This document shows, in pieces, positions 1 to 64,000 of a stretch of 64,000 nt of DNA. The translations under genes and the position numbers were made by a program. How positions within the stretch are numbered: position 1 is the stretch's first letter; every line of letters starts with the position of its first letter. Source of the stretch: Devosia lucknowensis (lineage in GTDB: Bacteria; Pseudomonadota; Alphaproteobacteria; Rhizobiales; Devosiaceae); NCBI RefSeq assembly GCF_900177655.1, contig NZ_FXWK01000001.1, forward strand, positions 1,550,001 to 1,614,000, in the 5' to 3' direction. The notes below the pieces were generated by a model. That model was given only the letters and a program-made list of their open reading frames with translations. It searched no databases and had not been told where the DNA came from.

Positions 1-299
1 CCATCGACGATGCTGCCCTCGGCGAAGCCTGGGCCCGCTATCAGGCTGGCGAGAGCAATGTCTTCACCCGCCGCATCTACACGCTGACCGGCCAGGGCAC
101 CTATGACGAAGTGCGCAAGCGCATCCAGCGCGAGCCCGACTTCGCCCGCACGGCCCAGGCCTATATGAGCGAGTTCGAGCAGTTGCTGAAGCGCGCCGCC
201 GCCGGCTCCAATCCGGCTGCCGAAACGCGCGAATATCTGCTGTCCGACAAGGGCAAGGTCTATACCACCCTCGCGCATGCCAGCGGCCGTCTGAGCTGA
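1..299 (+). CDS. C-terminal end of a hypothetical protein (5' truncated by window edge)
   Basis: A frame open from the left edge (first full codon at base 3) ends at TGA 297-299 and is followed at once by a strong terminator, so this is the 3' end of a real gene. The visible ~98 residues are rich in Arg, Glu and Ala and look helical, ending in a segment with 'SDKGKVYTTLAHASGRLS'. That tail resembles the C-terminus of very large coiled-coil or repeat membrane-associated proteins common in rhizobia and relatives, but this is recollection of a pattern, not a search. Function is unknown and the start lies outside the window. Confidence 0.7.
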   Translation, partial: IDDAALGEAWARYQAGESNVFTRRIYTLTGQGTYDEVRKRIQREPDFARTAQAYMSEFEQLLKRAAAGSNPAAETREYLLSDKGKVYTTLAHASGRLS

Positions 300-325
300 T
301 CACTCGTTCCTCACCGAACCGAACG

Positions 326-357
326 AAAAAAGGCCCCGGATTGTCCGGGGCCTTTTT
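326..357. terminator. Bidirectional rho-independent terminator
   Basis: A GGCCCCGGA stem with a TTG loop and TCCGGGGCC is flanked by an A-run on the left and a T-run on the right. It can therefore terminate both the plus-strand gene ending at 299 and the minus-strand gene ending at 382. Confidence 0.9.
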
Positions 358-381
358 CTATCCAGCAAATTATGATGCGTC

Positions 382-1059
382 CTAACCTGCTTCAACCCGC
401 TGGCTCGGCCGCAGGCAGCCGAGCAGCAGGTCATCGCCCTTGCGCGAGCCGAAGTCCGCGATGAACGGCCCGATGACGTCCATGAAGGCGGATAGCGCGC
501 TGCCATCCGCCGGCGGTGGCAGGAACACCGTCCAGCGCAGGTGGCATTCGACTTGCCTGTCCCAACGATCCGTCACGGTCACCGGCATCAGCAGATCATC
601 GTAGTAGACGCAGCCGGATCGCGTGGTGTTGCAGCGGATCCAGGCCACGCGATCCCCGGTGAAGTGCGCGAATGAGTATACACCGCCAAGATCGGGATGG
701 AGGAACACCGCGCGTCCCTCCCCCTCGACCAGGGCGCCGAGCCGGAACGTCCGCTCGTCGCCGAATGGCTCCATCACGTACCCGTCTGGCGCGTAAAGCT
801 CCCCATAGGCCTCCAGTGTCGACTGCATGAACAGGGAGCGTCCCGCCTTGGTAATTGCGAACGTTACCGGCCCCGTCGCCAAGTCCAGCGTGCAGAGGTC
901 TTCCGAAACCCAGATGTCGTCGCTTCCGACCAGGGCGTCGAAAGCGTCATTGCAGGCCTCCAGAGCCTGCTCATATCGGGCGTGGTCGCTGGCCTGCGCG
1001 AAACAGCTGCCCGCGCCGATCGAGGACAACACGAGCGCCACCCACCATTTCGCCGTCAT
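382..1059 (-). CDS. Secreted hypothetical protein
   Basis: A 225-residue protein with a clear Sec signal peptide (Lys near the start, hydrophobic stretch, cleavage after 'CFAQA' near residue 23), so the mature protein is probably periplasmic. It has several Cys residues (the 'EDLCTLD' and 'IRCNTTRSGCVYYDD' areas) that could form disulfides. No catalytic motif or known family was recognised. The gene stands alone, with the terminator at 326-357 downstream and a minus-strand MFS gene upstream. Confidence 0.75.
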   Translation of the reverse strand: MTAKWWVALVLSSIGAGSCFAQASDHARYEQALEACNDAFDALVGSDDIWVSEDLCTLDLATGPVTFAITKAGRSLFMQSTLEAYGELYAPDGYVMEPFGDERTFRLGALVEGEGRAVFLHPDLGGVYSFAHFTGDRVAWIRCNTTRSGCVYYDDLLMPVTVTDRWDRQVECHLRWTVFLPPPADGSALSAFMDVIGPFIADFGSRKGDDLLLGCLRPSQRVEAG

Positions 1060-1116
1060 TCATCCTGCCTTGGATCACTCATCGGTCAGGTGAAGTTTGC
1101 ATTCTTTCGGCACCGA

Positions 1117-2316
1117 TTACGAGAGCAGCGCCTTGGGCGGCCGCAGCTTGAGCGACAGCAGCACGCAGCCCACGGCCAGCAGCGATGTGACCGTCGAGAA
1201 GAAGAACGCATGGGAGCCGAAATGCTCCACCAGCACACCGAAGGCGATCAGCGCGAGCATGGCCATGGCCATGTTGAGCATATTGGCAAAGCCCTGCGCC
1301 TCGGCGGCATTGGCCTCGTTGGTCCAGTTGGCAATGAAGTGCACTACGCCGAAATAGCCCATGCCGAAGCTGAAGGCATGGAGGAACTGGGTCATGAACA
1401 ACACTTCGACCGGCGGATTGAAGGCCATGATGGTGAAGCGGATCAGGCCGGCTATGGCGCCGACGAGGATCATGTTGCGCGCCGTGACCCGGCCGCCGAA
1501 ACGGCGCCAGGCAAACATCAGGATCGCCTCGCCAACAGCTGCAAAGCCCAGCAACGGCCCGAGGAAATAGCTCGGAATTCCGTTCTCGTGCCACAACAGC
1601 GCCCCGAAGCTGCCGATGATCGAGTTGGACGAGTTGACCAGCGCGAAGGCCAGCAGCGGCAGCACGAACCACGGCTGCAGCGCATCGCGCAGCCGGCTCG
1701 AGGGCACCGGTCCTGCCGCCACCGGCTCTGCCAGCGTCACCTTCTGTGCGGGTGCGCGGAAGCGCGGCAGCAGGAAGGCGAGGAAGGCGCGCGCCGCCAC
1801 CATGGCGACATAGAGCGTCACGAAGGCACCCGAGCCCAGCGTATTGAGCAGCATCCCCAGGCCACCTGCCCCCACGATATAGCCCACCGTGGCCCACGCC
1901 CGGATCACTCCGAAATCGGTGCCGTTGCGGCGCGTCATGCGCACCGTTGCGGCGTCAATCACGGGCGCCACGAGGCCGTTGCTGGTCGCGCAGAGCGCCC
2001 AGACCAGCAGGATGCCCCAGAATTCGGACACGAAATACAGCGGCAGCGGCGCCAGCGCCGAGGCGATGGAAAGCACGATCAGCGCGCTGCGCCAGTCATC
2101 GGCCTTGTCGGCAACGCGCCCGACGATCATGTTCAGCATCAACAGCCCCAGTGTCGGCAGGGCGTTGATCACGCCGATCTGGTCGGCGGGAATGCCGTGT
2201 TCGCTGAGCCAGATGCCCAGGAAGACCGAGGCGACGCCACCGGGCAGGTAGACGGTAAATTGATAAATCGAGGCACGCAGCTCGGGCGAATCCAAGCGCG
2301 ACAAAACCGGTGACAT
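1117..2316 (-). CDS. MFS transporter
   Basis: A 399-residue protein with about 12 hydrophobic segments and the length of a major facilitator superfamily permease. The N-terminus ('YLPGGVASVFLGIWLSE') and the 'GRVADK' loop between TM2 and TM3 resemble the PF12832 (MFS_1_like, HcaT/LacY-like) branch. It acts in the inner membrane, probably as a proton-coupled importer or exporter; the substrate cannot be told from sequence. A long plus-strand frame (697-2313) overlaps it but is a codon-bias shadow. Confidence 0.85.
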   Translation of the reverse strand: MSPVLSRLDSPELRASIYQFTVYLPGGVASVFLGIWLSEHGIPADQIGVINALPTLGLLMLNMIVGRVADKADDWRSALIVLSIASALAPLPLYFVSEFWGILLVWALCATSNGLVAPVIDAATVRMTRRNGTDFGVIRAWATVGYIVGAGGLGMLLNTLGSGAFVTLYVAMVAARAFLAFLLPRFRAPAQKVTLAEPVAAGPVPSSRLRDALQPWFVLPLLAFALVNSSNSIIGSFGALLWHENGIPSYFLGPLLGFAAVGEAILMFAWRRFGGRVTARNMILVGAIAGLIRFTIMAFNPPVEVLFMTQFLHAFSFGMGYFGVVHFIANWTNEANAAEAQGFANMLNMAMAMLALIAFGVLVEHFGSHAFFFSTVTSLLAVGCVLLSLKLRPPKALLS

Positions 2317-2430
2317 CTGAAAAGGACTCCCGACGCAGAAAAATGCGCCGCGTTCTTTCCACTGACTCGCAATTGCGACTGAAGCAAGGGCAAATATCCG
2401 GCAGGCCGGCCTTTGCTCGCGTGCCCCGCC

Positions 2431-3231
2431 CTATTGGCCCGAAGCGCGCCGCGGCCTGACCTTCCGCGGATCGCCGGTGACCATCTCGGTCCACTTGATC
2501 AGCTCGAATTGCCCGTCGAAATTCTCGACGATGGCCGTGCAGCTTTCCACCCAGTCACCGGTGTTGATGTACTGAATCCCGAGACGGTCGTGGATGTCGG
2601 CGAAATGGATGTGGCCGCAAATCACGCCATCCACTCCGCTCTGCTTGGCCTCGTGCACCAGGGCCTCCTCAAAACGCCCGATCACCGACACGGCGTTCTT
2701 CACCTTCTGCTTGGCCCAGGCACTCAGCGACCAGTACTGCAGCCCCAATCGCCGCCGCACCCAGTTGATGGCGATGTTGATCCGCAGCGCCGCATTGTAG
2801 GCCCAGTCGCCGACATGGGCGAGCCACTTGGCATTCATCACCACGACGTCGAACTGGTCGCCATGGATGACGAGGTAGGTTTTGCCCGTCGCCGAAGTGT
2901 GGATCGTGCGATCCACCAGTTCGATTTCGCCGAAATACGTGCCCAGATATTCGCGCAGGAACTCGTCGTGGTTCCCCGGCAGGTAGACCACGCGCGTGCC
3001 GGCCGCGGCCTTGTCGAGCATGAGCTGGATCAGCTCGTTATATTGCTCCGGCCAGTGCCACTGCTTGGCGAGGCGCCAGCCGTCGAGGATATCGCCGACG
3101 AGATAAATGGTCTCGGCATCATGCGCGCGCAGGAATTCCGCCAGCTGCGCGCTGCGGATCGGCTTCATGCCCAAATGCACATCGGACAGGAAAAGCGCCC
3201 GAACGCGCCGGATTTCGCGGTCTTCCGACAT
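2431..3231 (-). CDS. LpxH-type UDP-2,3-diacylglucosamine diphosphatase / metallophosphoesterase
   Basis: A 266-residue calcineurin-like phosphoesterase. The metal-binding blocks are present in order: 'SDVHLG', 'GDILDG', 'GNHDEF', 'HGDQFD' and 'CGHIHFADIHD', which is the COG2908 (LpxH-like) pattern. LpxH removes UMP from UDP-2,3-diacylglucosamine in lipid A synthesis on the cytoplasmic face of the inner membrane. Many alphaproteobacteria use the unrelated LpxI for that step, so this family member may instead be a paralogue with another phosphoester substrate. The family call is firm and the exact reaction uncertain. Confidence 0.85.
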   Translation of the reverse strand: MSEDREIRRVRALFLSDVHLGMKPIRSAQLAEFLRAHDAETIYLVGDILDGWRLAKQWHWPEQYNELIQLMLDKAAAGTRVVYLPGNHDEFLREYLGTYFGEIELVDRTIHTSATGKTYLVIHGDQFDVVVMNAKWLAHVGDWAYNAALRINIAINWVRRRLGLQYWSLSAWAKQKVKNAVSVIGRFEEALVHEAKQSGVDGVICGHIHFADIHDRLGIQYINTGDWVESCTAIVENFDGQFELIKWTEMVTGDPRKVRPRRASGQ

Positions 3232-3332
3232 CAGCTTCGGGTCCCCCGAATATTCGCGGTCACCTTAGCGCCCAAAAACGACGGAGAAAATATGCCGCCC
3301 AAGAAAGCCGGGGATAGTGCGGAGCCGGCTCG

Positions 3333-4415
3333 TCAGTCGAGGCGGGCCTTGAGAGCGACGATGCGGCCATAGCTCTCCTCGATCCGCGCCGCGAACTCTG
3401 GGTCGGCCTCGGCTTCGGCCAGCAGGATGGCGAGGATTTCATCCGACAGGCCCGGCCGATAGTCGGCGGTGTTGGAGAACAGCAGGATATCCATGCCGGC
3501 CCGCACGGCCCTGGTCACCGTCTGCTCGAGCGTGAAATGATCACGGATGGCGCCCATTTCGAGATCGTCGCTGATCACGACGCCGTCGAAGCCAAGATCC
3601 TCGCGCAGCACGCCATCGATCCAGCGCGGCGACAGCGAAGACGGCGTTTCCCCGTCCCCGTCGGCATAGTCGGCGTGATACAGGTGACCCACCATCACCA
3701 TGTCGGCCAGCCCATCCGCGATCAGCGCCCGATAGGGTTCGAGTTCGGCCGCGTCCCAGCTTGCCGTGATGTCGACGAAGCCTTCATGGCTGTCGGCGGT
3801 GGACGATCCATGGCCGGGAAAATGCTTGAGTGCGGTTGCAAGGCCGGCCGCGCGATGCGCCTCGATGAAGGCGGCGTCATAGGCGGTCACCACGGCCGGA
3901 TCAGCCGAATAGGACCGCCCGAACCGGGCGATGATCTGGTTGTCGGGATTGGTGTTGAGATCGGCCACCGGCCCGAAATTCACCGAGAAGCCCTCGGCCG
4001 CGATGCCTTCGGCCATCGCCGCGTAGATCGCCTTGGCCTTTTCGGGAGAATTGCGCTGCGCGACGGTCGCCGCATTCGGAATCTCTTTGAACCCGACATC
4101 CTTGGTCAGGCGCTCGACGGCCCCGCCTTCCTGGTCGAGGGTGATGAATGGCAGCAGGTCCGGCGCGGCGGCGCGGAACTGGACATTCATCTCGCGCACC
4201 GTCGAAAGGCTCGCGACGTTCTTCTTGAGATACATCACCCCGCCCAGGCGCCCCGCAGCAAGGTCCTCACGGACCGATTCAACACCTGAATCATCGGGGC
4301 TATTGCCTTCAAATCCCACGACAATCATCTGCCCGGCCATCTGCTCCAGGCTCTGGGCATGGGCGGCCGGAACAGCGGCGATCAGGGCGGCGGAGGCAAG
4401 AAGGATACGGAGCAA
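3333..4415 (-). CDS. Glycoside hydrolase family 3, NagZ-like beta-N-acetylhexosaminidase, exported
   Basis: A 360-residue protein with an N-terminal signal peptide ('LLASAALIAAVPAAHAQS') followed by a single GH3 TIM-barrel domain. It carries 'TLDQEGGAVERL', the NagZ/GH3 signature 'LKHFPGHGSS' and the catalytic Asp in 'VVISDDLEMGA'. Single-domain NagZ removes N-acetylglucosamine from muropeptides in recycling, usually in the cytosol. A signal peptide suggests a periplasmic GH3 relative acting on cell wall or external glycans. It has no obvious operon partner. Confidence 0.88.
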   Translation of the reverse strand: MLRILLASAALIAAVPAAHAQSLEQMAGQMIVVGFEGNSPDDSGVESVREDLAAGRLGGVMYLKKNVASLSTVREMNVQFRAAAPDLLPFITLDQEGGAVERLTKDVGFKEIPNAATVAQRNSPEKAKAIYAAMAEGIAAEGFSVNFGPVADLNTNPDNQIIARFGRSYSADPAVVTAYDAAFIEAHRAAGLATALKHFPGHGSSTADSHEGFVDITASWDAAELEPYRALIADGLADMVMVGHLYHADYADGDGETPSSLSPRWIDGVLREDLGFDGVVISDDLEMGAIRDHFTLEQTVTRAVRAGMDILLFSNTADYRPGLSDEILAILLAEAEADPEFAARIEESYGRIVALKARLD

Positions 4416-4504
4416 GCGGGCTCACCGGCATTGGTTGAATCGGATGCGCACCATGCCCAGCAAAACGCGGCGAGACAATGATCCCGCCGCGATTGTGTCA
4501 GGCG

Positions 4505-4549
4505 AAAAGACAAGGGCGGCGGCGCCACGGCACCCCCGCCCTGCTTTTC
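4505..4549 (-). terminator. Terminator downstream of acs
   Basis: Read on the minus strand, an AAAAGCAGGGCGG arm pairs with a CCGCCCTTGTCTTTT arm around an interrupted GC-rich hairpin that ends in a T-rich tail. It sits between acs (ending at 4566) and the GH3 gene. Confidence 0.55.
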
Positions 4550-4565
4550 TGGTATCGGCTCTACC

Positions 4566-6518
<1,953 letters not shown>

Positions 6519-6703
6519 CGTCTTCCTCCCTTATCTCTCCCGAGAACCGTTCTAAAGACGTGCTCCCATCGCGGCAAGGCCTGCCGCCCGCGACTTAAGC
6601 GCTATTTGCGGCAAGGGCATGTGCCGAAATGGCAGGGCACCGCGTGTTAACCCGATGCCGCTAGCATCGAAGCGCGCTGAACCCTCGGGAGGAGCCTCGC
6701 ACC

Positions 6704-7267
6704 ATGGCCGAAATGACCATCCGCGCCGCAACCCACGCCGATATCGATCTCGTCCATCGCGAACTGACGGACGTCATACTGACATCGCCGCACTACAGCG
6801 AGCGCTTCAAGCAGCACGAGGCGGCACGGCTGGACAAGACCTTCCTCAAGGGCCTGCTGGCCATGGATCCCTGGCACGTCATGCTGATGTGCTCCGATGG
6901 CGTTCCCGGCGGCGCCATGGTGTCGGGCCCGGACTGCGGCTCGATCTTCCGCTACTGGAGCTGGGTCTTCCCCAGCCACCGCCAGACCAAGCTGGGCATG
7001 TTCGGCATGCGCGAGTTCGATGCGCATTGGGACAATACCCGCTTCCACAAGGCCTACACCTTCGTGCGCCCGGATAACGAGGTCGCCCGCATGCTGCTCA
7101 AGCGCTACGGCTACCGGGAAACCGCGCTGCTCGAAAAGCACATCTTCGGCGAGGACTATCTGCTGATCGAAAAGTTCTACAACCGCCCCGAAGGCCCATA
7201 TGACAGCGGCTATGTGGGCCGCCTGGCGCGGATCAAGAACAAGGTCAGGAGCCTCGTCGGCGCCTGA
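6704..7267 (+). CDS. GNAT-like N-acetyltransferase family protein
   Basis: 187 residues beginning 'MAEMTIRAATHADIDLVHREL', a GNAT-style first strand and helix. It ends with a pattern ('FVRPDNEVARMLLKRYGYRET') like the GNAT motif in which a terminal helix precedes 'GY/GF'. The classical R/Q-x-x-G-x-G/A acetyl-CoA loop is not obvious, so this may be a divergent member. A good GGGAGGA ribosome site precedes the start. It converges with the flippase gene, the two stop codons being directly adjacent at 7267/7268. Confidence 0.6.
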   Translation: MAEMTIRAATHADIDLVHRELTDVILTSPHYSERFKQHEAARLDKTFLKGLLAMDPWHVMLMCSDGVPGGAMVSGPDCGSIFRYWSWVFPSHRQTKLGMFGMREFDAHWDNTRFHKAYTFVRPDNEVARMLLKRYGYRETALLEKHIFGEDYLLIEKFYNRPEGPYDSGYVGRLARIKNKVRSLVGA

Positions 7268-8590
7268 TCATTCGGCCGGCGCGACGCGCCGGCTCCGGAA
7301 CCATTGCAGGATCGACACGTCGATATGGGCGGTCTTGAGGGCGATGAGCCACAGCGACACCGACCAGGCCGAGATGGCGATGATCGCCGCCACCGCCGCC
7401 CCGATCAGGTGGAACATCGGCACCAGCAGGAAATTGCCCGCCACCAGCGTGCCCATGCCCAGCAGCACGGCCGGAAGGCTTGACCAGGGGCGGTCGTGGA
7501 TCGACAGCACCATTGATGCCGGCCCCAGGGCCGAGCGGATCACGAGGGCGAGGCACAGCAGCGCCAGCGGCAGCGCCCCGGCAGTGAAGCTCGGCCCGAA
7601 CAGCAGCAGCGCGAACGGCGCGCCGATCAGCACCACGACGAAGAGGCCGAGCGATACGACGCTGGCTGCCAGGTTTGCCTCCCCGACCTTGCGATGGAAG
7701 GCAGCGCGGTCGGCATTGGCCTCGCTCTCGAACATGTCGGGCAGGATCACCGCGTAGACGGCTGCCACGCCGAACGACACCAGCGCAAAAATGCGGGTAC
7801 AGACCCCGAAGATCGCCAGCTCCTCGCGATCGAGCAGGTTCGCCAGCAACAGCAGGTCGATATCGAAGAAGAAATCCGTCGCCAGGGTGATCAGCACCCA
7901 AGGGGCGGCAAACCGCCACCAGCGCGGCACTTCGGCGGCGCGCGCCTCGGCCCGCTCATCCAGTCGCCGCACGGTCACCACCACGAAGCCGAAATGCACC
8001 ACCGCAATGGCCACATAGCCGATCGAAGTGATCCACAGCATGGCTTCGAATGCAGCAATGGGCGTCCCGAACATCGCAGCGCAGATCAGCACCGTCCCGA
8101 TCATCAGCATGGGGCGGAAAATGCCATCGGCGAAAAACCCGGCAAAGGGCCGCTTGAGCCCGATCAGCACCGTACCGTTGACATAGACCAGCGCCGTCGC
8201 CAGCGCGAGCAGCGCCACCGGCACGAAATGCACGGCGATGACATTCTGTTCGAGCCCGAGCGCGCCCAGCAGCAACGGCCCGCCGGCAAGCACGGCGATC
8301 AGTACGATCGCGACATGGCCATAGGCGCGTTTCAGGAAGGAGATGAGCTGTCGCCTGTCGCCCCTGGCCCGGTATTCGGCCGCAAAGTAGGTACCGATGG
8401 TCTGGAAGCCCATCGGCATGGCCACGGCAATCAGGTTCACAGCGGCGGTGATGACGAGGAAATCGCCCAGGAGCGCAGCGCCCCACGCTTGCGCGATAAA
8501 GGCCTGTACGAGGAAAATCAGGCCCGCGCCAAACAGCCGTCCTCCGAAGATGACGGTCGATTGCGACGCCAGGCGGTGGGCAAGGCTCAT
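7268..8590 (-). CDS. Polysaccharide/oligosaccharide flippase (MATE/MOP superfamily)
   Basis: 440 residues with about 12-14 hydrophobic segments and the look of Wzx/MurJ-type exporters, starting 'MSLAHRLASQSTVIFGGRLFGAGLIF'. It would move lipid-linked glycans across the inner membrane. The ATG at 8590 overlaps the stop of the upstream transferase by 4 bp (ATGA), giving translational coupling and a two-gene operon. The minus-strand frame stays open upstream to 9655, but that extension is out of register with the real upstream gene and was discarded. Confidence 0.85.
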   Translation of the reverse strand: MSLAHRLASQSTVIFGGRLFGAGLIFLVQAFIAQAWGAALLGDFLVITAAVNLIAVAMPMGFQTIGTYFAAEYRARGDRRQLISFLKRAYGHVAIVLIAVLAGGPLLLGALGLEQNVIAVHFVPVALLALATALVYVNGTVLIGLKRPFAGFFADGIFRPMLMIGTVLICAAMFGTPIAAFEAMLWITSIGYVAIAVVHFGFVVVTVRRLDERAEARAAEVPRWWRFAAPWVLITLATDFFFDIDLLLLANLLDREELAIFGVCTRIFALVSFGVAAVYAVILPDMFESEANADRAAFHRKVGEANLAASVVSLGLFVVVLIGAPFALLLFGPSFTAGALPLALLCLALVIRSALGPASMVLSIHDRPWSSLPAVLLGMGTLVAGNFLLVPMFHLIGAAVAAIIAISAWSVSLWLIALKTAHIDVSILQWFRSRRVAPAE

Positions 8591-9759
8591 CGAAACTCTT
8601 CCGGCAGCGGCTGCGGCGTACCTTCCGGTCGCGCCTTGGCCGGCCGCAGCATCTCGATGCGGCGACGCAGTTCGTTGAAGCTCTCGCGCGCCGCGAATGC
8701 CCCGGCCCCGAGGAGGTAAACCAGCGGCCGCGAGGCATAGTTGGCGACGGGCGGCACGGGCCGGATCATGCCCTCCGTACCCACCATGCCCTTCTTGAAC
8801 TGGTGGAGCCCCTGGTAGCCATCGGTGCCGCCGAGATCGTACCAGTTGGCCCGCGTATGGTCGCGCAGCCATCTGATGATATGGAAGTGGAGGAAATACC
8901 CAGCGCGCAGTGGCAAGGCGCGGTCGTTGGTCGCCCCGTAAAGATATACCGTCCGCTCTCCCGCCTTGAAGATCAGCGCGCCGGCGACGATCTCGCCCTC
9001 GTGCCGCACGAAGAACAGTTCCGGGCGCAGCGGCTCTTCGAGCGCCATCAGCGCGTCGAGCGTATCGAAGGCGGAATAATCCGGAAACTGCTTGCGGTCG
9101 GTCATGGCCGCATAGAGCGCCTTGAACGCGCCGATCCGTTCGGCTCCGGCATGTTCGAAACCCAGGCCCGACTTCTCGGCCTTGTTGAGCTGGCGGCGCC
9201 AGGCCTGGTCGAAGCTCTTGCGCAGCGCCTCGTCTGGGAGGCGCAGGTTGACGATGTAGCGATCGTAGAAGCGCAGCGGCGCGCCCCGCTTGAACCCCGC
9301 CTGCCTGAGGGTCCGGTATTCGTCGTTCCGTACGCCCAGCGCGGCATGCGGCAGGATCGACAGCATCATGCCGCGCTGGTCGGCATATTCGGCCTTGAGC
9401 GCCTCGACCATGCCGGCATAGACGGCCATGGCATCGGGGGCCTGGGCGTCGGCCAGCATCGGCCCCCATTTGATGATCGCGATATTGGCCAGCCCCAGCG
9501 GCAGGCTCTGGACCAGCACCAGCGCGCCCCCGACGACGCGGCCGCCGCGCTCGAAAAGGCGCGGTTCGGGTGCCACGCCCGGCCAGCGTACGGCGGCAAA
9601 GGCGTGGAGTTGTTCCTGGCACACCCCGTCGAAACCGGAGATGACGGCGTCCCATTCCTGCCCATCCACTTTTCGCGACACCAGGGCGGGCGCGGTCGTG
9701 CGCTCCATGACCGGTGCGGCATGCGGCGTCGTCAGGGACATTCCAGCGGTGGCGGACAT
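8587..9759 (-). CDS. FemAB-like GNAT acyltransferase (Acetyltransf_6 / BioF2-like)
   Basis: About 390 residues. The C-terminal half holds the GNAT_6/FemAB-like fold: 'FFVRHEGEIVAGALIFKAGERTVYLYGATND' then 'LHFHIIRWLRDHTRANWYDLGGTDGYQGLHQFKKGM', the pattern of peptidoglycan-bridge or exopolysaccharide-linked acyltransferases. Coupled to a flippase, it probably modifies a lipid-linked glycan precursor. The open frame extends to 9999, but the extension is Arg/Trp-rich and unlike a protein N-terminus, so 'MSATAGMS' at 9759 was chosen. The exact start is uncertain. Confidence 0.75.
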   Translation of the reverse strand: MSATAGMSLTTPHAAPVMERTTAPALVSRKVDGQEWDAVISGFDGVCQEQLHAFAAVRWPGVAPEPRLFERGGRVVGGALVLVQSLPLGLANIAIIKWGPMLADAQAPDAMAVYAGMVEALKAEYADQRGMMLSILPHAALGVRNDEYRTLRQAGFKRGAPLRFYDRYIVNLRLPDEALRKSFDQAWRRQLNKAEKSGLGFEHAGAERIGAFKALYAAMTDRKQFPDYSAFDTLDALMALEEPLRPELFFVRHEGEIVAGALIFKAGERTVYLYGATNDRALPLRAGYFLHFHIIRWLRDHTRANWYDLGGTDGYQGLHQFKKGMVGTEGMIRPVPPVANYASRPLVYLLGAGAFAARESFNELRRRIEMLRPAKARPEGTPQPLPEEFR

Positions 9760-9922
9760 GGCAGGTCTTTCGGCTGCGATCGTTTGTCCGGACGCTATCC
9801 CGCGCGAGGTGAGCAAATCCCTATTGCCAGGGCGAAAATGCCGCAAACCTTCGGCGGTGGTTACCAAACGCTGTAGGCTTTGCGAGCATGGCCACCGATT
9901 GAAATGCGGTCGCCGAAAAGCG

Positions 9923-9945
9923 AAATCCCGCCACTGGCGGGATTT
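9923..9945 (-). terminator. Terminator downstream of terC
   Basis: A perfect 10-bp stem (AAATCCCGCC / GGCGGGATTT) with an ACT loop, followed on the minus strand by a T/C-rich stretch. It lies 26 bp past the TerC stop. Confidence 0.75.
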
Positions 9946-9970
9946 CTGGAAGCTTGTGGTCGCTCGTCGA

Positions 9971-10663
9971 TCAGTGCGCTGCGACAACACCTGCCGCATG
10001 CGGCGTGTAGAGCAACGGAATTTCCGGGATGGTGATAAAGGCGCCCAGACCCTCGAGACCCATGCGGATAGCGACGAACAGGATCATGATGAGGCCAATC
10101 CAGGCAATCCAGCGGAAGCGGTGCAGCAGTCGGGCGATAAAGGTCGCGGCAACGCCCATCAGCACGACCGAAAGAGCAAGCCCGAAGATCAGCGCTTCGA
10201 AATGATGCTGGGCGGCGCCGGCGACGGCAAGCACGTTGTCGAGCGACATCGACACGTCGGCGATGATGATCTGGATCACCGCCTGGCGCAGCGTCTTCTT
10301 GGGCGCCTTGCCCGCCACGGTGCCGTCGGCATTGTGGTCGGCCTCGGACAGGGCTTCGGTCGCCTCGCCTTCTTCGGCATGGCTCACCGTGAGCTCGCGA
10401 TACATCTTCCAGCAGACGTAAAGCAGCAGCACGCCGCCCGCGATCAGCAGGCCGCCGCCAAGCGAGAGCAGCTGCGTCGTGATCAGCGCAAAGAAGATGC
10501 GCAGGCCCGTCGCGGCAAGGATGCCGATCAGGATGGCGCGCCGACGCAGGTCAGGGGCGAGGCCGGCAGCGGCAAGACCGATCACGACGGCATTGTCGCC
10601 CGCCAGCACCAGGTCGATCAGGATGACCTGCAGCAGCGATGAGAAGAAACTCGGATCGAACAT
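9971..10663 (-). CDS. TerC family integral membrane protein
   Basis: 230 residues with seven hydrophobic segments. The two family motifs with acidic residues inside membrane helices are present: 'DLVLAGDNAVVIGLAA' near the N-terminus and 'ADVSMSLDNVLAVAG' near residue 140. TerC/Alx proteins have been tied to tellurite resistance and, more recently, to manganese export and cotranslational metal loading. A good AAGGA site precedes the ATG. I looked for a yybP-ykoY riboswitch upstream and saw none. Confidence 0.9.
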   Translation of the reverse strand: MFDPSFFSSLLQVILIDLVLAGDNAVVIGLAAAGLAPDLRRRAILIGILAATGLRIFFALITTQLLSLGGGLLIAGGVLLLYVCWKMYRELTVSHAEEGEATEALSEADHNADGTVAGKAPKKTLRQAVIQIIIADVSMSLDNVLAVAGAAQHHFEALIFGLALSVVLMGVAATFIARLLHRFRWIAWIGLIMILFVAIRMGLEGLGAFITIPEIPLLYTPHAAGVVAAH

Positions 10664-10860
10664 GAGAGCTGTCCTTGCGGGGGCACATAACGAAGATGTG
10701 ACACGCTGCTACTGCTGCGCGCTTCGCACTGCAAGTGCTCCGACACCCGCTGAAGACGAAAGTCTGAGAATTGATCGCGCCGGGTCACGGTTTTGACAGC
10801 TTGGCGACAGGAAAGCCCAGAAAACGTGGGTATTAAGGCGGCCGCAGCCGCCTCGCCGCC

Positions 10861-11727
10861 TCAGCTTCGTGGTGGTTGGCCCGGAGGTGGTGCCGGCATG
10901 CCGCCACTCGAGCGCTCGGCAGTGAGATCGACGGCGATAGTCACCGTGCCGGAATAACCCGATGTCGGATCGCCGCTCAGCGCCATCGTCTGCTGGGCGA
11001 TCTCGGCCTCGGAATTGTCCCGGAACACCCCGTCGGTCGCAATGCTGATCCGGCCGAGATTGCGTGTGCCATTGCTGTAGCGCGGATCGGCGACGTAGAC
11101 GGCGGCACTGTCAGCCTCGGCCATCGCGATCTGGGCGGTCAACAGCGAACCGTCCCCGCTGACCGCCGCGGATGCACTTTCGAAGATCTCGAAATGCATA
11201 TGCGGCCAGCGCCCGTCGTAGCAGCCCGGGAAAATGGTGGTGAACCGGACCTTGCCTTCGGCATCCGCCACCCCGACGCCGCGCAGGAAATTCGCGTCGG
11301 TCAGATCATAGAGCGAATACTGGCCGACTGCGTCGCAGTGCCAGAGATAGATCGCGTGCCCCTCGAGCGGCGTGCACCCGTCCGCATCGACGATCGTGAG
11401 TTCGACATCGAGCCGCACGCCTTCTGCCACCGGCGTCAGCGTGCCGAACGAGCTGCGAAGATCCTGTCGGATGACGCCGTCTTCGGTCAGCGCATTGACC
11501 ACCTGCCCGCCCTTCACATTCGTGCCGTCGGCCGGATAGGGGCCGGCCGTTTCCCAGGGCAGCGCCACGCATTCGAGCGCGGCAGCAGCGCCCCCGGTCA
11601 GGGACACGAGCCCGATCCCGCCCATCAGGGCCAGCAGCCTGCGGCGGCCGACCATCATGGGCAGGTCGTGGGCAAATCCGAGATCATGGGCGTGAAGGTC
11701 GTCATCGTGATCGTGGGGCAAGGTCAT
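10861..11727 (-). CDS. Intradiol ring-cleavage dioxygenase-like protein, probably exported
   Basis: 288 residues. Residues ~28-50 ('GRRRLLALMGGIGLVSLTGGAAAA') look like a Tat-type or Sec signal after a His/Asp-rich start. The rest is an intradiol dioxygenase domain: 'ALPWETAGPYPADG', 'IYLWHCDAVGQYSLY', then 'FPGCYDGRWPHMHFEIF', which supplies the Tyr and two His expected for non-heme Fe(III). Secreted members of this family are common and their substrates mostly unknown. It is monocistronic. Confidence 0.82.
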   Translation of the reverse strand: MTLPHDHDDDLHAHDLGFAHDLPMMVGRRRLLALMGGIGLVSLTGGAAAALECVALPWETAGPYPADGTNVKGGQVVNALTEDGVIRQDLRSSFGTLTPVAEGVRLDVELTIVDADGCTPLEGHAIYLWHCDAVGQYSLYDLTDANFLRGVGVADAEGKVRFTTIFPGCYDGRWPHMHFEIFESASAAVSGDGSLLTAQIAMAEADSAAVYVADPRYSNGTRNLGRISIATDGVFRDNSEAEIAQQTMALSGDPTSGYSGTVTIAVDLTAERSSGGMPAPPPGQPPRS

Positions 11728-11920
11728 GTCCTCTCGAGGCCTGGCTTGCCGCGAACCCTAGAAGGCATTCGCGGCGGAATTATCGAGACCTATCGGTCCC
11801 CACCTTGCCGCTTCCCATCCGTCACATGACATCTTGGACAGGTGATCCTGCCACACCGGTGGAACCACGGATTCCATGAGCCGTTGGCCATGCTCAGGTT
11901 CACTTTTGTGGAGACAGCAA

Positions 11921-12082
11921 ATGCCCAATACCGCACAGGACCGTGCCCGTGTCGCCGGCAAGCAGGATCATGAAGTTCGTTACGAAGCGGACAAGACCGG
12001 CAAGTCTGCCGAGGCGGTCAGGAAGGCCGTGAAAACGGCTGGCAAAAGCCGCGCCAAGGTTGAGAAACAACTCAAGCAATAG
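11921..12082 (+). CDS. DUF3606-like small protein
   Basis: 53 residues, basic and helical, beginning 'MPNTAQDRARVAGKQDHEV' and ending 'KSRAKVEKQLKQ'. The spacing of 'QDxxRV...Y...V..A.GKS...V...L' fits the short DUF3606 family, which is common in rhizobia and often stress-linked. A GGAGA ribosome site ten bases upstream picks this ATG over the longer frame start at 11876. Function is unknown. Confidence 0.75.
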   Translation: MPNTAQDRARVAGKQDHEVRYEADKTGKSAEAVRKAVKTAGKSRAKVEKQLKQ

Positions 12083-12138
12083 CGCGCAAGCCTATGTTGC
12101 AGCTGATTTAGTTTAGCGTCGGAGTTGGAGGACTTTGG

Positions 12139-12211
<73 letters not shown>

Positions 12212-12341
12212 GAGGGCGGTTTTTTGTGAACCGCCGTCACCAAAGTGGCGCCTCTATAGCGAACGGTTTTCGACCTGTCCAGCGCCCATTCGGCGATTAT
12301 GTGGATAAAGTGCGACACACAAAATGTCGCAGGGGTAGGCG

Positions 12342-12365
12342 ACGCCCGGCCTTCTGGCCGGGCGT
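12342..12365. terminator. GC-rich hairpin, possible terminator
   Basis: A perfect 10-bp inverted repeat (ACGCCCGGCC / GGCCGGGCGT, loop TTCT) lies just past the stop of the 89-residue gene. There is no strong T-run. A second small hairpin (TGCGACA / TGTCGCA, 12311-12331) lies beside it. Confidence 0.45.
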
Positions 12366-12370
12366 AGGCG

Positions 12371-12640
12371 CTATTGGCGGCGATGCCGGTAGTCGTCCAG
12401 CTCCAGCACGTTGCTTGCCGGGGTCAGGGGTTCGGATCGGACTTCTTCCATGAGACCGATGGTTCGCTCGATAATGTGGCGCAGCTGACGTGACCGCTGG
12501 TCCGTCCCCTGCAGAATGGTTGCGGCCCGTTGCAGATGATCACGCGCAAGCACGTAGGTTGGAGGCACGCGCAGTCTCCTTGAGATGAGTATGTCACGAA
12601 GAATCGCCGTGGGAGGCGTGCTTCCAAACTGGCCCGCCAT
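12371..12640 (-). CDS. Hypothetical protein (89 residues)
   Basis: A small, helical, Arg-rich protein ('LVARDHLQRAATILQGTDQ' region, then 'HIIERTIGLMEEV') ending in 'LELDDYRHRRQ'. It has no signal peptide or membrane segment. It lies alone between tRNA-Lys and the aminotransferase gene and is followed by a GC hairpin, which supports it as a real gene. I do not recognise the family. Confidence 0.55.
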   Translation of the reverse strand: MAGQFGSTPPTAILRDILISRRLRVPPTYVLARDHLQRAATILQGTDQRSRQLRHIIERTIGLMEEVRSEPLTPASNVLELDDYRHRRQ

Positions 12641-12862
12641 AGTTGTCCACTCCTTGCCCGGCTGCAGCGCATTTGACTAAAATTGCGTCCATCGGACAGC
12701 CGCCCGGAAAGCGCCGCGTATCAGGGGCTTGGCGTCCGGTGCCTGCTTCGCGCTCTGTGCAAAACACTGGGGACGTAACCGCAAGGCTACGCGCGCCGAG
12801 GGTGCGGCGAGTTCCACGGCACGCTATTGTCGCCCGCAGCAGTTCACCGCAAGGGTTCGACC

Positions 12863-13975
12863 GTGTCTCATCCAGCCTTCACCCCGATTGTCGATTCCCT
12901 GCCCGAAACCGTTCCGTTTGTCGGTCCGGAAGCGATCGAGCGGCGAACCGGCATCCCGACGCGGGCCCGCATAGGCGCCAATGAGTCAGGCTTCGGGCCC
13001 AGCCCCAAGGTCATCGCCGCCCTCCGCGACGCCGCGCCCGAATTCTGGACCTATCCCGATCCTGAAAATCATGTCCTGCGCACCGCCATCGCCGAACAGC
13101 TCGGCATCGCTGGCGACGAAGTGACGATCAGCGAGGGCATAGACGGGCTCATGGGCCTGCTCGTGCGTCTCTTCATCTCCCCCGGTGATATCGTCGTCAC
13201 CTCGCTCGGCGCCTACCCCACCTTCAATTATCATGTCGTCGGCTATGGCGGCGATCTGCGCTTCGCGCCCTATCGCGGCGTGCATGAGGATCCGGAAGCG
13301 CTCGCTGCCCTGGCGCGTGAGACGGGTGCCCGCATGGTCTATCTCGCCAATCCCGACAACCCGATGGGCTCGTTCTGGCCGGCCGCCGATATCGCTCGCT
13401 TCATCGCGACTGTGCCCGGGGATTGCCTCATCGTCCTCGACGAGGCCTATATGGAAACGGCACCCGAAGCGCCCCTGCCCCTCGATACGACCCAGCCCAA
13501 CCTCCTCCGCCTCCGCACCTTCTCCAAGGCCTATGGGCTAGCTGGGCTGCGCTGCGGCTACGCCATTGGCAACCGGCGTCTCATTGGTGCCTTCAATCGC
13601 ATCCGCAATCATTTCGGGGTCAACAAGGCCGCACAGGTCGCAGCGCTCGCGGCACTGGGAGATCAGGCCTACCTCCGGAGCGCGGTTGCTGCCATCGCCG
13701 ATGCCCGCACGCAGATAGCGCGCATTGCCGCGGACAACGGCCTGCGCGCCCTGCCCTCCGCCACCAATTTTGTTGCCATAGATTGTGGCCGCGACGGAGC
13801 CTACGCGCTGGCGGTGCTTGAAGGCCTCGCGGTGGACGGTGTGTTCGTGCGCAAGCCTGCCGCTGTTGGTCTCGACCAGCATATCCGCATCAGCGCGGGG
13901 CCGCCTTCTGCCCTCGACATTCTCGCCGAAAGCCTTCCGCGAGCCCTCGTCCGGGCTCAGTCCTCGGCCGGATAG
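12863..13975 (+). CDS. PLP-dependent aminotransferase, histidinol-phosphate aminotransferase-like
   Basis: About 370 residues, class I/II aminotransferase fold. The order of motifs matches HisC-like enzymes: 'ANESGFGPSPKV', 'TYPDPENHVLR', 'YLANPDNPMGSFW', the PLP-contacting 'VLDEAYME' and the Schiff-base Lys in 'TFSKAYGLAGLRCGY'. The reaction is probably transfer between an amino acid and a 2-oxo acid; the true hisC may lie elsewhere. GTG at 12863 was chosen because residues before it (from a TTG at 12827) are not conserved-looking. It converges with the gene on the minus strand and overlaps it by 19 bp. Confidence 0.85.
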   Translation: MSHPAFTPIVDSLPETVPFVGPEAIERRTGIPTRARIGANESGFGPSPKVIAALRDAAPEFWTYPDPENHVLRTAIAEQLGIAGDEVTISEGIDGLMGLLVRLFISPGDIVVTSLGAYPTFNYHVVGYGGDLRFAPYRGVHEDPEALAALARETGARMVYLANPDNPMGSFWPAADIARFIATVPGDCLIVLDEAYMETAPEAPLPLDTTQPNLLRLRTFSKAYGLAGLRCGYAIGNRRLIGAFNRIRNHFGVNKAAQVAALAALGDQAYLRSAVAAIADARTQIARIAADNGLRALPSATNFVAIDCGRDGAYALAVLEGLAVDGVFVRKPAAVGLDQHIRISAGPPSALDILAESLPRALVRAQSSAG

Positions 13976-14904
13976 AGCCCGATCTCCGCCCGCAGCGGCC
14001 GATGGTTGGAGCCGTGGCTGTCACCGGAGACGAGGCTCATGATCTGGGCCGAGCCACGCGTGAACATATTGTCGATCGGCACGCCCAGGGGGCCGAGCCG
14101 CACCGGCCATGTCGCCGGTTGCGTCGGGCCCGGTGCCAGGTTTTGGCTGCGGCCGATCTCGGCCACCGGGTCGGTCCACGACGCCGAATTGAAATCGCCC
14201 GCCAGGATCAGCGGCCCCTCGATCTCGCTCAGCATCCGGTTGATCAGCCACAACTCGATCTCGGATGTGTTGTCGTAATAGGGCTTGCTGAGGTGAATAC
14301 CCACCACCGTCACGCCCTGCCCCGCCACCGTGATCTTGCCGATCACAACTCGCTCGCGGCCGAGCGGCGGAAGGTCCCGAACCTCGAATGAGTCGAACGG
14401 GATCGAGGAATGGAGGGAAATATCGCAGGTTTCGCTGCGCGAGCATCCCGCGCGGTACGGCAGCACAGTCGCCACCTGGTCGAGATAGTCCTCGATGCCC
14501 GGCGTCTCCATGATCAGCGCCACATCGGGCGGATCGGCGAGGATCGACTGCACGAGCTCCTCGCTGCGCCGATTGCCGGTGAGCACGTTGAAGCTGAGGA
14601 AATCCAGCGTGGCGGCCGGCGGACCGGCATAGTCGACCCGGCGCTGCTGGAACTCCATCACATAGAGCGCACCATGCACGCCCGCTGCCAGGACGATCGC
14701 CAGCAGCAGGCCGCCCCGCCAGCGCGCGCCGACGATCATCGTCAGCACCGCCAGACCGAGCCCTGCAAGGATCAGGTGGAAGCGCAGCGATTGCAGCAGC
14801 AATTCGCCCGGCAGCCCGGGATGCACCACGATGACGGCGAAGACCAGAACCAGCAGCCCACCCAGCGCCAGCAGCGCACCGCGAAATTCTGCCCAGCTCA
14901 GCAT
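13957..14904 (-). CDS. Membrane-anchored endonuclease/exonuclease/phosphatase family protein
   Basis: 315 residues. Three N-terminal hydrophobic segments (about residues 8-100) anchor a periplasmic EEP domain: 'FLSFNVLTGNRRSEEL' (strand with the catalytic Asn), 'DVALIMETPG' (metal-binding Glu), 'ILAGDFNSASWTDP' and a terminal 'SGDSHGSNHRPL' with the catalytic Asp-His pair. This is the family of nucleases and phosphodiesterases exported to the periplasm. ATG 14904 ('MLSWAEF') was preferred over the longer frame start at 14991, whose extra residues are not membrane-like. Confidence 0.82.
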   Translation of the reverse strand: MLSWAEFRGALLALGGLLVLVFAVIVVHPGLPGELLLQSLRFHLILAGLGLAVLTMIVGARWRGGLLLAIVLAAGVHGALYVMEFQQRRVDYAGPPAATLDFLSFNVLTGNRRSEELVQSILADPPDVALIMETPGIEDYLDQVATVLPYRAGCSRSETCDISLHSSIPFDSFEVRDLPPLGRERVVIGKITVAGQGVTVVGIHLSKPYYDNTSEIELWLINRMLSEIEGPLILAGDFNSASWTDPVAEIGRSQNLAPGPTQPATWPVRLGPLGVPIDNMFTRGSAQIMSLVSGDSHGSNHRPLRAEIGLYPAED

Positions 14905-14998
14905 GTCGTCCGCACCCCCTGTCGCTTGCCTCTGGCTAGACCAGTTTTGGGCGACGACCGCAAGTCGGGTGCTGTCCAGAGGCCAGCACACACGCGTG

Positions 14999-15027
14999 AA
15001 AAAGGCCCCGGACCAAGCCGGAGCCTT
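14999..15027 (-). terminator. Terminator downstream of leuA
   Basis: On the minus strand GGCTCCGG pairs with CCGGGGCC (one G-U pair) around a CTTGGT loop, followed by TTTTT. It sits about 20 bp past the leuA stop. Confidence 0.85.
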
Positions 15028-15046
15028 CGGAATGCATCGAAGCGGA

Positions 15047-16609
15047 CTATCCAGCCAGCGCGCCTTGCGCTGCGGCGCCGCGCTCGATCATCACGCGGTT
15101 GAGCGCGTTGAGATAGGCGCGGGCCGAAGCCACCAGCGTGTCGGGCTCGGCGGCATTGCCCGAGGCGATGCGGCCGTTCATCTCCAGCCGCACATGGGCC
15201 GACGCCTGCGCGTCGGTACCGCCCGTCACGCCATCGACTGCATAGAGCACCAGATGCGGGTTCTGGCCCGATACGGTCTTGATGGCGTTGAAAATCGCAT
15301 CGACCGATCCGGTGCCTTCGTAGGAAACGCTGGTCTCCTCGCCGTCGATGGTCACGACCAGGTTGCACTTGTGGGTGCCGCCAGTCTTGGACACGACTTC
15401 CATGTCCACCAGCTTGATGCGGTCGCCGACCGAACCGACTTCGTCATCGACCAGCGCGATGATGTCGGCGTCGTAGACGTGCTTCTTGCGGTCGGCCAGA
15501 TCCTTGAAGCGTTGGAAAGCTTCCTGGAAGGCATTGTCGCCCAGCTCGTAGCCCAGCTCCTTGAGCTTGTCCTTGAAGGCGGCGCGGCCGGAATGCTTGC
15601 CCATGACCAGGGTCGTTTCCTTGATGCCGACGCTGGCCGGGGTCATGATTTCGTAGGTCTCGGCATTCTTCAGCATGCCGTCCTGGTGGATGCCGCTTTC
15701 ATGCGCGAAAGCGTTCTTGCCCACGATGGCCTTGTTGTACTGCACCGGGAAGTTCGAGGCCGCCGACACCACGCGGCTGGCGCGCGAGAGCTGGGTCGAA
15801 TCGATCTCGGTGAAGAACGGCATGGCATCGCCACGGGTGCGCAGCGCCATCACCACTTCTTCCAGCGCCGCATTGCCAGCGCGTTCGCCCAGACCATTGA
15901 TCGTGCACTCGATCTGCCGCGCGCCGCCAGCCACGCCGGCCAGTGAGTTGGCGACGGCCATGCCCAGGTCGTCGTGACAGTGCACCGAGAAGATCGCCTT
16001 GTCGGCGTTCGGCACGCTCTCGATGATGGTCTTGAACATGCGGAAATGCTCTTCCGGCACCGCATAGCCAACCGTATCGGGCAGGTTGATCGTCGTCGCG
16101 CCGGCCTTGATCGCGGTATCGACGCAGCGCTTCAGGAAGTCGAGCGGCGTGCGCGTCGCGTCCATCGCCGACCATTCGACATCGTCCACCAGGTTGCGCG
16201 CCTGCGCCACGGTGCGGGCGATGATCTCGATCACCTCGTCCTCGGTCTTCTTCATCTGGTGCGCCAGATGGATCGGCGAGGTCGAAACGAACGTATGGAT
16301 GCGGCCCTTCCTGGCGTGGCGCACGGCCTCGCCCGCCCGGTCGATATCGGCGCTGATGGCTCGGGCCAGGCCCGCCACAGTGGCGTTCTTCACCTGCTTG
16401 GCCACGGCGACCACGGCCTCGAAGTCACCATTGGACGCAATCGGGAAACCGGCTTCGATGATGTCGACGCCCATGTCGTCGAGCGTTTCGGCGACCTGCA
16501 GTTTTTCTTCCAGCGTCATGGTGGCACCGGGCGATTGCTCGCCGTCGCGCAGCGTGGTGTCGAAGATGAAGACGCGTTCTTTGTTGGAATTGGATGCAGA
16601 AGCAGACAT
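15047..16609 (-). CDS. leuA: 2-isopropylmalate synthase
   Basis: 520 residues, the usual length for bacterial LeuA type 1. It condenses acetyl-CoA and 2-oxoisovalerate to 2-isopropylmalate, the first committed step of leucine synthesis, in the cytosol. Visible features: 'DTTLRDGEQSPGATM' at the start of the HMGL-like barrel, metal-binding 'SVHCHDDLGMAVANS', 'GLGERAGNAALEEVVMAL', and a C-terminal allosteric LeuA_dimer domain (from about residue 380) that normally gives leucine feedback inhibition. It is preceded by a leucine-rich leader peptide (16726-16848), suggesting attenuation control. Confidence 0.97.
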   Translation of the reverse strand: MSASASNSNKERVFIFDTTLRDGEQSPGATMTLEEKLQVAETLDDMGVDIIEAGFPIASNGDFEAVVAVAKQVKNATVAGLARAISADIDRAGEAVRHARKGRIHTFVSTSPIHLAHQMKKTEDEVIEIIARTVAQARNLVDDVEWSAMDATRTPLDFLKRCVDTAIKAGATTINLPDTVGYAVPEEHFRMFKTIIESVPNADKAIFSVHCHDDLGMAVANSLAGVAGGARQIECTINGLGERAGNAALEEVVMALRTRGDAMPFFTEIDSTQLSRASRVVSAASNFPVQYNKAIVGKNAFAHESGIHQDGMLKNAETYEIMTPASVGIKETTLVMGKHSGRAAFKDKLKELGYELGDNAFQEAFQRFKDLADRKKHVYDADIIALVDDEVGSVGDRIKLVDMEVVSKTGGTHKCNLVVTIDGEETSVSYEGTGSVDAIFNAIKTVSGQNPHLVLYAVDGVTGGTDAQASAHVRLEMNGRIASGNAAEPDTLVASARAYLNALNRVMIERGAAAQGALAG

Positions 16610-16725
16610 TTCAGGCTCTTTTCCTATCGGCCCCGAGGCAATGGCTCGCTGGACCGGACATCGTGAGTGTTCGGTTTATGGCGCATTCCCCTGACGACCC
16701 GCTCGACTGTTCGAGCTGCCGGTGA

Positions 16726-16848
16726 TCAGGGGCTGATAAGAAGGAGAAGAAGCGCGGGGAGCAGCAGCAGACCGGCAGCCAGCAGCAAACGGGCCTTCAG
16801 GGCCTCGGTCTGTGCAATCGCAATGGCTTTGGCGCGGCGGCGCTGCAT
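16726..16848 (-). CDS. Leucine-rich leader peptide of leuA (probable attenuator)
   Basis: A 40-codon frame ATG...TGA lies 116 bp upstream of leuA on the same strand. Residues 1-20 are 'MQRRRAKAIAIAQTEALKAR'. The next 20 residues contain 12 Leu in blocks of 3, 4 and 5. A run of Leu codons just before a leucine-biosynthesis gene is the hallmark of ribosome-stalling attenuation. A small inverted repeat (16701-16716, GCTCGA/TCGAGC) follows its stop, but no clear T-run terminator is seen, so the switch mechanism is not resolved. It could instead be an unrelated tiny membrane peptide. Confidence 0.7.
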   Translation of the reverse strand: MQRRRAKAIAIAQTEALKARLLLAAGLLLLPALLLLLISP

Positions 16849-16880
16849 GAGTACGCTCTGGTACGCTTGTTGTTGCAGCA

Positions 16881-16909
16881 ACAATGCTCGAATCCTGCGG
16901 GTCGTGCAA
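16881..16909 (-). promoter_or_regulatory. Candidate promoter of leuA and its leader
   Basis: Minus strand TTGCAC (-35), 17-bp spacer, CATTGT (-10). The -10 overlaps a perfect 7-bp inverted repeat (TTGTTGC A GCAACAA, 16870-16884) that could be an operator. Start of transcription would fall about 30 bp before the leader peptide ATG. Confidence 0.5.
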
Positions 16910-16999
16910 GACCAGCAGGCCCGATTGCGTTACTTTTTTGCTTTCCCTTTGGTCGAAGCCGCGCGATCCGCCTTCAGCTGGCGGTTGCGGGAGCACCCC

Positions 17000-17881
17000 T
17001 CAATCGAGGTCCAGCACCCCTTCCGCGATCACCACGGCGTGCCCGCCGATCGCGCCATGCACCAGCTTGTCATTATCCTTGCGCGATTGCAGCGTGATCC
17101 GGCAGGGGCGCCCCATCTCATGACCCTGGCGCAGGACATAGTCCGTCTGCCCGCTCCCCATCTCGCGCTCGGCCAGCATGCCGATCAGCGCCGCCGCGGC
17201 CGACCCCGTACCCGGGTCCTCTCCCAGATTCATCCCGAACATGCGGGCGGCGATGTCGTTGTCCGCTTCGTCGGGCGTCAGCGTGAAGACATAGGCCGAG
17301 TTGTGCTCGTGGTGGAACACCTCGTTCCAGGCCGTGCGGTTGAGCTTGATGGCGGCCAGCACTTTTGCGTCGCGGACAGGGACCAGGTGGAAGGTCACGC
17401 CGGCTGAAAACACGGCGGGCTTGAACACGTCGCATCCGATATCGTCGACGTCGATCCCCAGCGCCTGCGCAATGGGCAGCCTGTCGGGCATATCCGCCAG
17501 GCGTTGCGGCAGTCGCGGCAGCGTGAAACGCGCTTCCCCCGTGCGCCGGTCGACCCGCTCGAACAGCGCCGTCACCAGCCCGACCTTTTCTTCCATGCGG
17601 ATGGCGGAAGCGCGACTGTTGAGGCCCAGCGTCACCGCCGCCCCGACGGTGGGATGGCCCGCGAAGGGCAGCTCCTCATAGGGCGTGAAGATGCGCAGCG
17701 AGGCCGTGTTGCGCTCGTTCTGCGGCTTGCAGATGAACACCGTCTCGCTGAGATTGAACTCGCGGGCGATCGCCTGCATCTCGTTGTCCATCAGCCCGTC
17801 GGCCTTGGGCACGACGGCAAGGCCATTGCCCTTGAGCTGCGTATCGGTAAAGACGTCGAGGATCAGATAGGGAAGCTTCAA
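17000..17881 (-). CDS. PhzF family isomerase-like protein
   Basis: 293 residues, diaminopimelate-epimerase fold. Conserved PhzF features are visible: 'GNGLAVV' near the N-terminus, 'NLSETVFI' with the catalytic Glu, 'IFTPYEELPFAGHPTVGAA' and 'EDPGTGSAAAAL' in the second half. Members isomerise small metabolites; most, like this one outside a phenazine cluster, have no known substrate. The start is a TTG at 17881 preceded by GAGG and overlapping the upstream stop by 4 bp (TTGA). The long upstream extension to 18166 was rejected because it lies over the next gene in another frame. Confidence 0.88.
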   Translation of the reverse strand: MKLPYLILDVFTDTQLKGNGLAVVPKADGLMDNEMQAIAREFNLSETVFICKPQNERNTASLRIFTPYEELPFAGHPTVGAAVTLGLNSRASAIRMEEKVGLVTALFERVDRRTGEARFTLPRLPQRLADMPDRLPIAQALGIDVDDIGCDVFKPAVFSAGVTFHLVPVRDAKVLAAIKLNRTAWNEVFHHEHNSAYVFTLTPDEADNDIAARMFGMNLGEDPGTGSAAAALIGMLAEREMGSGQTDYVLRQGHEMGRPCRITLQSRKDNDKLVHGAIGGHAVVIAEGVLDLD

Positions 17882-18375
17882 CTGGCAACCTCTGGCAGGG
17901 CGTAATCGGAACGGGTCTTGCCCAGGTGATCGCACAGCGCGTCGACCGCCACGGCATGGTCCTTGCGACCGGGCAGGCCGGAAATCGTCAGCGTGCCGAT
18001 GATGCCGGCGCCCGGCACCCGGATAGGAAACCCGCCGCCGGCGATCACGTAGTCTGCGGGGTCCGCGCCCGACTGCGGTGGAAACGGCGCTTCCCCCCGC
18101 TCCAGCACCAGCCTGTAGCTGGCGCGCTGGAAACGGCGCACCGAATTGATCTTGCGCCGAACCCATTCAGCATTGTCAGCGCTTGTGCCCGGCGTGGCCG
18201 AAAAGAACAGCTGCCGGTCCCAGGTCCTGAGGTCCACCACCAGCGAAAGTCCATCGGCCAGCGCCCGCTCGCGGATGGATGCACCGATGGCGAACGCCAC
18301 CGCCTCGTCGAAGGCCGGCAGCGTCAGTTCCAGTTCCTGGCGCTTCACGCGCTCGATATCGTCATGCGTGGTCAT
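17878..18375 (-). CDS. UPF0303 / heme-degrading-domain (HbpS/GlcG-like) protein
   Basis: 165 residues with the GlcG/HbpS fold: 'VDLRTWDRQLFFSATPGTS', 'WVRRKINSVRRFQRASY', then the Gly-rich 'AGGGFPIRVPGAGIIGTLTISGLPGRKDHAV'. This matches UPF0303, related to heme-binding HbpS. Function in this genome is unknown. It is coupled to the downstream phzF by a 4-bp overlap and follows the GFA gene by only 3 bp, so the three genes probably form one operon. Confidence 0.82.
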   Translation of the reverse strand: MTTHDDIERVKRQELELTLPAFDEAVAFAIGASIRERALADGLSLVVDLRTWDRQLFFSATPGTSADNAEWVRRKINSVRRFQRASYRLVLERGEAPFPPQSGADPADYVIAGGGFPIRVPGAGIIGTLTISGLPGRKDHAVAVDALCDHLGKTRSDYALPEVAS

Positions 18376-18378
18376 GGC

Positions 18379-18843
18379 TCAGTCCTGATGGGCTCGAGTG
18401 AAGGCTTCGAACAGCGGCGTGCGGTCCACGGCGCCCTTGGTGAAATTGACCAGCGCCGGGTCGATGTCGACCCAGGCGGTCTTGCTGTCGGTCCAGATGT
18501 TTCCGACCGGACGGGTCCAGTCCATCCTGTCGAGCGACCCGGCGCGCAGCACCTTGATGCCCGGCAGCGGCGGATCGTTCCAGAGCCAGGTGTGGCAGGC
18601 GGCGCAGAAATGCATGACGATGACATTGCCGCTGTCGGCTTTGCGATCATAGGTTTCCGTCTCGCCCGAAACGCGCTCGAAGTCACCCTCGCGCACGATC
18701 ATCGAGATCGACCATGCCGCGCCCGAATACCGCTGGCAGTCCTTGCAGTGGCAGTTGTACACGCTGAGCGGCGCGGCCTTCAGCCGGTAGCGCACCGCCC
18801 CGCACGAACATCCGCCATCTACTGGAAATTCCGGCAATGCCAT
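18379..18843 (-). CDS. GFA family (glutathione-dependent formaldehyde-activating-like) protein
   Basis: 154 residues with the zinc-binding GFA layout: 'GGCSCGAVRYRL' at the N-terminus, 'NCHCKDCQRYSGA' about 20 residues later, and 'HFCAACHTWLW' near residue 85. These Cys residues bind two structural or catalytic zincs as in Gfa and CENP-V. The family contains few characterised enzymes, so a formaldehyde role is not implied. It is first in a probable GFA, UPF0303, PhzF operon. Confidence 0.88.
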   Translation of the reverse strand: MALPEFPVDGGCSCGAVRYRLKAAPLSVYNCHCKDCQRYSGAAWSISMIVREGDFERVSGETETYDRKADSGNVIVMHFCAACHTWLWNDPPLPGIKVLRAGSLDRMDWTRPVGNIWTDSKTAWVDIDPALVNFTKGAVDRTPLFEAFTRAHQD

Positions 18844-18912
18844 CTGTCGCCTCCCTCTTCTGCGCGAAACTTCTAGGCCAGTTGCACGCCGATTTGAAGC
18901 ACCGATGCGGGT

Positions 18913-19650
18913 CTACCAGACCCGGGGTCTCAGGAGGTCGATCCGGCCCCCGAACACGGCGTCGAGCAGCGCCTCGGCATAGGGCGCCAGGTTGCCCGCG
19001 GCACGACCGTCTGCCGTCGAGCGACAGGCCACCACGGCATCGAGCTCGCGCTCGTCCTGTTGCTCCAGCGTCGCCGTGATCTCCTGCACCAGCGCGTCGG
19101 CCGTCCGGTCGAAATGGAGCACCCTGCCCAGCGCCATGCGCGGTCCGTCGCTGATCGCCAGCAAAGCGCCCTTGCGGGCGTCGGCGGCATGGAGCCCGGT
19201 CTCTTCATTGAGTTCGAACCCGATGGCCCGCTCCGCATCGATGCGGCCGTCCGCGCCCAGGTCACGCGGGTCGAGCACCCCGCCCGGCGGATAGACGCGC
19301 CCCGCATTGATCGTGTCCCCGCTCATCCGCCCCAGGATGATGGCACCATCCGAGCTGCAGATGATGGCGGTGACGAACATGTGGCAAAGCCCGATCTCCG
19401 GGAACTCGGCCTCGCGCCAGGCAAGGTGTGCCGAATAGTCGTCCTCCATCGCCTCGGCCCGCAGGATGCCTGCTGCATCCACCACCGGCGGCGTGAAGCC
19501 ATAGAGCCGTCCGTCCCAGATGGTGGGATTGCGCGCGATCATCTTTGCCCACACGGCGGGCACCTGCCCGCGCAGATCTTGCGGCAGCGGAAAGCCACCC
19601 GGCCGCAACGGCAGGTCGGTTCCGGCGATGGTCTCAATGCGAATGGTCAT
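18913..19650 (-). CDS. NUDIX hydrolase
   Basis: 245 residues. A central NUDIX domain is supported by 'GRVYPPGGVLDPRDLG' followed by a box ending 'AIGFELNEETGL', which keeps the EExG metal-binding core but lacks the usual Arg before Glu. Such proteins cleave nucleoside diphosphates linked to another moiety, and some larger members act on CoA or sugar nucleotides. ATG 19650 ('MTIRIETIAG') was chosen; an upstream extension to 19710 is Arg-rich and overlaps the ilvC terminator. Confidence 0.8.
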   Translation of the reverse strand: MTIRIETIAGTDLPLRPGGFPLPQDLRGQVPAVWAKMIARNPTIWDGRLYGFTPPVVDAAGILRAEAMEDDYSAHLAWREAEFPEIGLCHMFVTAIICSSDGAIILGRMSGDTINAGRVYPPGGVLDPRDLGADGRIDAERAIGFELNEETGLHAADARKGALLAISDGPRMALGRVLHFDRTADALVQEITATLEQQDERELDAVVACRSTADGRAAGNLAPYAEALLDAVFGGRIDLLRPRVW

Positions 19651-19654
19651 AAAG

Positions 19655-19679
19655 CAAAACGGGGGCCGCAGCCCCCGTC
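19655..19679 (-). terminator. Terminator downstream of ilvC
   Basis: A perfect ACGGGGGC/GCCCCCGT stem with a four-base loop, followed on the minus strand by a TTTT tract. It is 9 bp past the ilvC stop and overlaps the region just upstream of the NUDIX gene. Confidence 0.85.
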
Positions 19680-19687
19680 TCCGAACC

Positions 19688-20740
<1,053 letters not shown>

Positions 20741-20741
20741 T

Positions 20742-20887
20742 TAGGATGTGTGGAGATTCATGTCAGGGCGCGACGAAAACGGCGGCTTTCGAGAACCGGC
20801 GCGCAGCGTACGTTTGGGACGTGAGCACCGGAAGCGCAGAAAGTCGGCGTTTGCAGGCAGCCATCACATGAATATCCACACATCCTA
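20742..20887. repeat. 146-bp segment bounded by ~22-bp inverted repeats (MITE-like or long hairpin)
   Basis: Left arm 20743-20763 and right arm 20866-20886 are inverted copies matching at 20 of 21 bases, plus one more pair outside. The 102-bp interior codes for nothing I can see. The right arm contains the stop codon of the tetR gene, and the segment forms almost the whole tetR-ilvC gap. It could be a short transposon-like insertion or a hairpin that ends tetR transcription. No clear target duplication was found. Confidence 0.65.
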
Positions 20888-21532
20888 GGTGTTGGCCTTG
20901 ACCCCGTAGAGAGCCAGGAACTGGTCCGCCGCGGTCTTCACATCGGCTTCGATGTTGGCCTCGACATTGGATTGGGTGAGGCCCTTGTCGCCGAGCAGCA
21001 GACGGATCTGCACGTCGCGCACGACAAGGCCGAAAAACGTGCGATACGCGTCTTCGCTGGACGGAAACCGCAAGAGGCGCGCATCCCGCGCGGCCTCGAG
21101 AATGGGCTTGAGGCGCCGGCGGATGGCCATGGGGCCGTTCTCCAGCACGATATTGCCCAGATCGTCCTTCTCCTGCGCCGCATGGGTAATGGCGGTGCGA
21201 TTGAGGGTAATGGACACTTCACCGATGATGGTGGTCAGGAGGTCGCGCGCGAACTGCTCGAGGCTGAGGCGCAGCGCCTTGAGATTGATGTGGCTGCGGT
21301 CGACAAAGGGCATGCGCACCTTGGCAGCCTGCCACTGCACGGTTGCGGTCAGGAGACCGTCCCGATCACCGAACCACTTGTAGAGCGTTTCCTTGGAGCA
21401 CGAGGCGCGCCGCGCCACCGCTGTCATGGTCAGGCCATCGCCGTTTTCGACAAGCAGATCCAGCGCCGCCGTCAGCACAGCCTGCTGGCGGGGGGTGAAT
21501 GTCTCTTCGTTGACCTTGATGGCAAGGGCCAC
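20885..21532 (-). CDS. TetR family transcriptional regulator
   Basis: About 215 residues. The N-terminal HTH is typical: 'RQQAVLTAALDLLVENGDG', then 'LTMTAVARRASCSKETLYKWFGDRDGLL'. The C-terminal domain resembles TetR_C proteins of unknown ligand. GTG at 21532 was chosen because GGGAGAGGG lies right before it and the longer frame (to 21688) runs through the promoter palindrome. Its stop codon lies inside the right arm of an inverted repeat. The target is unknown; autoregulation is likely from the palindrome at 21588-21603. Confidence 0.85.
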   Translation of the reverse strand: MALAIKVNEETFTPRQQAVLTAALDLLVENGDGLTMTAVARRASCSKETLYKWFGDRDGLLTATVQWQAAKVRMPFVDRSHINLKALRLSLEQFARDLLTTIIGEVSITLNRTAITHAAQEKDDLGNIVLENGPMAIRRRLKPILEAARDARLLRFPSSEDAYRTFFGLVVRDVQIRLLLGDKGLTQSNVEANIEADVKTAADQFLALYGVKANT

Positions 21533-21587
21533 GGACCCTCTCCCTGCAAACGCCCGCCGAACGCTCCGGCGCCTTTTCGTCCGCTGG

Positions 21588-21603
21588 CGTACCGTACGGT
21601 ACG
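21588..21603. promoter_or_regulatory. Candidate TetR operator
   Basis: A perfect 16-bp palindrome CGTACCGTACGGTACG about 55 bp upstream of the tetR start. Its 'ACCGTACGGT' core is of the kind bound by many TetR repressors. Confidence 0.7.
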
Positions 21604-21651
21604 GTTCCAGGCAAGCGGAATCTTGTGTCTGACATCGAGCCATGTAGGAGT

Positions 21652-21705
21652 CCGCCATAATCTGCGGTTTTTTACGAATAGATCGCAAATAGCACCGCCA
21701 TAATC
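21652..21705. repeat. Pair of 11-bp direct repeats at the core/accessory junction
   Basis: CCGCCATAATC occurs at 21652-21662 and again at 21695-21705, 43 bp (about four helical turns) apart, in non-coding DNA between tetR and the first accessory gene. Confidence 0.6.
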
Positions 21706-21804
21706 CGTAAAGTGTGATTATTGGGGTATGCGTCCTGGCGGATCCGTTGGACTGCTAAGTCGAAAAAACGCCTGCGTGCATAAGAGCTTAGGGTGACAAG
21801 CGCC

Positions 21805-22197
21805 TTATTCGGGTAATTTGCTGTAGTTGCCAGCTCGCCGCTGTCTTCTTATGTGATGGATTATATTCTCGATCTCTCTCGATAGCCTGGTCTGGTCAGT
21901 GTCAGGATCGCTGGCTATCTTGATGAGCAAGTCAGCGACAACGCCGGCGCCGCCCACGTTTCTACCGCGTGGGTTAGGCCGATGTGTCCGCCGCATCTTT
22001 CCCTCGTACTCGACAGGGCCGAGCTCGGACTCGATACGCAGCAGCGCGTTCCTGACCCGAGTACTGCTGGCCCCCGTCTTCTCCATCACTGCCTTGGACA
22101 CGCCGGTCTTTTTCCCGTCTTGGGTCGCGTCGGCTAAGTCAGCCAGCACCAGCAAGTCCCCAAGGTTGAGGTTCGGCTTGAAAGTTGGTCTAGGCAT
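21805..22197 (-). CDS. Small stand-alone HTH protein (LysR-like DNA-binding head only)
   Basis: 130 residues. 'GVSKAVMEKTGASSTRVRNALLRIESELGPVEYEGKMRR' follows the shape of a LysR-type winged HTH (helix, turn, recognition helix, 'RIE..LG'), though there is no effector domain afterwards. The rest is a helical tail ('VVADLLIKIASD', 'RLSREIENIIHHIRRQRRAG'). It could be a small regulator or nucleoid/partition-type DNA-binding protein. Its start lies 66 bp from the array of palindromic sites at 22263-22593, a possible binding target. The family was not recognised with certainty. Confidence 0.6.
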   Translation of the reverse strand: MPRPTFKPNLNLGDLLVLADLADATQDGKKTGVSKAVMEKTGASSTRVRNALLRIESELGPVEYEGKMRRTHRPNPRGRNVGGAGVVADLLIKIASDPDTDQTRLSREIENIIHHIRRQRRAGNYSKLPE

Positions 22198-22262
22198 GGA
22201 TGTCCCCCGTCAGACCTAGGGTACCGCTCCCTCCCTTTCGAAATTCTTGAAGCTAAATCGCA

Positions 22263-22593
22263 TAGACGTCGACTCGGCGTCTATTCGCCCAGACTGCTGG
22301 CGAGTCGACGTCAATCCTGAGCCGTTGTTGTCGATTCGACGTCAATTTGCGCCAGCCGAGTAGTGCGCCGCCATGAACCGACCTTTTAACGTCGACTCGA
22401 CAACAATGACACCAGACTGCTGGCGACTCGACAACAGTTTGGCATATTTGTTGTCGAGTCGACGTCAATCGACATCCAGTAGATGTGGCTTGCGTGGAAT
22501 GGCCGGTGCTGATGTCCACTCGACGTGAAAACGTGCATATTGACGTCGACTCGCCAGCAGTTTGGGCACGTTGTTGTCGATTCGACGTCAATA
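22263..22593. repeat. Regular array of nine palindromic ~22-bp sites
   Basis: Each site has a TCGA-N-TCGA core (some with one half changed to GGCGA/TCGCC) and outer arms drawn from three types: ATTGACG, TTGTTG and CTGCTGG. Centres lie at about 22273, 22304, 22336, 22396, 22426, 22459, 22519, 22549 and 22581. Spacing is 30-33 bp inside triplets and 60 bp between triplets, so the triplet recurs every 122-123 bp. It fills the ~500-bp gap between the small HTH gene and the gene at 22702. Confidence 0.9.
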
Positions 22594-22701
22594 TGTCATT
22601 CCGGGACCGTTTCCAGGGTGGCGTTGCCTCGACGAATGGTTCTCGGCGCAGGGCGTCGCTGCCCCTGCTGCCGAAGCCGGTAGGATTAAAGAAGGAAGCA
22701 G

Positions 22702-23547
22702 ATGAGAAAGTCGCCAGCACTTCGACGATCGGACTTTCTCTTAAACGCTCACCTCCAGTGCGCGTGGGACTTCGCGAGATCGCAACGGCTAGATCCATAC
22801 CTGTTCGTCGAGCGGGAGGAGCGGCTCTTCCCGCTGTTTTCGATGCACAGCGGAAGCCTGTCTTGGATCTTGAAATGGCGGCGATCCCAGTGGAGGGCGC
22901 ACGGTAGGTTCGTAGTGCCTAGCCACAAGGATTTGAGCCGACTGCACTTGGCTCTCGAAGACTTCCACCGCCTGCACAAGTTCTTGCCTACGGATCGGAG
23001 GGACATCTCTTCTTTCAAAACCTTGGACGAACTCGCCATGTGCGAATTCACCCTAGACAAGGCATCGACGACAGGGCTCAGGAAGGCTGCCCGCGAGCAG
23101 GCTTATCGAGAAAGCACTGCTCTCTATCGGGACGGTCGGTGGGCCGTCATCCAGCTCCATTCGAGAGCGGCCGCAACCTGGTGGGGCATGGGTACCCGAT
23201 GGTGCACCGCCGCCAGAGAATGCAACGGTTTCGACCGCTATGTCTCCCTCGGACCGCTTTTCGTTCTGCTTACTCCTGCCGGTAAGTTCCAAGTGCATCC
23301 AGCGACGGCCGAGCTGCGGAACGAAGCCGACGGCGAGGTTGACCTACGCACCTTGATCGCGGGCGCGCCGGCGGACTTCGCCAGCACTCTTGAACACGTC
23401 CGCCAACCTGGCGAACCATCGCTTAACTTGACCGGGGGCCTCGATGCAAACCCTATCCAACGGCCCCTCGAAGCTCCCGAGGAGAGCGATGGCGATTGGG
23501 AGCCAGGCTGGTTTTGGGAACTGGAGCCCGGCAGCGGCTTCTTCTGA
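22702..23547 (+). CDS. Hypothetical protein of accessory region
   Basis: 281 residues. The centre has a run of conserved-looking aromatic and polar residues ('TWWGMGTRWCTAARECNGFDRY' spread over residues ~160-180, then 'GPLFVLLTPAGKFQVHP' and an acidic 'EADGEVDL'). This pattern (W-C-T-A, then K-x-Q-x-H) occurs in phage and plasmid proteins of unknown function. The N-terminus is basic and the C-terminus acidic and Trp-rich. No signal peptide. It stands between the palindromic array and umuDC. Not identified further. Confidence 0.6.
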   Translation: MRKSPALRRSDFLLNAHLQCAWDFARSQRLDPYLFVEREERLFPLFSMHSGSLSWILKWRRSQWRAHGRFVVPSHKDLSRLHLALEDFHRLHKFLPTDRRDISSFKTLDELAMCEFTLDKASTTGLRKAAREQAYRESTALYRDGRWAVIQLHSRAAATWWGMGTRWCTAARECNGFDRYVSLGPLFVLLTPAGKFQVHPATAELRNEADGEVDLRTLIAGAPADFASTLEHVRQPGEPSLNLTGGLDANPIQRPLEAPEESDGDWEPGWFWELEPGSGFF

Positions 23548-23625
23548 TATCCCCGACGCGGTGGTCCTGCCAGAAGTATCAGCGACAATCTGCCCAGCGT
23601 AATAATCGACCGATCGCCGAAATTC

Positions 23626-23640
23626 GTTCTTGTTTTGTTT
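23626..23640 (+). promoter_or_regulatory. Candidate SOS (LexA) box of umuDC
   Basis: GTTC-N7-GTTT, one base off the alphaproteobacterial LexA consensus GTTC-N7-GTTC, located 46 bp before the umuD start. Confidence 0.6.
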
Positions 23641-23685
23641 TCGTCGCTCCGGAATGCTTCCTCGCAGGATATTCCAGGAGCGGAC

Positions 23686-24138
23686 ATGCATATCGACGAC
23701 ATCTCCTTGCCGAACGGCATGCCGGTGCCCTTGGTGTCATTCAGGCCGGTGCACGTCCGTTTCGTCGGGCAGACCGTGCATGCCGGATTTCCCAGCCCGG
23801 CCGACGATTTCATCGAAAAGTCCGTCGACCTCAACGAGGTTCTGATCAGCAATCCCACCTCGACATTTTTGTGGAGGGTCGCTGGGGACTGCATGATCGA
23901 CGTCCGCATTTTCCCGGGCGACGTCGTGGTGGTGGATCGTAGCATCGCTGCTCGCCACCGCTCGATCGTCCTGGCCATCATCGATAATTCGCCAACCTTG
24001 AAGCGCATTAACCGACGCGGGAAAACGTTGGTGCTCCATAACGAGAACGCCAAGCTACCCCCATTCACCGTGGACGAGGGTACCGAAATCACGATCTGGG
24101 GCGTGGTGACGGCGACGATCCGCGACCTGCACAAATGA
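23686..24138 (+). CDS. umuD: UmuD-like S24 protein with Cys in place of the catalytic Ser
   Basis: 150 residues. UmuD/LexA-type self-cleaving fold: the scissile Ala33-Gly34 bond sits in '[11 protein letters not shown]', followed by '[18 protein letters not shown]' and the active-site region. Where the family has GDSMID, this protein has '[14 protein letters not shown]', so residue 69 is Cys (TGC at 23890). The partner Lys is kept (Lys106 in 'SPTLKRI'). In SOS mutagenesis UmuD' joins UmuC to form Pol V. Start 23686 follows CAGGAG at a good distance. It overlaps umuC by 4 bp and has an SOS-like box upstream. Confidence 0.9.
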
Positions 24139-25400
24139 CCGCTTTCGCGCTGAGCGACGGCAACTCGTTCTATTGCAGCTGCGAACGCGTTTTCGACCCT
24201 AAGCTGGAACGGCGCCCGGTCATCGTCTTGAGCAACAACGATGGTTGTGCCGTGGCCCGCACCGCGGAGGCGAAGGCGCTCGGGATCAAGATGGGGCACC
24301 CTTACTTCCAGATCAAAGAGCTCTGCGAATTGAACGGTGTCGCGGCGCTGTCCTCGAACTACGCCTTGTACGGCGACATGAGCCGGCGCATGAACGATAT
24401 CTACGGCCGCTTCTCGCCCGCCACGGAAGTCTACTCCATCGACGAGACCTTCTTGGACGTGGATGACATTCCGGTCGCCAAGAGAGCCCAATGGGCCAGC
24501 GATCTACGCTCAACCACCAAACAGTGGACGGGCATTCCGACATGCGTCGGGATCGGACCGACGAAGACCCTGGCCAAGCTTGCGAACAAGTCCGCCAAGA
24601 CGCTTTCTTCCGGCGTGCTGGACCTGACGGATCCTCGCGAGCAGCAACGGGTCATGGCCGACTTCCCGGTCGGCGACGTGTGGGGGATCGGTCGGGCCAG
24701 CCTAGCCAAGCTTGCAACCGAAGGTATCGAGTTCGCCGGACAGCTGCGCGACCTGGAGCCCAAGCGCGCGCGGGCACTTATGACCGTGGTCGGGGAGAAG
24801 ATCGTCCACGAGCTGAATGGTCGGCCATGCATGGAGTTGGAGTCGGTAGCGCCGCAGCGGCAGGGTTGCGCCGTTACCCGTAGCTTCGGCCAGCGGGTAA
24901 CCACCAAACCGGCCATGGAGCAGGCCGTCGCGGGTTATGCCGCCAGGTTGGGCGAGAAGCTCCGCCAACATGGATTGGCGACGAACCATGTGACGGTGTT
25001 CATGCATACCAGTCAGTTCGCGGACGGCGAGCCGCGGCGCAACGTCAGCATGACCATCGACCTGCCCGAGGCTACCAACGATACGATGGCTTTGATCCGT
25101 GCCGCCAAGCGCGCGGTGGATGGCCTTTGGAAGTCCGGTTTCCGGTATTCCAAGGCGGGCATCATCACGCAGGACCTCGTCCCGCCGGAATTGTCCCAGC
25201 GGTCCCTATTCGACAATCTCGACCACGCCAAGGCAGCGAAGGTCATGGCGGCGATGGACAAGGCCAATCTGAGATGGGGGCGCGCAACCGTGGTGCCGGC
25301 GGCGGTCGGCTTGGCGAGCCAATCCGCTTTCTCAACGAAGTTCGAAAAGCGTTCGCCCCGCTACACGACGCGATGGGACGAGCTGCCTCTATGCCATTGA
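24135..25400 (+). CDS. umuC: UmuC-type Y-family DNA polymerase (Pol V catalytic subunit)
   Basis: 421 residues, normal UmuC length. It carries the metal-binding Asp8 ('[15 protein letters not shown]') and Asp103/Glu104 in '[10 protein letters not shown]', the '[14 protein letters not shown]' fingers region, two HhH segments ('[15 protein letters not shown]') and a C-terminal beta-clamp binding sequence 'SQRSLFDNL'. It performs translesion synthesis under SOS induction. It is translationally coupled to umuD. Plasmid- and island-borne umuDC pairs are common on mobile DNA, which fits the accessory context. Confidence 0.95.
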
Positions 25401-25565
25401 TGGTCGCGGCGCTTGCGCCATCCCGGCCAGGCTCGGATAGTGAGCCGTCGATTCAACCGAGCGGACGCAGGGATACCACATGACCGATTTCTTCATCAGC
25501 TAACTAGGGCAGCACGCCTGGCCAACGATCAAGTCGGCCGGAGAGACATCTTTGAAAAGACTGAA

Positions 25566-26081
25566 TTAATTTAAACGATCGCCGATTGCCTGCATCTGCT
25601 CGATCTCGCGACGCTGCGCTTCGATGATCTCGCCGCACAAGGCTACCAGTTCGGCGTCCTCGAGGTCCGCTTCGCGGCACATGAGGATGGCCCCGGAATG
25701 GTGCGGGATCATGCTGTCGACGAACTGGCGGTCGTCGATGAGGGCCTGGGCTCGCGTGCCCCAAAACGACAGCACCGTCAGCAAGATTAACGCGACGTAG
25801 AGGACGACGTTCATGCGCTTGTTCGGGAACATGCCGGGCATGGTGGCCAGCATGAAGATGCCCATGGGCGCCCACATGGTGACGGCCATGTAGAACATGT
25901 TGAGGTTGTTCCGGTAGTCGTGCCAGCCGTCGATCATGGAGAACATGACGACGTACATGACGATCAGGCCCAGGACCATGTTGATCCAGAACATCAAGTA
26001 GGGCCGCCCGTGTCCGCTATGGCCGGGCGACATTGATCGGTTGTCGTGGGCTTCGTGCCCGTGGTGCGCGTGGTCGGTCAT
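25566..26081 (-). CDS. DUF305 membrane protein
   Basis: 171 residues. A His-rich N-terminus ('DHAHHGHEAHDN', 'PGHSGHG') precedes three to four hydrophobic segments and a C-terminal DUF305 piece with 'FVDSMIPHHSGAILMC' and an acidic helix ending 'EQMQAIGDRL'. DUF305 proteins are found with copper and other heavy-metal genes and probably bind metal through the Met/His residues. It is third in a minus-strand CsoR, glutaredoxin/MauE, DUF305 operon. Confidence 0.85.
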   Translation of the reverse strand: MTDHAHHGHEAHDNRSMSPGHSGHGRPYLMFWINMVLGLIVMYVVMFSMIDGWHDYRNNLNMFYMAVTMWAPMGIFMLATMPGMFPNKRMNVVLYVALILLTVLSFWGTRAQALIDDRQFVDSMIPHHSGAILMCREADLEDAELVALCGEIIEAQRREIEQMQAIGDRLN

Positions 26082-26091
26082 GTCGTTCTCC

Positions 26092-26865
26092 TCAGTGTCC
26101 GATGCCCATGGCCATGCCGGCGGGCTTGAGCAGCATCCAGACGGCCATGGCGACCATCATCAAGTTCTCGGTCAGAGACACGAAGCCGAGCGGCACCTTG
26201 CTGTCGCCTCCGACGCATGCGCACTTGAGTTCGCGCTTGTCGATATAGACCGCCTTGAACACCGAGGCGGCGCCGACCGTGCCGATGAAGAGCGCGACAG
26301 GGATCGAGACGAACATGAGGGCGCCCGACACCATCAACACGCCGGCCAGGCCTTCGGCATAGGCGTAGATATAGGCGTACGGAACCCAGCGCTTGGCCAG
26401 GAGGTCGTAGTTGAGAAACATGGTGGCGAAGGCGTCGACGTCCTTGAGCTTCTGGAGCGCCAGGAGACACATGGCGAAGGCGACGAACCATTCGGCCGCA
26501 GCGACGGTCAGGAGCTGGTCGTAGACGGCCCAACTGGTCGCCAGGGCCATGGCGGCAGCCATGGCGAACAGGGCGATGACCGGCGTGTAGGTCACGGCGT
26601 CCTTGTCCTTGACCTTGAGGCCGAAGTAGCGCCGCAGGTCGTCGTAACCCCCTACCCGTTTGCCGTCGATGAAGGTCTGGGGCGTGGTCTTGACGTTGTG
26701 CTCGGCCTTGAAGGCTTCGGTCTGCTCACGGTTCTCCAGGTGATGGTCCTCGACCTCGAACCCCTTGCGCTTGAGCAGGTCGAGCGCCTTCAGGCCATAG
26801 GGACACGTATGCTCCGGGGTGACCATCCTATGGAGGACGGCAGTCTTGGCGGTGGTCATGCGCAC
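26092..26865 (-). CDS. Glutaredoxin-domain / MauE-DoxX-like membrane protein
   Basis: 257 residues in two parts. Residues ~8-80 are a glutaredoxin-like domain with 'HTCPYGLKALDLLKRKGFEVE' (CPYG rather than CPYC, so a monothiol active site) and 'TTPQTFIDGKRVGGYDDL'. Residues ~90-250 hold five to six hydrophobic segments resembling the MauE/DoxX family. It likely passes reducing equivalents to a membrane or periplasmic partner. It sits 7 bp downstream of the CsoR-like gene and 10 bp before the DUF305 gene, so it is probably metal-induced. Confidence 0.85.
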   Translation of the reverse strand: MRMTTAKTAVLHRMVTPEHTCPYGLKALDLLKRKGFEVEDHHLENREQTEAFKAEHNVKTTPQTFIDGKRVGGYDDLRRYFGLKVKDKDAVTYTPVIALFAMAAAMALATSWAVYDQLLTVAAAEWFVAFAMCLLALQKLKDVDAFATMFLNYDLLAKRWVPYAYIYAYAEGLAGVLMVSGALMFVSIPVALFIGTVGAASVFKAVYIDKRELKCACVGGDSKVPLGFVSLTENLMMVAMAVWMLLKPAGMAMGIGH

Positions 26866-26872
26866 TGTCCTT

Positions 26873-27148
26873 TCAGCGCTTGGAGCGGGCGATCAGGTCG
26901 ACCAGCTCTTCGAATTTCTTGGTCTGAGCACCGGCATCGCCCGAAGCGATGGCTTCGGCGACGCAGGAGCGGGCATGCTGCTTGAGGATCTCATCTTCGG
27001 CCTTGGCCAAGGCCGACTTGATCGCCTGCAGCTGATTGAGGATGTCGATGCAGTATGCCTGCTCTTCGACCATGCGGGAGACGCCGTTCACCTGCCCCGC
27101 GATACGGTTGAGCCGGTTGCGGATCGCCAATGTTTCGCCGTCGCACAT
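26873..27148 (-). CDS. CsoR/RcnR family metal-sensing repressor
   Basis: 91 residues, all helical. The Cu(I) ligand set of CsoR is present with exact spacing: Cys33 ('AYCIDIL'), His58 and Cys62 ('QHARSCV'). 'LNRIAGQVNGVSRMV' is the family N-terminus. It should repress the operon until Cu(I) binds. ATG 27148 was chosen over a TTG four codons upstream. A G-tract palindrome of the CsoR type (27161-27177) lies right upstream, so autorepression is likely. Confidence 0.92.
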   Translation of the reverse strand: MCDGETLAIRNRLNRIAGQVNGVSRMVEEQAYCIDILNQLQAIKSALAKAEDEILKQHARSCVAEAIASGDAGAQTKKFEELVDLIARSKR

Positions 27149-27160
27149 ATAAATATCCAA

Positions 27161-27177
27161 ATACCCTATGGGGGTAT
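27161..27177. promoter_or_regulatory. CsoR-type operator
   Basis: ATACCC-TATGG-GGGTAT: six-base perfect arms with the G/C tract typical of CsoR/RcnR operators, 13 bp upstream of the CsoR-like start and inside the divergent region serving the plus-strand metal genes. Confidence 0.8.
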
Positions 27178-27379
27178 AATGGGTATTGTCCTACCGGGGT
27201 TCCAGAGGCGTCGTGCAATTCGAGGAAGCCTCGTCGCCGCTATCATCTCGTTCCTCCGCCTTCGTCGATCGGCTTGATCGTCAACGCCCGACGGTTTCGA
27301 GTTCCGGCGGTCGTCACCCTTGCATTCCGTCTTTCGGCCGCCACAATGTCGCGGTCAAAGCGGGTATCGGGAGATTCGC

Positions 27380-27712
27380 TTGCATCTGGTCCTCAGGTTC
27401 GTCAACGCCCTGGCCTTGGTCGCCGTGCTGGTTCTCAGCGCGGTGCCGGCTCATGCGCACGACCTGCACCACGGATTGCAGGCAAACGACGCCGTGACCG
27501 ACATGGCCGCTGCCGGCCACGATCATCCCGCCGGTCCTGAACAAGGCCACCAGCACGACGACCCAGCCGTCCATTGCGGGGCACCCCTGCTCGCGGTCGA
27601 GCCGCTAGCGATCGGCTGCACCTTCCGGGTGTCCAGCATCGCCTATGACGGCATCGATTCCCCGGCCTTCGCCGACCCGTTGCACGAAGACCTGCGACCT
27701 CCACGCGCCTGA
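27380..27712 (+). CDS. Small secreted His-rich protein
   Basis: About 110 residues from a TTG at 27380 preceded by GGGAGA. Signal peptide 'VNALALVAVLVLSAVPAHA' followed by a His/Asp-rich stretch ('HDLHHGLQ', 'GHDHPAGPEQGHQHDD') that should bind metal in the periplasm. Similar short His-rich proteins sit in front of copper-resistance operons. No named family was recognised. First gene of the plus-strand metal operon, divergent from CsoR. Confidence 0.65.
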   Translation: MHLVLRFVNALALVAVLVLSAVPAHAHDLHHGLQANDAVTDMAAAGHDHPAGPEQGHQHDDPAVHCGAPLLAVEPLAIGCTFRVSSIAYDGIDSPAFADPLHEDLRPPRA

Positions 27713-27766
27713 GCTCGTATCGCCGCCGTCCCATGACGGCATCGAGCAACGTGGAAATCGAAGAAA

Positions 27767-28363
27767 ATGTCGAAGACGAAATATCCGTGGCCTTTGGCCT
27801 GCGGTCTTGTCCTGGCGAGCGCCGTCGCGGTGCTTGGACATGGAGGCGCCACCGGGATCGTGGGTGAGCGCATGATGGGCATGATGATGCTCAGCGAACA
27901 GATGAAGGTGCTTGCGCCTCTGGCCGGAGGCGCGTCGGTTCAGCCGGAGGTGATCCGCGAGGCCGCCGCAATGATCGCGATGCACGGCGGCCCCGCCATG
28001 ACCGATCTTTTTCCGGAAGGAAGCCTCGAAGCACCGACCGAGGCGACCCCCGAGATCTGGGCGAGATGGCAGGAGTTCTCCGGCCTCGCCGACCGGCTCG
28101 CCGTGCTCGGGGAAGAACTCCGCACTACGGCCGACGCCCCGCCCGCCGCGACCGCGGTCAGTGAGCCTTCCCCGCCTCCGTTGTCGGAGTGGGACAGGAT
28201 GAGCTTCGCATCGCTCATGGGAATCCCGACCCCAAGTCTGCAGTCGGTGGATTTGGTCGAGACCGGCTCGGTTTCGGAGCGCCCTCAGGTCCGAACGGCC
28301 GCCGCGGTCTATGACGACATATCGCGAACGTGCGCATCCTGCCACGGCGCGTTCAGGAAATGA
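27767..28363 (+). CDS. Class II-like c-type cytochrome (cytochrome c')
   Basis: 198 residues with a signal peptide ('LACGLVLASAVAVLGHGG'). The heme-attachment motif CASCH is at the extreme C-terminus ('DDISRTCASCHGAFRK'), the position typical of class II cytochromes c'/c556, and the body is helical with Met-rich 'ERMMGMMMLSEQMK'. The Pro-rich insert around residues 125-140 is unusual. A periplasmic electron carrier or metal/NO binder. Its stop overlaps the next start by 4 bp. Confidence 0.85.
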   Translation: MSKTKYPWPLACGLVLASAVAVLGHGGATGIVGERMMGMMMLSEQMKVLAPLAGGASVQPEVIREAAAMIAMHGGPAMTDLFPEGSLEAPTEATPEIWARWQEFSGLADRLAVLGEELRTTADAPPAATAVSEPSPPPLSEWDRMSFASLMGIPTPSLQSVDLVETGSVSERPQVRTAAAVYDDISRTCASCHGAFRK

Positions 28364-29265
28364 CCATAAGGCGGCTCGCTTCCCTCATGGTCGCAACCCT
28401 CGTCCTCGCCAGCATCGGCGTGATCGCGGTCGAGGTCTGGCCGATCTCCCCTGCCCGCCCGGTCACGTCGCCCTCCGGCGACGCGAAACGTGGCGCCTAT
28501 CTGGCCCGGCTCTCCGGTTGCATTACCTGCCATACCCAAGCCGGTGCCACGCCGCTGTCGGGCGGCGCCGCGTTGGTGTCGCGCTTCGGATCGTTCTATG
28601 CGCCCAATATCACCGCCGATCCCGACGAGGGCATCGGAAACTGGAGCTTCGAGCAGTTCGCCCGAGCCGTCCGCGAAGGGGTCTCGCCTGCCGGCGATCC
28701 CTACTATCCGGCATTCCCCTACGAGTTCTACGCCACCCTCACCGACCAGGACGTGGCAGACCTCTGGTCGGCGATCGCGGCGGCGCCCGCCGACACCACC
28801 CCGTCGCGCCCCCACGACGTCGGCTTTCCATTCAACGTGCGTGGCGGCATCAAGCTGTGGCGGACATTCTTCGAGAAGCCTGTAGCCTATGAGCCAGATC
28901 CCACCCGAACGTCGCAATGGAACCGGGGGCGCTACCTGGTCTGGGGGCCGGCGCACTGCGCCGCATGCCACGCGCCTCGGAGCGCCATGGGCGGGCTACC
29001 GGAATCCCAGGAGCTGACCGGCGATCCCGCGATGCAGGACGGCGACGCCGCCCCACCGCTGACGGCTCGCGATCTCACTGCCCGTGGCTACACCAAGGCA
29101 GCGCTGGTCGACGCGTTGAGAACCGGGGTGACGCCGGACGGCGACGTGTTCGGCGGCTCGATGGCGGAGGTCGTCCACGGCAGCACCAAGTACCTGCTGA
29201 CGACGCACCTGGAAGATATAGCCACCTACCTGCTCGACCTAGGACAGGAAAGGAGTGCGCAATGA
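28360..29265 (+). CDS. Diheme c-type cytochrome
   Basis: 301 residues with an N-terminal hydrophobic anchor or signal ('LMVATLVLASIGVIAVEVW') and two CxxCH heme sites: 'GCITCHTQAG' near residue 56 and 'HCAACHAPRS' near residue 200. The layout resembles the cytochrome subunits of periplasmic dehydrogenases (gluconate/alcohol type), but no dehydrogenase lies next to it. The ATG at 28360 overlaps the cytochrome c' stop (ATGA), so both are one operon. Confidence 0.85.
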   Translation: MTIRRLASLMVATLVLASIGVIAVEVWPISPARPVTSPSGDAKRGAYLARLSGCITCHTQAGATPLSGGAALVSRFGSFYAPNITADPDEGIGNWSFEQFARAVREGVSPAGDPYYPAFPYEFYATLTDQDVADLWSAIAAAPADTTPSRPHDVGFPFNVRGGIKLWRTFFEKPVAYEPDPTRTSQWNRGRYLVWGPAHCAACHAPRSAMGGLPESQELTGDPAMQDGDAAPPLTARDLTARGYTKAALVDALRTGVTPDGDVFGGSMAEVVHGSTKYLLTTHLEDIATYLLDLGQERSAQ

Positions 29266-29681
29266 GGATGTTTGTTGGAACGTCGGCCTCCTGGCGGGGT
29301 TTAGCGGGCATGGTTCGAAGCTCGACATTGCTTGCCCTGCGGATGCGCGTGCGGTTGGTGCTGATGGTGATGGTGGCGGTTGCCGCCAGCATGACGCTGC
29401 ACCACGGCGCCATGGCTTCGGGTCCGGTACTGTCGACATCCCACGCTTCCCATGAACATCACCATGGCGATGATTGCCATGGCGACTGCTCCGGCGGCGT
29501 CCACTCGATGCCGATGTGCTGCGGCATGGGTCTATGTCTTTCCGGGCTTCCGGTATCGCCACAGGCTTCGCTGCGGATGGCACCGGTTTCGGTGAAAGTG
29601 CCGGAGCCCGACATGACCGATCCGCGATGGCCGATCGACCGGATCGATCGTCCGCCCAAGCCACTCCTCGATCGTGCCTGA
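29262..29681 (+). CDS. Small membrane or secreted His/Cys/Met-rich protein
   Basis: 139 residues. A hydrophobic segment 'LVLMVMVAVAASMTLHHGAMA' could be an anchor or signal, followed by a metal-ligand-rich stretch ('SHEHHHGDDCHGDCSGG', 'MPMCCGMGLC'). This composition points to metal binding. The start overlaps the previous stop by 4 bp and has an AGGAAAGGAG ribosome site. It may resemble CopL/DUF2946-type copper proteins, but I am not sure. Confidence 0.65.
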   Translation: MRMFVGTSASWRGLAGMVRSSTLLALRMRVRLVLMVMVAVAASMTLHHGAMASGPVLSTSHASHEHHHGDDCHGDCSGGVHSMPMCCGMGLCLSGLPVSPQASLRMAPVSVKVPEPDMTDPRWPIDRIDRPPKPLLDRA

Positions 29682-29714
29682 CCTTTCTCAATCCATCGAT
29701 CAAGGAAATCGAAA

Positions 29715-30176
29715 ATGAACCTCTTCAAGACCTCGCTTCTCGTCTCGACCTTCATCGTCGCCGCCGCGGCTCCGGCTTTCGCCCAGGACGCCATGGCGGG
29801 CCATGACATGTCCGCCATGGGCGGCGCCGAAAACTCGGTCGAGCTGCCCGAGATCTGCAAGTCGGCCAAAGGCATGGCCGGCGACATGGCCATGGGCATG
29901 GACCACGAGATGGACCAGGCCCACATGGACCTGATGGCCGGCATGGACGAGACCAACAAGCAGATGATGGACGCCATGATGATCGAGGACATCGATGTGG
30001 CATTCGTCTGCGCGATGATCCCGCACCACCAGGGCGCCATCAACATGGCCAAGGCCGAGCTCGCCCATGGCGACAACCAGTGGGCCAAGGACATGGCGCA
30101 GAAGGTGATCGACGCCCAGGAGCAAGAAATCGCCGACATGATCGCCTGGCTCGAAGGCGAAGGCGCCGACGAGTAG
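29715..30176 (+). CDS. Secreted DUF305 protein
   Basis: 153 residues with a clear signal peptide ('TSLLVSTFIVAAAAPAFAQD'), then a Met/His-rich linker and a DUF305 domain containing 'VCAMIPHHQGAINMAKAEL' and 'QEQEIADMIAWLEGE'. Probably a periplasmic metal-binding protein. It is the second DUF305 gene of this cluster; the first (25566-26081) is membrane-bound. It follows the previous gene by 33 bp. Confidence 0.9.
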   Translation: MNLFKTSLLVSTFIVAAAAPAFAQDAMAGHDMSAMGGAENSVELPEICKSAKGMAGDMAMGMDHEMDQAHMDLMAGMDETNKQMMDAMMIEDIDVAFVCAMIPHHQGAINMAKAELAHGDNQWAKDMAQKVIDAQEQEIADMIAWLEGEGADE

Positions 30177-30268
30177 TCCGACGATCGGGGGACGCGCCAT
30201 GGCGCGTTCCCCACCCCCTTCAGCTTCCCGAAATCATTGACTGTTAAGGTTCAACGCGGGAGACGATC

Positions 30269-30589
30269 TTGCTGAACGACCTCAAAATCCTTGCGACCGA
30301 TTTCATGCACCTCAGCCGGGATGCACTGCACATCCATCTCGGCCTTGCCATCTACGTGATCGCGATCCTCGTCTTCAGGCGCGGTCCGGCAAGCATCCTG
30401 CCATGGTTGGCGGTGTTGGGGTTCGAACTGGTCAACGAGGCTCTCGACCTGTTCCACGAAGTCGACCTCAGCGGCGCGATCGTCGACGTGGTCAATACCA
30501 TGTTCTGGCCGACCGTCGCCCTGGTCGTGGCGCGGCTGCATCTTCGCCATCGGCGGTCGAGCACGGTCGGTCGCACCGATACGCCCTGA
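30269..30589 (+). CDS. Small integral membrane protein
   Basis: 106 residues with three probable membrane helices ('HLGLAIYVIAILVF', 'ILPWLAVLGFELVNEAL', 'VNTMFWPTVALVVARL') and His/Arg-rich ends. The start is a TTG at 30269 behind GGGAGA. No family was recognised. It converges with the c-type cytochrome gene, one base apart. Confidence 0.6.
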   Translation: MLNDLKILATDFMHLSRDALHIHLGLAIYVIAILVFRRGPASILPWLAVLGFELVNEALDLFHEVDLSGAIVDVVNTMFWPTVALVVARLHLRHRRSSTVGRTDTP

Positions 30590-30590
30590 A

Positions 30591-30986
30591 CTATTGCGAC
30601 CGCTGCGCCTGTGACTCGCGCTCCCGATCCGGCCAGGTGCTCTTGATGTAGTCGAGCACGGCGCGGATCTCGTCGTCGGTCATGGTCGAGCCGAAGGCCG
30701 GCATGTCCGTCTCGTAACCGGGCGCGATGACCGCCAAGCCTTCCTTGACGATCCGGAACAATTGCTCGTCCGAATGATGCCAGGTGTGCCCGGTCTCGTC
30801 GTGCGGCGGCGCCGGCAGCCTGCCGTTGGGAAGCCGGACCATCCAGTCCGGCTGTCCCTCGAGTTCGACGCCGTGGCAGCTGGAGCAGTTATCCAGATAG
30901 AGGGCTTCTCCATCATGCCCCGCGCCTGTCGCCGCGGTTCCGGTCAGCATCGCCACCAGGATCGCTGCGCAACGTGTAAGGCGCAT
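30591..30986 (-). CDS. Small c-type cytochrome
   Basis: 131 residues, signal peptide ('CAAILVAMLTGTAATGA') then a class I cytochrome c: heme motif CSSCH in 'YLDNCSSCHGVELEG' and an axial-Met candidate in 'YETDMPAFGSTMTDDEI'. A periplasmic electron carrier. Its ATG overlaps the stop of the CopZ-like gene (TGATG), so the two are coupled. Confidence 0.88.
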   Translation of the reverse strand: MRLTRCAAILVAMLTGTAATGAGHDGEALYLDNCSSCHGVELEGQPDWMVRLPNGRLPAPPHDETGHTWHHSDEQLFRIVKEGLAVIAPGYETDMPAFGSTMTDDEIRAVLDYIKSTWPDRERESQAQRSQ

Positions 30987-31189
30987 CAGCGGCCCTGGAC
31001 TGCACCGGTATAACCGGCTTCACCGATGGCGGTCGCGAACGCCTCGGCAGTCTTATCGCTGCGGATCTCGACGGCGCGGTTGGCAACGTCGATCTTGACG
31101 TCGGCCTGACCGTCCACCGATTTGATCGCCTTCTCCACCGTCGCCGCGCAATGGCCGCAGGTCATGTCTTCGACTTTGAAACTGTGCAT
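30986..31189 (-). CDS. copZ: CopZ-like heavy-metal-associated (HMA) protein
   Basis: 67 residues, the size of a free-standing HMA domain. The metal-binding loop is 'DMTCGHCAATVEKA' with the CxxC pair; the ferredoxin-like fold is complete through 'AIGEAGYTGAV'. It would bind and shuttle Cu(I) in the cytosol. It heads a two-gene unit with a c-type cytochrome and is divergent from arsR. Confidence 0.9.
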   Translation of the reverse strand: MHSFKVEDMTCGHCAATVEKAIKSVDGQADVKIDVANRAVEIRSDKTAEAFATAIGEAGYTGAVQGR

Positions 31190-31256
31190 GGGAATTCCTC
31201 TTCGAAAACTCGATCATGAGGGTTCCCACGGTGGCAAGGTCAAGGGCAATCCCGGC

Positions 31257-31294
31257 TTGACTAGAATTCTCCATATCGGTAATTCTGGATATAT
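31257..31294 (+). promoter_or_regulatory. ars promoter and ArsR operator
   Basis: TTGACT (31257-31262), 17-bp spacer, TAATTC (31280-31285). The imperfect inverted repeat CCATATC...GGATATATGG (31271-31296) covers the -10 and is the likely ArsR site. Predicted transcription start falls at or next to the arsR ATG (31293), implying a leaderless or nearly leaderless mRNA. Confidence 0.7.
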
Positions 31295-31655
31295 GGAATC
31301 AAATGACGCCATCGAAGTGTTCGCCGCCTTGTCCCAGGCCACCCGGCTCGACACGTTCAAATTGCTGATGCAGAACGAACCGGAAGGACTGCCTGCCGGC
31401 GAGATCGCGCGCTGTCTCGGAGTGCCTCAGAACACCATGTCCTCGCACCTCGCCATCCTTGCCCGCGCCGGATTGATCGCGTCGGAGCGCCATAGCCGTT
31501 CCATCGTCTACCGCGCCGTCGTCGACCGAGTACGCGAGATCGCGAGCTTCCTCGTACAGGACTGCTGCGGCGGGCGCCCGGAACTCTGCGAGCCACTCGT
31601 TGCCGAATTCACCCCATGCTGCAACGCCCCGCTGGAGACAAGGAATGTCTGCTGA
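31293..31655 (+). CDS. arsR: ArsR family arsenic-responsive repressor
   Basis: 120 residues with the ArsR winged HTH ('LPAGEIARCLGVPQNTMSSHLAIL', 'RAGLIASERHSRSIVYR'). A C-terminal cysteine cluster (Cys91, Cys92, Cys99 in 'DCCGGRPELC', plus 'PCCNAP') would bind As(III), a C-terminal sensor layout common in alphaproteobacterial ArsR. It represses the ars operon. The ATG lies right at the predicted transcription start. Its end overlaps the next gene by 11 bp. Confidence 0.93.
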   Translation: MESNDAIEVFAALSQATRLDTFKLLMQNEPEGLPAGEIARCLGVPQNTMSSHLAILARAGLIASERHSRSIVYRAVVDRVREIASFLVQDCCGGRPELCEPLVAEFTPCCNAPLETRNVC

Positions 31656-32175
31656 TCGCGTCTACAACGTCCTGTTTCTGTGCACGGGCAACTCGGCACG
31701 CTCCATAATGGGCGAGGCGATCCTCAACCATGTCGGCGAAGGTCGTTTTCGCGCATTCTCAGCCGGTTCGACACCCAAAGGAGCGGTGCACCCGCTCACG
31801 CTGGACACCTTGGGCAAAGCCGGCATTTCAATTGATGGACTGCGCTCCAAGGCATGGGACGAGTTTGCTGCCCCTGGGTCGCGCGGAATGGATTTCATCT
31901 TCACGGTCTGCGACAACGCCGCCGGAGAAGCTTGCCCGATATGGGACGGACAACCGATGACCGCCCACTGGGGCATCGAGGATCCGGCTGCTGTCGAGGG
32001 ATCCGAATTCAAGCAGCGCGCGGCCTTCGAGGATGCCATGCGGTTCCTTCGCAACAGGATCGGCGCCTTCATCAACCTGCCGCTCGCCACCATCGACCGA
32101 ATGGCCTTGAACTCGAAGCTCGAGGGCATCGGCGCGATGGACGGCACCACCACTAGATCGTCGAACGTAGCATGA
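31645..32175 (+). CDS. arsC: Arsenate reductase, low-molecular-weight phosphatase type
   Basis: 176 residues. The P-loop 'LFLCTGNSARSIMGEAI' (C-x5-R) is at the N-terminus, as in LMW protein tyrosine phosphatase-type ArsC. It reduces As(V) to As(III) with thioredoxin or glutathione. The catalytic Asp region ('EDPAAVEG') is present. The start (ATG 31645 after AAGGA) lies inside the end of arsR, so the two are coupled. It is distinct from the glutaredoxin-type ArsC later in the operon. Confidence 0.93.
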   Translation: MSADRVYNVLFLCTGNSARSIMGEAILNHVGEGRFRAFSAGSTPKGAVHPLTLDTLGKAGISIDGLRSKAWDEFAAPGSRGMDFIFTVCDNAAGEACPIWDGQPMTAHWGIEDPAAVEGSEFKQRAAFEDAMRFLRNRIGAFINLPLATIDRMALNSKLEGIGAMDGTTTRSSNVA

Positions 32176-32597
32176 TCCGTTCGTTGCCGATCCCAGGCAG
32201 TGACGGGAACTTCGTTGCGGCCCTTTCCAGCGCAAAGCTTCCGGTCGACGATGTCGGCGAGGCTGGACGGTCGTTCTTCCGGTTCGAGAAGGACGGGTGC
32301 CTCCTCGGCTATGGCGGTTTCGAACTCTACGACAGGGATGCCCTGCTACGGTCCATAGTCGTGCCCGAGGAGAGCCGTGGAGCCGGCGCAGGCCGCATGG
32401 TTGCAGAGGGGATGCTTCGTGAGATCGGCAACGCCGGCGGCAAGCGGGTCTACCTGTTGACCACGTCTGCTGCGACGTTCTTCGAGCATCTCGGCTTCGT
32501 CCTGACCGATCGTGCGGATGCTCCGGCAACGATCCTCGGCACCCGGCAGGCCTCCTCCATCTGCTCCAGCGCCACTCTGCTTTCACGCGACGTCTAG
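32172..32597 (+). CDS. arsN2: ArsN2-like GNAT acetyltransferase
   Basis: 141 residues, GNAT fold: 'LLRSIVVPEESRGAGAGRMVAEGML' contains the acetyl-CoA pyrophosphate loop (R-G-A-G-A-G) and 'AATFFEHLGFVLTDR' the terminal motif. ArsN2-type proteins occur in ars operons; the related ArsN1 acetylates organoarsenical antibiotics. The ATG overlaps the arsC stop by 4 bp. The name rests on context plus fold. Confidence 0.85.
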   Translation: MIRSLPIPGSDGNFVAALSSAKLPVDDVGEAGRSFFRFEKDGCLLGYGGFELYDRDALLRSIVVPEESRGAGAGRMVAEGMLREIGNAGGKRVYLLTTSAATFFEHLGFVLTDRADAPATILGTRQASSICSSATLLSRDV

Positions 32598-32604
32598 GTC
32601 TGCC

Positions 32605-33666
32605 ATGTCCATCTTCGAACGCTACCTGACCCTGTGGGTCGCCATCTGCATCGTCGTCGGCGTCGCCGCCGGTCACTTTTTCCCCGGCGTCTTCCAGAGC
32701 ATTGGAAGTCTCGAGTTCGCTCAAGTGAACCTACCGATGGCGGTGCTCATCTGGCTGATGATCATCCCGATGCTGGTCCGCATCGACTTCATGAGCCTGA
32801 GCCAGGTGGGAGCCTATTGGCGGGGCATCGGCGTCACGGTGTTCATCAACTGGGCTATCAAACCCTTCTCTATGGCGCTCTTGGGGTGGCTCTTCATCGG
32901 TTGGCTGTTCCGCCCCTTGCTCCCCGAAGCCCAGATCGACAGCTACATCGCCGGCCTGATCATTCTTGCCGCGGCTCCGTGCACGGCAATGGTATTCGTC
33001 TGGTCGAACCTGGTGCGGGGCGAGCCGCACTTCACCCTGAGCCAGGTGGCCTTGAACGACGCAATCATGGTCGTCGCCTTCGCGCCCATCGTCGGGCTGC
33101 TGCTGGGCCTTTCGGCCATCACCGTTCCCTGGGACACGCTGCTGCTGTCGGTCGGCCTCTATATCCTCGTTCCGGTGATCGCGGCGCAGGTCTATCGCCG
33201 CTGGCTGCTATCCCATGGCGGCATCGACGCAATGAACCGCGTGCTGGCAGTCCTGCAGCCCATATCGATCGCCTCGCTGCTGGTGACGCTGGTGATGCTT
33301 TTCGGCTTCCAGGGCGAGCAGATCATCGCCCAGCCCACGGTCATCCTGCTCCTGGCCGTGCCGATCCTCATCCAAGTCTACTTCAATTCCGGCCTCGCCT
33401 ATCTCCTGAACAGGGTTTCGGGAGAGCAGCACTGCGTCGCCGGACCTTCGGCACTGATCGGGGCATCCAACTTCTTCGAGCTCGCCGTTGCCGCCGCCAT
33501 CGCCCTCTTCGGCTTCAACTCCGGTGCCGCGCTGGCCACCGTCGTCGGCGTGCTGGTGGAAGTGCCGGTCATGCTGTCGGTGGTCTGGATCGTGAACCGA
33601 ACCAAGGGCTGGTACGACAAGGGTGACGCCGTGCGCCGAAACACCGAAGCTAGGGCAACGCCATGA
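32605..33666 (+). CDS. acr3: Arsenite efflux permease, ACR3 type
   Basis: 353 residues with ten hydrophobic segments. Conserved ACR3 features are visible: 'LIWLMIIPMLVRIDF' in the N-terminal half and the Cys of 'LAAAPCTAMVFVWSNL', which is required for arsenite transport in characterised Acr3, plus 'GPSALIGASNFFELAVA'. It exports As(III) across the inner membrane using the proton motive force. ATG 32605 was chosen because earlier in-frame residues overlap arsN2. It overlaps the next gene by 4 bp. Confidence 0.95.
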   Translation: MSIFERYLTLWVAICIVVGVAAGHFFPGVFQSIGSLEFAQVNLPMAVLIWLMIIPMLVRIDFMSLSQVGAYWRGIGVTVFINWAIKPFSMALLGWLFIGWLFRPLLPEAQIDSYIAGLIILAAAPCTAMVFVWSNLVRGEPHFTLSQVALNDAIMVVAFAPIVGLLLGLSAITVPWDTLLLSVGLYILVPVIAAQVYRRWLLSHGGIDAMNRVLAVLQPISIASLLVTLVMLFGFQGEQIIAQPTVILLLAVPILIQVYFNSGLAYLLNRVSGEQHCVAGPSALIGASNFFELAVAAAIALFGFNSGAALATVVGVLVEVPVMLSVVWIVNRTKGWYDKGDAVRRNTEARATP

Positions 33667-34085
33667 CCGTCATCATCTACCACAACCCCGACTGCGGCAC
33701 CTCGCGCAACACGCTGGCCATGATCCGGCAATCGGGGGTCGAGCCGACCATCGTCGAATACCTCAAAACCCCACCGAGCCGGGATCGGATCGCCAAGCTG
33801 GTGCGAAGCGCCGGCATCTCGCTTCGCGCGGCCCTAAGGCAAAAGGAAACACCCTTCACCGAACTCGGTCTGGCCGATGTTTCCCTGTCCGACGAGGCGC
33901 TGCTCGACGCCATCGGCACCTATCCGATCCTGTTGAACCGGCCCTTCGTCGTGACGCCGATCGGCACCCGACTATGTCGGCCGTCCGAGGTGGTGCTCGA
34001 CATCCTCGAGAACCCCGACATCGGACCTTTCACCAAGGAAGACGGCGAGGTCGTCATCGATGCCGAGGGTAAGCGTATTGTCTGA
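33663..34085 (+). CDS. arsC: Arsenate reductase, glutaredoxin type
   Basis: 140 residues. Active-site '[16 protein letters not shown]' with the catalytic Cys of ArsC/Spx-fold enzymes, followed by the arsenate-binding Arg region '[21 protein letters not shown]'. It uses glutathione/glutaredoxin to reduce arsenate. Two unrelated arsenate reductases in one operon give flexibility in the electron donor. It starts inside the acr3 stop (ATGA). Confidence 0.95.
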
Positions 34086-34785
34086 TCTGCCCAATGTCGT
34101 GGGTGATGTTTTCGAGACCCCGGATTTCGCTCGTTTGACCCCACCTGTCCTCGATCACAAGCCGCGCATCCTGATGCTCTACGGCTCGTTGCGCGACCGG
34201 TCGTATTCGCGCTTCCTGACCTTCGAGGCGCAAAGGTTGCTCGAGGCCTTCGGCGCCGAAGTCCGGATCTATCACGCCAACGGCCTGCCGCTGCCGAACG
34301 ACGCCCCCGACACCCACCCCAAGGTTCAAGAGCTGCGCGAAGCCATGCTTTGGTCAGAGGGCCAAGTGTGGACCTCGCCAGAACGACACGGCGCCATGTC
34401 CGCGGTCTTAAAATCCCAGATCGACTGGATACCCTTACCCGGCGGCGCGATCAGACCGACCCAGGGTCGAACCCTGGCAGTCATGCAAGTCTCAGGCGGA
34501 TCGCAGTCGTTCAATGCGGTAAACCAGATGCGCATCCTTGGTCGCTGGATGCGCATGGTCACCATCCCGAACCAGAGCTCGGTGGCCAAGGCGTTTCAGG
34601 AGTTCGACGAAGCCGGGCGGATGAAGCCGTCCAGCTATTACGATCGCGTGGTCGACGTCATGGAAGAGTTGGTGAAGTTCACGCTCGTCAACCGTGGTAT
34701 CGCCAGCTGCCTCACCAGCCGTTACAGCGAGCGCAAGGAAGGTATCGCCAAGCTTGACGCGAGCGTCGCGTCGAGAGCGAGTTAG
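34060..34785 (+). CDS. arsH: ArsH, NADPH-dependent FMN oxidoreductase
   Basis: 241 residues, flavodoxin-like. The FMN-binding '[20 protein letters not shown]' and '[21 protein letters not shown]' are ArsH hallmarks. ArsH oxidises trivalent organoarsenicals or handles quinones and gives extra arsenic resistance. The annotated ATG overlaps arsC by 26 bp; a TTG at 34078 preceded by GAGGG is an equally likely start and would shorten it by six residues. Last gene of the ars operon. Confidence 0.93.
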
Positions 34786-34798
34786 CTATCGATAGCGG

Positions 34799-35054
34799 TC
34801 AAACACGGCATCGGCAGACCTTCGCAGCAGTCGATGCCGTGTCGGCCCCTCCCATGCCGTACCCAAGCGCCTGGACCTTCGAGACGATCGCGGTTGCGTC
34901 AAAGCCTTCGCCGGATCTAACGGTCATGGTGCCGCCCGATAGCGACACGCCGACATAAGCAACGCCGGGCAGGCGATTGACCGCGTTCTCGATGACAATG
35001 ACGCAGTCCTCGCACCCCATCCCGGAAACCGAATAGGTTGCCCGGGCCGGTCAT
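34799..35054 (-). pseudogene. HMA (CopZ-like) metal-binding protein, probably frameshifted near its start
   Basis: From ATG 35020 the frame gives 73 residues with the metal site 'MGCEDCVIVIENAVNRL' and a fairly complete HMA domain, but the first beta-strand lies upstream of this ATG. Translating upstream gives '..ARATYSVSG' before that Met, then an in-frame stop. A perfectly placed ATG (35054, overlapping the L,D-transpeptidase stop as ATGA) is one base out of frame. Removing one G in the ACCGGCCCGGG stretch would make a normal coupled HMA protein. Either a real frameshift or a sequencing error. Confidence 0.65.
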
Positions 35055-36298
35055 GCTTCGAAGGTAACCTTCCCGGCCATGTCGAACTCGTAGACGTCGT
35101 CGCGGAAACTGACTACGCCATTCCGGTTCGCCCAGGCAGAAATGTAGGTCGTGTGGATCTCGGGCGGACTCTGGACGTCGACATCGGTACGCTCGCCGTT
35201 GGCGAAGACGTTGCCGATCTCCGTCGGCCCCCAGGCGGCGTTGTCGCGCAGGACCCAGCCGACGAAATCCTGCACCTGATCCACGCGCACGCAGCCCGAG
35301 GAATAGAAACGCGCATTGTCGCCGAACAAGCCCTTGGTCGGAGTGTCGTGCAGATACACCGCATGCGGATTGTGGAAGTTGATCTTGACGTTCCCCATCG
35401 AGTTGAGCGGTCCGGGATCCTGCCGGAAGCGATAGTTCACGGCTTCCTCGGTCTGCCAGTTGATCGAGCTGGGCTGGATCTCCTGGCCGTTGCCGTCGAG
35501 TATCCTGATCTTCTGCTCGGTGAGATAGTTCGGGTTCTCGTTCATGTACTTGATGAGATCGCGGCGGATGATCGAGACCGGCACGTTCCAGTACGGGTTG
35601 AAGTTGATCTGATGTATTCGGCTCTTGAGGATCGGCGTCTGCCGGTCGATGCGACCGACCACTGCCGTATGCCGCTTTACCACCATGCCGTTCTCAACCG
35701 TCTCGATGAAGGCGGCTGGAATGTTGACGACCACGTAGCGGTTCGCCAGCGCCGGCGCCATGTTCTGGACGCGCAGAAGATTGAGGCGCAGTTGGTGGAG
35801 GCGGGTTTCCGCCGGAACGTTGAGGGTGTACCAGGTGGCCTCGTCGACCTGCCCGGTGACCTGCAGGCCGTGCCGGGCCTGGAAGTGTCTCAACGCGGCA
35901 TCGGTCGCCGCATCGAAGGTGCCGTCGACGTTCTCTACCATGGGCATGTCGGACGAGGACAGCAGCCGACGCTTGAGCTGCACCACTCCTTCGCGGGCCA
36001 TCCCCATGCTCAGCCCGTAAGTCTCCTGAGGCACCTGCTCCCACCCGCCAGCGTTGACGAAGGGTTCGTACTGGCCGATCGCCAGCTGAAGGTTGTTGGC
36101 GGTGTCGTAGCTGAGGATGGGTTCGACCGTGTCGATCGACGCAATCGCCGCGGCGCTGTTGGCCTCCCGCTCGGCGTCGGTCAACGACTGGTTCCGGTTC
36201 ATCATGTCCCAGAGCGACTGCGCCCGGGCGGGTTGCATCATAGGCAACGTAAGGGCTGCGCTCATGGGCAGCAGTCGAAGGAAATCACGTCTCTTCAT
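35051..36298 (-). CDS. L,D-transpeptidase (YkuD) with peptidoglycan-binding domain
   Basis: 415 residues. A twin-Arg-like signal 'MKRRDFLRLLPMSAALTLP' directs export. Residues ~95-150 form a PG_binding_1 domain ('VENVDGTFDAATDAALRHFQ'). The YkuD catalytic region is near residues 310-345: His in 'VYLHDTPTKGLFG' and the nucleophile Cys in 'FYSSGCVRVDQV'. It forms 3-3 crosslinks or attaches proteins to peptidoglycan in the periplasm. Its presence in a metal island suggests wall remodelling under metal stress. A second YkuD protein occurs at 42823. Confidence 0.92.
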   Translation of the reverse strand: MKRRDFLRLLPMSAALTLPMMQPARAQSLWDMMNRNQSLTDAEREANSAAAIASIDTVEPILSYDTANNLQLAIGQYEPFVNAGGWEQVPQETYGLSMGMAREGVVQLKRRLLSSSDMPMVENVDGTFDAATDAALRHFQARHGLQVTGQVDEATWYTLNVPAETRLHQLRLNLLRVQNMAPALANRYVVVNIPAAFIETVENGMVVKRHTAVVGRIDRQTPILKSRIHQINFNPYWNVPVSIIRRDLIKYMNENPNYLTEQKIRILDGNGQEIQPSSINWQTEEAVNYRFRQDPGPLNSMGNVKINFHNPHAVYLHDTPTKGLFGDNARFYSSGCVRVDQVQDFVGWVLRDNAAWGPTEIGNVFANGERTDVDVQSPPEIHTTYISAWANRNGVVSFRDDVYEFDMAGKVTFEA

Positions 36299-36372
36299 CG
36301 TTCTGATCCTTGAAAGGCATGGCGGGCCGACCGACCGCGAGGCGGCGGGAACGGCATCGTCTTGGTCGAGGA

Positions 36373-36696
36373 TCAGGCTAGGCGGGGCGGTCGGAAATGC
36401 TTCGAAAAGAGATCGAGGGAGGTCGAGACGTCGTCGGAAACCGACCCGGCGATCGGCGCTGCAACGGCCTCGAAGGCCGCGGTGAAATCCGGCGCCGGAA
36501 TACCGAACGCCAAAGTGCAGCAGCTCGGGGCATGCAGTGGGTGGCTTACGTCGTGTTCCGAGGTAATCTCGCTCGCATGTGCGTGCGCAGGATCCTCGGC
36601 AAGGCCGAACGCCGCCGCCTGATGCACCGACATCATCAGTGCGATCACGCCGAACAAGACGGGCAGCAAAAGCCTATGGCGCAGCTCGTAGATCAT
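36373..36696 (-). CDS. Small secreted hypothetical protein
   Basis: 107 residues with an N-terminal hydrophobic signal ('LLLPVLFGVIALMMSVHQAAAF') and a His-containing mature part ('DPAHAHASEITSEHDVSHPLH', then 'SCC'). It looks like the other small His/Cys periplasmic proteins of this region. It lies 75 bp upstream of the L,D-transpeptidase and may share its transcript. No family was recognised. Confidence 0.55.
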   Translation of the reverse strand: MIYELRHRLLLPVLFGVIALMMSVHQAAAFGLAEDPAHAHASEITSEHDVSHPLHAPSCCTLAFGIPAPDFTAAFEAVAAPIAGSVSDDVSTSLDLFSKHFRPPRLA

Positions 36697-36921
36697 CCAT
36701 CATCCAAGGGGGAGGTCCGCATTGGAACACATCGTCCTTAGCCTAAGGTTAAATTTTTGACGGTATTGCGTCGCGAGGTGGCCTTGGCACCAACAGTGCG
36801 GCCGGGGGTGGTTCCGGTGGCCGAATTCGACATCGGTAACGCACGTCGGCACTCGACCCATTTTCGCTCACTGGCTGCGAGCTTTTGTGTCCAAGGAAGC
36901 CGTCATCTCCACGGCACGGTG
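36697..36921. other. Intergenic stretch with no recognisable gene
   Basis: About 225 bp between the small secreted protein and the BASS-type permease. Only short shadow frames are present. I see no terminator hairpin or repeat. Confidence 0.5.
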
Positions 36922-37902
36922 TCAGTTTCTGGCTGCAGCAGCATTGCCAAGCACCGGCATCGTCCGCATGTAGAAAAGTGAGGCGACAAGCTCGACAACC
37001 GTTTGAGCGACGATCACAGCAGGCAGAAGTGGCACGGCTCCTGGCACCGCGAACGCGAGAGGCAGGACCACAAGCGAATTGCGTGTGCCCGCGCTGAAGG
37101 CGACTGCCCGCATTTCGGGAGCGGTAAGACGCGCGGTGCGGGCGATACCCCATCCGATGACGGGTGCTCCCACCGCGAATGCGGCATAGATCGGTAGAAC
37201 CAGAAGCGCGCTGTCGACCGCCAACCCAAGTTGCGGGACGACCGATGCGAACACCAGAAACAGGACGAGTGCCGTGGCAGGAACTTGCAGGACATCGAGA
37301 GCGGTCAGCGTCGACTCCACATACGACCGACGTGCTGCCACGAACTGCACGGCAGCCGCCAGCGCCAAGGGCACTACGATCAGCCACACGAAAGCATGCA
37401 CGAAGGGTTCGAGCCGAACGAGACTGGAGGCTTCATCATCAACGAACAAACCGAGGTACACAGGTAGTAGTGCCATCTGGAGAAGGAGAAGTATCGGCGT
37501 TGAGGCGAGCAGCGAACGCGCGTCCGCTCGCCCGACATGGGAAAACGTCACGACATAATCGATGCAAGGCGTGAGTAGCACCATCAGGACGCCGAGACGC
37601 ACCATCGGATCGGCGGGCGCAAACTGGACGAGGGCAAGCACAAACATCGGAAGGGCGACGAAGTTCGCGACCAGAAGAGCGGTGAGGAAACGTACGCGCA
37701 AGAGGGCGCGCCCGAGATCAGCAAGAGGAACCTGAAGAAAGGTGGCGAACAGCATCAGCGCCAGAGCCGGCTCGATTACAACGGCGAGACCGGCAGTCGG
37801 CAAGGCCACGGACGACGCAATCGCCGCGAAAATGGCGACAAAGTAGATTGCGACCTGATGCGCTTCCATGGTCTTGCGGACGTTCATGCGGCAACGTTCC
37901 AA
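36922..37902 (-). CDS. BASS/ACR3-superfamily permease, arsenic-resistance-like
   Basis: 326 residues with about nine to ten hydrophobic segments. The fold and the 'LTPCIDYVVTFSHVGRAD' motif in the middle of the protein resemble the bile acid:Na symporter superfamily branch annotated as arsenic resistance protein. A second motif 'AFSAGTRNSLVVLPLA' matches the pseudo-repeat. The substrate (arsenite or an organic anion) cannot be fixed from sequence. It is not part of the ars operon. The start may be at codon 6 (ATG 37887). Confidence 0.82.
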   Translation of the reverse strand: MERCRMNVRKTMEAHQVAIYFVAIFAAIASSVALPTAGLAVVIEPALALMLFATFLQVPLADLGRALLRVRFLTALLVANFVALPMFVLALVQFAPADPMVRLGVLMVLLTPCIDYVVTFSHVGRADARSLLASTPILLLLQMALLPVYLGLFVDDEASSLVRLEPFVHAFVWLIVVPLALAAAVQFVAARRSYVESTLTALDVLQVPATALVLFLVFASVVPQLGLAVDSALLVLPIYAAFAVGAPVIGWGIARTARLTAPEMRAVAFSAGTRNSLVVLPLAFAVPGAVPLLPAVIVAQTVVELVASLFYMRTMPVLGNAAAARN

Positions 37903-38080
37903 GTTGAGAATGTCCGCTGCTTACCAGACGCGCGTCAAAGTCGACAGGCCGACATCCCATCCATGTCGGACAAACGCTCGATAAGGATGGTGCGGCTGTC
38001 CCATCTGTACCGACGCTTCGGCAAGACTTGATGTCCGCGGCTACCCGGACGACAATCTCGATGTCCTCGGGGGCTTCGGA

Positions 38081-39229
38081 ATGGTCAAGATCAACGTGGA
38101 CTGGTGGGAGCACCTGACGCCAAAACCCATGCACCGCCGGCTGCGGGAGGTGGAGCGTGTGCTCGGCCAATGGTGCGAAACACCCTACGGGAGGCACTGG
38201 CTCGGTAGCGCGATGACCGAGCACGGCGTCATCAGGGTAAAGCCGGGCCAGCCGATCCCCGTTGTGCAGATCATCGCCTTGGGCGATCGCCCCATGTTCG
38301 TGGCACCCCAGATGAAGGTGCGCGAGGGGCACAGGACTATCGGGCCGGAACATTTCGGTTCGGGCAAGGCGCTTGCCGACGGAGAACTCGCCATCGAGCC
38401 TTCGATCCAGGTCGACGTCGTAACAGACCCCGCTCAGTTGGAGGCTGCCGAGCGCACCGCCGAGCGGATCGGCGCCGGTCAGAGGCCCAATTCAAATCCA
38501 AATATCCCCGGCCTCAAGGTGCCATCCCTGTTGTTCTCGGCCCCGGCGAAGATGCTGCTCATACCCAAGACATGGGTGAAGAAGTCATACGTGCTCTACC
38601 AACATATCTTCGGGAACGGCGCCTCCTATCCCATCGACGGCTTCTTCTATGTCGGCGTCACCACGCGCAGCTGGCAGAAGAGGTGGTCCGAGCACCGGCG
38701 CCAGATCGAGACCGGAAGCCCGCTGCTGTTCCACCGGAAATTTCGCGAGGAGATGGACGCGGGCCGCATCACCTACGTGCACCACAAGGTCATGGGCATT
38801 ACCGACGACGTCGAAGTACTCTACGACACCGAGGAATATCTGGTGAAGGGCCACTGGCACGACGACCGCAGGCTGAACATGATCCCCGGAGGGAAGTCCG
38901 GATTGAAGTATCTGCGTGAGCATGGGCTCCTGGCGCCGCGGGTCGTTCCTTCGCCCGACGAGCGCGACGTCCTGTTGGAAAAGTGGCTTCGCGAAAATCC
39001 TCGGCGCGGACTTCCGGCACCATGGGTGTCCGAAAGGTGGAAGGACGACGAGTGGGCGGTCGCGCAGATCTGCGGCCGAGACGGCAGGCTATCCGTCGAA
39101 CAGGTGCGCGCCATACGGCGCCTGGCCGACGAGCACCCCCCCGATCTGATCGCGGAGCGCATCGGAGCACTCAACAAGGAACAGGTCCAGCGGGTGATCG
39201 ACGGCCAAACCTACACCAGGGTAAACTGA
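38081..39229 (+). CDS. GIY-YIG-like nuclease domain protein
   Basis: 382 residues. Residues ~185-285 look like a GIY-YIG nuclease: 'DGFFYVGVTTRSWQKRWSEH' supplies Tyr, the YxG strand, the catalytic Arg and the EH; a candidate catalytic Glu lies in 'VLYDTEEYLV'; then 'NMIPGGKSGL'. The N-terminal ~180 residues are unassigned. The C-terminus ('[21 protein letters not shown]') looks like a small HTH. The stop overlaps the Abi_C gene start (TGATG), so the two are coupled. A defence or homing role is possible. Confidence 0.65.
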   Translation: MVKINVDWWEHLTPKPMHRRLREVERVLGQWCETPYGRHWLGSAMTEHGVIRVKPGQPIPVVQIIALGDRPMFVAPQMKVREGHRTIGPEHFGSGKALADGELAIEPSIQVDVVTDPAQLEAAERTAERIGAGQRPNSNPNIPGLKVPSLLFSAPAKMLLIPKTWVKKSYVLYQHIFGNGASYPIDGFFYVGVTTRSWQKRWSEHRRQIETGSPLLFHRKFREEMDAGRITYVHHKVMGITDDVEVLYDTEEYLVKGHWHDDRRLNMIPGGKSGLKYLREHGLLAPRVVPSPDERDVLLEKWLRENPRRGLPAPWVSERWKDDEWAVAQICGRDGRLSVEQVRAIRRLADEHPPDLIAERIGALNKEQVQRVIDGQTYTRVN

Positions 39230-40113
39230 TGCATATCCATTTCTCCCCTCAGACGATCGGGGCACTGGCGCAGGTCATCTCCGGTGGCGATGGCACCGAC
39301 CGCATCGGCATCTACCGGTCCGGCTCGAAGCTCGAATCGTTCATGCGCGGTTGCAATGTCAGCATGCGGGTGGGCAGCGGCTCGCGCCTGCCTACGCTGG
39401 TCGATGCGATCGAGGACGCGAACCGCTCAGAGGACCAGACGATCCTCCGGAACATCGCCGAGCAGGCCGCCGACCCGAGGGACTTCCTCGATGAACCCGA
39501 GCGTCAGCAAGCGGTGGTAGACTACCTCAATGCGCGCCTGCGCTACGACGGGCTCGAACTGCAGATCGTGGGAGGCAAGGCACGCCTGCTGCAGGCCGGG
39601 CAGTCCGCGGCGGTCATCGACGCCCTTGTCGCGACGGTGGCCGTGATCGATTTCGACACGGTCAACCACGATCTCGAACGGGCTTTGGCGAACGCGGACG
39701 CGGATCCCGAGGACGCCGTCACCGCCGCCTGCTCCATCTTGGAAAGCGTCTGCCGATCCATCCTGGTGGAGTTGGGGTTGCCGTTGCCGGCGCACAAGGA
39801 CATCCAAGGACTTTACAGAGCGGTTCGCGGTCCGTTGGGTCTCGACCCGGCCAAGACCGGCGTGCCGGACCTGGTCGCCGACGACGTGCGCGCCATCCTC
39901 GGAGGCTTGAACACCACCATCGGCGGCATCGGTGCCTTGCGGACCCATGGCGGCGACGCCCATGGCCGGGAACGCGGCACCAAAAGGATCATCGACCGGC
40001 GCATCGCCAGGCTCGCCATCCATTCCGCCAGCGCCGCCTCGCTGTTCCTGATCGAAACCTGGCAGTTCAGATTTCCGTCGAGGACACTGCATTCGATGGA
40101 TATGCCCGGGTGA
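39229..40113 (+). CDS. Abortive-infection-like protein with C-terminal Abi_C domain
   Basis: 294 residues. The C-terminal half follows the Abi_C (PF14355) pattern: 'ACSILESVCRSILVELGLPLP', 'KDIQGLYRAVRGPLGLDP', 'IGALRTHGGDAHGRERG' and 'RLAIHSASAASLFLIETW'. The R-x(n)-H region resembles HEPN-type RNases. Such proteins are linked to phage abortive infection. It is coupled to the GIY-YIG-like gene by TGATG, which suggests a two-gene defence unit. There is no terminator before the dsbB promoter. Confidence 0.75.
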   Translation: MHIHFSPQTIGALAQVISGGDGTDRIGIYRSGSKLESFMRGCNVSMRVGSGSRLPTLVDAIEDANRSEDQTILRNIAEQAADPRDFLDEPERQQAVVDYLNARLRYDGLELQIVGGKARLLQAGQSAAVIDALVATVAVIDFDTVNHDLERALANADADPEDAVTAACSILESVCRSILVELGLPLPAHKDIQGLYRAVRGPLGLDPAKTGVPDLVADDVRAILGGLNTTIGGIGALRTHGGDAHGRERGTKRIIDRRIARLAIHSASAASLFLIETWQFRFPSRTLHSMDMPG

Positions 40114-40150
40114 CGCTGGGCACTCTCGGCAGCCTGCGACGAATTATGCC

Positions 40151-40181
40151 TTGCTCCTCCAGCGGCTGGAGATCGTAGGGT
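40151..40181 (+). promoter_or_regulatory. MerR-type promoter of the dsbB operon
   Basis: TTGCTC (-35), a 19-bp spacer holding a perfect palindrome CTCCAGC-G-GCTGGAG, then TAGGGT (-10). The long spacer with central dyad is the MerR-activated promoter class. It nearly matches the promoter of the P1B-ATPase at 51459-51489. The ATG of dsbB (40189) lies about 7 bp past the -10, so the mRNA may be leaderless. Confidence 0.8.
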
Positions 40182-40188
40182 CACGGGC

Positions 40189-40623
40189 ATGGAAAACAAG
40201 ACAATATCGATCGGGATCGATCCCCTCATGCTGATGGCGGCGTGGGGCCTGGCGCTGGTCGCCACGCTCGCCGCCTTGTTCATCGGCGAGGTCATGGGAC
40301 AGATGCCGTGCACCCTGTGCTGGTACCAACGCATCGCCATGTTCCCGTTGGCGGTCATCCTCGGTGTCGCCGCATACCGAGGCGAACTCGGCGTCTGGCG
40401 CCATGGCCTGCCGCTGTCGGTCATCGGGCTGGTCATCGCGGGCTACCACTCGCTCCAGTATGCTGGCCTTCTGCCGACGCCGATCGTCCCTTGCCAGGCG
40501 AGTGGCCCGTCTTGTTCCGGCGAAGGCATGGTCGTCATGGGCATGCCCATCCCGTACCTCTCCGCGGCGGCTTTCGCCGGCATCACCCTCCTGCTTTTGC
40601 CCCTCACGAGAAAACGCACATGA
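40189..40623 (+). CDS. dsbB: DsbB-like disulfide bond formation protein
   Basis: 144 residues, four transmembrane helices. The first redox pair is 'PCTLCWYQR' between TM1 and TM2; the second pair is in 'VPCQASGPSCSGEG' between TM3 and TM4. This is the short BdbC/DsbI-type DsbB layout. It reoxidises the DsbA-like partner encoded next (4-bp overlap) and passes electrons to quinone. It is placed under a MerR-type metal promoter, which is unusual for a dsbB gene. Confidence 0.92.
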   Translation: MENKTISIGIDPLMLMAAWGLALVATLAALFIGEVMGQMPCTLCWYQRIAMFPLAVILGVAAYRGELGVWRHGLPLSVIGLVIAGYHSLQYAGLLPTPIVPCQASGPSCSGEGMVVMGMPIPYLSAAAFAGITLLLLPLTRKRT

Positions 40624-41273
40624 ACAAGCGCCTCCTAGTCATCGGTGTCGCCATTGTCGCCATCGCGGTCTTCGCCGCCGCGGCCTGGCTCTACCGCCCT
40701 GCCCCGGCCCCGGACGCCTCCGTGGTCGTGGGGACACTGGAGGAAGCCGGCTACGTCCGTGCGCATTCCCCGGTGATCGGGCCGGCGGAGGCGCCGGTCA
40801 CCATCACCGAGTTCTTCGACCCTAGTTGCGAGGCATGCCGAGCGTACTACCCGATCGTGAAGCAGATCATGGATCGTCATCCCGACGATGTCCGGCTGGT
40901 ATTGCGCTACGCCGCCTTCCACGAGGGTTCGGACACCGCGGTCAAGATCATCGAGGCCGCGCGCCTGCAGGACCTTTTCCTTCCGGTGCTCGAAGCGCTT
41001 CTGGCGCGTCAGCCGGAATGGGCCGTCCATGGGGCACCGAACCTCGACCTGGCCTGGCAGATCGCGGGAGAAGCGGGGCTAGACGTCGAGCTCGCTCGGC
41101 AGGACGTATTGCGGCCCGCGATGGTGGCGGTGCTGAACGCCGATACCGCCGATGTCGAACTGCTCGGCGTGCAGCAGACCCCCACCTTCTTCGTTAACGG
41201 CAAATCTCCCGACAGCCCCGACCCCCAGGCCTTGGCAGACCTGGTGGCGAGCGAGGTCGCCGCGGCGGAATGA
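40620..41273 (+). CDS. DsbA-family thiol-disulfide oxidoreductase
   Basis: 217 residues. N-terminal membrane anchor ('LLVIGVAIVAIAVFAAAAWL') and a thioredoxin fold with the redox site 'FFDPSCEACRAYYPI' (CEAC) and the cis-Pro in 'QQTPTFFVNGKSPD'. This is the DsbA/BdbD-like partner of DsbB, acting on periplasmic proteins. It overlaps dsbB by 4 bp and the next gene by 4 bp, so all three are one coupled operon. Confidence 0.9.
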   Translation: MNKRLLVIGVAIVAIAVFAAAAWLYRPAPAPDASVVVGTLEEAGYVRAHSPVIGPAEAPVTITEFFDPSCEACRAYYPIVKQIMDRHPDDVRLVLRYAAFHEGSDTAVKIIEAARLQDLFLPVLEALLARQPEWAVHGAPNLDLAWQIAGEAGLDVELARQDVLRPAMVAVLNADTADVELLGVQQTPTFFVNGKSPDSPDPQALADLVASEVAAAE

Positions 41274-42283
41274 ACGATCGCGTCGACGTCCTGGTGGTCG
41301 GCGGAGGGCAAGCAGGTCTTGCCGCATCGTATCGCCTATCCCGGGCCGGAGCGTCGCACATCGTCGTCGATGCCTCCGCCAGGATCGGCGACAGCTGGCG
41401 GCGGCGCTATGACAGCCTGACCCTTTTCACCCCTCGCACGCTCAGCGCCCTGCCAGGGCTGTCGCTTCTTGGCGAACCGGAGGGCTATGCGGGCCGAGAC
41501 GAGTTCGCCGACTATCTCGAGAACTATGCCGAGACATTTTCGCTGCCTGTCCTGACCGGCACCCGGGTCGAGCGCTTGTTCCGCAGGAGCGACGGTGCAG
41601 TCGAGGCTGGGCTGGCCGGCGGTGGCGTCATCGTATGCCGATCGGTCGTCGACTGCACCGGCGCGTTCCAGCGACCGTGGGTGCCGCGCATGGCGGACCA
41701 GTTCGGCGACGACGTCCTGCAGCTGACGTCGGGTACATATTCCAATCCCGCGGACGTCCCTCCCGGAACCGTGCTGGTGGTCGGGGATGGCGCATCCGGA
41801 CGCGATATAGCCGTCGATCTCGCGGCGACCCATCGCGTCCTGCTTGCCACCGGCAAGCCGCGCCGCCTGTTCCCGGAAAGGTTTCTGGGGCAGAGCACGT
41901 GGACCTGGATGGACCGTCTCGGCCTTTTGTCGGCTACGTCGAATTCTGCGATCGGCAGGATCATGAAAGCCGCCGACCCTTTCCCCGACAGGGGGAGATC
42001 GCTGAAGGCGCTGAGAGCGATGGGCATCGACGTCTGGCCTCGACTCGAACACGCCGGCGGTCGTCGGGTCCAGTTCGCGAACCGAACCACCAAGGACGTG
42101 GACGCGGTTATCTGGGCGGTGGGCTACAGGGACGACGATGGCTGGCTGGGAGCCGATGGATCAGGTGTCCATCGTCTCGGTCGACCATGGTTGCGCAACC
42201 GGGCGTCGGGCCTGGTTCTCGGCGCGGCAAGAGACTCGGAAACCGTCATCGATCGAGTTCTCGCCGAACTTGGTCAGCCGTGA
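41270..42283 (+). CDS. FAD/NAD(P)-binding oxidoreductase (flavin monooxygenase-like)
   Basis: 337 residues. Two Rossmann motifs: FAD site 'VLVVGGGQAGLAASYRL' at the N-terminus and NAD(P) site 'VLVVGDGASGRDIAVDLA' near residue 170. The C-terminus carries an 'AVIWAVGYRDD' motif seen in flavin monooxygenases and in thiol/metal redox proteins of metal islands. Third gene of the MerR-type dsb operon. Its 3' end overlaps the convergent PCu(A)C-like gene by 10 bp. Confidence 0.88.
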   Translation: MNDRVDVLVVGGGQAGLAASYRLSRAGASHIVVDASARIGDSWRRRYDSLTLFTPRTLSALPGLSLLGEPEGYAGRDEFADYLENYAETFSLPVLTGTRVERLFRRSDGAVEAGLAGGGVIVCRSVVDCTGAFQRPWVPRMADQFGDDVLQLTSGTYSNPADVPPGTVLVVGDGASGRDIAVDLAATHRVLLATGKPRRLFPERFLGQSTWTWMDRLGLLSATSNSAIGRIMKAADPFPDRGRSLKALRAMGIDVWPRLEHAGGRRVQFANRTTKDVDAVIWAVGYRDDDGWLGADGSGVHRLGRPWLRNRASGLVLGAARDSETVIDRVLAELGQP

Positions 42284-42711
42284 CGATAGTCATGGTGATC
42301 GGGCGGCGGTTGGCCGGGCCCGAGCAGACGGGCCTCCACCGTCGCGCTGGCTTCGCCGACCGAAACGGTCACCGGGATCGATGCGGTAACCGGTAGACCG
42401 ATCGCCTCGATGCGCACACCGCGAGGCTGCATGTACAGCTCGGCATGCGGCGGCAGCGACGGAACGAATTCTTGCCCGTCCGATCGCAGCACGCGCGTCG
42501 ACGAGGCGCCGTCCACCTCGATCCCGATCGGCCCGATACCGGTCGTGGTGGTGTTGTTGACGACAAGGAATATCTCCGTTCCCGCCGGTCCGGTCGATGC
42601 CCATGCCTCTTCGATCAACAAACCGTCGACGACGGCCACCGGCAGCTCCTGCGAAACGACAGGGGTCATGCAGGAGACGGAAACCAGAATGGAGATCAAG
42701 GCCTGTTTCAT
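42274..42711 (-). CDS. PCu(A)C-like periplasmic copper chaperone, divergent
   Basis: 145 residues. Signal peptide ('ALISILVSVSCMTPVVSQE') then a beta-rich domain like PCu(A)C ('EEAWASTGPAGTEIFLVVNN', 'HAELYMQPRGVRIEAIGLPV'). The usual H-M-x10-M and H-x-M ligand pattern is only partly present, so copper binding is uncertain. ATG 42711 was chosen because earlier in-frame residues are unlike a protein start. A better member of the family occurs at 53979. Confidence 0.65.
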   Translation of the reverse strand: MKQALISILVSVSCMTPVVSQELPVAVVDGLLIEEAWASTGPAGTEIFLVVNNTTTTGIGPIGIEVDGASSTRVLRSDGQEFVPSLPPHAELYMQPRGVRIEAIGLPVTASIPVTVSVGEASATVEARLLGPGQPPPDHHDYRHG

Positions 42712-42822
42712 GCGCCGACAGTTCCATCCCGACGACGATGCCGCAACACCAAATCCGGCCCTGCGACAACACGCATGCTTTCGTGATCGGCTCGTCGTCC
42801 TCGGGCAAACGAAAGGGTAACC

Positions 42823-43647
42823 ATGAACCCCTACCCTGCGACCGACCGAATATCGGATACTCGCATGCTCGCCCGTTTCATCAACGCCACCGCCTTCGCC
42901 CTTGCGGTTCTCGTCCTTGCCGGCTGCAGCCAGTTCGTCGGCGACAACCGGCACAACGTTCCCTTGCCGAAGGCTCTGGTCGACCGCATGGCCCAGATAG
43001 GCTCTTCGCCGGCGCAGCCCATGATGATCCGCGTCTTCAAGGAGAGTTCGGAGCTCGAGGTCTGGAAGCGGACCGGCTCCGGCCAGTATGCGCTGCTCAA
43101 GATTTATCCGATCTGCAAGTGGTCGGGAGCCCTCGGACCCAAGGTCAAGGAAGGGGACTACCAGTCGCCGGAAGGCTTCTACGACGTCACCCCTGCCATG
43201 ATGAACCCCAAGAGCAGCTACTACCTATCCTTCAACGTCGGCTTCCCGAACAAATTCGACCAGGCATGGGGTCGGACCGGCAGCTATCTCATGATCCATG
43301 GGGACTGCCTGTCGGTGGGCTGCTACGCCATGACCGACGACGGGATCAAGGAGATCTACGCCATGGTCAGGGAGAGCTTCAAAGGCGGGAACGGCACCGT
43401 TCCGCTCCAGCTCCTGCCGTTCCGGATGACCGAGGCGAACCTCGCCCGGCATGCCGCCAGCCCGCATGCCGGCTTCTGGCGCAACCTCAAGGAGGGCACC
43501 GACCTGTTTGACGCCGGCAGGGTGCCGCCGCGGGTCGACGTCTGCGAGAGGCGCTACGTTTTCAATCGAACCAATCCTGGCGATGCGCCGCTGCCATACG
43601 ATGGCGCCTGCCCTGTGATCTCGTACTCGACCATGGCCGTGCTCTAG
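42823..43647 (+). CDS. YkuD-domain lipoprotein (YafK-like L,D-transpeptidase)
   Basis: 274 residues. A lipobox 'LVLAGCSQF' (Cys near residue 35) marks a lipoprotein, so the real start may be the ATG at codon 15. The YkuD core is YafK-like: 'ICKWSGALGPKVKEGDYQSPEG', His in 'SYLMIHGDCLSVGCYAMTDDG' and the nucleophile Cys in the same stretch. It would cut or link peptidoglycan-attached proteins in the periplasm. Confidence 0.88.
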   Translation: MNPYPATDRISDTRMLARFINATAFALAVLVLAGCSQFVGDNRHNVPLPKALVDRMAQIGSSPAQPMMIRVFKESSELEVWKRTGSGQYALLKIYPICKWSGALGPKVKEGDYQSPEGFYDVTPAMMNPKSSYYLSFNVGFPNKFDQAWGRTGSYLMIHGDCLSVGCYAMTDDGIKEIYAMVRESFKGGNGTVPLQLLPFRMTEANLARHAASPHAGFWRNLKEGTDLFDAGRVPPRVDVCERRYVFNRTNPGDAPLPYDGACPVISYSTMAVL

Positions 43648-43895
43648 TTCCCGCGATCGAGGTTCCACGAACCTGCGAGTTCTACCTGGTGAAGGGCGCT
43701 GCAACCGGCTGTTCCTGGCAACCGCCGTGCTCGACGCGTTCGATCGTTTTCGCACTTCGGACCCGATGCCGACTCCGCCTGGTCCAGGATGAAGCGCTGA
43801 GCATCGGTTGCCCGAGACCAGCAGGTCGTGGTTCTGACCACCCGTTGGTGCCTTTCATGTTCGGCCCGTACCCTCCGGTGGAAAGAGGTGCGGAA

Positions 43896-44870
43896 ATGAA
43901 GGTCGGATACTCCCTGCTGCTGGGCGAATACGTACCTGCGGATCAAGTCCGCTACGGCGACGTCGCGGGCTTCCAGATCGTCTGCCCGTGCTGCAAGGAT
44001 CCCGTGATCAAGGTCGAGCGTCCGACCCAAACCGAGGTCACCGAATTCCTGTCCCACTACGCGGCCAAGCCGGGTACCGGCGAATGCGAACTCAGGGTGG
44101 CCTCGATCACTGCCGAAGCGCGGGCGCAGACCAACCGCGAATCCCGTGGCCAAACGCTCAAGATGTTCATGTCGGTCCTGCGGGATGCCTTGCAGCTGCG
44201 CGTGCGCAACGCTCCGGAGATCGAGCACGCCAGCCGCTATGCCGGCGTCGGCCTGGTCGCCGAGCTCATGGCGCATTGCATGGTCCGGGACGAATGGCTG
44301 ATGGCACAGGAAGTCGACAGGCTCCTCGACATAGTTGTCCGCTCGATCGACACGGACCGCGCCATCGCGGAGACGGGCATGGCCATGTCGTTCCGGCGAA
44401 GGCTTGCCAAGGACATCGTCGGCCATCTGCGGGCTCCGCATGCGGGCAAGAGCCGGTTGTCCGCTGCGCGTTATGCGCTCAGCAACATCGCCGCCGGAGG
44501 ATATGCCGTGAACCCGGACCGGGTCGTGACCACCGACAAACTGGTCGCCGGATTGCGGAAGGTCCTGACCGATGACCCCGATGTCACCATGGGTTGGCTC
44601 AAGGACGTGACGGAGGACAGAGAGCCGGCATTGCGGCAATACGAAATCCTGATGGCCACAACAGGCATGGAACTGCTCAGCACCCTCATGCGGCTGCCTG
44701 CGCTTGCGATGCTCGCCAACCATCGCGCTGGCCGACATCCACTGCATGGCATCGACGACCTGGATTATTTCCACCCCAGCTCCGAAGTCCTCGGAAGCAC
44801 GCTGGAAGGCCCGGTGCGAGTTGTCCTGCCTGGCGAGGACGACGAGAGCGGACCGACACCTTGGCGATGA
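43896..44870 (+). CDS. Hypothetical protein with N-terminal zinc-ribbon-like site
   Basis: 324 residues. 'FQIVCPCCKDPVIKVERP', then 'FLSHYAAKPGTGECEL' gives a Cys/His cluster like the N-terminal zinc ribbon of CoiA-type proteins. The rest is alpha-helical with no catalytic motif that I recognise. ATG 43896 follows GAAAGAGG. It is the first gene of the island that continues into the ABC-3C system and may be its accessory or regulator. Not identified. Confidence 0.6.
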   Translation: MKVGYSLLLGEYVPADQVRYGDVAGFQIVCPCCKDPVIKVERPTQTEVTEFLSHYAAKPGTGECELRVASITAEARAQTNRESRGQTLKMFMSVLRDALQLRVRNAPEIEHASRYAGVGLVAELMAHCMVRDEWLMAQEVDRLLDIVVRSIDTDRAIAETGMAMSFRRRLAKDIVGHLRAPHAGKSRLSAARYALSNIAAGGYAVNPDRVVTTDKLVAGLRKVLTDDPDVTMGWLKDVTEDREPALRQYEILMATTGMELLSTLMRLPALAMLANHRAGRHPLHGIDDLDYFHPSSEVLGSTLEGPVRVVLPGEDDESGPTPWR

Positions 44871-44880
44871 TGCCGTCTGC

Positions 44881-45078
44881 ATGGGGACGGCGCGGGCTTC
44901 AGTGGTCCGCCAATCGATGATGCAGGCCATCACCGAGTTCGACCCGAACTACCAGTTCACCGAAGCCGTCGGGACGAGAGATATGCGGCCGTACCTCTGG
45001 ACTTTTTCCATGGCGCTCATGAAGATGGTGCAGGTTCCGATTGAGAGGGGGCGTAGGCCGGCATGGGCGGAAAGCTGA
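44881..45078 (+). CDS. Possible small protein upstream of the ABC-3C operon
   Basis: A 65-codon frame ('MGTARASVVRQSMMQAITEF' onward) between the zinc-ribbon gene and the first ABC-3C gene, overlapping the latter by 16 bp. It has a hydrophobic piece 'YLWTFSMALMKMVQV'. No ribosome site is visible. It could be coding or a spacer; low certainty. Confidence 0.3.
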   Translation: MGTARASVVRQSMMQAITEFDPNYQFTEAVGTRDMRPYLWTFSMALMKMVQVPIERGRRPAWAES

Positions 45079-46076
45079 CCTATCGCGACGATATCCTGCT
45101 CCTTTCCGCCAAGGCACTGGAGCGTTTCGTCCATCGCTGGGTGGCGACGCGGATGATCGACTATATGGATCATTACGAGTTTGGCGATTCCTCGGACATG
45201 GGTCGCGACGTCGGCGGCTTCGTCACCGCCGCCAGGCATGAGGGCGAGTGGGACAACTTCCAGTGCAAGAAGCTGGCGAAACCGCTCGACGCGCCGACGT
45301 TGTTCGAGGAGGTCGGCAAGATCCTCCACTTCGCGGCCGAAGGCCACTTCACCGCCCCGCGCAAATACTTCTTCGTGGCGCCCAAAGGCTTCAACCGCAG
45401 CGCCGAAGAGCTGCTGCATAACCCCGAGCGATTCCGGGCAACCATGCTGGCCGAATGGGACACGCGGTGCGCGCGAAAGATCAGGAGCAACGGCGAGCAC
45501 GTGCCGATGACGCCGGCACTGCAGCGCCTTATAAAACGGCACCCGTTCCGGAACATCGAAGGCTGGGACGTCGACAAGATGCTGGCATTGCCGGGCATGG
45601 ACTTGGTCTTGGCGGACACTTTCGGCGACGATCCCGGCCAAGCGCCCGGCGGTTCGGTACCGGTCGGCGTGGCCGACGAGGAAGCCGTCTATGTCGGACA
45701 GTTGGTCTCGATCTATTCCGACCATGCCGGCATCCCGTTCGCCGATGCCGACGCGGTGATGGACCACCCCGAACACGGCATGCATCTGGCGATGCAGCGC
45801 CGCCGTTACTACGACACGGACGCCTTCCGCCGACATTTCCGCGACAATCTTGATCCGGAGCATCTGCGGCACTTCAACGACGAGGTGCACGCCGGCGTCT
45901 TCGAGACATACGCGGCAACCAGCGGGTTCGACCGGCTGACGCAGGTCATGGACCGCGCCGGCCGGCTTGACGTCACCGGAATCTTCGGCCGGCATCGCCG
46001 GGCATCGGTGCAGGTGCGACAGGGCACCTGCCACCATCTCGCCAACGAGGGGGTGATGCCATGGAAGAAGCCTTGA
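45063..46076 (+). CDS. ABC-3C effector-type component with PD-(D/E)xK-like nuclease region
   Basis: 337 residues. The N-terminal third has 'SSDMGRDVGGFVT' and 'GEWDNFQCKKLAKPLD', a (D...QxK) nuclease-like pattern of the Mrr/REase fold seen in the effector subunits of three-component ABC systems. The C-terminal region ('RRRYYDTDAFRRHFRDNL') is the kind of conserved tail found in the CTD components. It overlaps the middle component by 16 bp, fixing the operon order. Proposed role: nuclease released or licensed by the ABC ATPase on sensing phage or plasmid DNA. Confidence 0.65.
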   Translation: MGGKLTYRDDILLLSAKALERFVHRWVATRMIDYMDHYEFGDSSDMGRDVGGFVTAARHEGEWDNFQCKKLAKPLDAPTLFEEVGKILHFAAEGHFTAPRKYFFVAPKGFNRSAEELLHNPERFRATMLAEWDTRCARKIRSNGEHVPMTPALQRLIKRHPFRNIEGWDVDKMLALPGMDLVLADTFGDDPGQAPGGSVPVGVADEEAVYVGQLVSIYSDHAGIPFADADAVMDHPEHGMHLAMQRRRYYDTDAFRRHFRDNLDPEHLRHFNDEVHAGVFETYAATSGFDRLTQVMDRAGRLDVTGIFGRHRRASVQVRQGTCHHLANEGVMPWKKP

Positions 46077-46552
46077 CCGAGCCCCCTCGCCTCTTCAACG
46101 GCAGCGTCGAGACCGGCGTGCGCTCCCTGCTGATCCTCGAGGCTTGCTACCCTGCGACCCTCGACATCGATACCATGTCGCTGTTCGACTATTTCGTGGT
46201 GCACACCAAGGACATCGGCGGGCCGGTAAGCTTGCACCCGGCGATCGGATCCCGCGTAGGCGAATACCATGTGCGCCGACGCGTCATCCAGGACGGCTTG
46301 AGGCTCATGCGCCGTGCCAGCCTCATCGACGTCGTCGAGGCCGAGGACGGCGTTCGCTTCACCGCGTCAGAAGACGCCCCGGCCTTCGTCAAGCTCATGG
46401 GGACCGACTACAACCGCGACCTCTTCGCGCGGTCGAAATGGCTGGCCGAGCAATGGAAATCTTCCGGCGATGAGTTCGTGAGCCGCCTGCGTGCAAGTAT
46501 CGAGAGATGGAGCCTGGAATTCGGGGAAGAAGGCGGTGCGGCCGATGCCTGA
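46061..46552 (+). CDS. ABC-3C middle component
   Basis: 163 residues. 'VRSLLILEACYPATLDIDTM' with 'LFDYFVVHTKDIGGPVSLHP' and 'RVGEYHVRRRVIQDGLRLM' matches the small middle components of three-component ABC systems, which have a winged-helix-like fold. It should link the ATPase and the effector. It overlaps genes on both sides (16 bp and 8 bp). Confidence 0.75.
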   Translation: MEEALTEPPRLFNGSVETGVRSLLILEACYPATLDIDTMSLFDYFVVHTKDIGGPVSLHPAIGSRVGEYHVRRRVIQDGLRLMRRASLIDVVEAEDGVRFTASEDAPAFVKLMGTDYNRDLFARSKWLAEQWKSSGDEFVSRLRASIERWSLEFGEEGGAADA

Positions 46553-48431
46553 ATCGTTGCGCCCGAAACTCAGGCTGGAGCACCTGACTTTCACGGGCGA
46601 CGGCCTCGAACCGGCGGGCATTGAGTTCGCGGAAGGCCTGACCATCGTCTATGGCGGCTCGAACGCAGGCAAGTCCTATTCCCTCCAGGTCCTCGACTTC
46701 ATGCTTGGCGGCAGCCCGCCGGACGTCCTGGAGCAAGGTGCCGAATACACCCGGGTGCTGCTCGGCCTCACCCTCGGCGACGGCCGGCAGGTGACGTTGG
46801 AGCGGGCGCGCAGGGGAGCCGGTTTCAAGCTATATGAGGGCTTGGCCAAGGACGGCGACGTCAGCGGCCGAGCCTCCGTCCCGCTGGCGGCAGATCACGG
46901 CAAGGGCAAGTTCGGCAGCGTCTCGGAAGTGCTTTTGGAGAGCATCGGCATCAAGGACGCCAAGATCGCCGCCACCGAGGCGGCTCAGCTGATCCCTTTC
47001 TCCATCCGGCACTTCATGCCCTATATCGCGGTGAACGAAGACCGCATGTTCACCGCGGACAGCCCGACCATCGTCAGCCCGAAGAACGGCCCTACGCTCA
47101 ACAAGAACGTCTTCCGCTTCATCCTGACCGGCCAGGACGACCGCGACGTCATCGAGGTTCCGAACGAGAAGGCGCTCAAGGCCAGCAACGACGGCAAGGT
47201 CGAACTGCTCGAGGAGATGATCGCCGACATCGACGGTCAGATCGCAGAATTCGACACCGGCACGCTCGACCAGGACATCGAGCGGCTCGGCGATCGCCTC
47301 GAGGACTTCGGCAACACCTTGGGGGATGTCCAGCAGCGCCTCGACACGGCGAGCCGGGAACGTCGCGGGTTCATGGAGACGTTGGACGCCGACCGCTTCA
47401 AGCTCGGTCAGTTGGTGGCCATGAAGGCACGGTTCCTCGAACTGCGGGACACCTACAGCACAGACATCCGCAGGCTCGAGGCGATCGAGGAAGGCGGCTT
47501 CCTGCTTCAGCGGTTCGAGAACCAGCCCTGCCCCATGTGCGGGGCCCTGCCCGGCGATCAGCACCTGCCGCACGAACTTGGCGACCTGGACCGTCAGCAT
47601 GCGGCGGCGCGGGCGGAAATCGCCAAGATCCAGCGCGATATGCGCGGTCTCGAGGCGGCATTGGCCGGTGTCGAAACGGAGCAGGCCGCCTTAAATCTCC
47701 GTATCGAGTTCGGTGCGGCGGAGGTGCGAGATCGGGAAGCCGACATCGCTCGGCTCAAGCCCCAGGAAGCGAACACCCGTCGCGATTACCAGACGCTGGC
47801 CGAGCGGCTTGCCAAACTGGAAGGCATTTCGGATCTCAGATCGCGACGGGCCGTGCTCCAGGTCAAGCGCGATGCCATTGCCGTAGCGAAGGTCGGCCGG
47901 CAGAAGGCCGACGGCTTGATGATCGGCATCGACGGCCCCACCGGCCACAAGTTCGCGCAGGTCGTCAAGGACGTGCTCACCGCCTGGGAATATCCTGGCA
48001 TCGAAGCGGTGACGTGGGACGAGAGCCGTCAGGACATCGCCATCAACGGCCGGCCGCGCAGCCAGAACGGCAAGGGCGTGAAGGCGGTGTTCCATTCCGC
48101 TTTCGCAGTCGCCGTGATGATTTACTGCCGGACCAATCGTTTGCCGCATCCAGGCTTCGTGGTGCTGGATTCGCCTTTGGTCACCTACCGCAAGCCGATC
48201 CATTACAAACGTCACGGCGATCTGGAAGCCGACGAGAAGGCGATCGCCAGCACCGCTCTAGACGTGGCCTTCTACAGGCACCTTGCAGGCTTGGGCGAAC
48301 TCGGCCAGGTCTACGTCATCGAGAACAACGACCCGCCGTCCAAGATGCCGGCAGCGGTCAAGATCGAGCGGTTCTCAGGCGAATCCGGCGATGGCCGGCA
48401 GGGCTTGTTCCCTGTTCGCCAAAAATCATGA
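46545..48431 (+). CDS. ABC-3C ATPase (SMC/Rad50-like)
   Basis: 628 residues. Walker A 'VYGGSNAGKSYSLQ' near residue 37; long coiled-coil halves around a CxxC 'QPCPMCGALPGDQH' near residue 328 that resembles a zinc hook; Walker B 'GFVVLDSPLVTYRK' near residue 537. This is the Rad50/RecN-like ATPase of the three-component ABC defence family. It probably senses DNA ends or foreign DNA and controls the nuclease subunit. ATG 46545 was chosen; the frame is open from 46491. Confidence 0.85.
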   Translation: MPESLRPKLRLEHLTFTGDGLEPAGIEFAEGLTIVYGGSNAGKSYSLQVLDFMLGGSPPDVLEQGAEYTRVLLGLTLGDGRQVTLERARRGAGFKLYEGLAKDGDVSGRASVPLAADHGKGKFGSVSEVLLESIGIKDAKIAATEAAQLIPFSIRHFMPYIAVNEDRMFTADSPTIVSPKNGPTLNKNVFRFILTGQDDRDVIEVPNEKALKASNDGKVELLEEMIADIDGQIAEFDTGTLDQDIERLGDRLEDFGNTLGDVQQRLDTASRERRGFMETLDADRFKLGQLVAMKARFLELRDTYSTDIRRLEAIEEGGFLLQRFENQPCPMCGALPGDQHLPHELGDLDRQHAAARAEIAKIQRDMRGLEAALAGVETEQAALNLRIEFGAAEVRDREADIARLKPQEANTRRDYQTLAERLAKLEGISDLRSRRAVLQVKRDAIAVAKVGRQKADGLMIGIDGPTGHKFAQVVKDVLTAWEYPGIEAVTWDESRQDIAINGRPRSQNGKGVKAVFHSAFAVAVMIYCRTNRLPHPGFVVLDSPLVTYRKPIHYKRHGDLEADEKAIASTALDVAFYRHLAGLGELGQVYVIENNDPPSKMPAAVKIERFSGESGDGRQGLFPVRQKS

Positions 48432-48435
48432 GAAG

Positions 48436-49167
48436 ATGCAGGGATCCGTCATGGCCGATTTCGACAAGGCGACCGCCGAGCTTCCGATCCTGCGGGACTT
48501 CATCGACTTCGTGAACAAACAATCCGCCGTCTACATGGACAGCCTCGCGGGGTTCGAGGGCAATACGGTCCGGATCGGGCGGCAGGTGCACCGGGTTACC
48601 CGCCCGGACCATATCGAGACAAAGAACGGCGAGAACGTCGTGGTCTGGACCAGTGCCGAGGATCCGAGCCAGCCGGACGTCATCCTCTCGACCATTCGTC
48701 GGGCCACCGACTATCTGGACGACAATTCCCACGGCGGCTTCAACGAGCAACAGCTCTGCGCGTCAATCATCGTCTTCATTTTCGCCTACTGGGACGAGGA
48801 GGTACGGCCCGCGATAGCCCGCGTCAGGGGGGTAGAGCCGAACTCGATCCGCATCGATGCCATGGGCGATCTACGCATACTCAGAAATGCCATCATCCAT
48901 GCCGGAGGCATGGTTGCCGCCAGCGAACACGCCAAACTGAAAAAGATGGCTGATCTTCCTATGCCGGATAAAAGGTTGGTCTTGAGCCATGATCAGATGC
49001 ACCGACTGCTCGTACTGGTGAAACAGGCGATCGGCGAAATCATTATGCACTACACGGGTGCGCTTCCCGGGGCGCCGACGGCCGAAAAGATCGTCGATGT
49101 CGCCATTCAGAACGCCGGCCCTCGAACGGGAACGGGTCCCAAAGACCGAACATCCTCAGGGATGTAA
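48436..49167 (+). CDS. HEPN-like protein linked to the ABC-3C operon
   Basis: 243 residues, starting 4 bp after the ABC ATPase stop. Near residue 155 is 'LRILRNAIIHAGGM', the R-x4-H signature of HEPN RNases (RNxxxH), preceded by a helix with 'YWDEEVRPAIARV'. HEPN proteins are RNA-cleaving toxins or effectors in many conflict systems. A HEPN gene as the fourth member would supply an RNase next to the DNase of the effector subunit. An internal ATG (48451) is an alternative start. Confidence 0.7.
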   Translation: MQGSVMADFDKATAELPILRDFIDFVNKQSAVYMDSLAGFEGNTVRIGRQVHRVTRPDHIETKNGENVVVWTSAEDPSQPDVILSTIRRATDYLDDNSHGGFNEQQLCASIIVFIFAYWDEEVRPAIARVRGVEPNSIRIDAMGDLRILRNAIIHAGGMVAASEHAKLKKMADLPMPDKRLVLSHDQMHRLLVLVKQAIGEIIMHYTGALPGAPTAEKIVDVAIQNAGPRTGTGPKDRTSSGM

Positions 49168-49257
49168 GACAAGATCGAATTTTCGCCGTGGAGGTGAGTC
49201 AGGCCTTGCTCTGGTATAGCCGTTCGACCGTGTCGAAGGCTAGCTCTGGGGCGCGTG

Positions 49258-50955
49258 CTAGGAAATAGACCCAGAGCCTTCAGCCGGGTTCTTCTTAGGA
49301 ACGGCAATCCCGTATTTTGCGACCCTTCGAGCGTTTATGGGCGACTCCGAACCTATTTTCTTCAACGCCTCCTTGGCCCGGCCCATGATCGCAGTCATCG
49401 GCGGGCTCGGATTGACCACCTTGGCGAACGTGAATGCCCCGGCCAGAAGTCGTCGCAGCTGAGGGCCTTTGGCTTCTTTGAACATTTTGTAGTACTCGTC
49501 CACCGGGACAGCCGCGAGCATTACGAGATCTTCTTCGTTGAACCCATTCCGCAGCCCCTCCAATGCGCTTCGGAAATCGCGCTCGTCCGGAATGGCGTAG
49601 AGCTTTTCCGCGAATGCCTCACGCACCTCCGGCTCTGATACATTCTCTTCGAACATGTACTCGTCCAAATTCCAGAAGCTTGCCTCGTCGTCTCTGCCCT
49701 GAACGTAGAGATCGAGGAGCTCTTTGGCCTTTTCCGGTCTGCCTAATTCCTTGAAGAGCTTTATGGTGCCGTTGAGATTGGTAGGCGAAATACGCTTGAA
49801 GCTCCTTCTGAAAGAGGCCTCGATCGCGGACAAGACATCGTCTTCGTCCTCATCGAATGAGTCGTGATACAGGTCCCAAGCCTTTTCAAAAGAACCATCC
49901 TGACGCTCAGCCTCGATCGCAGCGGCGTAGCCGTCAGCATGGCGGTGTAAAGCTTCGACGTCGAAGAATCCGTCTACCGCCGCTCTCATCAGATCAAGGT
50001 CGGCCTCGTCAGCATGGCTGAATCTCAGAGCCTCGAGTACCGCGACCCAACCAAGCTCCTCCGTCGTCATCTTCTCGTTGGGGATGTAACGGTTATAGGC
50101 ACGGACAAAGGTCATCGACGGGGCCGCATCTGGATCAAGATGAGACCACGAGAACAGCGCCATGCTGAGCTTCATGCGCTCGAAAACTTCCGGATCGTAC
50201 CGCGACAGCAGCTGCCGGAGCTTTCGGAGATTGACGTCGATCTTGTGCATAATGCGGATGTTCTGAAGACCGAGGAGCCGACAGATATCCGCGGTGCTGG
50301 CCTCGATTGCAGTCTCTCCGCTCGATGCGATAGCAACGGCTTCATCCACTGTGGGGCTGAACTTCAGCGATACGTCCACGACCTTTTCCAAATAGCGATC
50401 GAAAACAGGCTTCTCGGCATCCAGCTTGTCTTCATTCAGCAGCAGCACCACCCGACAGCCCCGCTGCTCTTTCAGCAGGGAAGCCAATCCCAGCACGTCG
50501 GCAAGGTCCAAACCTTTCCCTCTACGTTCAAGGTCGTCGAAGCAGATGATCATGTTTCGAACCGAGAGAAAGGAGAGCATGGAGGTGATGCCGGAAGGTA
50601 CCAGCGTGCGGAGGACGGGAAGCCCCTCCATGAATTTGATCAATGGCCGACCATGCTTTTCGGCCTTATTGAACAAATCCGCGACTGTCGTTTCATCGGG
50701 CTGAGGTGCCGCGCCCTCCAGTGGTACCGAGCTTTCGAAGATCGCCGCCTTCAATGCGTCGAGCGAATTGACGCCGAACAGCGATACGAGTGCGTAGCGC
50801 TTGAGGCCGTTGGTTCGCTTGGCTGCGTGCTCATCCACCAAGCCCCGCCAAGTATAGGTCTTCCCTACACCCCAAGGCCCTCGGAGGCAGAGCACCGCCG
50901 GACTTGTCCCCTTGATGAAGCCATCAATCTCGGTCTTGACGTGTTCGATGCTCAT
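49258..50955 (-). CDS. KAP family P-loop NTPase
   Basis: 565 residues. Walker A 'LRGPWGVGKTYTW' near residue 26 and Walker B 'NMIICFDDLERRGKG' near residue 133, followed by 'VVLLLNEDKL'. This order and the 'FDDLER' sequence mark KAP NTPases, which are common in defence islands. The C-terminal half is helical with TPR-like repeats ('FEKAWDLYHDSFDEDEDDVL'). It converges with the HEPN gene. A partner is not evident. Confidence 0.82.
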   Translation of the reverse strand: MSIEHVKTEIDGFIKGTSPAVLCLRGPWGVGKTYTWRGLVDEHAAKRTNGLKRYALVSLFGVNSLDALKAAIFESSVPLEGAAPQPDETTVADLFNKAEKHGRPLIKFMEGLPVLRTLVPSGITSMLSFLSVRNMIICFDDLERRGKGLDLADVLGLASLLKEQRGCRVVLLLNEDKLDAEKPVFDRYLEKVVDVSLKFSPTVDEAVAIASSGETAIEASTADICRLLGLQNIRIMHKIDVNLRKLRQLLSRYDPEVFERMKLSMALFSWSHLDPDAAPSMTFVRAYNRYIPNEKMTTEELGWVAVLEALRFSHADEADLDLMRAAVDGFFDVEALHRHADGYAAAIEAERQDGSFEKAWDLYHDSFDEDEDDVLSAIEASFRRSFKRISPTNLNGTIKLFKELGRPEKAKELLDLYVQGRDDEASFWNLDEYMFEENVSEPEVREAFAEKLYAIPDERDFRSALEGLRNGFNEEDLVMLAAVPVDEYYKMFKEAKGPQLRRLLAGAFTFAKVVNPSPPMTAIMGRAKEALKKIGSESPINARRVAKYGIAVPKKNPAEGSGSIS

Positions 50956-51014
50956 GTTCGTCCCTCGACGACCTTCGGCATTGATGGATAATCGGTGTTG
51001 AAGGGCCTAGGCAA

Positions 51015-51452
51015 CTAAGGTGCTCTTGAGTCCTGATGATGCTCGCACTTGCCGTGGTCGGCCAGGATGTCGATGACCTTGCATGTTTCGACCCTACCAT
51101 GGCTGCAGCCGTCCACCATGCGTTCGAGTTCGGCCTGCAGTGCGGTCAGGCTGGCGATCTTGGCCTTTATCTCCACCAGGCGAGCCTTGGCGATGGTGTC
51201 GGCATCTGCACATGACTGGTCGGGATGATCCTGCAGTGCCAACAATGTCCGGATCTGCTCGATCTCGAAACCAAGCTCGCGCGAATGCCGGATGAAGGTC
51301 AGCCGCTCGACATCCTTGCGGTCATAGGTGCGGCGGCCGCCATCGGTTCGAGGCGGCGAAGGCAGCAGGCCGATGTCCTCGTAATACCGGATCGTGGTCG
51401 ACTTCACGCCGCTGGAGGCAGATGCCTTGCCGATCGCCATTCCGTGAATCAT
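51015..51452 (-). CDS. MerR family Zn/Cd/Pb-responsive activator
   Basis: 145 residues. N-terminal MerR HTH 'GVKSTTIRYYEDIGLLPSP' and a dimerisation helix. Metal-ligand Cys residues at 81, 116 and 124 plus His118 match the ZntR/CadR arrangement (C79, C114, H119, C124 in ZntR), pointing to Zn, Cd or Pb rather than copper. It is divergent from the P1B-ATPase gene with a shared promoter region. ATG 51440 is an alternative start. Confidence 0.9.
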   Translation of the reverse strand: MIHGMAIGKASASSGVKSTTIRYYEDIGLLPSPPRTDGGRRTYDRKDVERLTFIRHSRELGFEIEQIRTLLALQDHPDQSCADADTIAKARLVEIKAKIASLTALQAELERMVDGCSHGRVETCKVIDILADHGKCEHHQDSRAP

Positions 51453-51458
51453 TTGCGC

Positions 51459-51489
51459 TTGCTCCTACAGTCGCTGGAGGTTGTAGGCA
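51459..51489 (+). promoter_or_regulatory. MerR-type promoter of the P1B-ATPase gene
   Basis: TTGCTC, 19-bp spacer with CCTACAG-TCG-CTGGAGG dyad, TAGGCA. Same -35, spacer length and half-sites as the dsbB promoter (40151-40181). The predicted start near 51496 rules out the longer upstream frame of the ATPase. Confidence 0.85.
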
Positions 51490-51517
51490 CGTGGTCAGGA
51501 TTGCAAGGAGAGTTCTC

Positions 51518-53713
51518 TTGACCGACGCCCCGACGACGACACGGTTCCGTGTGGAAGGCATGGATTGCGCCGCCTGCGCGACCAAGGTCGATACCGTCAC
51601 GCGGCGAATCGATGGCGTCGACGACGTCTCGGTGTCGGTGATGAACGGCTCGATGACGGTGAAGCACTCGGCGGCTACGGACCTGGTCGAGGTCGCCCGC
51701 CGGGTGACCAACCTGGGATATCCGACCAAGCCGATGGCGGCTGCCTCGGGCCCGCGGGCGGATCACGACGAGCATGCCGAGCACGACCGAGGTGGAGGCT
51801 TACACCTCCACATGCATGGCCACGACGATGCCGGTGGCGAAACGCCCTGGTGGCGAACCAGGAAAGCGATCCTGACCGGAGCCTGCGGCGTCGCGCTCGT
51901 GGCTGCCTATCTGATCGGCCGCATCGTCCCCGACGTCGGCCACTGGGCCTTCCTCGTCGCGCTTCTGGTCGGGCTGATACCGGTCGCGCAGCGTGCCGTC
52001 GCCGGCGCCATGGCCGGCTCGCCGTTCTCGATCGAAACCTTGATGTCGATCGCCGCCATCGGTGCCGTGATCATCGGCGCTAGCGAGGAAGCCGCGACCG
52101 TCGTGCTCTTGTTCCTGGTTGGTGAAATGCTGGAAGGGTTCGCGGCCAGCCGCGCCCGCGCCAGCATCAAGGGCCTGGCCGATTTGGTGCCGAAGACGGC
52201 GCTGTTAGTGGAGGGCGACCAGGTCAGGGAGGTGCCTGCGGCCGGCCTGGCGTTGAAACAGGTGGTACTGGTGCGGCCGGGCGACCGCATCCCGGCCGAT
52301 GGCGAGATAGTGGAGGGTCGAGGCGCTATCGACGAGGCACCGGTGACCGGCGAGAGCGTGCCCAAGAACAAGATCGTCGGCGACATGGTGTTCGCCGGCA
52401 CCATCAACACCGAGACGGCCATCAAGGTGCGGGTCACCGCGGCAGCTTCGGATAATACCATCGCCCGCGTCATCGCCCTGGTGGAAGAGGCGCAGGAGAG
52501 CAAGGCGCCGACCGAGCGCTTCATCGATGGCTTCTCCAAATACTATACCCCCGGCGTGCTGATCGTCGGGGCGTTGGTCGCGATCGTTCCGCCGCTGCTC
52601 GCAGGAGGTTCCTGGAGCGAATGGGTCTACAAGGGGCTCGCCATCCTCCTGATCGGCTGCCCATGCGCCTTGGTGATCTCTACACCGGCGGCGATCGCTG
52701 CCGCCCTGTCGGCCGGCGCTCGTCGCGGATTGCTTCTCAAGGGCGGCGCCGTGCTCGAGCAGTTGCGGACCATCACCATGGTCGCCATGGACAAGACCGG
52801 CACGTTGACCGAAGGCAGGCCGAAGGTAACCGATATCGTTGCGGTGGGCCGCAGCGAGACCCAGGTATTATCCATGGCGGCGTCGCTCGAGACGGGCTCC
52901 AGCCACCCGCTGGCCCTGGCGATCATCGCTCGTGCCAAGGTCGACAAGGCACCGGTGCCGCCGGGCTTCGATCTGACCGCCGTCCCCGGAAAGGGCGTCA
53001 ACGGAAGCGTCGGACGCGACAAGGTCTTTCTCGGCTCGCTCGAGGCAGCGGCAGAGCGGGTGGCCATCCCGGAAGATGTCCGGGCCCGGATCGTCGCCTT
53101 CAACGACGAAGGCAAGACCGTCTCGGTGCTCCTCGCCAATGACGAGCTCGCTGGCATCTTCGCCATCCGCGACGAACCGCGCCCGGATGCCAAGGCCGGC
53201 CTGCAGGCGTTGCGCGACGTCGGCGTGGGCACCGTCATGCTCACCGGTGACAACGAGCGGACCGCGCGCGCCATCGGCGCCTCGCTCGGCATGGATGTCC
53301 GCGCCGGCCTCCTGCCCGAGGACAAGCAGCGCATCGTTCGCGAGCTTCAGTCCCAAGGCAAGATCGTCGCGAAAGTCGGCGACGGCATCAACGACGCCCC
53401 TGCCCTTGCCGCTGCCGACATCGGCATCGCAATGGGCGGCGGTACCGACGTGGCATTGGAAACGGCGGACGCCGCCGTCCTGCATGGACGAGTTACCGAC
53501 ATCGCTGACATGATCAGCCTGTCCAAAGCCACCATGTCCAATATCTGGCAGAACATCACCCTCGCACTCGGCCTCAAGGCGGTCTTCCTCGTGACCACGG
53601 TGATCGGCGTGACCGGGCTGTGGCCGGCCATCCTGGCAGATACAGGCGCGACCGTGCTGGTCACCGCGAACGCCATGCGCCTTCTGGCGTGGAGCGGTAA
53701 GGGTCGGCGGTAA
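51518..53713 (+). CDS. zntA: Zn/Cd/Pb-transporting P1B-type ATPase
   Basis: 731 residues. N-terminal HMA site 'GMDCAACATKVDTV' (Cys17/Cys20), then a His-rich linker ('HDEHAEHD', 'LHLHMHGHDD'). The membrane metal site 'LLIGCPCALVISTPAAI', the phosphorylation site 'DKTGTLTEGRPK' and 'SSHPLALAII' are all present. The last two helices have 'ALGLKAVFLVTTVIGVTGLW' and 'LADTGATVLV', the Lys/Asp-Gly pattern of the Zn/Cd/Pb subgroup (ZntA/CadA). TTG 51518 is preceded by AAGGAG. Exports divalent soft metals. Confidence 0.93.
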   Translation: MTDAPTTTRFRVEGMDCAACATKVDTVTRRIDGVDDVSVSVMNGSMTVKHSAATDLVEVARRVTNLGYPTKPMAAASGPRADHDEHAEHDRGGGLHLHMHGHDDAGGETPWWRTRKAILTGACGVALVAAYLIGRIVPDVGHWAFLVALLVGLIPVAQRAVAGAMAGSPFSIETLMSIAAIGAVIIGASEEAATVVLLFLVGEMLEGFAASRARASIKGLADLVPKTALLVEGDQVREVPAAGLALKQVVLVRPGDRIPADGEIVEGRGAIDEAPVTGESVPKNKIVGDMVFAGTINTETAIKVRVTAAASDNTIARVIALVEEAQESKAPTERFIDGFSKYYTPGVLIVGALVAIVPPLLAGGSWSEWVYKGLAILLIGCPCALVISTPAAIAAALSAGARRGLLLKGGAVLEQLRTITMVAMDKTGTLTEGRPKVTDIVAVGRSETQVLSMAASLETGSSHPLALAIIARAKVDKAPVPPGFDLTAVPGKGVNGSVGRDKVFLGSLEAAAERVAIPEDVRARIVAFNDEGKTVSVLLANDELAGIFAIRDEPRPDAKAGLQALRDVGVGTVMLTGDNERTARAIGASLGMDVRAGLLPEDKQRIVRELQSQGKIVAKVGDGINDAPALAAADIGIAMGGGTDVALETADAAVLHGRVTDIADMISLSKATMSNIWQNITLALGLKAVFLVTTVIGVTGLWPAILADTGATVLVTANAMRLLAWSGKGRR

Positions 53714-53883
53714 TGGAGAAGCAGCGGTACAGAGCGCCCCTGTCGTTGCGCATTTTCCAATACTTCTTGTGGGGAGCGATGGCGGTGCTGGTCCTCTGGT
53801 TCGTGGGCGTATCCCTAGCCATGAGGAGCGAGATTAGGCAGTCCCTACCTCCTGCAACCTCGCAGATGCCAGCGACACCATGA
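53713..53883 (+). CDS. Small single-helix membrane protein (56 residues)
   Basis: Frame ATG 53713 to TGA 53881-53883. Its ATG overlaps the ATPase stop (TAATG). One hydrophobic helix ('LWGAMAVLVLWFVGVSLAM') lies between a basic N-terminus and a Pro-rich tail. It may be a small partner of the ATPase or of the SCO/PCuAC genes that follow. Too short to classify. Confidence 0.6.
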   Translation: MEKQRYRAPLSLRIFQYFLWGAMAVLVLWFVGVSLAMRSEIRQSLPPATSQMPATP

Positions 53884-53978
53884 CGCTTGCGAGGTGCAAC
53901 CCGTCGCATGGGCGTCGACCCCGACCACCTTTAATGTCGACCACGACATCCTTTCCAGCCCTGAACCGAGCACCTTTG

Positions 53979-54452
53979 ATGAAAAAGATCCTCTTGTCGG
54001 CGGTCCTGGGCCTGCTGGCCTTGCCCGCAACCGCCCACGATTTCACCCGGGGCGCCATCTACCTGGATCATCCAATGATCGAGGAGGCGCCGCCGAACGC
54101 TCCGGTGCTGGGCGGCTATCTGTCCATCCAGAACATGGGCGAGACCGACGACCGCCTAGTCGCCATCGAAAGCACCGCCGCCGAAAAGGTCGAGATGCAC
54201 AACTCGACGGTGACGGACGGCATCGCCCGCATGCAGCCGATGACCGAGGGCCTGTCGATCCCCGCCGGCGAGACCGTCTGGCTCGACGACGGCATGCACG
54301 CCATGTTCATCAAGCCTTCCCGGCGCTACGTGGTGGGCGACGAAGTTCCGGCAACGCTGGTATTCGAGAAAGCCGGTCGGATCGACGTCACCTTCAAGGT
54401 CGAGGAGCGGACATCCGGCGCAGGATCCTCGCATGTGGGGCATGGCGGCTGA
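53979..54452 (+). CDS. PCu(A)C copper chaperone
   Basis: 157 residues, signal peptide ('LLSAVLGLLALPATAHD'), then the family domain with Met and His ligands: 'EKVEMHNSTVTDGIARMQPM' and a later 'WLDDGMHAMFI'. PCu(A)C delivers Cu(I) in the periplasm, usually to the CuA site of cytochrome c oxidase. ATG 53979 was chosen as the start of a normal signal peptide; the longer frame from 53880 is not. It overlaps the SCO gene by one base. Confidence 0.9.
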   Translation: MKKILLSAVLGLLALPATAHDFTRGAIYLDHPMIEEAPPNAPVLGGYLSIQNMGETDDRLVAIESTAAEKVEMHNSTVTDGIARMQPMTEGLSIPAGETVWLDDGMHAMFIKPSRRYVVGDEVPATLVFEKAGRIDVTFKVEERTSGAGSSHVGHGG

Positions 54453-55060
54453 TGGCCGGTAACTTCAGCCTGCGCAACCTGCGCATCGTCCTCTGGGTGC
54501 TGGTGGCGGTGGCCGCCGGCGGCGCCGCGTTCCTTGCATACGGCCCCCGGGTCTCCACGGCCGATGCCGGAGAAGCCATCTACGCCAAGCCGTTCACGCT
54601 TGTGAACCAGGCCGGAGCACAGGTCACCCAAACCGATTTCATCGGCAGGCCGTCGGCTTGGTTCTATGGCTTCACGCATTGCCCGGACGTTTGTCCCACC
54701 GCACTCTCGGAGATGTCGGCGATCCTCGATGCACTAGGACCGGACGCAGACAAGCTCCAGGTGGTCTTCGTCTCCGTCGATCCCGAGCGAGATACCCCCG
54801 AGATCATGAGGGACTACGTCGACTACTTCGATCCGCGCATTGCCGGGCTGACGGGCGATCTCGACCAGGTCACCATCATGGCGCGCGATCGCTACATCTT
54901 CTTCGAGAAGGTCCCGATGGAAGGAGGCGACTACACGATGGAACATCAGGCTTCGATCCAGCTGGTGACCGCGGACGGCCGGTTCTTCGGCACGCTTGCC
55001 GCAGAAGAGGGGTTCGACGTCCGGCTGGCCAAGATCAGGCGACTTATCGACGAAGGTTAA
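54452..55060 (+). CDS. SCO family copper/thiol protein
   Basis: 202 residues. Single N-terminal membrane anchor, thioredoxin fold with the copper/redox motif 'HCPDVCPTALSE' (CxxxC) and the distal His in 'GDYTMEHQASIQL'. SCO proteins help assemble the CuA centre of cytochrome c oxidase together with PCu(A)C, the gene just upstream. The pair forms a copper-handling module downstream of a Zn/Cd/Pb ATPase and may share its promoter. Confidence 0.93.
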   Translation: MAGNFSLRNLRIVLWVLVAVAAGGAAFLAYGPRVSTADAGEAIYAKPFTLVNQAGAQVTQTDFIGRPSAWFYGFTHCPDVCPTALSEMSAILDALGPDADKLQVVFVSVDPERDTPEIMRDYVDYFDPRIAGLTGDLDQVTIMARDRYIFFEKVPMEGGDYTMEHQASIQLVTADGRFFGTLAAEEGFDVRLAKIRRLIDEG

Positions 55061-55116
55061 AGCGGTTCCGACCGAAATCACGGCGACAACCTGGGTCGAT
55101 GTCGCATGTTCCTGGG

Positions 55117-55437
55117 CTAATGCGTTTCGATCAGACGCACGCCGACACCGTCCCGATACCTCTGGAAAACGACGCCGCAAGCCGCGAAGGCATCGGCAAG
55201 GGCCTGCAGGGTTTCCGGCGTAACCGCATGACCGCTCTCGGCTGCATTGACGGTCCGGCGGCTCGTGCCGCTACGGACCGCCAAGTCTTCCTGCGACCAG
55301 GCCAACAGAGCGCGTCCTGCCCGGATCTGGGCGGCGTCAGGCTTGGATTCCACCGGGGTGTCCTCGCGAATCGGTAGGTAACCCCAGCTTAACCCTAATC
55401 GCCGCCATTGCTCAATTTGCGCAAACATACTTGACAA
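55117..55437 (-). CDS. XRE family HTH regulator
   Basis: 106 residues. HTH 'IRAGRALLAWSQEDLAVRSGTSRRTVNAAE' with 'ETLQALADAFAACGVVF', the pattern of small XRE repressors. The real start may be downstream ('MSSMFAQ' is not required). A perfect palindrome (55451-55465) lies just upstream in the divergent region, likely its operator. It may control the plus-strand cluster from 55583. Confidence 0.8.
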   Translation of the reverse strand: MSSMFAQIEQWRRLGLSWGYLPIREDTPVESKPDAAQIRAGRALLAWSQEDLAVRSGTSRRTVNAAESGHAVTPETLQALADAFAACGVVFQRYRDGVGVRLIETH

Positions 55438-55450
55438 TCATGTGTAATTC

Positions 55451-55465
55451 CTCTAGTGACTAGAG
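55451..55465. promoter_or_regulatory. Candidate XRE operator
   Basis: CTCTAGT-G-ACTAGAG, a perfect 7-bp dyad, 13 bp upstream of the XRE gene and 118 bp before the gene at 55583, in the divergent region between them. Confidence 0.65.
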
Positions 55466-55582
55466 CATGGAAGCAGCGTGCGGTCACCAGCGTGGCCTGC
55501 CGATCAAAACCTTCCTTCTCGGGCGCCATATGCGCCATCTCCTCAGACCGATGTACAGGGGCTGCCCGCGGGCAGAGAAGGT

Positions 55583-56101
55583 ATGATTGCGACTCCCGAT
55601 CCCGCCAAATCGGCGAAGCGGTCCCATCGTGACCGTAGCGAACGCCGCCGTCGAAAATTCAACTCCCTGCTCGCCGAAGGACTTCGCCAGGTCGAAGGCG
55701 TCAAGTCTCTCGGCAAGGACCGTGCCGTCCGTGACGTTCTCACCCAGCATGGTATCCCCGCCGACGCGGTGTCCGTCCATAGGGTGGACAGCGCGTTCGG
55801 CATCCTCCACGTCATCGGGATGTCCAACCGCGCATGGCATTGCTCCAATTCGCAGGAGCGGCTCAAGGCGGCGTTGCGCGTGCTACGCGATTTAGGGCTT
55901 CGTTGCTTGGTCATACCGCAGGCCGCGCTGGAAAGCAGGATCCGGAATCCCGTAAACCATGGCGGACCTATCCTGCAGCACTATTTCGCGGTCGTCGCCG
56001 GAGGGCTTTCTTTCGAGCATTGGTGCGTCGCCGACGAAAGACATGACCCGGCGGGTTGTTTCGCCATCACCTCCCTGACCGGCCGCGTCTGCACCGGCTG
56101 A
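55583..56101 (+). CDS. Hypothetical protein, possible degenerate TnsA-like fold
   Basis: 172 residues, basic N-terminus ('KRSHRDRSERRRRKF'). The middle contains 'AFGILHVIGMSNRAWHC' and then 'LRVLRDLGLRCLVIPQAALES', a strand-helix-strand order that parallels the TnsA proteins in this window but lacks the catalytic Lys. Cys-rich C-terminus ('HWCVADERHDPAGCF'). ATG 55583 follows AGAGAAGG. Similarity is weak and by eye only. Confidence 0.5.
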   Translation: MIATPDPAKSAKRSHRDRSERRRRKFNSLLAEGLRQVEGVKSLGKDRAVRDVLTQHGIPADAVSVHRVDSAFGILHVIGMSNRAWHCSNSQERLKAALRVLRDLGLRCLVIPQAALESRIRNPVNHGGPILQHYFAVVAGGLSFEHWCVADERHDPAGCFAITSLTGRVCTG

Positions 56102-56189
56102 CGCGGCCCCACCGCCCTTGATCGTCACTAAAACCCTCGACGGCCTTTACCGGCCGGCGTCGATCTCCCATGCAACGAGGTGTTCTCGC

Positions 56190-56762
56190 ATGAACGATGT
56201 CTTTCGCCTTGATTCCGACCGATCCGCCTACGCCTTTCCCTTGCCGGACGAGCGTCTTCACAGCTTCGTCGAGAACCTTCTCCACACCCGAGGACTGGAT
56301 CCCAAACCGGTGAACCGATTGCGGGACATAGGTTTAGACGACAAAGCATGCTGCAGCTTCGAGATCGACGTCGACGGCGATGCCGTCTGCCTTCTCGTGA
56401 TACCCCGCCGCTTTTCCCGCGACGCGATGACGGCGGATCATGTGCGGCGGTACGGCCGGAAGGCGGAAGCGCTCGGCCTTCGCTTCCTCGCCGTGCCCGA
56501 GACATTGCTCAGGGCCAGCGCGGCGTCCGGCCGCGACGCCGGCGCCGCGACGGCCGTGAAAGCGGACGATCGACTCCGCGTCCTCGATCATTTCCTCCGG
56601 CACGGTAGCGCCGGGCTCTTCGAGCTGGCGGCGCGTCTCGAACACGAAAACCCCGTAGCCGCGATCCTCGAACTCGACGTGGACGGCGCATTGAGCATCG
56701 ACGACGGCATACTTTCCAGCCGGAGCCGCGTCACCCTCGCCGGGAACGGAGTCCGGCCATGA
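56190..56762 (+). CDS. Hypothetical protein with degenerate TnsA-like core and C-terminal winged helix
   Basis: 190 residues. Core 'CSFEIDVDGDAVCLLVIPRR' then 'ADHVRRYGRKAEALGLRFLAVPETLL' lines up in order with the catalytic segment of the TnsA at 59843 ('LDYLAVYADGRKVGYAVKPS', 'LMGRVRTAAGFEIRIVTEKS'), but the Asp and Lys of the active site are not retained. Its end ('VLDHFLRHGSAGLFELAARL', then '..VDGALSIDDG') resembles the TnsA winged helix. Overlaps the next gene by 4 bp. Role unknown. Confidence 0.5.
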   Translation: MNDVFRLDSDRSAYAFPLPDERLHSFVENLLHTRGLDPKPVNRLRDIGLDDKACCSFEIDVDGDAVCLLVIPRRFSRDAMTADHVRRYGRKAEALGLRFLAVPETLLRASAASGRDAGAATAVKADDRLRVLDHFLRHGSAGLFELAARLEHENPVAAILELDVDGALSIDDGILSSRSRVTLAGNGVRP

Positions 56763-57082
56763 GCCGGGACTTCGACCTTACCGGTGAGACGACATGTGTG
56801 ATTGTCGACCGGCTCAGACGGTTGGCTGACGATCTGGAAAAGCTGGATCGCGGCGAGGTGCCGACGCCCGCGCAGCTCGATGCAGCCCCGCTGCTCCGCC
56901 ACTGGGTGCTCGATCGGCGCCCTAGCCTTTGCCTGCGCGGCACCGTGTACGGCCACCCCACGATCGAGGACGGCCATCAAGCGCTGACTTCGGAAATTTT
57001 CGCGATCGATCCCGGGCGCACATGGGTGCGAAGCCTTTCCCGCTTCTACGCCCTCGGCGCACCGCGACTGGAGGGACTTTGA
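56759..57082 (+). CDS. DUF6634-like hypothetical protein
   Basis: 107 residues. 'APLLRHWVLDRRPSLCLRG', 'VYGHPTIEDGHQALTSEIF' and 'WVRSLSRFYALGAP' match a short family that I recall as DUF6634 from alphaproteobacterial genomes. Overlaps the previous gene by 4 bp and is one base before the AAA+ protease gene. Function unknown. Confidence 0.6.
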   Translation: MSRDFDLTGETTCVIVDRLRRLADDLEKLDRGEVPTPAQLDAAPLLRHWVLDRRPSLCLRGTVYGHPTIEDGHQALTSEIFAIDPGRTWVRSLSRFYALGAPRLEGL

Positions 57083-57083
57083 C

Positions 57084-59003
57084 ATGAGCACCGAGCAGGC
57101 ATCCATCTTGGAGGACATCGTGGACGGTCAATACGAAGACGATGACGGCGGCTCGCGGGAGCACGCGGGCTTGATCCTGCCGCGCGTCATGCTGGAAGCC
57201 GCCGTTGGAAAACCAGGAATGAAGGAGCTGGCCGAACGGCAAGGATTCTGCGTCGTGGTCCACGCGCCCTCCGCGGATTTCGTGGCCCCGATAAGCAAGG
57301 CCATCAGGAAAGCGGGCGACTGGGCTTTCAGCTGCACTCAGACGAAAAGAAGGAAGCTCACCGACGACGATCAGGCGGTCGAGCACACCACGGTTGCCCT
57401 GGCCAGGGGGCGCCGGGTCTTTGGGGTCTCGCAGCACCCCATGGAGTTTCTGCCGCGCGCCCTCGTGTCCGCAGCGGACATGTCCTTGCGCGTACCCCAC
57501 CCCTCGCCCGAAATCATCGCCATCGTCATCAAGTCGATCACCGGCGATCTGCCGATCGACGTTCCCCATAACCTGGGCCAGGGCCTGAGCTTCGAGGAAC
57601 TGGTCGCGGGGATCCGGAAAGGGAGCACAGCCGCAGAGTGCGTCAGGAGGCTTACCGCCGGAAAGGCGGCAAGAGCTCCTGAAGTCGACCACGACGTTCC
57701 CGGCGTCGAGGATATCCACGGCATGGGCGAAGCGCGGGATTGGGCGATCGAGCTGACGCAGGACATCGCCGACTGGCGCGCCGGGACGATCTCGTTCCGG
57801 GATATCGGAAGTCCCGCGGCGCTGCTCGCGGGTCCGCCCGGGGTCGGCAAGACCACCCTGCTGAGAAGTCTGGCGAAAAGTTGCGGCCTCCCCTTGTTCA
57901 CGACTTCGGTGGGGGAATGGTTCAGCGCCGGCCCCGGCTATCTGGACTCCGTGATCAAGCAGATCGACAAGATTTTCTCCGACGCCCGGGAAGCTGCCCC
58001 GGCAATCATTTTCTTGGACGAAGTGGACGCGATTCCAAGCCGTCTTCGACTCGACAGTCGAAATGCGGACTGGTGGACGCCGGTGGTCACCCATTTCTTG
58101 ACCACTTTGGAAAGGGCGGTGACGGGCCTTGACGAACGCCTGATCGTGGTGGCGGCCACAAACCACGCCGAGGTCCTGGACCCGGCCATGATCCGGGAAG
58201 GAAGATTAAGCCGGATCGTCACCGTACGGCCTCCAGACGACGTCGGGATGCGGGGTATCCTTCGACAACACCTAGGCGATGACCTTTCGGGCGAAGACTT
58301 GTCGGACGCCGCGCGTCTGGGAGCCGGCAACACCGGTGCGACGGCCGTAGGCTGGGTGCGCCAGGCAAGGCGAACCGCCCGCCTGGCGGGCAGGCCGATG
58401 ACCATGGAAGACCTGATGGGCGCGATCGCCCCTGCCGACACGCGTACGGGAAAGGATCTTTGGCGCACCGCGCTCCACGAAGCAGGGCACGCGGTGGCAG
58501 CACATGTCCTGGACGTGGGCCATGTCGAGGTGGTGACGCTGGTGCGACGCGGCGACATTGGAGGTTTCGTCAAACTCGACGGGCGGGATCTGGGGTCGAC
58601 GCGCGATGACATCGAGGGAAACGTCGTCCAATGCCTTGCCGGCCGGGCGGCGGAGGAGATCCTCCTCGGCGAACCGGGTTCCGGTGCCGGTGGGGCTGCG
58701 TATAGCGACCTGGCCCGCGCGACCGGATATGTCGGCTTGGTGCATTTCGGCGCCGGACTCGGTGACGAGATGGTTTTCCGGGCGGACATGGACAACATGC
58801 CCGCGCTGATCGCTTCCGATCCGAAACTTGCGAAGATTGTGGATCGGGATCTGCAGCGGCTCTATGCCGAGGCACTGCAGCTGATGTCGACGCACTCGGA
58901 AACGGTTCGAAGCTTGGCGGAGGAACTCGTAGAAAAGCGCCAGGTCGGCGCGGAACGTTTCCTCGAGATCATGCGTCATCGAACGCCGGTGTCCTCCCGA
59001 TGA
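57084..59003 (+). CDS. FtsH-like AAA+ ATPase with M41 metalloprotease domain
   Basis: 639 residues. A ~230-residue N-terminal region with no membrane helix replaces the FtsH anchor. Then an AAA+ domain: Walker A 'AGPPGVGKTTLLRSL' near residue 250, Walker B 'AIIFLDEVDAIPSR' near 308, and sensor region 'VVAATNHAEVLDPAMIREGR'. The M41 protease follows: 'ALHEAGHAVAAHVL' (HExxH) near 464 and the third metal ligand in 'AAYSDLARATGYVGLV' near 539. A soluble, probably hexameric protease that unfolds and degrades proteins. Encoded in a cluster next to Tn7-like genes. Confidence 0.85.
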   Translation: MSTEQASILEDIVDGQYEDDDGGSREHAGLILPRVMLEAAVGKPGMKELAERQGFCVVVHAPSADFVAPISKAIRKAGDWAFSCTQTKRRKLTDDDQAVEHTTVALARGRRVFGVSQHPMEFLPRALVSAADMSLRVPHPSPEIIAIVIKSITGDLPIDVPHNLGQGLSFEELVAGIRKGSTAAECVRRLTAGKAARAPEVDHDVPGVEDIHGMGEARDWAIELTQDIADWRAGTISFRDIGSPAALLAGPPGVGKTTLLRSLAKSCGLPLFTTSVGEWFSAGPGYLDSVIKQIDKIFSDAREAAPAIIFLDEVDAIPSRLRLDSRNADWWTPVVTHFLTTLERAVTGLDERLIVVAATNHAEVLDPAMIREGRLSRIVTVRPPDDVGMRGILRQHLGDDLSGEDLSDAARLGAGNTGATAVGWVRQARRTARLAGRPMTMEDLMGAIAPADTRTGKDLWRTALHEAGHAVAAHVLDVGHVEVVTLVRRGDIGGFVKLDGRDLGSTRDDIEGNVVQCLAGRAAEEILLGEPGSGAGGAAYSDLARATGYVGLVHFGAGLGDEMVFRADMDNMPALIASDPKLAKIVDRDLQRLYAEALQLMSTHSETVRSLAEELVEKRQVGAERFLEIMRHRTPVSSR

Positions 59004-59212
59004 GCGATGGACTATTGCTTTCCGTGCTGGAAAGGCTGCTTCAGCTTCGTGTCGCCCTGGGCGAAGAGGCCTTCGAGCGAGCGAGCCGGGCGGCCCTGTT
59101 GACGATCGGCCGTGTGGCGGTCGACGTCGCCCACCGCAATGCCGGACTGGACGACGATGAAGTTTCGGACGGCAACGTCATAAGATTTCCCGACCGGGGG
59201 CCGGCCAGGTGA
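59000..59212 (+). CDS. Hypothetical small protein
   Basis: 70 residues, helical ('LERLLQLRVALGEEAFERASR') with an acidic C-terminus ('DDDEVSDGNVIRFPDRG'). Overlaps the protease stop by 4 bp (ATGA), so it is coupled and may be an adaptor or regulator of the protease. Followed by a strong terminator. Confidence 0.6.
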   Translation: MSDGLLLSVLERLLQLRVALGEEAFERASRAALLTIGRVAVDVAHRNAGLDDDEVSDGNVIRFPDRGPAR

Positions 59213-59230
59213 GCGGTTTGTGTGGAAGCG

Positions 59231-59259
59231 AAAACGAATCGGTGCGAACCGATTCGTTT
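59231..59259. terminator. Strong terminator hairpin
   Basis: A perfect 12-bp stem (AAACGAATCGGT / ACCGATTCGTTT) with a GCGA loop. It is preceded by AAAA and followed by T-rich sequence on the plus strand, ending the 55.6-59.2 kb gene cluster. Confidence 0.85.
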
Positions 59260-59842
59260 GCTCGTCGTCGGTTCCGCTCGCCTGAAACGCCCGGAGATCC
59301 GGGGGTTTCACTGAACTTCGAACACCCATGACCGAATGCGCGGCTGCCGACGGCGGGAAGATTTCAGTTTGAACGCCGACGATTTCGTCCCGATGGCAAA
59401 GCTGAAACTTCGCTGCCGGAACCGGCGCCAAGCTATTGAAAATATTGACTCAAAACGTTAGCCGCGGAGTCTAAGCCGTTGTTTTGACTCAAAAAAGCTT
59501 GCGATTGGCAAGAATCCCTCTGAGCATGAGTCGCAGGTCGGGCGCAACCCGACCGAACCGAGCCGGCGACAGAAGATCGCTTTGCCAGACAGCCTGGTGC
59601 GAGCCGCAGGAAAGCGGTTTCGCCATTGAGCACCCATGGAGTGAAGAAAGCATGAAACGAAGCGGGCGTGGATCGCACCCACGATCCACGCCCAGATTGC
59701 GCAAGCCTAGCAAAGCCTCGCCCGTATAGCGTACCCGAAACGGCGCGCGACGCAAGGGCATTCGACATCCCATCAATCGGCACGTCTCGACCGCGCGGCA
59801 TCGCTTCGCGGAACGGATAGCCCTGTCCGAAGCGAACCGATC
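59260..59842. other. ~580-bp noncoding stretch before tnsA with repeats and a large hairpin
   Basis: Contains an 11-bp direct repeat TTGACTCAAAA at 59445-59455 and 59484-59494 (the second copy within TTTTGA-C-TCAAAA, a perfect 13-bp palindrome). Further right is a 12-bp perfect inverted repeat GGGCGTGGATCG / CGATCCACGCCC at 59664-59693. Only shadow frames cross it. This is the best place in the window for the transposon right end and TnsB-binding sites, or for a structured RNA. Confidence 0.6.
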
Positions 59843-60670
59843 ATGAAGTACCAGATTATCACTTCGCCCGACGCCGCCCCGAAGCTCGACCTCGGCCGTA
59901 TCGGCGGAAACGCCCTGCCCCGTTTCTCCAAATCTCGCGCCCCGCACTACGCCATTCCTCCCGACGTCTTGGCGGCGATGACGGCCATGAACCTGGCCCC
60001 GCCTTTCGTGCCTCCGTCTCAGAGCCGGGCGACGCGGTACATCGCCCTTCGCGGCCGCGGCTCCCAGAGGGGAGCGACGCACGTCAAGTACGGCGGTCTC
60101 GAGAGGATGGTGGTGTTCGAGTCCCTGCTCGAGCTTCACACCCTCCACATCCTGCTCAGCGACACATCGCTTATCGATATTTGGGATCAGCCGCCGCCGA
60201 TCCCGTTGCGAAACCGCGCCGGAAAGAAGACCACGCATACGCTCGACTACCTCGCGGTCTATGCGGACGGGCGCAAGGTCGGCTACGCCGTCAAACCCTC
60301 GCGGAAGGTCTTCGACGAGCACGGAAATCCGACCGAGTTCGTCGAACTGATGGGCCGTGTACGCACGGCCGCAGGGTTCGAGATCCGGATCGTCACCGAG
60401 AAAAGCTTCAGCCGGTCCCAGGTCCAGGACGCACGCCTTATGCATCGCTGGTCGCGGCAATCCGATCCCGAGGCGGACGCAGTCGTGCGCGATATCGTCC
60501 GGTCGCTGCAGGGAAGCTACCCGGTGCGCACGATCAAGGATCTGTCCGGTCTCAAAGGTCGCGCTTTCGGCGCCGTCGTCCGCGCGTACCGGGACGGATT
60601 GTTGACTAAGGCAGACGGCAAGCGCCTCCACGTCGACAGCATGGTGAGGACCGTACGCGATGCGGACTAA
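59843..60670 (+). CDS. tnsA: TnsA-like transposon endonuclease
   Basis: 275 residues. Catalytic residues of the TnsA restriction-enzyme-like fold are visible in order: Glu in 'VVFESLLELHTLHILL' near residue 92, Asp in 'HTLDYLAVYADG' near 133, Lys in 'VGYAVKPSRK' near 152. The C-terminal winged helix ('YPVRTIKDLSGLKGRAFGAV') contacts TnsC in Tn7. TnsA nicks the 5' ends of the element so that the transposon is cut out. It is the first of four coupled genes. A 11-bp overlap leads into tnsB. Confidence 0.9.
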   Translation: MKYQIITSPDAAPKLDLGRIGGNALPRFSKSRAPHYAIPPDVLAAMTAMNLAPPFVPPSQSRATRYIALRGRGSQRGATHVKYGGLERMVVFESLLELHTLHILLSDTSLIDIWDQPPPIPLRNRAGKKTTHTLDYLAVYADGRKVGYAVKPSRKVFDEHGNPTEFVELMGRVRTAAGFEIRIVTEKSFSRSQVQDARLMHRWSRQSDPEADAVVRDIVRSLQGSYPVRTIKDLSGLKGRAFGAVVRAYRDGLLTKADGKRLHVDSMVRTVRDAD

Positions 60671-62849
60671 AGGTCACTCTCAACGGAAGCCATGGCAGCG
60701 CCTGGACGTCCATGATGGCCTGGTGATCGAGGGCGTCGAGTATCGAGTCGCAAGGAGCGATCGTGACGGGCAGCTTCTCTACGAAACCGCCCGACCCGCG
60801 GTCCGCGCCTTCCACGACCACCAGGCGTGGGATGTCATCCGCACCCAGATCGGGTTCAAACACGAGAAGGGGTTGCACGGCCCCAACGCGCCCAAGATCC
60901 GCGACATCGCCGGCGTGGAGTTCATCAGCGACATCCCCAGCGAGCAGATCCGACGCATGCGTTGGCTCGAAGACCTTGTCATCGACCTTGAACGCCGTCG
61001 GCGGGCCGGCGAGACGACGCTGGACCCCACTCTGGTCCAGGCGCTTCTCGACGGCGAGATGGGGCAGTCGGCGTTGCAGAAGTTGCGGACGCGGCAGTTG
61101 GGGGAAAAATCTCCCGGGGGACGGCCCTTCGTCGTCTACGACATCTCCGCCACCGCCCTGCTAAAGAAGAGACGAGACTACCTCGCCCGTGGCTTCGCCG
61201 CCTTGCGGGACGGTCGCCACCGGTCCGGCAACAGAGAGGCGAAACTCCAGCCCGAAGTCGTCGCGATCATCGCGGTCCACCTCGCGCAATCCATCTCAAA
61301 CCCGTCGGCGACCGACAGGAGCATCCACGACGATATCCAAGACGAAATCGAGGAACGGAACGAGAAGACGATCCTGCGCAGGGCGCAAGCCGAGGCCGAG
61401 AATTCGTTCTTCGACGCCGAACTGCTGAGAGTTCCCGACATCAAAACCATCCGGGCAGCGCGCAGCAAGCTCGACCCGTTCCACAGGGAAATCGGCAGGC
61501 GCGGAGTGGACGTGGCGGTGCAACTGTACCCGGCGGTCCGCGGCAAGCCCGATACCCTGGGGCCGCTCGATAGAGTCGAATACGACGAAAGCATCGTCGA
61601 CGCGATCACGCTCCTTACGGAAAGCGGAGCATGGGTCTTCCTGACCGACGATGAGAAGAAGCTCGTCAAGCGCGTCCGCATGGTCATCGGCGTCGCGATC
61701 TGCGTGGCGACACGCTGCATCGTGGGCATGCGAATCTACCGAGCCGGGAACGGCGATGAGACCGTGGCGACGTTCCGCATGATCGGCGAGGACAAGACCA
61801 ACTACCTGCCACCGGAATTGAGAGGCAAGCTCAGTTGGCACCAACACGGTGGCATCGGCGCCGTCGTCCTCGACCAAGGAGCCCCCAACATTTCCGACGA
61901 GTCGCGAACGCTACTGGCAAACCTGGGGGTGCCGATCGTCATCGCCGAGGCCGGCCGACCCTCCCATCGCGGCGTCGGAGAGCGGATTTTCAGGACTTTC
62001 GGCTCGTACATCTACTCTTTCATCGACGCGCGCACGGGCTCAAACGTCGTCGATCGCCGCAGGTATCGGCCAGAGGGCCGCGCCTCTCTGACGATCGACG
62101 AACTTTGGAAGATGTTGGCGATCGGCGTGGTGGGCGTTTATCAGCAGACCCCCCACCAGGAACTGGACGGCCGGACGCCGGCAGACGAGTGGGAGCGCCT
62201 GATCGATGATTACGGCGTCAACGCCCTGCCCGATCCCAACCGGAAACGGGTCAGCTACGGCCGTCACTCCACCAGGCCGGTCACGCGGTACGGTGTCCCC
62301 TTCGCAGGTCTGAGCTACACCAACCCGCTGATCGACTACCATTACCTGCACGGCCACGGTCCGCTCGAAATCGCCGGTGACACTGAAGACCTGGGCGCGA
62401 TTTCCGTCCGCATCGGCGATACGTGGTACGAGGCGCCGTGCACCGATCCCGACATGCGGGGCGTGAGGTGGTTGGATTGGAAGGCAGCATGCGCCCCCCA
62501 GAAAGACCTCGCCAACGATAACGCCGCCAAGAGGCGTGGAGCACGCCGGCTGGCGAAGCAAGCCATGACGCAGATCCAGGAACATGCCCGCAGTCGTGCG
62601 GACACGCCGCCCGAAATCATCACCGCCGAGATGATCGAGCGGGCGGAACGGCAGATCTTCGGGAAGTACCAGCATGCCGAGGAAGACCAGCCGTTCAAGG
62701 GCGGCGAGCTGGGCGTCGCCGTGGAACCCTACAACGGACCGGATAGCGGCGCCTCGAACGGGGTGGCCGAATCCAAGCCGGTCGCGAAGCCGGTTCGCAG
62801 GGCGCGATCCCGCAAGGGCACGGGTACGACATGGAGCATGGGATCATGA
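60660..62849 (+). CDS. tnsB: TnsB-like DDE transposase
   Basis: 729 residues. The integrase catalytic core shows the DDE triad: Asp in 'DRVEYDESIVDA' near residue 306, Asp in 'AVVLDQGAPNIS' near 404 and Glu in 'HRGVGERIFRTF' near 440. A C-terminal Mu/TnsB beta-barrel follows ('ISVRIGDTWYEAP'). N-terminal HTH segments bind the element ends. It joins transposon 3' ends to target DNA. Overlaps tnsA and tnsC. Confidence 0.92.
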   Translation: MRTKGHSQRKPWQRLDVHDGLVIEGVEYRVARSDRDGQLLYETARPAVRAFHDHQAWDVIRTQIGFKHEKGLHGPNAPKIRDIAGVEFISDIPSEQIRRMRWLEDLVIDLERRRRAGETTLDPTLVQALLDGEMGQSALQKLRTRQLGEKSPGGRPFVVYDISATALLKKRRDYLARGFAALRDGRHRSGNREAKLQPEVVAIIAVHLAQSISNPSATDRSIHDDIQDEIEERNEKTILRRAQAEAENSFFDAELLRVPDIKTIRAARSKLDPFHREIGRRGVDVAVQLYPAVRGKPDTLGPLDRVEYDESIVDAITLLTESGAWVFLTDDEKKLVKRVRMVIGVAICVATRCIVGMRIYRAGNGDETVATFRMIGEDKTNYLPPELRGKLSWHQHGGIGAVVLDQGAPNISDESRTLLANLGVPIVIAEAGRPSHRGVGERIFRTFGSYIYSFIDARTGSNVVDRRRYRPEGRASLTIDELWKMLAIGVVGVYQQTPHQELDGRTPADEWERLIDDYGVNALPDPNRKRVSYGRHSTRPVTRYGVPFAGLSYTNPLIDYHYLHGHGPLEIAGDTEDLGAISVRIGDTWYEAPCTDPDMRGVRWLDWKAACAPQKDLANDNAAKRRGARRLAKQAMTQIQEHARSRADTPPEIITAEMIERAERQIFGKYQHAEEDQPFKGGELGVAVEPYNGPDSGASNGVAESKPVAKPVRRARSRKGTGTTWSMGS

Positions 62850-63934
62850 GTGACGAACGGGACATCGAGCTCGACGACTGGGATCCGCAGGCGCTTGACG
62901 GGGAGCATGGCATTGACGTCGCAGACGACGACGGGGCTGCGTTCGAGGACGAGGTGGATGCCAAGTTACTGGCGCTTCGTTCGCTCTACGTGGCGTCCGG
63001 TCGCGACGCCGTCCTCGCCCGCAATTTCGAACGGCTGCTGAAGGAGCGGGATTCCCCGAATCCTATACGGCGTTGGGCAGGTCTTCTGCTCATGGCTCCG
63101 TCCGGCGCCGGAAAGACCAGGATGATGAGTCGCTTTCTGGCCGCCCACCCGCGGGTGCATGACTTCGCAGGAGATGACAGCAACTTCATCGGCATCGACG
63201 TTCCGTCGCCCGTCACCAACAAGTCGCTCGGCCTGGCCGTCCTCAGGAGCATGTATCCCCAGCAGCGGACGGTTCCGCCTACGGGTCCGAAGGCTAACAT
63301 GGACTCGGCGAGCCGCCTGAGCGACATCTGGGACGAAGCCCGCAAGATCTCGGCGGACCTCGATATCCTTGGCCTGTGGATCGACGAGGCACACGACCTC
63401 GCCAACGGCGGCCCCAACACGATGACGATCCTCCGCGCGAGCCTCAAGAGGTGGATGGCGCACGAGCACCGACCGCTGTTGATCCTCAGCGGCACCCCAG
63501 AGCTGGCGGCTTTGTTCGAGACACGGGAGTTTCGGAGGCGTTTCCTCGTCGTTGAGTCGCCGGAGCTGACGGCGGACGCCGATACCGCACACCTGCGCCG
63601 GATGATCGCCCGCTATGCACGCGAGGTCGACCTGGGGATCGACAGCTCGCTGGAGGACTTTATGCCTCGGCTGATCCATGCGGGCACGCGGCAGATCGGG
63701 TGGACCTTGGATCTGGTTTTGGAGGCGATCCGCGTCGCCCTCCTGGAATCAGCCGACCGGCTCGCCATCGAACATTTCGCCGACGCCTATTCGGACATCA
63801 GCGGTTGCGACGCCGACAACAATCCGTTCACCGCCGACGACTGGTCCGGCATCGACACCGTTCTCCACCGGGACCGGGATTTCGTGGAGCCGAAACGACC
63901 TCGCCGGCGCCGCAGGAAGGACACTCCATGGTAA
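62846..63934 (+). CDS. tnsC: TnsC/TniB-like AAA+ ATPase
   Basis: 362 residues. Walker A 'LMAPSGAGKTRMM' near residue 84, Walker B 'LGLWIDEAHDLA' near 176, then 'PLLILSGTPELA'. This is the TnsC/TniB regulator that forms filaments on target DNA and connects the target selector with TnsAB. ATG 62846 overlaps the tnsB stop by 4 bp (ATGA). The C-terminus is very basic ('RPRRRRRKD'). Confidence 0.92.
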   Translation: MSDERDIELDDWDPQALDGEHGIDVADDDGAAFEDEVDAKLLALRSLYVASGRDAVLARNFERLLKERDSPNPIRRWAGLLLMAPSGAGKTRMMSRFLAAHPRVHDFAGDDSNFIGIDVPSPVTNKSLGLAVLRSMYPQQRTVPPTGPKANMDSASRLSDIWDEARKISADLDILGLWIDEAHDLANGGPNTMTILRASLKRWMAHEHRPLLILSGTPELAALFETREFRRRFLVVESPELTADADTAHLRRMIARYAREVDLGIDSSLEDFMPRLIHAGTRQIGWTLDLVLEAIRVALLESADRLAIEHFADAYSDISGCDADNNPFTADDWSGIDTVLHRDRDFVEPKRPRRRRRKDTPW

Positions 63935-64000
63935 GCAGGCTGCGCATCACCGCGCCGATCCGTAGCGACCAGACCTTGGCGAGTTTCGCCGGCCAACTCG
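63928..64000 (+). CDS. tniQ: TniQ/TnsD-like target selector (3' truncated by window edge)
   Basis: The ATG at 63928 overlaps the tnsC end by 7 bp. The first residues, 'MVSRLRITAPIRSDQTLASF', match the start of TniQ proteins (a basic strand, then D-x-x-L-x-S/F). It would choose the insertion site. The gene continues beyond the window. Confidence 0.7.
   Translation, partial: MVSRLRITAPIRSDQTLASFAGQL

Follow-up and report, generated by a model that had tools for sequence, protein, structure and literature searches.

The array and its neighbouring genes

The region analysed (the window, i.e. the whole 64,000-bp stretch of Devosia lucknowensis DNA, to which positions refer) contains a gene for a 130-aa helix-turn-helix (HTH)-like protein (21805..22197, minus strand) and, divergent from it, a gene for a 281-aa protein (22702..23547, plus strand). 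Between them lies an array of nine 17-bp inverted repeats (22265-22589), in agreement with the nine palindromes claimed in a preliminary description of this DNA. From left to right, and without assigned strand, the sites read GACGTC-GACTC-GGCGTC (site 1, 22265..22281), GCTGGC-GAGTC-GACGTC (site 2, 22296..22312), GTTGTC-GATTC-GACGTC (site 3, 22327..22343), AACGTC-GACTC-GACAAC (site 4, 22388..22404), GCTGGC-GACTC-GACAAC (site 5, 22419..22435), GTTGTC-GAGTC-GACGTC (site 6, 22450..22466), GATGTC-CACTC-GACGTG (site 7, 22511..22527, the most diverged of the nine), GACGTC-GACTC-GCCAGC (site 8, 22542..22558) and GTTGTC-GATTC-GACGTC (site 9, 22573..22589). Their centres, at 22273, 22304, 22335, 22396, 22427, 22458, 22519, 22550 and 22581, are spaced by exactly 31, 31, 61, 31, 31, 61, 31 and 31 bp. 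The triplet pattern and the 123-bp unit noted earlier thus hold, the first figures (30-33 bp within triplets, 60 bp between them, a period of 122-123 bp) having been slightly loose.

On a 16-point score made of two arms G[ATC]YGKC and a GANTC spacer, the nine sites reached 14 to 16 and two extra weak matches, at 22284 and 22628, scored 12. No score above 14 occurred in the other 63,539 bp of the window, where eight matches scored 14, 33 scored 13 and 204 scored 12. The array is present in a single copy in its genome (3.71 Mb). The exact core TCGANTCGA occurred seven times in the window, against 2.7 expected by shuffling. It centres four of the nine sites, as had been proposed for all of them (TCGA-N-TCGA), while the other five lack the exact form. 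The 123-bp period corresponds to a tandem repeat of a diverged unit, present at 22290, 22413 and 22536; the first and third copies each share 77% identity with the second. This suggests that the three-site unit arose as tandem copies that later diverged; the triplets are therefore not independent observations, and a single unit serves as independent evidence for phasing.

Three types of half-site, A (GACGTC), B (GTTGTC) and C (GCTGGC), can be distinguished when aligned on the dyad. All three fit a single degenerate half-site, which gives GNYGKC-N5-GMCRNC for the whole site, the 5-bp spacer being GANTC in eight of the nine. The mixture of half-sites reported earlier is real, but its three types collapse into one, and the statement that no class with mixed half-sites is known was overstated for the same reason. 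Among relatives (see below), common halves were GACGTC, GATGTC and GATGGC. In 25 non-overlapping sites scoring at least 11, taken from seven of the twelve loci (L018, L020, L022, L025 and L027 were dropped as alike), the 50 halves had TG at positions 3 and 5 in 22 cases, CT in 15, TT in 11, CG in one and CC in one. Three of the four combinations of these positions recur across lineages and the fourth, CG, is rare; only this scarcity is informative, since the scoring gives preference to Y and K there. Preferred mixed pairs of half-sites were also considered and rejected, pair counts resembling random pairing as judged by eye.

The 130-aa protein, the presumed binder of the array, was characterised by sequence searches. 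It had no family match in Pfam, NCBIfam, PHROGs or PADLOC, and its only Pfam match at E<=1 was a sub-threshold one to Hc1. The gene had first been called LysR-like. This kinship was not confirmed and was set aside: HTH_1 (PF00126) was not matched at E<=1, and hhalign comparison of the HTH family with 12 LysR heads taken from the same genome gave a probability of 1.4%, albeit in the expected register, with 0.2% for an ArsR control and 3.5% for the unrelated 281-aa family. Likewise, no WYL domain (Pfam at E<=1, NCBIfam) and no MerR HTH domain (Pfam at E<=1) were matched, and a comparison of the HTH profile with solved structures produced no convincing hit (best E 0.27). A scan of 21600-22760 for sigma-70-like promoters returned none, against 0.6 expected. 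The HTH reading frame opens just four codons above its ATG, and an antisense ORF (22253-22798) spans the array.

The divergent 281-aa protein has no Pfam domain. Its family comprises eight database matches, including its own fragment, and the motif WWGMGTRWCT is invariant in nine aligned sequences; its best hit among solved structures (E 0.048) was not convincing. A homologue occurs at L026 10049-10783, inside one of the defence cassettes described below (methylase-Vsr, G062 and G041).

Homologues of the HTH-like protein were found in 12 of the 136 genomes of the family, the present one included. At least 26 proteins of a large protein collection matched the HTH profile, the best 7992 candidates by shared words having been scored; those that are named come from Devosia, Pelagibacterium and one alphaproteobacterial MAG. 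An order-wide search (an even draw of 397 genomes, at most ten candidates scored in each) returned the present genome only, and this sample may not contain the other eleven carriers. The profile matched none of 58 candidate stretches of viral contigs, and no homologue of two members of the HTH family occurred in 72,556 plasmid records.

The host element and its relatives

The element that hosts the array qualifies, on its sequence features, as a Tn7-like transposon. Its left terminal inverted repeat (TIR) TGTAGGAGTCCGCCATAATCT (21643..21663, plus strand) has a perfect inverted match at 65990-66010 in window-extended coordinates (21/21, E=4.5e-6). The two 21-bp repeats delimit an element of 44.4 kb with tns genes at its right end. 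Genes resembling tnsA, tnsB and tnsC/TniB (59843..63934, plus strand) were assigned by Pfam and TnsB identity: the tnsA-like product matched PF08722 below the Pfam cut-off (E=1.3e-3), the tnsC/TniB-like one matched PF05621 (E=1.7e-9), and TnsB, with no Pfam match, was 23.5% identical to the TnsB of genome G062 over 217 aa (E=6e-11). A tniQ-like ORF, assigned by position and by eye only, runs to 65739, past the window end. Subterminal repeats CCGCCATAATC at 21652 and 21695 (21652..21705, plus strand) are candidate TnsB sites and are unlike the array. The array is located 0.6-0.95 kb in from the left end, and sites of its kind were not detected at the right one. The flanks of the element, AGCCA and AGCCC, compared as a possible 5-bp target duplication, are identical at four of five positions. 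Joined flanks, i.e. an empty site, were found in none of 74 other genomes of the genus, 66 of which matched one flank, nearly always the left.

Cargo recognised by eye includes arsenic, copper and other metal-related genes, together with an S24/UmuD-like gene, a UmuC-like gene, a Lamassu-type ABC-3C system (45063..48431, plus strand; CTD6 protein 3.1e-26, LmuB 1.5e-160) and a KAP-type NTPase. The KAP-type gene (49258-50955) adjoins the Lamassu-type genes, has a GC content of about 0.56, below that of its surroundings, and may be additional defence cargo. An FtsH-like AAA and M41 protease is encoded at 56118-59003 and also in loci L038, L040, L041, L043/L044 and L025, with tblastn matches in the loci of G036, G040, G127, G118 and G062; in L038 and in the present element the gene is preceded by similar small genes (by eye). 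It is possibly a recurrent component of these Tn7-like elements.

In seven of the twelve genomes (G032, G036, G039, G041, G062, G127 and the present one) tnsB lay on the HTH contig at a distance of 25-49 kb, this distance being 31-33 kb in G039, G041 and G062. In G036, G032 and G127 the HTH gene was flanked on both sides by a different end sequence, present as inverted copies, and tnsB was situated at the far end. Wherever both element ends were mapped, the HTH gene occupied the end opposite tnsABC. Elements of relatives gave rve and TniB matches, and TniQ matches in G036 and G127. With the TnsB of G036 as a query, no match was obtained in G040 or G118 and a weak, distant one in G060; matches in G020 and G058 were on a contig other than that of the HTH gene, and the present TnsB was missed. 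Over part of its length, the present TnsB shows about 20% identity to those of the relatives. The different end sequences and TnsB types beside the HTH gene indicate that the HTH module rides several Tn7-like lineages. End-like sequences, partly short matches, were also present in three genomes devoid of the HTH gene (G024, G044 and G108). For the G062 element, the search for TIRs returned only 12-bp chance matches.

The end sequence, adjacent to a tRNA-Met gene, was 5.0-6.8 kb away from the HTH gene in G036, G032, G040, G127 and G118, and 28 kb away in G060; in G062 a tRNA-Met gene lies about 11.5 kb from the HTH gene. The end repeats of relatives, ATCGACTCA...TTTTGGTCG (L017 12980-13108, L022 15027-15111, L024 2677-2752), abut the 3' end of tRNA-Met and share the string TCGACTC with the array, probably by coincidence. 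Further tRNA-Met (CAT) genes were recorded at L045 4078-4153, on the cassette side in G062, and at L068 14072-14147, at an end copy in G058. Since tRNA-Met stands beside several elements, it looks like their common target; the present element adjoins a tetR-like gene instead. Rfam models matched only tRNAs in the window and four loci.

Sites and defence cassettes at homologous loci

Related inverted repeats were present upstream of all twelve HTH homologues. When GAYGKC halves were required to agree at 11 or more of 12 positions, 30 sites were counted in the 12 x 600 bp upstream of the HTH genes, near-identical genomes being treated separately, against eight in 171,209 bp of sequence from these loci; at 12 of 12 positions, nine were upstream and none in the surrounding 171,209 bp. 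Only one to three sites reached 11/12 in G020, G039, G040, G127 and G118. G062 and G041 counted zero in this upstream tally because an over-long open frame covers their sites. When the conserved start codon is taken as reference, these sites make up a separate ladder with 21-bp steps, in which seven sites score at least 10 and one more was recognised by eye. This ladder is itself an open frame (L026 7602-8291). It seems to have been taken in annotation for a repetitive N-terminus of the HTH protein and is included in database proteins P0023 (219 aa) and P0025 (169 aa). The start codon of such annotations is probably misplaced.

The pattern GNYGKCGANTCGMCRNC had 63 matches in the 136 genomes, 13 of them in HTH loci (summed by hand). 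The other 50 were fewer than the 67 obtained for a reversed control, and closely spaced matches occurred at HTH loci only (by hand). Longer stretches of three genomes (G036, G127 and G062, about 202 kb in all) gave 10 matches of 11 or 12 at the HTH gene and 19 away from it. Two of these 19, both in G127, were perfect in their arms, none had the GANTC spacer, and one 11/12 match stood at the tnsB start of G062 (1342599). These 19 indicate that arms alone are unspecific and that clusters are specific. Within the present element, 12/12 arm matches with a GANTC spacer were confined to 22296-22589, and five others had unrelated spacers. The association of array and HTH gene suggested earlier was thus upheld: repeats accompany every homologue, the strict pattern stays at control level elsewhere in the 136 genomes, and instead of an array scattered at random with no linked gene, the off-locus matches were unclustered. 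The neighbouring small gene is the likely source of the putative binder.

The sites go with the HTH gene, not with the transposase. The present element and G036 both carry GACGTC-type sites though their TnsB proteins are about 20% identical over 273 aa. G127, whose HTH protein is more divergent (read without a tree), has sites of the form GATGGC-N5-GCCATT, yet shares its end sequence with G036, the TnsB proteins being 69% identical.

Across 30 centre distances, a set including weak and overlapping sites and in which 11-bp steps follow from shared half-sites, the resultant R was 0.78 at 10.5 bp, and a scan of periods from 6 to 20 bp peaked at 10.21 bp. For 13 non-overlapping distances from six loci, with one window unit but with some tandem copies still among them, R was 0.84 at 10.3 bp; none of 20,000 random sets was as good, the coarser period grid used for these slightly favouring the observed value. 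Distances of 11, 21, 31, 32, 42, 52 and 61 bp are near multiples of the helical turn, while 15 (twice), 34, 51 and 54 bp fit poorly or loosely, as does 115 bp (poorly) in the smaller set. Site spacing varies among relatives (21, 31, 32 and 42 bp). These loci form a small and related set, and some of the sites in an array are tandem copies of one another. The earlier view of a helically phased array of protein-binding type gained support, centre distances fitting the helical turn across several lineages, with binding as a prediction.

Defence genes stand beside the HTH gene in ten of the twelve genomes and represent five distinct cassettes; one genome per pair was scanned and its partner assigned by DNA identity. 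G036 and G032 carry an OLD-like ATPase with a TOPRIM domain. G020 and G039 carry SMEK and DUF2326 ABC-3C genes, to which the scan, here of G020 only, added a CBASS cyclase with a SLATT effector. In G040 and G060, E1-E2/JAB and patatin genes with an MBL-like protein follow about 2-3 kb on, past a companion gene and an IrrE/XRE pair. G127 and G118 have LmuA/LmuB and Fic, convergent with the HTH gene, and G062 and G041 a cytosine methylase, Vsr and a HATPase protein. A set named like the Lamassu-type genes of the present element thus adjoins the HTH gene in G127, near which an IS66-like insertion was also seen (by eye). No defence gene was recognised by eye beside the HTH gene of G058. In the present element the slot is empty, with 141 bp between the HTH stop codon and the inverted repeat. 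The companion gene, of about 200-235 aa, directly follows the HTH gene in five relatives' loci (e.g. L017 8062-8670, L022 8323-9030, L021 8741-9436). Beyond it lie three different neighbourhoods, and the one companion scanned had no Pfam or PADLOC match.

Between G020 and G040, identity is 97.6% over positions -1163 to +438 relative to the HTH ORF start. Outside this segment the two are unrelated, the cassette swap breaking about 4 bp after the HTH stop codon. G040 and G060 have HTH gene and cassette in common from -100 onward, near the sites.

Possible roles and comparison with known systems

We consider it likely that the array is the operator array of the adjacent HTH-like protein, which would regulate its own gene, this gene marking a slot for defence genes; binding, repression and trigger are predicted. 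One dimer would occupy each 17-bp repeat GNYGKC-N5-GMCRNC. With centre distances close to integral numbers of helical turns, the dimers would line up along one side of the helix and might cooperate across the HTH promoter, shutting it off in a negative feedback. Read-through could extend this control to co-directional cassettes (OLD-like, ABC-3C and methylase-Vsr types), and a signal from infection or transposition would relieve repression. With the slot empty in the present genome, control by the array would concern the HTH gene and perhaps also the divergent gene of the 281-aa protein. Control of incoming defence cargo by the ladder is plausible, the cassettes being linked to it by position. 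Its simplest form fails for G127 and G118, where the HTH gene is convergent with the defence genes and cannot lead their operon. A more ambitious version, which we put forward tentatively and hold to be rather doubtful, is a docking control module: a one-sided cooperative filament on phased degenerate dyads would silence the adjoining cassette until infection, a single type of control end would be combined with many exchangeable defence systems and with various Tn7-like transposases, and a three-way half-site code would tune occupancy along the ladder.

Other roles for the array have to be weighed against the self-regulating operator. Protein and array might control transposition by acting on tns promoters or element ends, as CvkR does on its element (see below), and the presence of tnsB 25-49 kb away on the HTH contig in seven of twelve genomes, as well as the match at the tnsB start of G062, would suit this. 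We nevertheless judge it unlikely, since no GANTC-spacer site lies near tns in the present element (the five other perfect arm matches have unrelated spacers), no 11/12 match was found at the tns genes of G036, and end-like sequences, partly short matches, occur without the HTH gene in G024, G044 and G108. It is quite improbable that the array is a recombination or docking hotspot for the exchange of defence cassettes at the HTH gene: the abrupt loss of identity between G020 and G040, and the segment shared by G040 and G060 from close to the sites, invite such a reading, but ordinary homologous recombination in a conserved gene explains the same breaks, the downstream one falls at the stop codon and not within the array, and no tyrosine or serine recombinase was recognised by eye beside the HTH gene. 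The position of the array just inside the left end recalls the TnsB-binding arrays documented near Tn7-like ends (PMC8649781, available text), and end repeats of the G036 type share TCGACTC with it. That the palindromes are such transposase sites is very improbable, given that the TIR and subterminal repeats of the element are unlike them, that none was found at its right end, that sites follow the HTH gene and not the transposase, and that the HTH gene is several kilobases (28 kb in G060) from the end sequence in relatives.

Partition, replication control and a defence switch had been offered as options in the preliminary description, and the last fits best of the three because defence cassettes adjoin ten of twelve homologues. 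Phased iterated sites beside a small DNA-binding gene do look like a partition (parS/parC-like) or replication-control site. Yet the array lies inside a Tn7-like transposon on a 2.54-Mb chromosomal contig, no ParA-, ParB- or Rep-like gene was recognised by eye beside it or its homologues, plasmid records yielded no homologue of the two HTH family members searched, and the repeats of relatives go with the HTH gene, which makes this role extremely unlikely. We give equally little credit to a coding or RNA repeat, i.e. part of a longer protein or a set of RNA hairpins. The antisense ORF through the array, the open frame of the G062/G041 ladder and the two database proteins that include it speak for coding, but the HTH frame of the present genome opens just above its ATG and spacing varies among relatives; as for RNA, mixed arms would be expected to disrupt stems but are compatible with a degenerate half-site in DNA.

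The loci bear on how swapped-in defence genes are silenced until needed. At them the putative HTH regulator and its presumed operator ladder stay put while the adjoining cassettes differ, across four TnsB types as distinguished by identity. Should the ladder control the cassettes, it would constitute a general expression port for defence cargo and provide a sequence handle for new defence systems, to be sought between the HTH gene and the outer end of the element. The 281-aa WWGMGTRWCT protein and the companion gene of about 200 aa are immediate candidates.

Titles and abstract openings of the literature searched named neither the HTH protein nor the array, and no paper among them combined Devosia, Tn7-like and transposon. 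Among Tn7-like elements, subterminal repeat arrays are described, heavy-metal genes are named and defence cargo is announced by title (PMC8649781); 'HTH' and 'helix-turn-helix' occur zero times and 'regulator' once in its main text. Those are end arrays of TnsB, whereas the present array is distinct from the end repeats of its own element. According to the available text on CvkR, this MerR-type HTH protein represses a Tn7-like element (a CRISPR-associated transposon) through a palindromic operator, acts on the cas12k and tnsB promoters and is argued not to be autoregulatory (PMC9938897). Our array, by contrast, lies at the gene of the putative regulator itself.

In the parts of the RptR paper available, RptR (RMS-proximal transcriptional regulator) is an alpha-helical protein of 79 aa that binds TAGCTA; encoded by the first gene of a defence island, it represses its own promoter through three palindromic repeats, has sites upstream of many homologues and, in Gammaproteobacteria, is frequently associated with Type I RM (PMC12255303). 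The likeness is that of a small protein with palindromes upstream of its own gene, beside defence genes. Differences concern size (79 versus 130 aa), sites (TAGCTA versus 17-bp sites in up to nine phased copies) and context (Type I RM in Gammaproteobacteria versus diverse cassettes in Tn7-like elements of Devosia and kin). TAGCTA in its exact form was not seen by eye upstream of the present gene, which leaves it outside the RptR site definition of TAGCTA-type 6-bp palindromes in the 100 bp upstream. BrxR, as presented in the accessible part of its description, is a WYL-domain repressor acting on inverted repeats with 11-bp arms and a 5-bp spacer near its own gene, with two boxes in its island, and 48% of its homologues are co-localised with diverse defence systems (PMC9122601). 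The 5-bp spacer and the varied defence systems alongside are shared with our loci, while the WYL domain of BrxR had no match in the 130-aa protein. The 130-aa protein is also much smaller than BrxR. By analogy, the HTH-like protein and its array would work in the manner of RptR and BrxR, yet they display the defining features of neither.
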